IMG/VR virus record: IMGVR_UViG_3300037833_000006 | Location: 1-20,426 of that record | DNA: 20,426 nucleotides | Reading direction: 5' to 3' (one strand) | Source: a virus | Shown: piece after piece, positions 1 through 20,426 of the stretch | Layout of the letters: each line of letters starts with the position of its first letter | How positions within the stretch are numbered: position 1 is the stretch's first letter | Notes under the pieces: generated by a model | The model's database searches: none | What the model saw: the letters and a program-made list of their open reading frames with translations, nothing else | Told to the model about the DNA's origin: nothing | Program-made: the position numbers and the translations under genes

Positions 1-2
1 TC

Positions 3-1160
3 TCATTTTGCCTCCGGAAAGAGGTCATCCAGCTCCATGAGCTTTGGTTCCGCGAAGGCTGCCTCGAGCGGCTTGTTAGTGTCTCCAGTTCGGTAGGCGT
101 TTAAGGCAGTCTTCGCCCGTGTGATCGCGGTATATCCCAGCTGTCGCTTGTTCAGAGGAAACTTAGCTAAATCCTCCACTCCATAAAGATGAACCGCACG
201 AAATTCGGTGCCTTTAGCAGAGTGAATAGTTAACACGTGAATCGGCTTTCCAGAGCCAAAGCTCGCGTCATCGTCTACCCCATGGACGCAGACGCGGTCA
301 GCGAGCGGGGTCGCGTCGAAGCGGGCCCGAAGCTCGACAAGCGAGTCCCTAGTACCGAAGATTCCTATCGAATCATCCTTGAACGCATCAAGTTGGATGG
401 CGATTAGCTCGTACATTTTGGCGAACTGCTCTTCGCGAGAAACGCACTCATGCATCTTCGCACTTGACTCGCCCTGAGCCTTTGGACTGTAGTTGGACGT
501 TTCCTCTAGCGTAGGAACACCACTCGGTGGGGGAAGCAGGCGATCAGCCACTCTTGCGATCCGGTGCCCGATTCTGAAGTGACGCTTCAATACATGGGGC
601 TGCAAACCCAGGTTCGCGATCACGTCCAAACCGTCACGCTCATAGATGCCTTGTCTTGCATCGCCGCAGATGCAGACATTCTCACTGAGGGCGAGCAGAG
701 CCTCCAATTCGCCGCAGGTGAGATCTTGGGCTTCATCAACGAAAATCGCACTGTACAGGTTCTTGGTCGGCACCTTCTTATTGGCTTCAAGCAGCAAGTC
801 CAGCATCGCAACGCGCGTGGCATCATCGAACTCGCTGCCTTTTAGTCCAGCAGACTTCCTGAGTTGGTCAAAGATGTGACTGCCCGCCCAAGAGTGGAAT
901 GTTTTCACTTGCTGTGGCGAGATTAGACCCGTTGACGCTATGCCGGTCCTAATGAAGTCTGCAAGCCCGTTGGTGTAAGTTAGTACCAGGACGTTCTTTT
1001 CACCACTGCCTGCAATAAACTGAGCGCGAAGCAAAAGTAAATTTGTTTTACCGGATCCGGGCGGGCCTACCAGAGAATACCTCCCATGGGCTGGAAGTTT
1101 GATGAATGCCTGTTGATCCTCATCCAGCTCGTTCCTCGATCTCCACCAGCTTTTCTGCAT
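3..1160 (-). CDS. Compact UvrD/Rep-like SF1 DNA helicase
   Basis: This 385-residue protein carries a full set of superfamily 1 helicase motifs. Visible are a Q-motif-like stretch (NELDEDQQAF), Walker A GPPGSGKT at residues 32-39, the Walker B box FVDEAQDL, motif III ICGDARQGIY, a motif IV-type arginine region, motif V TIHSAKGTEF and motif VI YTAITRAK. The family couples ATP hydrolysis to 3'-5' translocation on DNA. It is much shorter than UvrD or Rep (about 670-720 residues), so the large 1B/2B insertions are absent or minimal. I chose the ATG at 1160 because GGGGG lies just upstream and the kinase gene ends 10 bases before it; a reading with 31 more residues would run into the kinase gene. 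The two genes are probably one transcript. A role in defence or DNA repair is inference. Confidence 0.85.
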   Translation of the reverse strand: MQKSWWRSRNELDEDQQAFIKLPAHGRYSLVGPPGSGKTNLLLLRAQFIAGSGEKNVLVLTYTNGLADFIRTGIASTGLISPQQVKTFHSWAGSHIFDQLRKSAGLKGSEFDDATRVAMLDLLLEANKKVPTKNLYSAIFVDEAQDLTCGELEALLALSENVCICGDARQGIYERDGLDVIANLGLQPHVLKRHFRIGHRIARVADRLLPPPSGVPTLEETSNYSPKAQGESSAKMHECVSREEQFAKMYELIAIQLDAFKDDSIGIFGTRDSLVELRARFDATPLADRVCVHGVDDDASFGSGKPIHVLTIHSAKGTEFRAVHLYGVEDLAKFPLNKRQLGYTAITRAKTALNAYRTGDTNKPLEAAFAEPKLMELDDLFPEAK

Positions 1161-1170
1161 AATGCCCCCG

Positions 1171-2588
1171 TCAGATGGCGTTATAGAGCTCGCGTCCGCT
1201 GAGAACCTTCTGATCCTCGGCAGCTTCACACATTGCAAGACCTGCATCAACAACGCGTGCCAACGCGTCTACACAAACCACCAGCGCATCGTCTTCAGCT
1301 TCTTGGATCGTCGCCGAAATCAACCCCTTCGGCTTGGGATTAACACCTTCGCCGACACCTGATGCGAGCTGCGCGCCGATGGTCAGTTTTGCAGTTCGTT
1401 GGTGTATCCCGGTCTGCCAGTCGAACGCAAGTACCGCGACGATACTTAGTCCGCCATTCACTGCGAACGTGAATCGATAAGTAAGCGGATCATTCGGGCT
1501 GGGTGCTCGCATTGAAACCGGCAGCGTTGTCCCACACACCTGCAACAATTCCGTGCGAAGACGATCCGTAAACCGGTTTACGAACTCACGCCGCTCGAAG
1601 TCCAAACGCGCGCCAACGGCGTATTGAGCTGCTCCACTGGGAGCAGAGGCCCTCTTTGCTAAACGCGCCTTCAAGGCCGAAATGGCGCTCCCCCCGCCCT
1701 CCAGGACGAAGTCTTCCCATCCGACGATCTGCAACCGTGTGTCTAGATCTTTCACTAGGCACCTCAAGGCGAGCGCCTTCAGGTGCGACAGGCGCTCGAG
1801 ATCCGAATCCGCAAAAGACGGCTGCTTCGCAAGGACAGCTCGTGCAACGAGCCATCGATTATCCAGGCCCATTTCGTACGCAAACAGCGGCTCCTTTTTG
1901 ATTAGGTCGTGCAGCACCGCGCCGACCTGATAGATGTTCAGGCCCTTCCAAAGCCTTGCTGTTGGCTCATCTAACCTGAAAAGATATTCAGGCGAACTGT
2001 ACTGCGCTGTGGCCAAGAAGGGACGCGTGTCGCCCTGATCAGTATTACCTGCGTCCGCCTGTCTGGAGTCCTCGAAATCCCGAACGACCCCCAAGTCAAG
2101 AAGCTTTAGCTGAGTGAAGCCGGGCGAAACATGGATGTTTTCAGGCTTGATGTCGCGGTGAACAATGCCTTGATCCTCTAGATACCGCACTGCGGCAACA
2201 AGCTGCGTGATGAGTGAAACGATCGCTTTGTCGGGGACCGATCCGAGTACATCTTTAAGCTGCGGCCACGGAACGAATTCCATCTCGATGAACGCCGTAC
2301 CCTCAGCTCTTCAACGCGGTATGTTTGCACCAAGGTCGGGCACGCGTGTCCGATCAACCGCCGCTGAATCTCTAAGCGCCGCTTGTCTGCCCCGTCTTCT
2401 TCTCCGCTGATAAGCGCCGGATTAAAGGCCTTCACAGCGCGCGTCTCACCGCCGCGACGAACACGATAGACAGCGGCGGAACCCCCTGCGTTCAAGAACT
2501 TGAGCTCGTCGTACCCGCCTGTGCCCTCCAGATATTTCCGGAGCCTACCTTCAATGTCCGCAATGACCGGACCTGCAAGCGCTGGCAT
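1171..2588 (-). pseudogene. Ser/Thr protein kinase with a frameshift near 2300
   Basis: Two overlapping frames together make one eukaryotic-like protein kinase. The first frame (from ATG 2588, preceded by GGAG at 6 bases) gives the N-lobe: a glycine-rich loop GGSAAVYRV and the ATP-binding lysine in RAVKAF. The second frame, open between the stop at 2311-2313 and 1171, gives the hinge FIEMEFV, the catalytic loop HRDIKPEN, the metal-binding DLG (in place of DFG) and SPEY (APE-like). About 190 unrecognised residues follow. The switch must fall between about 2311 and 2284 and is explained by one missing base. Neither frame alone encodes a whole kinase. No classic slippery heptamer is visible, so a disabling mutation or sequencing error is likelier than programmed frameshifting. 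An upstream TTG at 2648 is an alternative start. The helicase gene follows directly. Confidence 0.75.
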
Positions 2589-2659
2589 GCTTTTCTCCAA
2601 TCGAATCCGGAAGCGTACAGGGTCGAATGGCTCCTCGTTCAGCCGCAAGGGTCGACGCT

Positions 2660-2717
2660 GGCTACACAGCGGCTACACAACGTATCAAAACGCCGGCGTC
2701 GCTACGAAATTTGTAGC
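2660..2717. repeat. Direct repeats and near-palindrome left of the attachment site
   Basis: GGCTACACA occurs twice in direct orientation (2660-2668 and 2671-2679), 11 bases apart. A near-palindrome follows at 2701-2717, with GCTAC and GTAGC arms around GAAATTT. The arms resemble the inverse of the repeats. The spacing of one helical turn and the position 20-80 bases from the tRNA fragment suit recombinase or accessory-protein binding sites. They could equally regulate the kinase gene, which reads away from them. No function is shown. Confidence 0.4.
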
Positions 2718-2737
2718 CAGTAACGCGCGAGGGCCTG

Positions 2738-2791
2738 GGTAGGCCGTGCTGGACTTGAACCAGCGACCAAGGGATTATGAGTCCCCTGCTC
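2738..2791 (-). other. Attachment site: 3' fragment of tRNA-Ile2 (CAT)
   Basis: On the minus strand this segment reads as the 3' two thirds of a tRNA. It has the last D-stem bases (GAGC), a paired anticodon arm (GGGGA/TCCCT) with loop CTCATAA and so anticodon CAT, a five-base variable loop, a perfect T arm (GCTGG/CCAGC) and the acceptor 3' strand ACGGCCT with discriminator A. The arms match the bacterial tRNA-Ile2 pattern (lysidine-modified CAT) better than tRNA-Met. Beyond 2791 the expected D loop and 5' acceptor strand are missing, so no complete tRNA can form. The integrase gene begins 137 bases away. This is the typical remnant left when a phage recombines inside a tRNA gene. Confidence 0.75.
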
Positions 2792-2856
2792 CGAGGCGTG
2801 GTTAGATCGCTCTGGACGACCCGGCCCGTTGCCTCTCCTCTGAAATTCGTCTACAT

Positions 2857-2910
2857 TTGTCCACGAAAGGACAAGGCCATGCGGCGAATGACTGTCACTG
2901 AGACTGTCAC
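2857..2910. repeat. Inverted and direct repeats upstream of the integrase
   Basis: TTGTCC and GGACAA form a perfect 6-bp inverted repeat around ACGAAA (2857-2874). GACTGTCAC is repeated directly at 2890-2898 and 2902-2910, with a 12-base period. The region lies between the tRNA fragment and the integrase start, where phage attachment arms and the integrase promoter are expected. Candidate roles are arm-type integrase sites or an operator; the sequence does not decide between them. Confidence 0.4.
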
Positions 2911-2927
2911 CGGGCGGCCAAGGGACA

Positions 2928-4232
2928 ATGGCAACCACGCACGGACAGCGGATCAACGAGCTGAAAATCGGCCAGTCGATCGTGCTGGAGAAGATCCCCA
3001 GGGGTGGTTCCCTGGAGGCTCGCCGCCTTCAGTCCGGGGCCGTGCAGATGTACTGGCGCCATACGACCGCTGGCCGGACCGAGCGCCTGCCGATCGGACC
3101 TTACGACCCTCTCGCGCCGCCCAAGTCGCTGAGCCCGAGCACGCGAGGCTATTCGGTGGCGGCTGCTCTAGAAGCCGCACGGGAACATGCCAAGACGGAC
3201 AATGAAACTCCGGGCGGTCTGCGCGCCCAGCGCGAGCGCGAGAAGGCGGCAGCAGAAGCTGAGACCCGAAAGGCGACCGCTCGCCAGAGATATACGCTCC
3301 AAGCTCTCTGCGCCGACTACTGCGCCTGGTTGAAGAAGCAGGGGAAGGCCTCATACCGGGAAGCGCAGACGATCTTCAAGAACCACCTTCTCGAGGCACA
3401 CCCTGACTTGGCAGCAAAGCCGGCCGCGGAAGTGGAAAAGCGCGAGATTGTCACAGCCTTGCGGACGCTGACGGAGGCTGGCAAGTCGACTACCGCGCGA
3501 AAGCTGCGCTCCTATTTGCGAGCGGCCTACGTGTGTGCAGTGCGGGCTGACTCCGACGCAGCCCTGCCCTCCTCCTTCATCGGGTACCAGGTCACAACGA
3601 ATCCGGTCGAGAGCACGGCTGCGATCAAAATGCAGCCGGACAAGAACCCCCTGCCCTCACTAGATCTGAGGCACTACTGGAGTGCGCTCAAGGAGGAGGA
3701 CGGGGTAATTGGCGCCGCCTTGCGCCTGCACGTCCTCACTGGTGGGCAGCGCGCCGCTCAACTCACCCGCCTTCGTAGTGAGGACGTCTCTCCGGACACC
3801 CTGAAACTCCTGGATCCCAAGGGCAAGCGCAACGAACCACGCGCCCACTTGCTCCCGCTTACCCGCCCAATGCGCGCCGAGCTCGGAACCCTGCCGCAGC
3901 AGGGATTCATCCTTTCCACCGATGGCGGCAAGACGCCCATGCACGCGACCAGTCTGTCGACGTGGTCACGACCAGTGGCTGAACGAGCTGGGGTGAAGGG
4001 GTTTCAACTGAAGCGAGTGCGCAGCGGCATCGAGACGATCCTGGCCGAAGCGGGCATCCCTCTGCACATTCGCGGTCAGCTCCAGTCGCACGGCATCGGC
4101 GGAGTCCAGGAGCGCCACTATGACGCTCACGAATACCTGCAGGAAAAGCGCCAAGCGCTTGAAACTCTGTACGACCTTCTGGAGAACAAACCAGCGAAGA
4201 ACGTGAGGCCGCTGCGGGGGGCTACATCATGA
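2928..4232 (+). CDS. int: Tyrosine recombinase phage integrase
   Basis: This 434-residue site-specific recombinase should integrate and excise the element at the adjacent tRNA. The N-terminal 110 residues hold a DUF4102-like arm-binding region, residues about 120-210 the SAM-like core-binding domain, and the rest the catalytic domain. Catalytic residues I can place are Arg275 (GGQRAAQL), Arg365, His388 (QSHG) and the nucleophile Tyr398 (RHYD). The usual His of the HxxR box is Lys362 (KRVR), a substitution tolerated in some phage integrases. The ATG is preceded by AAGGGA at a short spacing. The gene reads away from the tRNA fragment and converges on the next gene. It is intact, so the element may still be mobile. 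Confidence 0.95.
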   Translation: MATTHGQRINELKIGQSIVLEKIPRGGSLEARRLQSGAVQMYWRHTTAGRTERLPIGPYDPLAPPKSLSPSTRGYSVAAALEAAREHAKTDNETPGGLRAQREREKAAAEAETRKATARQRYTLQALCADYCAWLKKQGKASYREAQTIFKNHLLEAHPDLAAKPAAEVEKREIVTALRTLTEAGKSTTARKLRSYLRAAYVCAVRADSDAALPSSFIGYQVTTNPVESTAAIKMQPDKNPLPSLDLRHYWSALKEEDGVIGAALRLHVLTGGQRAAQLTRLRSEDVSPDTLKLLDPKGKRNEPRAHLLPLTRPMRAELGTLPQQGFILSTDGGKTPMHATSLSTWSRPVAERAGVKGFQLKRVRSGIETILAEAGIPLHIRGQLQSHGIGGVQERHYDAHEYLQEKRQALETLYDLLENKPAKNVRPLRGATS

Positions 4233-4246
4233 TCTCCCGCCTACTC

Positions 4247-4687
4247 TCAGTCCCGTTGCAGCAGTTCCGTGTCGAAGCCAATGCCGGTGATCAGGCCGCT
4301 TCCATACCTAAGGCTCTGGAAGCTGCACGAGAAGTACCGCAGGCGATTCCCCGTCGCGAGCGCGAGAACCGTCCGGTACTCAGATGGGGACAGCGCCGCG
4401 GCAGCTTGGAGCACCAGCTTCGCCGACGTGATGGAGCCGATGGAGGCGATCTCCGCCCGGCCAACGGGTGGTTCTTCTTGTTCCCAGAGCTGCACGGAGA
4501 ACTTGGACACGCCCTTGATCGCTTCGGTGAACTCGCCGTGGACCATCAGGTACGTGTCGGCCTTACGGGTTCGCTCTCCCTTTGCATCGACAGCGTGAAC
4601 GTACAACTGGAGGGACCAATCCGTGATGGCGCCCTCCCGCGACAAGATGTCCCCCTTTGCACTCTTCCGGGCGGTCTTCTTCGGCAC
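4247..4687 (-). CDS. Hypothetical protein convergent with the integrase
   Basis: I do not recognise this 146-residue protein. It opens with a lysine-rich stretch (VPKKTARKSAKG) and continues with alternating hydrophobic segments suggestive of mixed beta structure, for example WSLQLYVHAVDAKG and KFSVQLWEQ, then LVLQAAAAL. There is no clear membrane segment or known motif. The GTG start at 4687 is chosen because GGAGGTG lies 5-6 bases upstream; the frame is open further, but that extension is low-complexity and cysteine-rich. The opposite-strand frame across the same stretch looks like a shadow. Its stop lies 14 bases from the integrase stop, and it diverges from the genes to its right. In this position temperate phages often carry lysogeny-expressed accessory genes. 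Confidence 0.65.
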   Translation of the reverse strand: MPKKTARKSAKGDILSREGAITDWSLQLYVHAVDAKGERTRKADTYLMVHGEFTEAIKGVSKFSVQLWEQEEPPVGRAEIASIGSITSAKLVLQAAAALSPSEYRTVLALATGNRLRYFSCSFQSLRYGSGLITGIGFDTELLQRD

Positions 4688-4853
4688 GACAACACCTCCG
4701 CAGGAAAGTAGAGAGGAGGCCTCCAACTGAATCCGCCGGCATTCGTCGGCACCGGCATCGCAGCGGATCTGCGGTAAAGAGGCGGTCGGACAAGGTGCGT
4801 CAACACCCAGCCCGACCTGACCACAGTGCACCTACTCTTAAAGGAACCGCACC

Positions 4854-5141
4854 ATGGCTGACAGAACTGTAAACCACCGGGCAACCACGCCCACCCCCCG
4901 AACGGCAGACGCCGCAGACCCTTACTGCAGGTTCAGGCAGCAGGTGCTCACGCCCCTGACGTCGGTGCAGCGCGTGCGCAGCGCCACGACCCCAGGCGAC
5001 CTCACTGCGAGCGATCTCGCATGGCTTCTGCGACACGCAATGATGCGGGAGGGCGTTAAGCCGTTCTCCGAGGCGGACAACATCCTGGCCCATCTGCGAG
5101 AGCGGCTGGAGTCGGGTGCATCGGGAGCGTGTCATGGCTGA
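4854..5141 (+). CDS. Small hypothetical early protein
   Basis: This is a soluble 95-residue protein of unknown function. Residues 1-25 are polar and Thr/Pro-rich; the remainder is predicted helical (for example LTASDLAWLLRHAMMREG and ADNILAHLRERLE). The ATG has AAAGGA 8 bases upstream. Its last codons overlap the start of the next gene by 8 bases, so the two are probably translated together. Both proteins begin with MAD, but I see no further similarity. It could be a small regulator or host-takeover protein; nothing in the sequence decides. Confidence 0.6.
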   Translation: MADRTVNHRATTPTPRTADAADPYCRFRQQVLTPLTSVQRVRSATTPGDLTASDLAWLLRHAMMREGVKPFSEADNILAHLRERLESGASGACHG

Positions 5142-5403
5142 CCCTCTCCGCACCATAGATGCCGCTCGGCACAGCATCACGCGCGACGCAACGTTCGAGG
5201 TGCAGATCCTCGCTGACACGCTTCGCACCCATGTGGAGCAGAACTGCGACGACGCCAATGTGGCCACGGCGGTCCGCGGCATCCTCACTCGTATCAGCGA
5301 CTTGAGCAACATCATCTACGAAGCGGCGGTGTGCGACGAGACGGAACGGCAGGACGTCACGAGCCTGTGTAAGAAGCTGGGCGTCACCCGACCGGTTCTC
5401 TGA
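5134..5403 (+). CDS. Small helical hypothetical early protein
   Basis: This is an 89-residue acidic protein, probably almost all helical (FEVQILADTLRTHVEQN and VRGILTRISDLSNIIYEAAV), with two cysteines late in the chain. I recognise no family. The start at 5134 lies inside the last codons of the preceding gene and has GGGAG 8 bases upstream. An earlier in-frame ATG at 5116 lacks such support. It ends just before a long inverted repeat that separates it from the next cassette. Confidence 0.6.
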   Translation: MADPLRTIDAARHSITRDATFEVQILADTLRTHVEQNCDDANVATAVRGILTRISDLSNIIYEAAVCDETERQDVTSLCKKLGVTRPVL

Positions 5404-5412
5404 CAATGTGTT

Positions 5413-5467
5413 TGCCGCGCCTAGGCTGATCCCCGAACACCCGTGAACCTGACGGGCCGGCGCGGCA
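5413..5467 (+). promoter_or_regulatory. Long stem-loop between early genes
   Basis: Perfect 9-bp arms TGCCGCGCC (5413-5421) and GGCGCGGCA (5459-5467) enclose a 37-base segment. That segment contains an inner hairpin CCCGT/ACGGG (5440-5456). It starts 9 bases after a stop codon and ends 28 bases before the next start. The tail CCTTTC is a poor T tract, so a classical terminator is doubtful. A structured leader, attenuator or RNA processing site are alternatives. Confidence 0.5.
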
Positions 5468-5495
5468 CCTTTCAATCAGGTGCGTAGAGGTGCGC

Positions 5496-6326
5496 ATGGC
5501 GAAGAGCGATGAGGGCAAGGAAAAGAAGCGCCACCCGTGGGAAGACATCCCGGATTTCACTATCTACTTCTATGACCCAGTGGCTAGCCTCTTCAGTGGC
5601 AACGAGAAGGCTTTCATTGACTACGAAGGTAAGCCTGTAATCGCACGAAAGGAAACGAAGCAGATTCTGGGCGTCGCTTCGGAGGCGGCGGATGTTTTGC
5701 TGCGCGAGCTCGATGTCACAGAAGTGACTTGGGAGGAGTGGAAGGATTTTCTCAAGGACACTCGAGCTTTCTTGAACTACGTGCGGGCGGACTTCCCGCT
5801 AGATCGCATCAAGTTCGTCAATGAAGCTGGGGAAGAAGTAGAGGCACCAGCGCGGCATGACATCTCCCCGTCACTAATTGCGACGTTTCTTGAAGAGTCA
5901 TCTGCCTTCCCGGATGCACCGGAGTCTCTAACTCCCTTGGTTCGACAGTTGTGGTGTCTGGTTTGTCTCACAAACGTAGACTCAGCCTTGCTCGCCCAGT
6001 TATACGAGGATGCGGGTGATGCTTTGGGCTCCTTCGCAGATGCGGCGGAGGCGCTCCGGAAAGCTCGCGGACCTGACGATCGCAACAGAAGCATGGCCAT
6101 TAAGGGGGCAATGGCGAGACTTGCCGCTGACCCAAAGCAGGCAGAAAAGCGCGCAGTTCGAGAATGCTGGGAGCTGTGGCGCCAAGACCCCGGCCGGTAC
6201 GACGGAAAGGCTGCTTTCGCAAGAGACATGCTTCACAAATTCGAGACGCTCCAGAGTGCGGTGGTCATAGAGCGCTGGTGCCGTGCTTGGGAGAGGGAGC
6301 TGGAGGAACGCAGTGGCAGAAGCTGA
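5496..6326 (+). CDS. Unknown protein A with shared C-terminal W/C-rich domain
   Basis: This 276-residue protein belongs to no family I recognise. It starts with a charged Lys/Glu segment, then IPDFTIYFYDPVAS and acidic helical segments rich in Glu, Asp and Trp. At residues 218-268 lies a compact module with the pattern VRxCWxxW, PxRY, FAxDML and VIxxWCRxW. The next gene's product ends with the same module (25 of 51 positions identical by my hand alignment). The start at 5496 has AGAGG 5 bases upstream. The last 14 bases overlap the next gene, implying coupled translation. Base composition is noticeably less GC-rich than in the head genes, which suits a recently acquired cassette. A defence or superinfection-exclusion role is only a guess. 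Confidence 0.7.
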   Translation: MAKSDEGKEKKRHPWEDIPDFTIYFYDPVASLFSGNEKAFIDYEGKPVIARKETKQILGVASEAADVLLRELDVTEVTWEEWKDFLKDTRAFLNYVRADFPLDRIKFVNEAGEEVEAPARHDISPSLIATFLEESSAFPDAPESLTPLVRQLWCLVCLTNVDSALLAQLYEDAGDALGSFADAAEALRKARGPDDRNRSMAIKGAMARLAADPKQAEKRAVRECWELWRQDPGRYDGKAAFARDMLHKFETLQSAVVIERWCRAWERELEERSGRS

Positions 6327-7209
6327 CCAAGAGAAGGCCGATTTCTACCGCTTGAACGACGAGGCCCTCGCCGACGCGCGCGCACAGGCTGTCGACGAAG
6401 TGCTTAAGTTGTCGCTCCCATCCATCATCAATCTACCGAAGAAAATCTCAGGCCTAGGCTTTCGTATTGGGGCCGCCTACGCCCATGCTTATGAGCGACT
6501 CGCACATCTGGGGCAGTTGCTTCCCTCCTTGTTCGCACTCGCGAACATGGAGTTCTGCCTATCTGCTACTCAGGGTGCCTTGTGGTACCGCTACGCGATA
6601 CAAAAGGGCGTAGTCGCTGACTCTCCGGAGATGTGTCTGCGGGCGTCGGCCGAGGGCTACCTGATCTCAGAGGGGCGGGCTTGGACGTTCTACAACAAGC
6701 TGGGTGAGACCACCTCCAACACCATGCTTGCCCGGTTTGAACGAGGCGAAGAGCTGCGCAGGGCTGCAACAGATCAAGTTCTCCTCCGCTGCATGGGCCT
6801 GTACTGGTTACACGATGCGTCCTTGATGGACGGAGAAGACAGGTTGAACCTGGTCTACGAAGGCCTCGATGCGCTTGATTTGGCTGACGGGCTTGCGATG
6901 TGGGATGACGCTTATGAACTTGGCAAGTCAGACGCTATCAACGACCCGGCCACTTTGGCCAAGCTTCGATCGGTAAGTGGAAAAGCAGGAGCAGAGCAGC
7001 GCGTTCGGAAGGACCCGCGGACGCAGGCAAAGTCCTTTGTTAGAAGCTGCTGGGACGATTGGCAGCAGCATCCAGCGCGATATATGAGCACCGCTCAATT
7101 CGCCCAGGACATGCTCGAGAAGCAGCCTGTTCTTCGGAACGCCGCCGTAATCGCCACCTGGTGCCGGGACTGGAAGAAAGGAGCGCTGTCCCCAAAGGAC
7201 TATCAGTGA
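6313..7209 (+). CDS. Unknown protein B with shared C-terminal W/C-rich domain
   Basis: This 298-residue protein has no family I recognise. The N-terminal 240 residues are mostly helical and unlike protein A: an amphipathic stretch (VLKLSLPSIINLPKKISGLGF), then ALWYRYAIQKGVV and LRCMGLYWLHDASL. Residues 240-290 repeat the module of protein A, with CWDDW, HPARY, FAQDML and VIATWCRDW. I chose GTG at 6313 because GGAGG sits 6 bases upstream; an ATG at 6283 would make a 44-base overlap with poorer ribosome-site support. The pair probably acts together: the shared tail could mediate dimerisation or binding to a common target. A hairpin and a T-rich stretch follow the stop. Confidence 0.7.
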   Translation: MAEADQEKADFYRLNDEALADARAQAVDEVLKLSLPSIINLPKKISGLGFRIGAAYAHAYERLAHLGQLLPSLFALANMEFCLSATQGALWYRYAIQKGVVADSPEMCLRASAEGYLISEGRAWTFYNKLGETTSNTMLARFERGEELRRAATDQVLLRCMGLYWLHDASLMDGEDRLNLVYEGLDALDLADGLAMWDDAYELGKSDAINDPATLAKLRSVSGKAGAEQRVRKDPRTQAKSFVRSCWDDWQQHPARYMSTAQFAQDMLEKQPVLRNAAVIATWCRDWKKGALSPKDYQ

Positions 7210-7217
7210 GCCGGCTG

Positions 7218-7247
7218 GGTGAGCATGCAGCGGGCTGAGTGCTCACC
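7218..7247 (+). terminator. Inverted repeat after the two-gene cassette
   Basis: GGTGAGCA (7218-7225) and TGCTCACC (7240-7247) form perfect 8-bp arms around 14 bases that hold a nested CAGC/GCTG. A second small palindrome, GAGC/GCTC, follows at about 7248-7257, then a T-rich stretch (CTTTGCTTTG). It may be a weak or factor-assisted terminator at the end of the cassette, or an operator. The lack of an uninterrupted T run keeps this uncertain. Confidence 0.4.
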
Positions 7248-7305
7248 GAGCGGGCTCGCTGATCTGTTCCTTTGCTTTGTTCACCTGAATACTTCATCCA
7301 ACGCA

Positions 7306-7323
7306 ATGCGCACCTGTGCGCAT
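7306..7323. promoter_or_regulatory. Perfect 8-bp-arm palindrome upstream of the AlpA-like gene
   Basis: ATGCGCAC and GTGCGCAT are exact inverted repeats separated by only CT. The 18-bp site ends 22 bases before the AlpA-like start, where an operator for a dimeric repressor would block transcription. It is the only near-perfect palindrome in the 7210-7345 gap apart from the hairpin after the cassette. Autoregulation by the AlpA-like protein or control by an unidentified repressor is inference. Confidence 0.5.
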
Positions 7324-7345
7324 GCAACTCACTGGAGTTGGTTGG

Positions 7346-7555
7346 ATGGTCAAGAATCTTCGTCCCCGTGAAGCTGCCGACGCTCTTGGCGTCGGGCTCT
7401 CAACCTTCTGGCTGAAGGCCAAGACGGATCCTGACTTCCCACCGCTGATCAAGCTGGGGCCGAAAGCCACAGTGGTCCGCGAAGCGGATCTCGCCGCCTA
7501 CGTCGACAAAAAAGCGAAGGCCTCCGCCGAAGAGCGCGCCGCACTGAGGGCGTGA
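7346..7555 (+). CDS. AlpA/excisionase-like DNA-binding regulator
   Basis: This 69-residue protein has the winged-helix pattern of AlpA/MerR-type excisionase-like proteins: LRPREAADALGVGLSTFW (helix-turn-helix), the proline-rich turn DPDFPPLIKLGPKATVV (wing), then EADLAAYVDKK. Such proteins bind att DNA to direct excision or activate integrase genes. The ATG at 7346 has GGAG upstream; longer versions start at 7316 but would read through the palindrome. It lies more than 3 kb from the integrase, which is less usual for a dedicated excisionase, so a regulatory role is also possible. Its stop overlaps the next reading frame (TGATG). Confidence 0.8.
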   Translation: MVKNLRPREAADALGVGLSTFWLKAKTDPDFPPLIKLGPKATVVREADLAAYVDKKAKASAEERAALRA

Positions 7556-7776
7556 TGCAGCACCCCGCTGTTTTTGGCCGCACCGTCGCGCCCGCTGCGC
7601 GAGCGCTGCCCTGGGCTCTGCTTCGGAAGCTGCGTCGCCGAATGGTCTACGCCTGCCGCTTCGCTTGGTGGACGGCGCGTCACGGGTCGATGTCCAGTGC
7701 TCGATGGGTCTTGGCTTTCGAGGGAATCACCTGGAACGACGATGAGCACCTTCATGGCGTGGGAGAGACGCCATGA
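7555..7776 (+). CDS. Possible small basic protein
   Basis: This 73-residue frame begins in the TGATG overlap with the AlpA-like gene and has GAGG 5-6 bases upstream of its ATG. It ends 22 bases before a strong terminator, which fits the last gene of an operon. The product is basic and Trp/Arg-rich in the middle (LLRKLRRRMVYACRFAWWTAR). I recognise no family and cannot rule out non-coding sequence. Another plus-strand frame over the same bases is also open, which weakens the case. Confidence 0.4.
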   Translation: MQHPAVFGRTVAPAARALPWALLRKLRRRMVYACRFAWWTARHGSMSSARWVLAFEGITWNDDEHLHGVGETP

Positions 7777-7798
7777 CGCGGTTGCAGATCGAACCCAC

Positions 7799-7820
7799 GG
7801 GCGCTCAGCGCCCTTTTTTT
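7799..7820 (+). terminator. Intrinsic terminator
   Basis: GGGCGC-TCA-GCGCCC gives a 6-bp GC-rich stem with a three-base loop followed by seven T residues, the textbook rho-independent form. It closes the transcript carrying the AlpA-like gene and separates it from the replication operon, which must then have its own promoter between 7821 and 7900 or rely on antitermination. Confidence 0.85.
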
Positions 7821-7900
7821 GAGGCTGCAGGTGTAGGACGCGGCTTACTCTTGTCAGCCCAGGCAGACACAGCAGGATGCATCCCGGAGGGGCAAGCCCG

Positions 7901-8884
7901 ATGACTGGCGTTCTCGATGCGCGTCTGTCGACGCGCTTCACCAACCATCCCAAGACGTTGAAGCTGGTTCGCCGGCTGGGCCCTGCCGGCGGATGGCACT
8001 TGGTGTGCCTGATTCTCTGGACCGCCGCGAATAAGCCCGATGGTGATCTGCAGGGCCTGTCCGCTGAGGACATCGAGATTGCCTGCGGGTGGATGGGCGA
8101 GCCAGAGTTGTTGGTCGCCGCACTGAGGGACCTACGCTTCCTGGATGGTGATGCGGGTAGCTACCGTCTTCACGACTGGACCGAGCACCAGCCCTGGGCA
8201 ACCGGCGCGGAGGCACGTAGCGAGCGCGGACGCTGGGCGGGTCTATGCAGCAAGCTTGGTCGTGCCGAAGCAGAAAGGCTGATGCCCGAGTACTCGGCTA
8301 AGGTGAAAGCGAAGGAAGCGTCGACGAGTAGTCAACATCCGGTCGCCCCTGTGCCGACGGGCAGTCAACCAGCAGTCCAACAGGTCGTTGGAATCGGTTC
8401 AACCCCGTCTCCGTCTCCGTCTCCGTCTCCAAATACCCCCCTATCCCCCCAAGGGGGGCAGACAGTGGGATCAGCCAAGCCGGCAGTACCCGGTGACGAC
8501 GATCCGCTGTTCATCGCGTTCTACGGCGCCTATCCGCGCAAGACCCAGCGAGCGGCAGCGTGGAGGGCCTGGCGGGCGCTCAAGCCCGATGCGGCCCTGC
8601 TGCACGACATGCTCGCCGGCTTGGCGAAGTGGCAGGCGCACGAGCGATGGACCCGCGAGAGCGGCCGCTTCGTGCACATCCCGTCAACGTGGCTCAACCA
8701 ACGGCTTTGGGAGGACGAGGAGGTCTGCGGCCGGTCGCAATCGGGAACTGCAGGAACCGTTCCGGAGTGGGTCACCCGTGCCGGGTTCGAGAACGAGGCG
8801 CATGCGGCGAATCTCCGCTGCTACGCCCACAACGCCTCCGAGTTCCGGGACGGCAGACGGATCCCGGCGGAGGCCGCAGCGTGA
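7901..8884 (+). CDS. Phage replication initiator protein
   Basis: This 327-residue protein has the two-part layout of phage replication initiators. Residues 1-105 look like a winged-helix DNA-binding domain (RFTNHPKTLKLVRRLG, LSAEDIEIACGW, LRDLRFLDGDAGSYRLHDW). A polar linker with a Pro-Ser repeat follows, then a C-terminal domain (FIAFYGAYPRKTQRAAAWRAWRAL, FVHIPSTWLNQRLWED) of the kind that loads a helicase. I chose ATG 7901 over 7877 because GGAGGGG precedes it. Its stop overlaps the GTG of the primase-helicase (GTGA), so the two are coupled. By analogy with lambda O the origin may lie inside this gene. Confidence 0.75.
   Translation: MTGVLDARLSTRFTNHPKTLKLVRRLGPAGGWHLVCLILWTAANKPDGDLQGLSAEDIEIACGWMGEPELLVAALRDLRFLDGDAGSYRLHDWTEHQPWATGAEARSERGRWAGLCSKLGRAEAERLMPEYSAKVKAKEASTSSQHPVAPVPTGSQPAVQQVVGIGSTPSPSPSPSPNTPLSPQGGQTVGSAKPAVPGDDDPLFIAFYGAYPRKTQRAAAWRAWRALKPDAALLHDMLAGLAKWQAHERWTRESGRFVHIPSTWLNQRLWEDEEVCGRSQSGTAGTVPEWVTRAGFENEAHAANLRCYAHNASEFRDGRRIPAEAAA
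8405..8458 (+). repeat. Hexanucleotide repeat and C6-AA-G6 palindrome inside the initiator gene
   Basis: CCGTCT is repeated four times in tandem (8405-8428), encoding Pro-Ser repeats in the linker. Sixteen bases later CCCCCC-AA-GGGGGG (8445-8458) forms a perfect inverted repeat. AGTCAAC occurs at 8330-8336 and 8363-8369, with a variant at 8374-8381. Such clustered repeats in an initiator linker are candidates for iterons; simple low-complexity linker coding is the alternative. Confidence 0.5.
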
Positions 8885-10668
8885 ACGCGAAGGAACTGTC
8901 CCAGCGCCTTGCAGCCCAGGCCGAGGGCGTCGCCCAGTACCTGCTGCCGGCCGGCAAACGCAAGGGACGTGAGTGGAAGGTCGGAAGCACGGAAGGCGAG
9001 GAAGGCGGAAGTCTGTCCGTCTGCCTCACGGGGCACAAGGCCGGTGTCTGGTCGGACTTCGCAAAAGGCACCGGAGGGGACCTCCTGGACCTGTGGATTG
9101 CCACTCGCGGGCTGACACTGCCGGACGCCATGAGGGCGGCTCAGGACTACCTCGGCATCCGCGACACGATGCCCGCCAACGCGCCGCAGCCCAGGACGTA
9201 CCAACGCCCGCAGAAGCCGAAGTGCCGAACTCCAAAGTCACGGGTGCGGGAATGGCTGAATGGCCGCGGGATACGCGACGAAACGATCGCGGAGTTCAAG
9301 GTCGGTGAACAGGAGCGCGGAGAAGGCGCTGCCTACGCAGTCTTCCCGTTCATGCGTGACGGCGAAGTCGTGAACGTGAAGTACCGCAACCCCGACGACA
9401 AGCGGGACATGCGGCAGGAAAAAGGTGCAGAGCCGTGCCTCTTCGGATGGCACTTAATCGACCCGAAGCAGCGCCGCATCGTGATCTGCGAGGGTGAGAT
9501 TGACGCCATGACGGTGCACCAGGTCGGATTGCCTGCGTTGTCTGTGAACCAGGGTGCGGGCAATCACCAGTGGATCGAATCTGACTGGGAGCGGCTGGAG
9601 CGCTTCAGCGACATCCTGGTGTGCTTCGACAACGACGAAGCCGGTGACAAAGGGGCCGTCGAGGTCATGAAGCGCCTCGGGCTCGAGCGCTGCCGGCGCA
9701 TGCGAGTTGGCGCCAAGGATGCGAACCAGTGGCTGCAAGACGGCGCTGCAGGGCCCGACTTCCACGGTGCGGCAGACGATGCCAAGGCGCTCGACCCGGA
9801 GGAGCTGTGCTCGATCGCCGACTTCGAGGCCGCCCTCATCGAGAGCTTCTACCCGCCTGAAGGTGCGCGTCGTGACCCGAATCTGCGGCTAGACATCGAC
9901 TTCGACTGGTTCGACTTCCGAGGTGGCGAGGTCACGTTGTGGACTGGCATCAACGGCCACGGCAAGAGCCTGCTCCTGTCACAGGTTCAGCTCGGGCTGA
10001 TGCAACAGGGTGCCCGCTTCACCATCTTCTCCGGGGAGCTGAAGCCAGCCAAGCAGTTGAAGCGCATGGCGAAGCAGGCGTCTGGCCTCGACCGACCGAC
10101 CATTCCGTACCTGCGCGCCATTGCATCCTGGCTGCGCGGGCAGTGCTGGGTCTTCGATCACCTGGGAACTGCGAGGCTGGATCGGCTGATCGAGGTCTTC
10201 ACATACGCCCACCGCCGCTATGGGTGCGACCACTTCGTCATCGACAGCCTCATGACGACCGACGTTCCCGACGACGGCCCCAAGGCCAATACCGCTCAGA
10301 AAGAGGCGGTGGCCAAGCTATGCGCCTTTGCCAAGCGGTTCAACGTGCATGTGCACCTGGTGGCCCATCCTCGCAAAGCACGCGACGAGAGCGCCAGCCC
10401 CGGGAAGATGGACGTCGCCGGCAGCGGCCACATCACCAACGGCGTCGACAACATCTTCTCCGTCTGGAAGGCGAAGAAGGACGAGGCGCGGCCGGAAGAC
10501 GACGGCAGCCTGGACGCCAAGCTGGAGCTCATGAAGCAGCGGGAGGACGGGGTGCAGAACTTCACCCTGCAGCTCTGGTTCAACAAGGCATCCATGCAGT
10601 ACCGAAGCAGCCCGCGCTGGCGTCCTCTGTCCTATGTTCACTTTTCGGCCGAGGAGGTGAGCGCATGA
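8881..10668 (+). CDS. Toprim primase-helicase (DnaB/gp4-like)
   Basis: This 595-residue protein combines primer synthesis and helicase activity for phage DNA replication. The N-terminus has the phage primase signature VWSDFAKGTGGDLLDLW; no cysteine quartet for a zinc finger is seen. The Toprim domain shows the catalytic glutamate in CEGEID (Glu204) and the DxD pair in FDNDEAGD (Asp250, Asp252). The RecA-like helicase domain follows: Walker A GINGHGKS (356-363), Walker B HFVIDSL, then HLVAHPRK and a sensor-like GSGHITNGVDN. The GTG at 8881 overlaps the initiator stop and follows GGAGG; earlier in-frame starts would read through the initiator gene. It likely works with the upstream initiator at the phage origin. 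Confidence 0.9.
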   Translation: MNAKELSQRLAAQAEGVAQYLLPAGKRKGREWKVGSTEGEEGGSLSVCLTGHKAGVWSDFAKGTGGDLLDLWIATRGLTLPDAMRAAQDYLGIRDTMPANAPQPRTYQRPQKPKCRTPKSRVREWLNGRGIRDETIAEFKVGEQERGEGAAYAVFPFMRDGEVVNVKYRNPDDKRDMRQEKGAEPCLFGWHLIDPKQRRIVICEGEIDAMTVHQVGLPALSVNQGAGNHQWIESDWERLERFSDILVCFDNDEAGDKGAVEVMKRLGLERCRRMRVGAKDANQWLQDGAAGPDFHGAADDAKALDPEELCSIADFEAALIESFYPPEGARRDPNLRLDIDFDWFDFRGGEVTLWTGINGHGKSLLLSQVQLGLMQQGARFTIFSGELKPAKQLKRMAKQASGLDRPTIPYLRAIASWLRGQCWVFDHLGTARLDRLIEVFTYAHRRYGCDHFVIDSLMTTDVPDDGPKANTAQKEAVAKLCAFAKRFNVHVHLVAHPRKARDESASPGKMDVAGSGHITNGVDNIFSVWKAKKDEARPEDDGSLDAKLELMKQREDGVQNFTLQLWFNKASMQYRSSPRWRPLSYVHFSAEEVSA

Positions 10669-10958
10669 ACCGTCACCTGAATGCCGTTGATCAGCGTCCC
10701 AGGATGCCGGATGTCGAACAGCAGATCGATGGGTTCTCGGTCCTGCTCTGGAGCCAATCTCAGAACTGCTTTCACGTCGAGCTAGTCAGGCACATGCTCG
10801 CCAGCAATCGCCGCGCTTACTCCGAAAAGCGGCGCATGGACTATGTGCCGGTGTTCTTCGGGTGCCATGAAGCGTGCTGCCGCTTGGCCGACACTCTGCG
10901 CGCAACGGTTCGTGCGCGGGAGAGCGAGCGCGTCCGCATTGTGGGACAGGTCTCATGA
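10665..10958 (+). CDS. Small hypothetical protein coupled to the primase-helicase
   Basis: This 97-residue protein has no recognised family. Its ATG overlaps the primase-helicase stop (ATGA) and has GGAGG 7 bases upstream, which makes it a convincing gene. The sequence is mixed polar (FSVLLWSQSQNCFHVELVRHMLASNRRAYSEKRRMDYVPVFF) with three cysteines, and a helical, arginine-rich C-terminus. The location suggests a replication accessory factor, though this is by position only. It is the last gene of the rightward replication operon before an oppositely oriented gene. Confidence 0.65.
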   Translation: MNRHLNAVDQRPRMPDVEQQIDGFSVLLWSQSQNCFHVELVRHMLASNRRAYSEKRRMDYVPVFFGCHEACCRLADTLRATVRARESERVRIVGQVS

Positions 10959-11023
10959 GAGGTCTGAAGGACCCCGACGCTAGCAGCACTCTTGCTTCAG
11001 AGCGCGCGGGGTCGCGTACTAGC

Positions 11024-11407
11024 TCAGGTGCGGCGATAGATCGCGTGGTTATCACTCCGGCGTCGGACCCAGACGGCGAGACCGCCGCCTTCCACCGCTT
11101 TCCTGAACCTCTTGCCGAGTTGCTTTCGGTCCCCAGAGGACAGGGCCAGCCACGAATTCCGGGGGCAGACATCGAAGAGGAGGAACTCCTCGCCGGACGG
11201 AACCAACCGAGCTTTTTCCACCGAGAGAGTCACCAATTCATCCAGGATGTCAGTGGAGACCGTGATAGGACCGTCTTCTCCGTCGTCGTCCGGAAGGGCT
11301 TTGGCGATCGCGTCCAGAACGAAGTCCGAGAAAGCCATCTTCCTGTCGAAAGCGGCACCCAGGGCAGAAGCAAGCTGAGCTTCGGGGAGGTCGATGATGA
11401 GTTGCAT
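11024..11407 (-). CDS. RHH-like/DUF1413-like small regulator
   Basis: This 127-residue protein is read against its neighbours. Residues 1-38 (QLIIDLP strand, a helix, then FSDFVLDAIAKAL) fit the ribbon-helix-helix fold of dimeric DNA-binding proteins such as antitoxins. The C-terminal half (FLLFDVCPRNSWLALSSGDRKQLGKRFRKAV, ending SDNHAIYRR) resembles the DUF1413 pattern, in which a small globular domain ends in a conserved Asn-Tyr-Arg tail. I am fairly sure of the coding strand because the promoter, operators and AAGGA ribosome site all fit; the opposite-strand frame looks like a shadow. It may repress its own promoter. It could be a moron gene expressed in the lysogen; no toxin partner is visible. 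Confidence 0.75.
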   Translation of the reverse strand: MQLIIDLPEAQLASALGAAFDRKMAFSDFVLDAIAKALPDDDGEDGPITVSTDILDELVTLSVEKARLVPSGEEFLLFDVCPRNSWLALSSGDRKQLGKRFRKAVEGGGLAVWVRRRSDNHAIYRRT

Positions 11408-11442
11408 GGTGTTTTCCTTCAGAAGTTTGTTGAGGGAAATTC

Positions 11443-11490
11443 AGTATATCTCATTGGAAACATGAGTGCAACTCTCATTGCGGTCATGAG
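11443..11490 (-). promoter_or_regulatory. Promoter with two tandem 17-bp operators
   Basis: On the minus strand TTGCAC (11471-11466) and TATACT (11448-11443) are separated by 17 bases, a good sigma-70 promoter for the gene starting at 11407. The inverted repeat CTCAT-N7-ATGAG occurs twice. One copy (11450-11466) fills the spacer between the two hexamers, overlapping the -35 by one base. The other (11474-11490) lies just upstream of the -35. Their centres are 24 bases apart. This is the layout of a tightly repressed, probably autoregulated promoter. Confidence 0.75.
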
Positions 11491-11526
11491 ACCACGCAGG
11501 CTCCTCGCCTCCAAGGCGCTTCTGGC

Positions 11527-12312
11527 ATGAAGGTCGACATCCGCCACAACTTCCCGGCCGTCATCGCCGCCGTCGACCAGGTGCAGGTCGGGTCACGTAG
11601 CGCCGTGCGGGAGGCGCTCAACCGCTCCACCGACCAAGCGAAAGAGGACGTGAAGCGGGAAATGCGGCGGGTGTTCGATCGCCCCACGGCCCACACCATG
11701 AACAGCCTGTGGACCCGGTACGCCAGCACGTCGAAGCTCGAGGTCACGCTGTGGTTCAAGGATCGAACCCACGACCGGGACGACCAGTGGGCCATGCCGC
11801 AGATCGCAGGCGGGCCTCGCCGCCTCAAGCCCATGGAGGTGCGACTGCAGAGGGTGGGCATCATCCCCGCCGGGTGGTACGTCGTGCCCGGCGCTGCCGC
11901 ACCACTTGACGGCTATGGCAACGTGATCAGGGGCGAGATCAGCCGCATCCTCAACGTGCTCGGGACGTACACCGAGGCGGGCTACAACAAGGCGAACGAC
12001 AAGACACGCCAGCGCCTGAGAAAGGGCAGCGCGAAGCGGGGCGCATACGGCTTCGAGTATTGGGTGAACCCCGTCGGCCCGAGGCGCCAGCAGCACCTGG
12101 TGCCCGGGGTGTACCGGCGCGTCTACACCTCGTTCGGGACGTCGCTGAAGCCGATGCTGATCTTCGTCAACAAGGCGAACTACCGCGTCCGGTTGCACTA
12201 CTTCCGAATCGTGCAGGGAGCATTCGACAAGCACTTCGCGCCCGAGTTCGACAAGGCGATGGACTCGCTGCTGCGCACGGGATCAGCGTCGGGTGTGCGG
12301 AGGGTGAGGTGA
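11527..12312 (+). CDS. Phage structural protein, minor-tail-Z-like
   Basis: This 261-residue protein has features of phage proteins annotated as minor tail protein Z-like. It has a helical start with VREALNRSTDQAKEDVKREMRRVF, a basic linker, a segment around LKPMEVRLQRVGIIPAGWYVVPG, then LDGYGNVIRGEISRILNVLGTY, and a basic C-terminal domain. Such proteins are virion components or assembly factors; the exact role here is not shown. Placement directly before the small terminase differs from lambda, where Z lies among the tail genes. The ATG has only a distant AAGG upstream, partly in a small hairpin (CGCCT/AGGCG), so expression may be weak or regulated. The family call is tentative. Confidence 0.55.
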   Translation: MKVDIRHNFPAVIAAVDQVQVGSRSAVREALNRSTDQAKEDVKREMRRVFDRPTAHTMNSLWTRYASTSKLEVTLWFKDRTHDRDDQWAMPQIAGGPRRLKPMEVRLQRVGIIPAGWYVVPGAAAPLDGYGNVIRGEISRILNVLGTYTEAGYNKANDKTRQRLRKGSAKRGAYGFEYWVNPVGPRRQQHLVPGVYRRVYTSFGTSLKPMLIFVNKANYRVRLHYFRIVQGAFDKHFAPEFDKAMDSLLRTGSASGVRRVR

Positions 12313-12402
12313 GAGCGACGTCACTGCGCCACAACAAACGCGCGGGTCCTCCTGCGGACAACTCAGGTAGGGGGGATTCGATCCGCCCACTTCGGCAGTT
12401 TT

Positions 12403-12427
12403 TCAAAGATTCAAACTCAATCAAAGA
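12403..12427 (+). repeat. AT-rich TCAAA repeats before the small terminase
   Basis: TCAAA occurs three times (12403, 12411, 12421), the first and last extended to TCAAAGA, in an AT-rich stretch that stands out from the surrounding GC-rich DNA. It ends 9 bases before the small terminase start. In lambda the cos packaging site and its terminase-binding repeats lie next to this gene, so this stretch and the preceding 12361-12400 are candidates for the packaging site. No direct proof is visible. Confidence 0.35.
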
Positions 12428-12435
12428 CTGAGGGC

Positions 12436-12882
12436 ATGGGAGCAGCATCGGAGCCGGTGGTCAAGAGCGGGCGCGGAGGGAAGCGTCCCGGGGCGGGCCG
12501 CAAGCCGAAAGAGGGCCGCGCGCTGGTGCAACCGCCAGCCGCGCCGGCCGCGCCGCCGGTGGCCGTGCCGCCGCCCCCGGACTTCGGTGGCGGCCTCATC
12601 GGCATCGAGTACACCGACGCGAAGGCTGCGCACGAATACTGGAAGGCGCAGCTCGCCGAGCAGGAGTTCAAGAAACGCGCGGGCGACCTCCTGGACCGTG
12701 CCCAGGTGGAGCAGGCGTCGGCGACGGTGCTGGCTGCCATCGCGCAGACCCTGCGCTCGATCCCTGACAACCTCGAGCGCATCGGCGGCCTGGCCCCGGA
12801 GCAGGCTGAGGCGGCGGAGCGGATCATTGACAGCCTGTGCCTGTCGCTGCACGACAAACTGCGGGAGCTGGGCGGATGGTGA
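12436..12882 (+). CDS. Terminase small subunit
   Basis: This 148-residue protein matches small terminase subunits in layout. It has a basic start (GKRPGAGRKPK), a Pro/Ala-rich linker, then a helical oligomerisation region (AAHEYWKAQLAEQEFKKRAGDLLDRAQVEQ and ERIIDSLCLSLHDKLREL) like that of the Nu1/DUF1441 group. The subunit binds the packaging site and brings in the large terminase. GAGGG lies one base before ATG 12436, which is unusually close; a GTG at 12457 is a possible alternative start. The adjoining large terminase and the AT-rich repeats upstream support the role. Confidence 0.75.
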   Translation: MGAASEPVVKSGRGGKRPGAGRKPKEGRALVQPPAAPAAPPVAVPPPPDFGGGLIGIEYTDAKAAHEYWKAQLAEQEFKKRAGDLLDRAQVEQASATVLAAIAQTLRSIPDNLERIGGLAPEQAEAAERIIDSLCLSLHDKLRELGGW

Positions 12883-13022
12883 CGATCCACCGCCTCGTGT
12901 TGCAGTGGCTCGTCGGGCTTCCTCTGGCGGCCTGGCTTGCGCCGCCGTGGTATGGCGTGTTCGGCATCTTCGTCGCGGCCTGGATGCTGGCCGTGGTGTA
13001 CGAGAAGGCGATGCGCAAGTGA
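12876..13022 (+). CDS. Tiny hydrophobic membrane protein between terminase genes
   Basis: This 48-residue protein has two closely spaced hydrophobic stretches, LVLQWLVGLPLAAWLA and YGVFGIFVAAWMLAVVY, so it is probably an integral membrane protein with one hairpin or a single long span and a basic tail. It overlaps the small terminase stop and the large terminase GTG, so it is translated in the same operon. I recognise no family. A GTG at 12879 is an alternative start. Its position between terminase subunits is unusual for a lysis protein; function unknown. Confidence 0.6.
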   Translation: MVTIHRLVLQWLVGLPLAAWLAPPWYGVFGIFVAAWMLAVVYEKAMRK

Positions 13023-15109
13023 GTGCGGTCGCCCTCCACTCGCTGACGTCCGGCCTCGAGGCGCTGATTCCCCCGAAGCGGCAGCGCCTGTCCGAGGCGG
13101 TGGCCGAGACGCTGATGATCGACCAGCCGGGCGGGTACACCGGCCTATGGTCGTCGGAGCAGACGCCCTACATGGTGGAGCCGATGGACCGCCTGGCGTC
13201 GCGCCGGCACGAGGCGGTTTGCTTCGTCGGCCCTGCGCGCACCGGAAAGACGATGGGCCTGCTGGATGGCTGGATGGCCTACGCCGTGACGTGCGACCCG
13301 GGCGACATGCTGATCGTGCAGATGTCCCAGGAGAAGGCGCGCGAGTTCTCAAAGGTGCGCGTCGACCGGGCGATCCGGCACTCGCCGAAGCTGCGCGAAA
13401 TGATGTCGGCGCGCGGGCACGACGACAACACCCACGACAAGATGTTCCGGCATGGGATGTGGGTCAAGATCGGCTGGCCGTCCTCGTCGCAGTTGTCCTC
13501 CTCGGATTACCGCTACGTCGCCCTGACCGACTACGACCGCATGCCCGAGAACGTCGACGGCGAGGGCGCCGCGTTCGGCCTGGCGCTCAAGCGCACGCAG
13601 ACGTTCCTCTCCCGCGGCATGTGCATGGTCGAGTCCTCCCCGGGCCGGGAGGTCGCCGATGTGAACTGGCGGCCGGCGACGCCCCACGAGGCGCCTCCGT
13701 GCTCCGGTGTCCTGGGCATCTACAACCGCAGCGACCGCCGCCGGTGGTATTGGCAATGCACGGACTGCGCCGAATGGTTCGAGGCGAAGCCTGGACTCGA
13801 GCTTTTCAGCACCCTCCCACCCGAGGACGAGCTGCTGCAGATGGTGCGCAAGGGAAACCTCCCGGCGCTGGCGAAGCATCACGCGCGCATCGCGTGCCCG
13901 CACTGCGCGACGATCATGGAGCCCGGGCAGAAGCACGCCCTGAACGAAGGCGGCCGATGGCTGGCCGACGGCGAGCGGATCATCGGCGGCGAGGTGACGG
14001 GCGAGGCGCAGCGATCGAGCATCGCCGGCTATTGGCTGGGCGGCGTCGCCGCGGCGTACCAATCCTGGGAAAGCCTGATCCTGCGCTACCTGCAGGGCCT
14101 GCGCGAGTTCGACCTGACCGGCAGCGAGGAGACGCTGCAGACGACGGTGAACACCGACCAGGGCATGCCATTCCGCTCCCGCCTCCTGGAGCAAGGCGAC
14201 GGGCAGCGACCGTCCGATCGGGTCGAGAACCTGCAGCGGTTCGTAGTCCCCGACGAGGCGCGGTTCCTCATCGCCTCCGTCGACGTCCAGGGCGGCAAGG
14301 GCAGCCGTTTCGTCTGCCAGGTGCACGCGGTCGGTCCCGGCCTTGAGCAGTGGATCGTCGACCGCTTCAACATCACCGAGTCGCCGCGCGGCACGAAGGA
14401 GGCGCCGGTGCAGATCGACCCGGCCGGCTTCGCGGAGGATTGGGATGCGATCACCGCGCGCCTGGTGAACGGCACCTACCGCACGAGCGGCGACCGGGAG
14501 CTGCGCGTGCTGCTCACGGTGGTCGACACCGGCGGCGAGGTGGGAACGACGGCGAATGCGTACCAATGGCACCGCCGCCTGGCCGCGCAAAAGCTCGCCC
14601 AGCGCGTGCTGCTGGTGAAGGGTGGCTCGCACAAGGCGGCCTCGCCGGTGACGAAGGCGCAGGCGCGCGACGCCCGCGGCGTGACGATCCGCGATGTGCG
14701 CCTGCACCTGATCGACACGGACTTTTTTAAGGACATCGTCGCCGCGAGTCTCAAGCGCACTACGCCCGGGCCGGGCTTCGTGCACTTCCCGGCCTGGCTG
14801 CCGGCGTCATTCTTCGAGGAGCTTGCCGCGGAGACGCGGGGGAGGAATGGGAAATGGCAAAAGATCCGTGCGCGCAACGAGGCGCTCGACCTATGGGTGT
14901 ATGTCCTGGCCGGCATCTGGGCGCTCAACGCGCACCGGATAGATTGGGCCGACCCGCCGCCGTGGGCGAAGCCGCTGGATCAGAACCCAGACGCTATGCA
15001 GGCGCAGGAGCGGCGCGAAATGAAAGAGGCGCCGGCGCCGGAAGCCGTCGCGAAGGTGCGCCCCATTTTTCGGCCGCAGAGGCCACATGGAGGCGGGAGA
15101 GTGTGGTGA
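13019..15109 (+). CDS. Terminase large subunit, lambda GpA family
   Basis: This 696-residue packaging motor cuts concatemeric DNA at the packaging site and pumps it into the prohead. The N-terminal ATPase has Walker A GPARTGKT (71-78) and a Walker B-type segment YVALTDYDRM near 166-175. A zinc-binding insert is suggested by CTDC (247, 250) and CPHC (293, 296). The C-terminal nuclease region begins about ASVDVQGGKGSRF, with acidic residues as expected for the family. Length and motif order match the GpA type. I chose the GTG at 13019, overlapping the preceding stop; longer versions read through the small terminase in another frame. It is coupled on both sides (GTGA overlaps). Confidence 0.95.
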   Translation: MSAVALHSLTSGLEALIPPKRQRLSEAVAETLMIDQPGGYTGLWSSEQTPYMVEPMDRLASRRHEAVCFVGPARTGKTMGLLDGWMAYAVTCDPGDMLIVQMSQEKAREFSKVRVDRAIRHSPKLREMMSARGHDDNTHDKMFRHGMWVKIGWPSSSQLSSSDYRYVALTDYDRMPENVDGEGAAFGLALKRTQTFLSRGMCMVESSPGREVADVNWRPATPHEAPPCSGVLGIYNRSDRRRWYWQCTDCAEWFEAKPGLELFSTLPPEDELLQMVRKGNLPALAKHHARIACPHCATIMEPGQKHALNEGGRWLADGERIIGGEVTGEAQRSSIAGYWLGGVAAAYQSWESLILRYLQGLREFDLTGSEETLQTTVNTDQGMPFRSRLLEQGDGQRPSDRVENLQRFVVPDEARFLIASVDVQGGKGSRFVCQVHAVGPGLEQWIVDRFNITESPRGTKEAPVQIDPAGFAEDWDAITARLVNGTYRTSGDRELRVLLTVVDTGGEVGTTANAYQWHRRLAAQKLAQRVLLVKGGSHKAASPVTKAQARDARGVTIRDVRLHLIDTDFFKDIVAASLKRTTPGPGFVHFPAWLPASFFEELAAETRGRNGKWQKIRARNEALDLWVYVLAGIWALNAHRIDWADPPPWAKPLDQNPDAMQAQERREMKEAPAPEAVAKVRPIFRPQRPHGGGRVW

Positions 15110-15477
15110 CGACCGCCACGCGCGGGCGACAGGTAGGCCATCCGAAAACGCAGCCGGCAGAGGTGATTGTGCCAGCGGCGCCGATGCGCTCACCGGAATC
15201 GGCGGCACCGTTGCAGTCAGGCGACTTCGTGGATGAACTCCTCGCGCTGGTGGTGTCCATGGCGCCGGAGTTCTCGGCTGCCGTGGAGGCGCAGCGCGTG
15301 GCCGAAGCCATCCGCCAGCGGTTCGGCGGCGAGAGGGTCTACATTCCCCACCGGAAGAACGTCAGCGAGCGGGACGCGGCGATCAAGCGTGATTACCTCG
15401 GGGGCATGCGGTTCGCGGACCTGGAGCGCCGCTACGGGCTCAAGACGCGGCAGTTGATCTACATCATCAAGAGCTAG
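15106..15477 (+). CDS. Mor-like transcription activator
   Basis: This 123-residue protein resembles the Mor/C activator family of Mu-like phages. It has a helical dimerisation region (FVDELLALVVSMAPEFSAAVEAQRVAEAIRQRFGG), then VYIPHRKNVSERDAAIKRDYLGGMRFADLERRYGLKTRQLIYII; the last part is a helix-turn-helix. Family members bind inverted repeats upstream of middle or late promoters and recruit RNA polymerase. The GTG at 15106 overlaps the large terminase stop and has GGGAG 6 bases upstream. Its position inside a head operon, just before a hairpin element that recurs 2.1 kb later, suggests that it acts on that element. Its target is inferred, not shown. Confidence 0.75.
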   Translation: MTTATRGRQVGHPKTQPAEVIVPAAPMRSPESAAPLQSGDFVDELLALVVSMAPEFSAAVEAQRVAEAIRQRFGGERVYIPHRKNVSERDAAIKRDYLGGMRFADLERRYGLKTRQLIYIIKS

Positions 15478-15501
15478 GCCACAGCCTCCACCGCCGGTCA
15501 G

Positions 15502-15562
15502 GTGCATTCGTTTGCCTTAACCGCTGCACACCATGCGCCATAGCCTCGGCAGCACTGAAAAA
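15502..15562 (+). promoter_or_regulatory. Repeated hairpin element, copy 1
   Basis: This copy begins GTGCATTCGTTTGCCTTAAC and then CGCTGCAC. The outer arms GTGCA/TGCAC and inner GTT/AAC still pair, but three central positions are mismatched or wobble. GCCAT (15537), TCGG (15546) and CTGAAAAA (15555) follow at the same distances as in copy 2, apart from a 2-base indel before the last. It is wholly non-coding, between the Mor-like gene and the gpW-like gene, whose start lies 18 bases beyond it. It is a candidate operator, activator site or RNA element. Confidence 0.7.
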
Positions 15563-15579
15563 CCGTCCGAGGGCGCCCA

Positions 15580-16134
15580 TTGGCTGCTGACATCCCGACC
15601 GTCGAGCCGGCGCAGATCATCGCTGGCGACACCCTGAAATTCCAGATTGCGCTGGGCGACTACTCGGCGAACGAGGGCTGGACGCTCACCTACACACTGG
15701 TCAACGCGGCGCAGCGAATCACGTTCGCCGCCGCCGCCGACGGCTCGGATCACTTGGTGACGGTGGCTGCAACAACGACGGCAGCCTACGCGGTCGGAAG
15801 CTACGACTGGCGCGCACAGGTCAGCAAGGCCGGCGAGGTGTTCACCGTTCGCACCGGCCGCGTGGAAGTCGTCTCCGCATTCGCCGCCGCCACGGATGGC
15901 CGCTCCCATGTGCGCAAGGTGCTCGATGCCATCGAGGCCCGCCTGGAGAACCGCGCAACGTCAGAGGTTCTGGAGTACGAGATCGCCGGCCGGCGCTTGC
16001 GCTACATCCCCATGGCCGATCTGCTGGCGCTGCGCGACAAGTACCGCGCCGAACTGGCGCGCGAGGACGCCGCGGCTGACGTGGCGCGCGGCCTGCCCGA
16101 TCGCCGGAAAATCTACGTGAGGTTCGGCTCATGA
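15580..16134 (+). CDS. gpW-like head-tail adaptor with Ig-like N-terminus
   Basis: This 184-residue protein lies where lambda has W, between the large terminase and the portal. The C-terminal half (VLDAIEARLENRATSEVLEYEIAGRRLRYIP, then MADLLALRDKYRAELARED and IYVRFGS) fits the gpW pattern of helix, beta hairpin and helix. In this family the protein plugs the portal channel so that tails can attach. The N-terminal half (LKFQIALGDY, WTLTYTLVN, YDWRAQVSKAGEVFTVRTGRVEVV) looks like an immunoglobulin-like beta domain and is extra relative to lambda W. The TTG start has GAGGG 7 bases upstream. The last base pairs overlap the portal ATG (ATGA). Confidence 0.7.
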   Translation: MAADIPTVEPAQIIAGDTLKFQIALGDYSANEGWTLTYTLVNAAQRITFAAAADGSDHLVTVAATTTAAYAVGSYDWRAQVSKAGEVFTVRTGRVEVVSAFAAATDGRSHVRKVLDAIEARLENRATSEVLEYEIAGRRLRYIPMADLLALRDKYRAELAREDAAADVARGLPDRRKIYVRFGS

Positions 16135-17606
16135 ACTGGCTGAAACGCGCCCGCGCGTGGCTTCGTCCCCCGCAGGTGCGCCGCTTCGCCGCCGCCCGCA
16201 TCGACAGGCTCTCCGCGGACTGGCTAGCGACCACGCAGAGCATCAACGAGGAATTGCGCGGCGACCTGGACCGCCTGCGCGCGCGCGGCCGGGAGCTGGT
16301 CAACAACAACGACTACGCGCGGCGCTTCCAGATCATGTGCCGCAACAACATCGTCGGGCCGGCTGGCATCCGCTTGCAGGCGCGAGTGCTCGGCATCCCC
16401 GGCAAGCCGAACCAGCCCGATCGCATCGCCAATGCGATCATCGAGGCAGGGTGGCAGGAGTGGTCCGCCGCGTGTGACGTGACCGGCCAGCTCACGCTGC
16501 GCGACCTGTGCGAAACCATCGTCGGCAACCTGCCCACGGATGGCGAGTTCCTGGTGCGGATGGTGCGCGGCGAGCAGGCGGGAAATCGCTTTAACTTCGC
16601 CCTCCAGTTGATCGACGTGGACCGCATCGACACTACGCTGAATCTCGCTGGCGGTAACGGCCGAAACGCCGTGATCATGGGCGTGGAGGTCAACGAGTAC
16701 CGCCGCCCGGTGGCTGTTCACCTCTTCGCTGGGCACCCCTCGGACGGTGTGCACTCCAGTCGGCAGCGCATGCGCCTGCCCGTCGACGAGGTGCTGCACC
16801 GCTTCAAGGTGGACCGGCCCGAGCAGGTCCGCGGGATCCCGTGGATGGCGCCCGGCATGCTGTCGCTGCACCACCTGGGCAGCTTCAAGCTCGCCGCGCT
16901 GCTGGCCGCCGAACACGGCGCCAACCACTTCGGATTCTTCCAGACGCCCGACGGCACCGCGCCCACGGGCTCGCTCAGCGCCTCCGGCGAAATGATCGCG
17001 ACGAGCGTGCCGGGCACCTATGACACGCTGCCGCCTGGCGTCACCTTCCAGGCATACGACAGCAAGTACCCCGACACCGCCTTCGGCCCGTTCGTCAAGA
17101 CGACTCTGCAGCGCATCGCGTCGGGCTGGGGCATCGCCTATCACACCCTCGCCAACGACCTCGAAGGCGTCAACTTCTCCAGCATCCGCGCCGGCACGCT
17201 CGCGGAGCGCGACAAGTGGTCGGCCGACCAGGCGTGGTTCGTCGCCGCGTTCATGGAGCCCATTTTCCGCGAGTGGCTGCGCATGGCCCTGCTGTCGAAT
17301 GCGCTCGTCATGAACAACGGCACGCCGCTTCCCGCGGCGAAGCTCGAGAAGTTCGCGCGCCACGAGTGGCAGCCGCGCCGCTGGGATTGGGTGGATCCGC
17401 TCAAGGATGCCGAGGCGTCGGTGCTCAAGGTCAAGGCTGGCCTGATGTCGCCGCAGTCCCTGTGCGCGTCGATGGGGCAAGACTTCGAGGACGTGCTCGC
17501 GGACATCCAGTCGGCCAACGAACTCGCCAAGCAGTTCGGCGTGGAGTTGGTCGCCTACGAGAGCACCAAGACGCCGGCGCCTGCCGCCGCTCCTCCCGAG
17601 GAATAG
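16131..17606 (+). CDS. Portal protein, lambda family
   Basis: This 491-residue protein is the lambda-type portal. It has the family's N-terminal features: many basic residues, then LRARGRELVNNNDYARRFQIMCRNNIVGPAGIRLQA, followed by DVTGQLTLRDLCETIVGNLPTDGEFLVRMV and the long central helices around GIPWMAPGMLSLHHLGSFKLAALLAAEHGANHFGFF. Portals form a dodecameric ring at one head vertex through which DNA enters and leaves, and they dock the terminase. Length and segment order match the family. The ATG overlaps the gpW-like stop. It is followed by the second hairpin element 8 bases after its TAG. Confidence 0.95.
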   Translation: MNWLKRARAWLRPPQVRRFAAARIDRLSADWLATTQSINEELRGDLDRLRARGRELVNNNDYARRFQIMCRNNIVGPAGIRLQARVLGIPGKPNQPDRIANAIIEAGWQEWSAACDVTGQLTLRDLCETIVGNLPTDGEFLVRMVRGEQAGNRFNFALQLIDVDRIDTTLNLAGGNGRNAVIMGVEVNEYRRPVAVHLFAGHPSDGVHSSRQRMRLPVDEVLHRFKVDRPEQVRGIPWMAPGMLSLHHLGSFKLAALLAAEHGANHFGFFQTPDGTAPTGSLSASGEMIATSVPGTYDTLPPGVTFQAYDSKYPDTAFGPFVKTTLQRIASGWGIAYHTLANDLEGVNFSSIRAGTLAERDKWSADQAWFVAAFMEPIFREWLRMALLSNALVMNNGTPLPAAKLEKFARHEWQPRRWDWVDPLKDAEASVLKVKAGLMSPQSLCASMGQDFEDVLADIQSANELAKQFGVELVAYESTKTPAPAAAPPEE

Positions 17607-17614
17607 CGCGCCAT

Positions 17615-17677
17615 GTGCATTCGTTTGCCTTAACGAATGCACTGCCTCAGCCATGCAATCGGGGCATGGCTGAAAAA
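17615..17677 (+). promoter_or_regulatory. Repeated hairpin element, copy 2 (perfect stem)
   Basis: GTGCATTCGTT and AACGAATGCAC form a perfect 11-bp stem around the loop TGCCTT (17615-17642). GCCAT (17650), TCGG (17659) and CTGAAAAA (17670) follow as in copy 1. Without gaps, 36 of the first 48 bases agree between copies. The end of the element covers the start of the protease-capsid gene (ATG 17666). There is no T run after the stem, so it is not a classical terminator. A short out-of-frame ATG at 17653 stops at 17673, overlapping the real start. Confidence 0.75.
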
Positions 17678-19468
17678 GCAATCCCCGACGCACTGGCACG
17701 GCACCTCGAAAAGGGCCGCAGCGTGCGCGCCCTCCAGGTATCGCGCGAAGCGATCGACGAGGAAGCGCGCACCGCCACGCTCGCCTTCGCCTCGGAGGAG
17801 CCGTATGAACGGTTCTGGGGCGTCGAGATCCTGTCGATCGAGAAGAAGGCGATGCGGATGCAACGGCTGCAGGCCGGTGCCAATCTGCTTTGTGACCACG
17901 ACACGCGCGACGTCGTCGGGGTCGTCGAATCTGTGGAGGTGGGAGCGGACAAGGTCGCCCGCGCCACCGTGCGCTTCGGACGTAGCGCGCGCGCAGAGGA
18001 GGTGTGGCTGGACGTGAAGGACGGCATCCGCCGCAACGTGTCGGTCGGCTACGCCATTCATGCAGCGCAACTGGTCGAGACGAAGGACGGACTCGAAACG
18101 TACCGCGTCACCGATTGGGAACCGCTGGAAGTCTCCCTCGTTTCCGTGCCCGCCGATGCAACGGTGGGCGTTGGCCGCGCGCTCGAAGCGCCGGCCGCTC
18201 CCGTCACCCCCTCCAAGGAAAAATCCATGACCACCGAAGTGCAAACGCCGGCCGCCGCGCCGGTCATCGAAGTCGTTGCCCAGCGCAACCACGCCAAGGA
18301 AATCTCCGACATCGCCAAGTCGATGCCCGGCGGCGCCGAAATGGCGCTCGACGCCATCCAGCGCGGCATCACCGTCGAGCAGTTCCAGCGCGAGGCCATC
18401 GCCAAGCTGTCCACCCAGCCGCTGCCGACTCCCGACATCGGCATGACGACCCAGGAAACGAAGCGCTACTCGGTCCTGCGCGCCATCGCCGCGCACGCGA
18501 TGGGCAACTGGAAGCACGCCGGCCTGGAGCGCGAGACGCACGAGGCGATCCTGCAGCGCGCTGGCCTGGCCGACGCGCCGAACGGCGGCTTCTACGTGCC
18601 CTACGAAGTGCAGAAGCGCGACATGACGTCCGCCGGCGCCTCGGGCTCGCAGTACCTGGTGGCGACGAACAACCTGGCCGGCTCGTTCATCGACCTGCTG
18701 CGTAACCGCGCGCTCGTCGCGCAGCTCGGCGCCCGCATGCTGACCGGCCTGGTCGGCAACGTGACCGTGCCGAAGCAGACTGCGGCGAGCACGGCCTACT
18801 GGCTGTCCACGGAATCCACCGCCATCACCGAAAGCCAGCCGACCATCGGCCAGCTCTCGCTGACGCCCAAGACCGTCGGCGCCTACACCGAGGTGTCCCG
18901 CCTGATGATGATGCAGTCGGACCCCTCCGCGGACGCCCTGGTGGTGGAGGACCTGTCGAAGGTGCTCGCGCTGGGCGTCGACCTGGCGGCCATCGCGGGC
19001 TCCGGCGCCTCGGGCCAGCCGACGGGCGTGCTGAACACCTCCGGCATCGGCAGCGTGACCGGCACGACGCTGGGTTACGCCGGCATCCTGGAGTTCCAGA
19101 CGGACGTGGCTGCTGCCAACGCGCTCGCCGCGAACTGCGCCTACGTCACGACCCCGGCGGTCGCCGCCCTGCTGGCCGCGCGCCAGCGGTTTACCAGCAC
19201 CGACAGCCCGCTGTGGGTTGGCAACGTGCTGGACGGCCAGGTGTCGGGCTTCAAGGCCGCATCCACGAACCAGATGAACGCCGCAACGATGCTGTTCGGC
19301 GACTGGTCGCAGATCGTGATCGGCGAGTGGGGCACCCTGGAGATCGCCACCACCGACGCCGAAGGCAGCAACTTCAAGGCCGGCATCGTCGGCGTGCGCG
19401 CCTTCAAGACCGTCGACATCGGCGTGCGGATCGCGGCAGCCTTCTCCGCCGCCTCCTCGATCACCTGA
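17666..19468 (+). CDS. Fused HK97-type prohead protease and major capsid protein
   Basis: This 600-residue polyprotein combines two head functions that are usually separate genes. Residues 1-180 are an HK97 (U35) prohead protease: conserved LCDHDTRDVVG holds the catalytic His78, and RNVSVGYAI the serine Ser126. A hinge of Ala/Pro-rich sequence follows, then a scaffold-like helical delta region and the HK97-fold capsid domain (GGFYVPYEVQKRDM, NRALVAQLGARMLTG, TEVSRLMMMQSDPSADALV, AGSGASGQPTGVLN). An internal ATG at residue 188 (18227) with AAGGAA 6 bases upstream could yield capsid protein alone. The start has only GGGG beside it, a poor ribosome site, in the shadow of the hairpin element. Most copies of the capsid may therefore come from the internal start. 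Confidence 0.9.
   Translation: MAEKAIPDALARHLEKGRSVRALQVSREAIDEEARTATLAFASEEPYERFWGVEILSIEKKAMRMQRLQAGANLLCDHDTRDVVGVVESVEVGADKVARATVRFGRSARAEEVWLDVKDGIRRNVSVGYAIHAAQLVETKDGLETYRVTDWEPLEVSLVSVPADATVGVGRALEAPAAPVTPSKEKSMTTEVQTPAAAPVIEVVAQRNHAKEISDIAKSMPGGAEMALDAIQRGITVEQFQREAIAKLSTQPLPTPDIGMTTQETKRYSVLRAIAAHAMGNWKHAGLERETHEAILQRAGLADAPNGGFYVPYEVQKRDMTSAGASGSQYLVATNNLAGSFIDLLRNRALVAQLGARMLTGLVGNVTVPKQTAASTAYWLSTESTAITESQPTIGQLSLTPKTVGAYTEVSRLMMMQSDPSADALVVEDLSKVLALGVDLAAIAGSGASGQPTGVLNTSGIGSVTGTTLGYAGILEFQTDVAAANALAANCAYVTTPAVAALLAARQRFTSTDSPLWVGNVLDGQVSGFKAASTNQMNAATMLFGDWSQIVIGEWGTLEIATTDAEGSNFKAGIVGVRAFKTVDIGVRIAAAFSAASSIT
18215..18229 (+). promoter_or_regulatory. Internal ribosome site and start for capsid alone
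   Basis: AAGGAA (18215-18220) stands 6 bases before ATG 18227, in frame with the polyprotein and precisely at the end of the protease domain. This is a better ribosome site than that of the upstream start. Nested starts of this kind (such as lambda C/Nu3) let a phage make scaffold or capsid in excess over protease. Confidence 0.65.
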
Positions 19469-19476
19469 TCGTGATT

Positions 19477-19497
19477 GCCGGGGCCTCGTGCCCCGGC
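19477..19497 (+). terminator. GC-rich hairpin after the capsid gene
   Basis: GCCGGGGC and GCCCCGGC form a perfect 8-bp stem with loop CTCGT, 8 bases after the capsid stop. There is no T tract, so full termination is unlikely. Such hairpins after capsid genes can protect the 3' end of a very abundant message or attenuate reading into the next gene, whose ATG follows only 12 bases later. Confidence 0.55.
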
Positions 19498-19508
19498 GTC
19501 ATCCGAAC

Positions 19509-19715
19509 ATGAAGATCCAGGCAACCAGGGCATTTCGGCACGCGGGCGAGGTGATCGAGCCTTTGGCCGTGCTGGAGGTGCCCGACGACTTCGCGCGCGC
19601 CCTGATCCATTGGGACAAGGCGCGCGTCTACAGCGAGCCGGAGCAGTCGGAGCCGGAAGCCGCGGCACCTGCCGCGCCCGAAACGCCGCGCCGCGGCCGA
19701 AAGGCATCAGCATGA
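19509..19715 (+). CDS. Small head-region protein
   Basis: This 68-residue protein starts with a beta-rich stretch (MKIQATRAFRHAGEVIEPLAVLEVPDDFARALIHWDKARVY) and ends in an Ala/Pro/Glu and arginine-rich tail. Short proteins of this layout often follow the capsid gene in siphophages and are taken as head-completion or uncharacterised components. The start has no obvious ribosome site and lies just downstream of a hairpin. The stop overlaps the next ATG (ATGA). An in-frame ATG-less extension upstream is possible. Confidence 0.65.
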   Translation: MKIQATRAFRHAGEVIEPLAVLEVPDDFARALIHWDKARVYSEPEQSEPEAAAPAAPETPRRGRKASA

Positions 19716-20089
19716 GCCTGCAATCCTACGCACTCGCGTCCGCTGCTTTCTCGCTGCTGGCCCCCGTGTCGGCCGCTGCGACCGCCAACGCCACCGGCGC
19801 CGGTGTGTCGCTGATCGCAAGCGACTACGAGGGCTCCATCGAGATCACGCAATCGGTGGGCGCCGTCACCGGCAGCATCACGGGGCAGATCGAGGACAGC
19901 GCGGATGGCTCGACCGGTTGGGCGGCACTCACCGACGCCGCCTTTACCGTCGTGTCCGCCGCGAACAACGTGCAGCGCATCCGCATCGGGGCGCAAGCCA
20001 CGCGCGGCTGGATTCGCTACGTCGGCACGATCGTCACCGGCCCGGCCGTGGTGAGCGTCACCGCATCGGGCATCCGCAAGTCGCGCTGA
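19712..20089 (+). CDS. Beta-rich head-region protein
   Basis: This 125-residue protein has a hydrophobic Ala/Ser/Thr-rich composition and repeated beta-strand segments (GSIEITQSVGAVTGSITGQIEDSADGSTGW, VQRIRIGA, RYVGTIVTGPAVVSVTASG), as in decoration or head-completion proteins with a beta-sandwich. The opening SYALASAAFSLLAPVSAAATA could be mistaken for a signal peptide, but the phage context makes that unlikely. The ATG overlaps the preceding stop. Exact family is not recognised; its place between capsid and joining protein supports a virion role. Confidence 0.65.
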   Translation: MSLQSYALASAAFSLLAPVSAAATANATGAGVSLIASDYEGSIEITQSVGAVTGSITGQIEDSADGSTGWAALTDAAFTVVSAANNVQRIRIGAQATRGWIRYVGTIVTGPAVVSVTASGIRKSR

Positions 20090-20091
20090 CC

Positions 20092-20424
20092 ATGTCCCTG
20101 CGCGAACCCCTCGACGCCTTCTTTGCCGACTTCGCCGTGACCGTCACGGTGGGTTCGGCCGAGGTGTCCGCGATCTTCGACCGCGAGCACATCGAGGCAA
20201 TGGGCGGGTTCGGCGGCGGCATCGACGCGAGCGTTCCTGTCGCCCTGGTGCGCAGCGTGGACGTGACCGCCAACGCCATCGGCGTCGGGACCACCGTGCG
20301 GCTGCCGAATCAGGGGGAAACCTGGTTCGGCAATCCTGCCTGGTGGGGCGGGATGAACTTCACCGTGCGAAGCGTGCGCCACGACGGCACGGGGATGTGC
20401 GCCCTGGTGCTGGAGGTTGCCTGA
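20092..20424 (+). CDS. Head-tail joining protein, lambda FII-like
   Basis: This 110-residue protein resembles the lambda FII/Phage_attach family. It has an N-terminal helix (LREPLDAFFADF), then VTVTVGSAEVSAIFDREHIEAMGG with the family's exposed loop, a VALVRSVDVTAN strand, and the C-terminal pair NFTVRSVRHDGTGMCALVLEV. In this family the protein completes the head and forms the joint to the tail. The gene starts 3 bases after the preceding stop. Its own stop overlaps an ATG at 20424, the first codon of the next gene, which runs off the window and would by position be a tail gene. Confidence 0.75.
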   Translation: MSLREPLDAFFADFAVTVTVGSAEVSAIFDREHIEAMGGFGGGIDASVPVALVRSVDVTANAIGVGTTVRLPNQGETWFGNPAWWGGMNFTVRSVRHDGTGMCALVLEVA

Positions 20425-20426
20425 TG

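Follow-up and report, generated by a model that had tools for sequence, protein, structure and literature searches.

The Stl/Rpr proteins of SaPIs and Gram-positive PICIs are modular master repressors in which a DNA-binding domain is joined to domains that bind helper-phage inducers (PMC6695447). In E. coli PICIs, the cycle is activated by AlpA and alpA is the switch gene (PMC6092414). The locus described here lies in a stretch of viral DNA of 20,426 nucleotides (IMG/VR record IMGVR_UViG_3300037833_000006; "the window" throughout) and contains two overlapping genes, A and B, whose products end in a shared C-terminal domain, the tail. These proteins look like members of an undescribed family of regulators in temperate phages and capsid-carrying satellites. 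As with Stl/Rpr (PMC6695447), a modular protein is encoded by the element beside its excision/replication operon, and for this protein we infer DNA binding and sensing. Stl, however, has an N-terminal cI/Cro (XRE)-type helix-turn-helix and is divergent from xis, whereas in the tail family the conserved domain is C-terminal, there is no HTH_3 match in the window, and alpA is read from the same strand as the tail genes; the family is therefore not classed as Stl, and no sequence relation between the two was found. The elements resemble AlpA-controlled Gram-negative PICIs (PMC6092414) in having an integrase, alpA, and replication genes, and an AlpA-type gene does lie near the integrase (PF05930 in six loci, with the window gene below threshold). 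Unlike those PICIs, they are betaproteobacterial where named, and several have capsid genes. Neither the tail family nor the DNA array described below was found in PMC6092414, and the literature searched, the coverage of which was incomplete, yielded no description of either.

Genes A and B and their shared C-terminal domain

The two genes and the domain common to their products are as follows.

5496..6326, + strand: gene A, ATG 5496, TGA 6326, 276 codons; A-type body and shared tail
6313..7209, + strand: gene B, GTG 6313, TGA 7209, 298 codons; unique body and shared tail
6093..6299, + strand: tail domain of A, residues 200-268; profile A5 match at E ~1e-34; predicted to be three-helix and helix-turn-helix-like
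6979..7182, + strand: tail domain of B, residues 223-290; profile A5 match; AlphaFold2 pLDDT 91-98

BLASTP of A against B gives a single significant segment with 42 of 102 residues identical (E=1e-17), which confirms the C-terminal module proposed in a sequence-only reading of this DNA, and comparison of the remaining sequence agrees with that reading in finding the bodies unrelated. The module is longer than the 51 residues then assigned to it, comprising approximately 70 residues and starting near G-A-x-x-R-x-x-x-D-P. Within a 56-residue core, the two tails have 48% identity as protein and 54% at the DNA level, and of the 22 identical residues for which synonymous codons are available, 14 are encoded differently, indicating that the relationship is old and not the result of a recent duplication. 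The genes overlap by 14 bp, with GGAGG about 8 nt before the start of B, and the overlap supports the translational coupling that had been suggested. The GC contents of A (0.56) and B (0.58) are, as previously noted, lower than those of the head genes (0.66-0.69); that of the integrase gene is 0.63.

Neither A nor B has a match above cut-offs in Pfam, NCBIfam, PHROGs, or PADLOC, a match in PADLOC at up to E=5, or a helix-turn-helix match among Pfam families; weak and partial matches to FANCM and HAD were discarded. A tblastn search of 50,697 phage records with A, B, and two A-type relatives gave no match, a plasmid search found no relatives, and searches of viral contigs with A or B alone were empty. 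The tail by itself gave one match in the same phage records (tblastn), at chance level.

In the AlphaFold2 model of A, the tail has pLDDT values of 94-98 and helices at residues 213-230, 238-248, and 255-274. The tail is thus confidently predicted to be a three-helix unit, and its last pair of helices may be read as helix-turn-helix-like. The domain is absent from Pfam, NCBIfam, PHROGs, PADLOC, and PDB sequences, profile A5 itself detecting no relative in Pfam or PDB sequences. Fold searches with the predicted structures of A and B returned generic helical bundles and no convincing PDB match; the best fold match of the tail, to a winged-helix-like part of cullin-2 (Z ~5), is too weak for use. 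The body of A is predicted to be a helical bundle with no clear relative, and neither body has a match in Pfam, PADLOC, or the PDB.

Distribution of the tail and its N-terminal bodies

Relatives are detectable only by tail alignments or a tail consensus. A two-row tail alignment led to one viral contig, and the consensus followed by a nine-row alignment led to about ten further loci and to nine genome loci. Profile A5, built from 19 tail rows, was searched in sampled genomes and found in 4 of 399 genomes of a Burkholderia-centred order sample, 3 of 369 of a class sample, 5 of 125 and 3 of 199 of two family samples, and 12 of 398 of the family at the Burkholderia centre. The tail domain was found in 32 proteins beyond A and B. 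Named hosts are all betaproteobacteria (Nitrosovibrio, Nitrosomonas, Burkholderia, Paraburkholderia, Massilia, Advenella, and Thauera), and where hosts are named the carriers are prophages or satellites. Many of the loci are short or draft, and they include the near-duplicates L013/L014, L047/L049, and L006/L008. An apparently decayed tail gene is present among insertion-sequence-like genes in L041 (514-aa frame, around 1486-1733).

The 34 N-terminal bodies, of 87-303 residues, represent 26 types in phmmer comparisons at E<1e-3, a number that depends on this threshold. The A-type body has six members (A of the window, L013, L014, L019, L021, and L037) and a weak seventh candidate in L051 (E=0.004), and the body of B is unique among the 34 proteins. 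Pairwise profile comparison of the bodies revealed no hidden common body.

The sequence-only reading had regarded A and B as a pair and proposed a profile search with the module to see which bodies it joins and whether pairs recur. Many bodies are joined to the tail, but the pair does not recur. Single tail genes are present in about 30 of the 32 loci, and two consecutive tail genes occur only in the window and L019 (2 of about 32 loci); in L019, the gene with a non-A body comes first and is followed, with a 4-bp overlap, by the A-type gene, the reverse of the order in the window. Recurring partner genes, as expected of a toxin-antitoxin system, were thus not found, the two pairs differing in both partners and order. 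Sharing of the tail is thus general but the pair is not the unit; the A-B pair was rejected as a functional unit because pairs are rare. With pairs rare and no PADLOC match, the suggestion of a two-part defence, exclusion, or toxin-antitoxin system is not upheld.

A phased palindromic array at the 3' ends of tail genes

Hairpins had been described on both sides of the two genes. The one on the 3' side is strong, whereas that on the 5' side is weak, having 9-nt arms that are 37 nt apart. The 3' feature contains the following elements, for which no strand is assigned.

7202..7263: inverted repeat at the B stop codon, forming an operator-like array; 30-nt arms, 83% complementary
7214-7231 and 7234-7251: two 18-bp palindromic sites at a 20-bp step; model R1 match at 7209-7256

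The unit of the array is the palindrome GCAnAGTGCGCACTnTGC; there are usually two or three copies, one every 20 bp. EM applied to the 90 nt that follow each tail gene yielded a motif with a log-likelihood of 195 as compared with 62-74 for dinucleotide shuffles. Of the 32 loci, 28 have their best motif match, as judged with leave-one-out matrices over the whole locus, between -45 and +65 relative to the tail stop; L013, L014, L044, and L052 are the exceptions. Neighbouring strong sites are nearly always 19-21 bp apart and mostly exactly 20 bp, equivalent to two helical turns. R1, a sequence-only model of the array trained on 15 loci, gave 51 matches (E<=1) over the 32 loci (258 kb), all of them at the 3' ends of tail genes and including the untrained loci L003, L005, L007, L023, L032, L044, and L049. 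In 398 Burkholderiaceae genomes, R1 matches at E<1e-3 adjoin tail genes with one exception (G386), which lies inside a chromosomal coding gene and was dismissed as chance; since most array loci in these genomes belong to the training set or are close to it, what this test chiefly demonstrates is that the array is absent elsewhere. In L013 and L014, where an A-type gene is accompanied by an S24 CI repressor, the array is degenerate. Some arrays are followed by T-runs, but there is no T-run after the last unit in many, including those of the window, L004, L006, L008, L042, and L047.

A second perfect palindrome, ATGCGCAC-CT-GTGCGCAT, is present at 7306-7323 of the window, just upstream of the alpA start. 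It may serve as a regulatory site distinct from the array, perhaps one for AlpA.

Relationship of the array to the tail gene and to alpA

In these loci, the integrase gene is usually followed by small ORFs, then the tail gene, an AlpA-type gene, and replication genes. The corresponding genes of the window are listed here.

2928..4232, + strand: integrase gene; clusters with the integrases that precede tail genes in related loci
7346..7555, + strand: AlpA/excisionase-type helix-turn-helix gene, starting 94 bp past the last array site
7877..8884, + strand: gene for a replication initiation protein, situated downstream of alpA; phrog_9474, E=5e-34
8842..10668, + strand: primase/helicase gene; phrog_239, E=7e-119

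Integrase domains were confirmed with Pfam in the L004 member of the integrase cluster. The AlpA-type gene of the window matches PF05930 at E=0.0013 and 19 bits, under the cut-off of 21, and matches a profile of the AlpA genes of other loci at E=3.9e-5 in a one-sequence search. The earlier placement of A and B between an integrase and an excisionase-like gene is therefore correct, with an AlpA match in the window that is below the Pfam cut-off. PF05930 matches above the cut-off follow the array in L003, L006, L021, L023, L050, and L051, and an AlpA gene is downstream in 25 of 32 loci by a local AlpA profile that includes the window's own gene. At L051 53-706 (- strand), the tail gene adjoins a serine resolvase/invertase gene (PF00239, E=8e-38), not a tyrosine integrase gene.

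As a control, every AlpA locus (n=28, in 3-kb stretches) was examined in 15 genomes that have the tail. Each of the 8 that have a tail gene, two of which share one array, has strong palindromic sites (scores 16.7-24.0), and six of these also match R1 at E<0.1. The other 20, with no tail gene in the stretch, gave 0 R1 matches and best matrix scores of 3.8-15.1. Conversely, the array is present and an AlpA gene was not detected in L005, L028, L047, and L049. These two observations indicate that the array goes with the tail, and the possibility that it belongs to AlpA was rejected by this control.

The distance from the array end to the alpA start has a median of 87.5 bp (IQR 82-103) and is 71-106 bp in most loci. 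Measured from the tail stop, the array is found anywhere between -17 and +82, and its position correlates with that of the alpA start (rho=0.60, p=0.005, n=20); the alpA starts were assigned from a Shine-Dalgarno-like match preceding them, in part manually. The near-fixed distance and the correlation amount to the geometry of an operator for alpA. No array was found at the tail gene's own promoter, and autoregulation is not evident.

Proposed function and alternatives

We give slightly better than an even chance to an arrangement in which the tail binds the array as an operator and A and B are modular proteins that regulate, and probably repress, alpA and replication. The tail of A and B would be a DNA-binding domain that recognizes the 20-bp-phased palindromic array, which lies some 87 bp ahead of alpA's start codon. 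In the integrated state, the array-bound protein would repress alpA and so keep the excision-replication operon (alpA, rep, and primase) off, and the variable N-terminal bodies would be oligomerization or sensor domains that release the array upon different inducers, such as helper-phage proteins. The variety of bodies most likely reflects the sensing of different inducers or the making of different contacts; in the window, two proteins with different bodies would act on one array, and either could answer its own signal. Because AlpA activates the E. coli PICI cycle, a protein bound at the array would govern the switch. The common partner previously postulated for the tail is retained, although it appears to be DNA, namely the phased array upstream of alpA. 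The sequence-only reading would have been abandoned had a profile search placed the proteins in a regulatory family; no known family was found, yet the genomic evidence is regulatory, and it is from this evidence that we infer binding, repression as its sign, and sensing by the bodies.

The grounds for preferring repression over activation are circumstantial. No HTH_3 or S24 repressor was found, using these two Pfam families, in the window or in the possibly incomplete records G012, G013, G015, G016, and G017; the two A-type elements that have a CI repressor have a degenerate array; and AlpA is itself an activator, the silence of which needs explaining. Against the regulatory role, a DNA-binding domain that is conserved across elements predicts cross-immunity between them, unlike most phage repressors. 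Also counting against it, the tail matches no Pfam helix-turn-helix family and no PDB fold with confidence, the promoter of the tail gene has no array, and the AlpA match in the window is sub-threshold. More tentatively, and at somewhat less than an even chance, the proteins would constitute a new family of master switches in which one C-terminal address domain and its operator array are used across heterologous elements with at least 26 swapped sensor types. Elements with different inducers would then obey one operator code, the window would stack two sensors per operator, and the swapped bodies would represent a collection of inducer sensors that conflict between phages and satellites has shaped. 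The tail and array form a searchable signature, consisting of a 70-residue profile and a 20-bp array, and define a candidate operator.

The tail might bind the array as a replication, partition, or excision accessory (iteron-like, centromere-like, or as a directionality factor helping AlpA or the integrase) and not as a transcriptional repressor. The 20-bp phased repeats do resemble iterons and the neighbours are integrase, AlpA, rep, and primase genes, but 26 body types fit poorly with a fixed role in replication or partition, the elements already encode rep and primase, and the near-fixed distance of the array from the alpA start is operator-like; we consider such a role unlikely. It is quite unlikely that the proteins are moron-type defence or exclusion effectors in which the bodies act and the tail and array only co-regulate. 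Consistent with effectors, the bodies are variable, their GC content is low, and the A-type genes of L013 and L014 directly follow a gene for a CI-type repressor with a YdaS-like helix-turn-helix and Peptidase S24 (4745-5413 in L013 and 4705-5415 in L014), which is the place of rexAB in lambda cI-rexAB. This likeness is one of position, and most members of the tail family are not so placed; moreover, the bodies are without PADLOC, Pfam, or PDB matches, pairs are rare, and an operator-like array is conserved and tied to alpA.

A similarly small chance is assigned to the array being bound by AlpA, or being a mere intrinsic terminator, with some other function for the tail. The array adjoins alpA in most loci, AlpA of an E. 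coli PICI activates its own expression (PMC6092414), and T-runs follow some arrays; the AlpA control loci that lack a tail gene nevertheless have no array, four loci have arrays and no detected AlpA, and the many arrays with no T-run, together with the 20-bp phasing and sequence conservation, are unlike a terminator. That the tail-coding segment and array are a recombination unit for exchanging bodies, conserved as a recombination target, is very improbable. One 3' block with many 5' bodies recalls gene cassettes, but the tail proteins are only ~50% identical and the array is conserved beyond that, its phasing and its spacing from alpA suggest that a protein binds there, and no recombinase specific to the array was seen.

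Host elements and neighbouring genes

The 12.6-kb L006/L095 record contains integrase, tail, alpA, major capsid, protease, portal, HNH, TerS, TerL, Hc1, and Ad1 genes and no phage-tail genes. With its capsid, portal, terminase, and connector genes, it presumably resembles the capsid-forming PICIs (cfPICI). The window differs from this record in the order of its head genes and in having a minor-tail-like gene (phrog_1924), and the stretch is cut at its right end.

The other window genes noted here lie on the - strand. An apparently coding ORF with no family match (4247-4690) is convergent with the integrase gene, and a lone gene between the replication and head genes (11024-11407) matches DUF1413 at E=7e-7. 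The left flank (3-1253 and 1171-2648) has UvrD-like helicase and Ser/Thr kinase-like genes, the former with a PADLOC match to NERD+UvrD (E=3e-21, GajB-like) and the latter with one to PD-T4-6 (E=2e-19). The kinase-like gene is split into two overlapping frames near 2178-2283, through either a frameshift or a sequencing error, and the kinase and helicase are a possible defence pair.

Follow-up and report, generated by a model that had tools for sequence, protein, structure and literature searches.

We report that a virus record of 20,426 nucleotides (the window hereafter, by which the whole stretch of DNA analysed is meant) carries two copies of an element that is very probably an activator-dependent phage late promoter, served by a Mor-family protein encoded upstream. 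We give this reading a probability of about 0.88. The comparative analysis shows, at the level of sequence, how the element is built, that its arms pair, that the copies in one phage have their arms in common, and that the arms are coupled to the recognition helix of the Mor-family protein.

The window contains integrase-like, AlpA-like and replication genes as well as genes for a GpA-type terminase, a gpW-like protein, a lambda-family portal protein and a protease-capsid fusion. The gene for the Mor-family activator (15106-15477, +; 123 aa, GTG start) lies before copy 1 of the element. The first gene after copy 1 is the gpW-like gene (15580-16134, +; TTG start), for which a Pfam search gave no significant match and whose name is that used in the original prediction. 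The portal gene (16131-17606, +; Pfam PF05136, E=2.8e-86) is followed by copy 2 and the protease-capsid fusion gene (17666-19468, +; Pfam PF04586 and PF05065). Between early genes, an int-alpA RNA was detected at 5414-5480 (+) above the gathering score (Rfam RF02996, 43.6 bits). A sub-threshold int-alpA match at 17639-17715 (17.9 versus 35.8 bits) was dismissed as fortuitous, since the genuine RNA of this family is the one at 5414-5480. A tRNA match at 2740-2822 (-) adjoins the integrase-like gene (2928-4232, +); this tRNA is probably the attachment site, with host DNA on its left.

Architecture and recurrence of the element

The original prediction had placed the same element upstream of the gpW-like and protease-capsid genes, and both copies were found there. 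Their first 20 bases, GTGCATTCGTTTGCCTTAAC, are identical (15502-15521 and 17615-17634, an offset of 2113). The 18-mer TGCATTCGTTTGCCTTAA occurred at just two places in the window when up to three mismatches were allowed, both of them copies of the element, and two matches were obtained in 0 of 100 shuffled controls (mean 0.00), which indicates a duplication far beyond chance. As had been described, copy 2 forms a perfect 11-bp inverted repeat, GTGCATTCGTT/AACGAATGCAC, and the 3' arm of copy 1 has drifted at right-arm positions 6-10 with the outer five bases, GTGCA/TGCAC, still intact. The further matches between the copies that had been noted (GCCAT, TCGG and CTGAAAAA) are present, but they are not conserved in relatives and thus look like chance; CTGAAAAA falls in the leader in copy 1 and in capsid coding sequence in copy 2.

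Conservation extends past the hairpin. Each copy consists of a 28-bp dyad, in which phage-specific arms GTNNNNN flank the conserved centre TTGCCTTR, then 11 nt and a -10-like hexamer. The copy 1 dyad at 15502-15529 (+) comprises the left arm (15502-15511), the centre TTGCCTTA (15512-15519) and the right arm (15520-15529), and its hexamer TAGCCT at 15541-15546 (+) would place a start near 15553. In copy 2, whose dyad at 17615-17642 (+) comprises the left arm (17615-17624), the same centre (17625-17632) and the right arm (17633-17642), the hexamer TGCAAT at 17654-17659 (+) would place the start at 17666, the A of the capsid ATG. The site covariance model scored copy 1 at 40.1 bits (E=8.7e-8) and copy 2 at 49.8 bits (E=2e-10). 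Despite the dyad symmetry of the site, its centre is asymmetric, in both window copies and in all related sites.

An exact search of viral contigs with the 18-mer matched no other phage. Since the arms are phage-specific, only a structure-aware search works. We scanned 80 viral loci, retrieved through their portal protein, for a TTGCCTTR centre flanked by an inverted repeat, and found the same element in many phages, with arms that differ between phages and are the same in the two copies of one phage. The covariance model R1 was then built and used to find sites. It detected two sites in most of the 28-41 kb phage records and matched 11 of 12 prophage loci in bacterial genomes unused in building it, which came chiefly from Variovorax and further members of the Burkholderiales. 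Neither a site nor a Mor gene was found in the 7.3-kb head region that was fetched for phage Mica. When genomes were scanned broadly under strict filters, the sole additions were 66-nt matches (L164-L166) that fit the layout poorly.

The layout is common to about 100 sites in about 70 related phage or prophage records, mostly from Burkholderiales. The sites lie before gpW homologues (71), before the capsid gene (43) or elsewhere (2), and complete phages mostly have two with the same arms. The original prediction had suggested searching related prophages for recurrence at these gene junctions and for covariation in the stem; the element recurs at both junctions, and the arm bases covary. The 51 distinct sites align without gaps (arms of ~10 nt, the 8-nt centre, 11 nt, hexamer). 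The hexamer occurs in variants such as CATAGT, GATAGT, TATCGT, TGCAAT and GAAAGT; its last T is invariant in 51 of 51 sites, as is the penultimate A of the right arm. No TTGACA-like -35 hexamer was present at 17+/-1 bp from the hexamer in the sites. The fixed spacing, the invariant bases and the lack of a -35 at 17 bp are the marks of a -10 element combined with a protein-binding dyad. When the hexamer is set as -12 to -7, the dyad extends from about -51 to -24 and is centred at -37.5, and the centres of the half-sites are 21 bp apart. The motif TTGCCT was considered as an ordinary -35 and ruled out, because it lies 23 bp rather than 17 bp from the hexamer. A leader peptide read through copy 2 (MCIRLP and a stop) was also ruled out, as the frame has no start codon in copy 1.

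Arm covariation was evaluated on 32 sites. Arm cells were paired in 78.5% of cases versus 55.3% after shuffling, a percentage biased upward because the first sites were chosen partly by the central motif and stems. The covariation score was 0.587 versus 0.187 for shuffled arms and at most 0.225 for slid controls. Several lines of evidence were not selected by stems: the matches in prophages and genomes, the arm sharing within phages, the linkage to Mor, the recognition rules, the tree test and the prophage L159 (see below). Identity of the arms at positions 3-7 was 0.91 within a phage versus 0.49 between phages (0 of 5000 permutations).

Several records depart from the common layout. Records G009 and G010 apparently have three sites each, one of them low-scoring, with an extra site ~4.2 kb downstream of the capsid gene (L106 15451-15508 (-) and 19750-19807 (-), L107 6282-6339 (-), and likewise L108/L109). 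In L042 (record G017), sites before gpW and capsid have the variant arms ATTCCC/GGGAAC around GTTTTGTAGGYGGT and the hexamer TGCAAT; the model missed them, and an R at helix column -3 is still paired with C at arm position 5. The closest portal relatives (L003, L004 and L005) encode Mor (..LSPAQIWRIV) but have a different repeat pair, around GCTCACGTAGCGGATG, before gpW and capsid, and their capsid gene is preceded by the same TGCAAT, 6 nt and ATG. These repeats are possibly a second site type; the presence of Mor beside other repeats was counted against the promoter reading. A single GTGACAT-type site was observed in L158 (7533-7590, -) and in L160 (7871-7928, +), inside an island of integrase, AlpA and replication genes; homologues of Mor, terminase or capsid were not found within ~7 kb of the site. 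The islands could be phage satellites that borrow the activator of a helper phage.

Coupling of the arms to the recognition helix

Profile comparisons identify the protein encoded at 15106-15477 as a member of the Mor family. It matched Pfam PF08765 with 33.9 bits (curated cut-off 24.9), and 36 of the 37 members of the alignment, which comprises the window protein and those of other loci, matched this family at E<=0.001. HHalign of the protein group gave 96.1% to Mu Mor and 86.2% to Mu C, and the profile match to PDB 1rr7/9l0y had E=1.4e-4. Both the profiles and an AF2 model revealed a C-terminal helix-turn-helix resembling that of Mu Mor; the model contains helices at residues 88-98, 103-110 and 114-122, the HTH is confident, and residues 114-122 form the recognition helix. 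As to the N-terminal dimerisation domain and beta-strand linker of the family, a GGDRxYI-type motif is present, but the AF2 model shows no strand and its N-terminal half is of low confidence (blockwise pLDDT values of 59-82), which was counted against the promoter reading. Structural matches of the predicted protein were weak (Z ~3), and tblastn of the window's Mor protein against named phages gave no match at E<=1e-3. Most loci encode a Mor-family protein, in many cases directly ahead of copy 1, and one family member per phage was found.

We paired the arms with the Mor protein of the same phage in 70 records, which form 28 clusters. Helix column -3 (Y119 in the window) corresponded to arm position 5 with zero exceptions among the 28 clusters: Q with A in 8, R with C in 12, E with G in 5, K with A in 2, and Y with A in 1. 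Column -7 (R115 in the window) corresponded to arm position 3, R occurring with G in 15 of 15 cases, S mostly with C, and V with T. This column is partly ambiguous, as S is found with C or G, T with A or T, and A with C or A, which counts against the reading. The pairings of Q with A, of R with C (guanine on the opposite strand) and of E with G (cytosine on the opposite strand) would be chemically sensible contacts. Whatever the clustering level, the couplings of columns -3 and -7 ranked above those of all other protein columns. In the window, whose arms are GTGCA(TT), R115 with G3 agrees with the rule; Y119 with A5 is the sole Y in the set (n=1) and was counted against.

In partial Mantel analysis, the correlation between arm and helix given the body of the protein was 0.50 (0/2000), whereas that between arm and body given the helix was -0.02. 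When residue and base were mapped as a joint label on a tree built from the remainder of the protein, 12 changes were required, as many as for the residue alone; the base changed 10 times, and none of these changes calls for an additional step. The near-identical L058 (ARLWQII, GTCTAGT) and L128 (ARLWEII, GTCTGGT) differ by Q to E in the helix together with A to G in the arm, and the same swap distinguishes L046 from G008. An independent test was provided by L159, a diverged prophage found via the site model and not via the portal, which is only 27% identical; its Mor gene lies directly upstream, its helix has A and R at the two coupled columns, and its arms are GTCTCA as predicted. The left arm of L133, GCGACAC, with its register set by the central motif, also fits the rule, as a consistent case and not as a blind test. 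These correspondences suggest that the arms can be predicted from the recognition helix of the activator, and that site and helix change together by simple rules.

Proposed mechanism and alternative explanations

We propose that the Mor-family protein would bind as a multimer to the 28-bp dyad, which covers about -51 to -24. Its C-terminal recognition helices would sit on the outer half-sites GTNNNNN, which are separated by two helical turns. The bound activator, replacing a -35, would recruit or isomerise the host RNA polymerase, presumably the sigma-70 enzyme, at the -10-like hexamer 11 bp downstream, and would do so late in infection. The centre TTGCCTTR may act through spacer distortion, contact with a second dimer or contact with sigma. 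Copy 1 would start the gpW-portal transcript. Its weak hexamer TAGCCT and the drift of its right arm count against the promoter reading; since the drift is confined to positions 6-10, outside the most strongly coupled positions, binding to copy 1 is probably retained, though it may be weakened.

From copy 2, the protease-capsid transcript would begin at the A of the ATG or next to it. The ATG follows the hexamer by 6-8 nt in 31 of 33 capsid copies (6 nt in the window), so the transcript should start at the ATG or within 1-2 bases of it. A Shine-Dalgarno match of at least 4 was found for 3 of 33 capsid genes versus 31 of 46 portal genes, and the window capsid gene at 17666 has no Shine-Dalgarno match. 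The capsid mRNA is thus predicted to be leaderless. A second inverted repeat at 17647-17673 (+), 10 bp long, surrounds the -10 with its arms TCAGCCATGC (17647-17656) and GCATGGCTGA (17664-17673), of which the 3' arm holds the capsid ATG. The corresponding stem averaged 4.47 bp in capsid copies versus 3.25+/-0.16 bp after shuffling (0/500), and was much weaker in gpW copies (3.42 versus 3.13, p=0.024). We tentatively suggest, at somewhat less than even odds, that the capsid copy is a two-layer switch, in which read-through RNA would hide the ATG and the leaderless activator-driven transcript would not, so that capsid would be made only when the activator fires. The promoter's own transcript would be unblocked because it starts at the ATG and lacks the 5' arm of the second repeat.

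The original prediction had argued for a functional unit rather than chance, and had named a promoter or operator, an RNA control element, and a small mobile repeat as candidates. The present results support the first and disfavour the other two. Whether the protein activates or represses bears on the first candidate itself. The dyad could serve as an operator through which a promoter is repressed or fine-tuned, by the Mor-family protein or by some other protein of the phage: it overlaps the -35 region, and the coupling of arms and helix would indicate binding, not the sign of its effect. However, a promoter with no -35 hexamer at 17+/-1 bp should be weak unaided, and Mu Mor and C activate at dyads in this place (PMC4287176, PMC4461284). 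Repression is therefore improbable, and activation is the reading that we prefer.

An RNA control element, in which the hairpins would act in mRNA through translation control, processing or protein binding with TTGCCTTR recognised as a constant loop, would account for a variable stem with compensatory changes around a constant loop, for the position near a start codon and for the second stem at the capsid start codon. The composition of the pairs speaks otherwise. Of the 209 standard pairs counted at the seven outermost pair positions, only about 3 were G-U, and this near-absence favours DNA symmetry over an RNA stem. Moreover, the arms are common within a phage and appear to be set by a DNA-binding helix, the predicted start site lies downstream of the dyad, the spacing of the dyad is fixed to the -10-like hexamer and not to the ATG, whose distance varies in gpW copies, and neither copy reaches the gathering score of any Rfam family. 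We consider an RNA element very improbable.

The chance that the element is a small mobile repeat or a module-boundary sequence kept for recombination between phages is negligible: although direct repeats flank the gpW-portal module and the arms are homogenised within a phage, whole-genome scans gave just 2-4 matches in each of six genomes and 36 of 40 Variovorax-genus genomes have no copy, so that it is not a host repeat, the copies are mostly two and stand at gene starts, and the -10 and the arm-helix coupling would be left unexplained.

Comparison with known systems

Mor-type promoters are already known from phage Mu, on which the mechanistic work on Mor and C in the open literature searched was carried out. 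Our searches of the open-access literature brought up no previous account of such sites, of a recognition code for the Mor family or of a leaderless capsid mRNA; on this provisional basis, the geometry, the recognition rules and the leaderless capsid start appear to be new. The data suggest that, in a large group of Burkholderiales phages, the head genes are under a single Mor-type activator with precisely defined promoters, and they supply about ten independent natural changes of specificity, matched on the protein and the site sides. Three questions thereby become testable: the way in which DNA is read by Mor-family helices, the joint re-specification of a regulator and of all its promoters by phages, and whether the mRNA translated into the major capsid protein is leaderless. 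Late-gene promoters of uncultured phages could be annotated from sequence. If the two-layer switch is true, it would provide, with the helix-arm rules, a natural set of activator-promoter pairs whose cross-talk is predictable from sequence.

The Mu Pm promoter has a -10 and no -35, and its Mor site is a 16-bp dyad from -51 to -36, with 5-bp repeats, a 6-bp spacer and the centre at -43.5, that replaces the -35 (PMC4390567, PMC4287176). Its activator belongs to the same Pfam family, PF08765 (PDB 1rr7, 9l0y), and mor lies directly before Pm as the gene at 15106-15477 lies before copy 1. In both systems the dyad begins at -51 and stands in for the -35. Like Mor/C-dependent promoters, the present sites combine a dyad in place of the -35, a -10 hexamer and, as the coupling suggests, recognition by the helix of the linked protein. 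In contrast to the 5-6-5 geometry of Mu, which window-type sites do not have, the dyad here is 28 bp long, is centred near -37.5 and extends to -24, with outer half-sites two turns apart and a conserved asymmetric centre; this departure from Mu Pm was counted against the promoter reading. The site model gave no match in the Mu Pm/Plys region. The solved initiation complexes of Mu Mor and C contain four activator chains each (9l0y, 9l0x, by chain counts and titles), and in a comparison by chain counts, a tetramer on the longer site is plausible. The present sites also differ from Mu in serving the head genes of an integrase-type phage with a lambda-family portal and terminase, usually twice per genome.

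Mu C (PDB 9l0x, 9vw8) serves four late promoters, lys, I, P and mom (PMC4461284), and resembles the present system in that one Mor/C-family activator serves several late promoters with similar dyads (PMC4461284, PMC4287176). Here, however, no middle-late cascade was seen, promoters are mostly two, the capsid start is predicted to be leaderless, and the arms are re-specified from phage to phage. The capsid copy also recalls the T4 genes e, soc, 49 and I-TevI, in which late translation is gated by a hairpin (PMC3014915): an inverted repeat lies at the start codon with its 5' arm at the promoter, and only read-through RNA forms the blocking stem. Unlike in T4, the arrangement here is deduced from sequence, the -10 lies in the loop, the start would be leaderless, and the promoter is of the Mor type and not a T4 late promoter. 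As far as sequence comparison can tell, the site is a Mor-type promoter in a new form.
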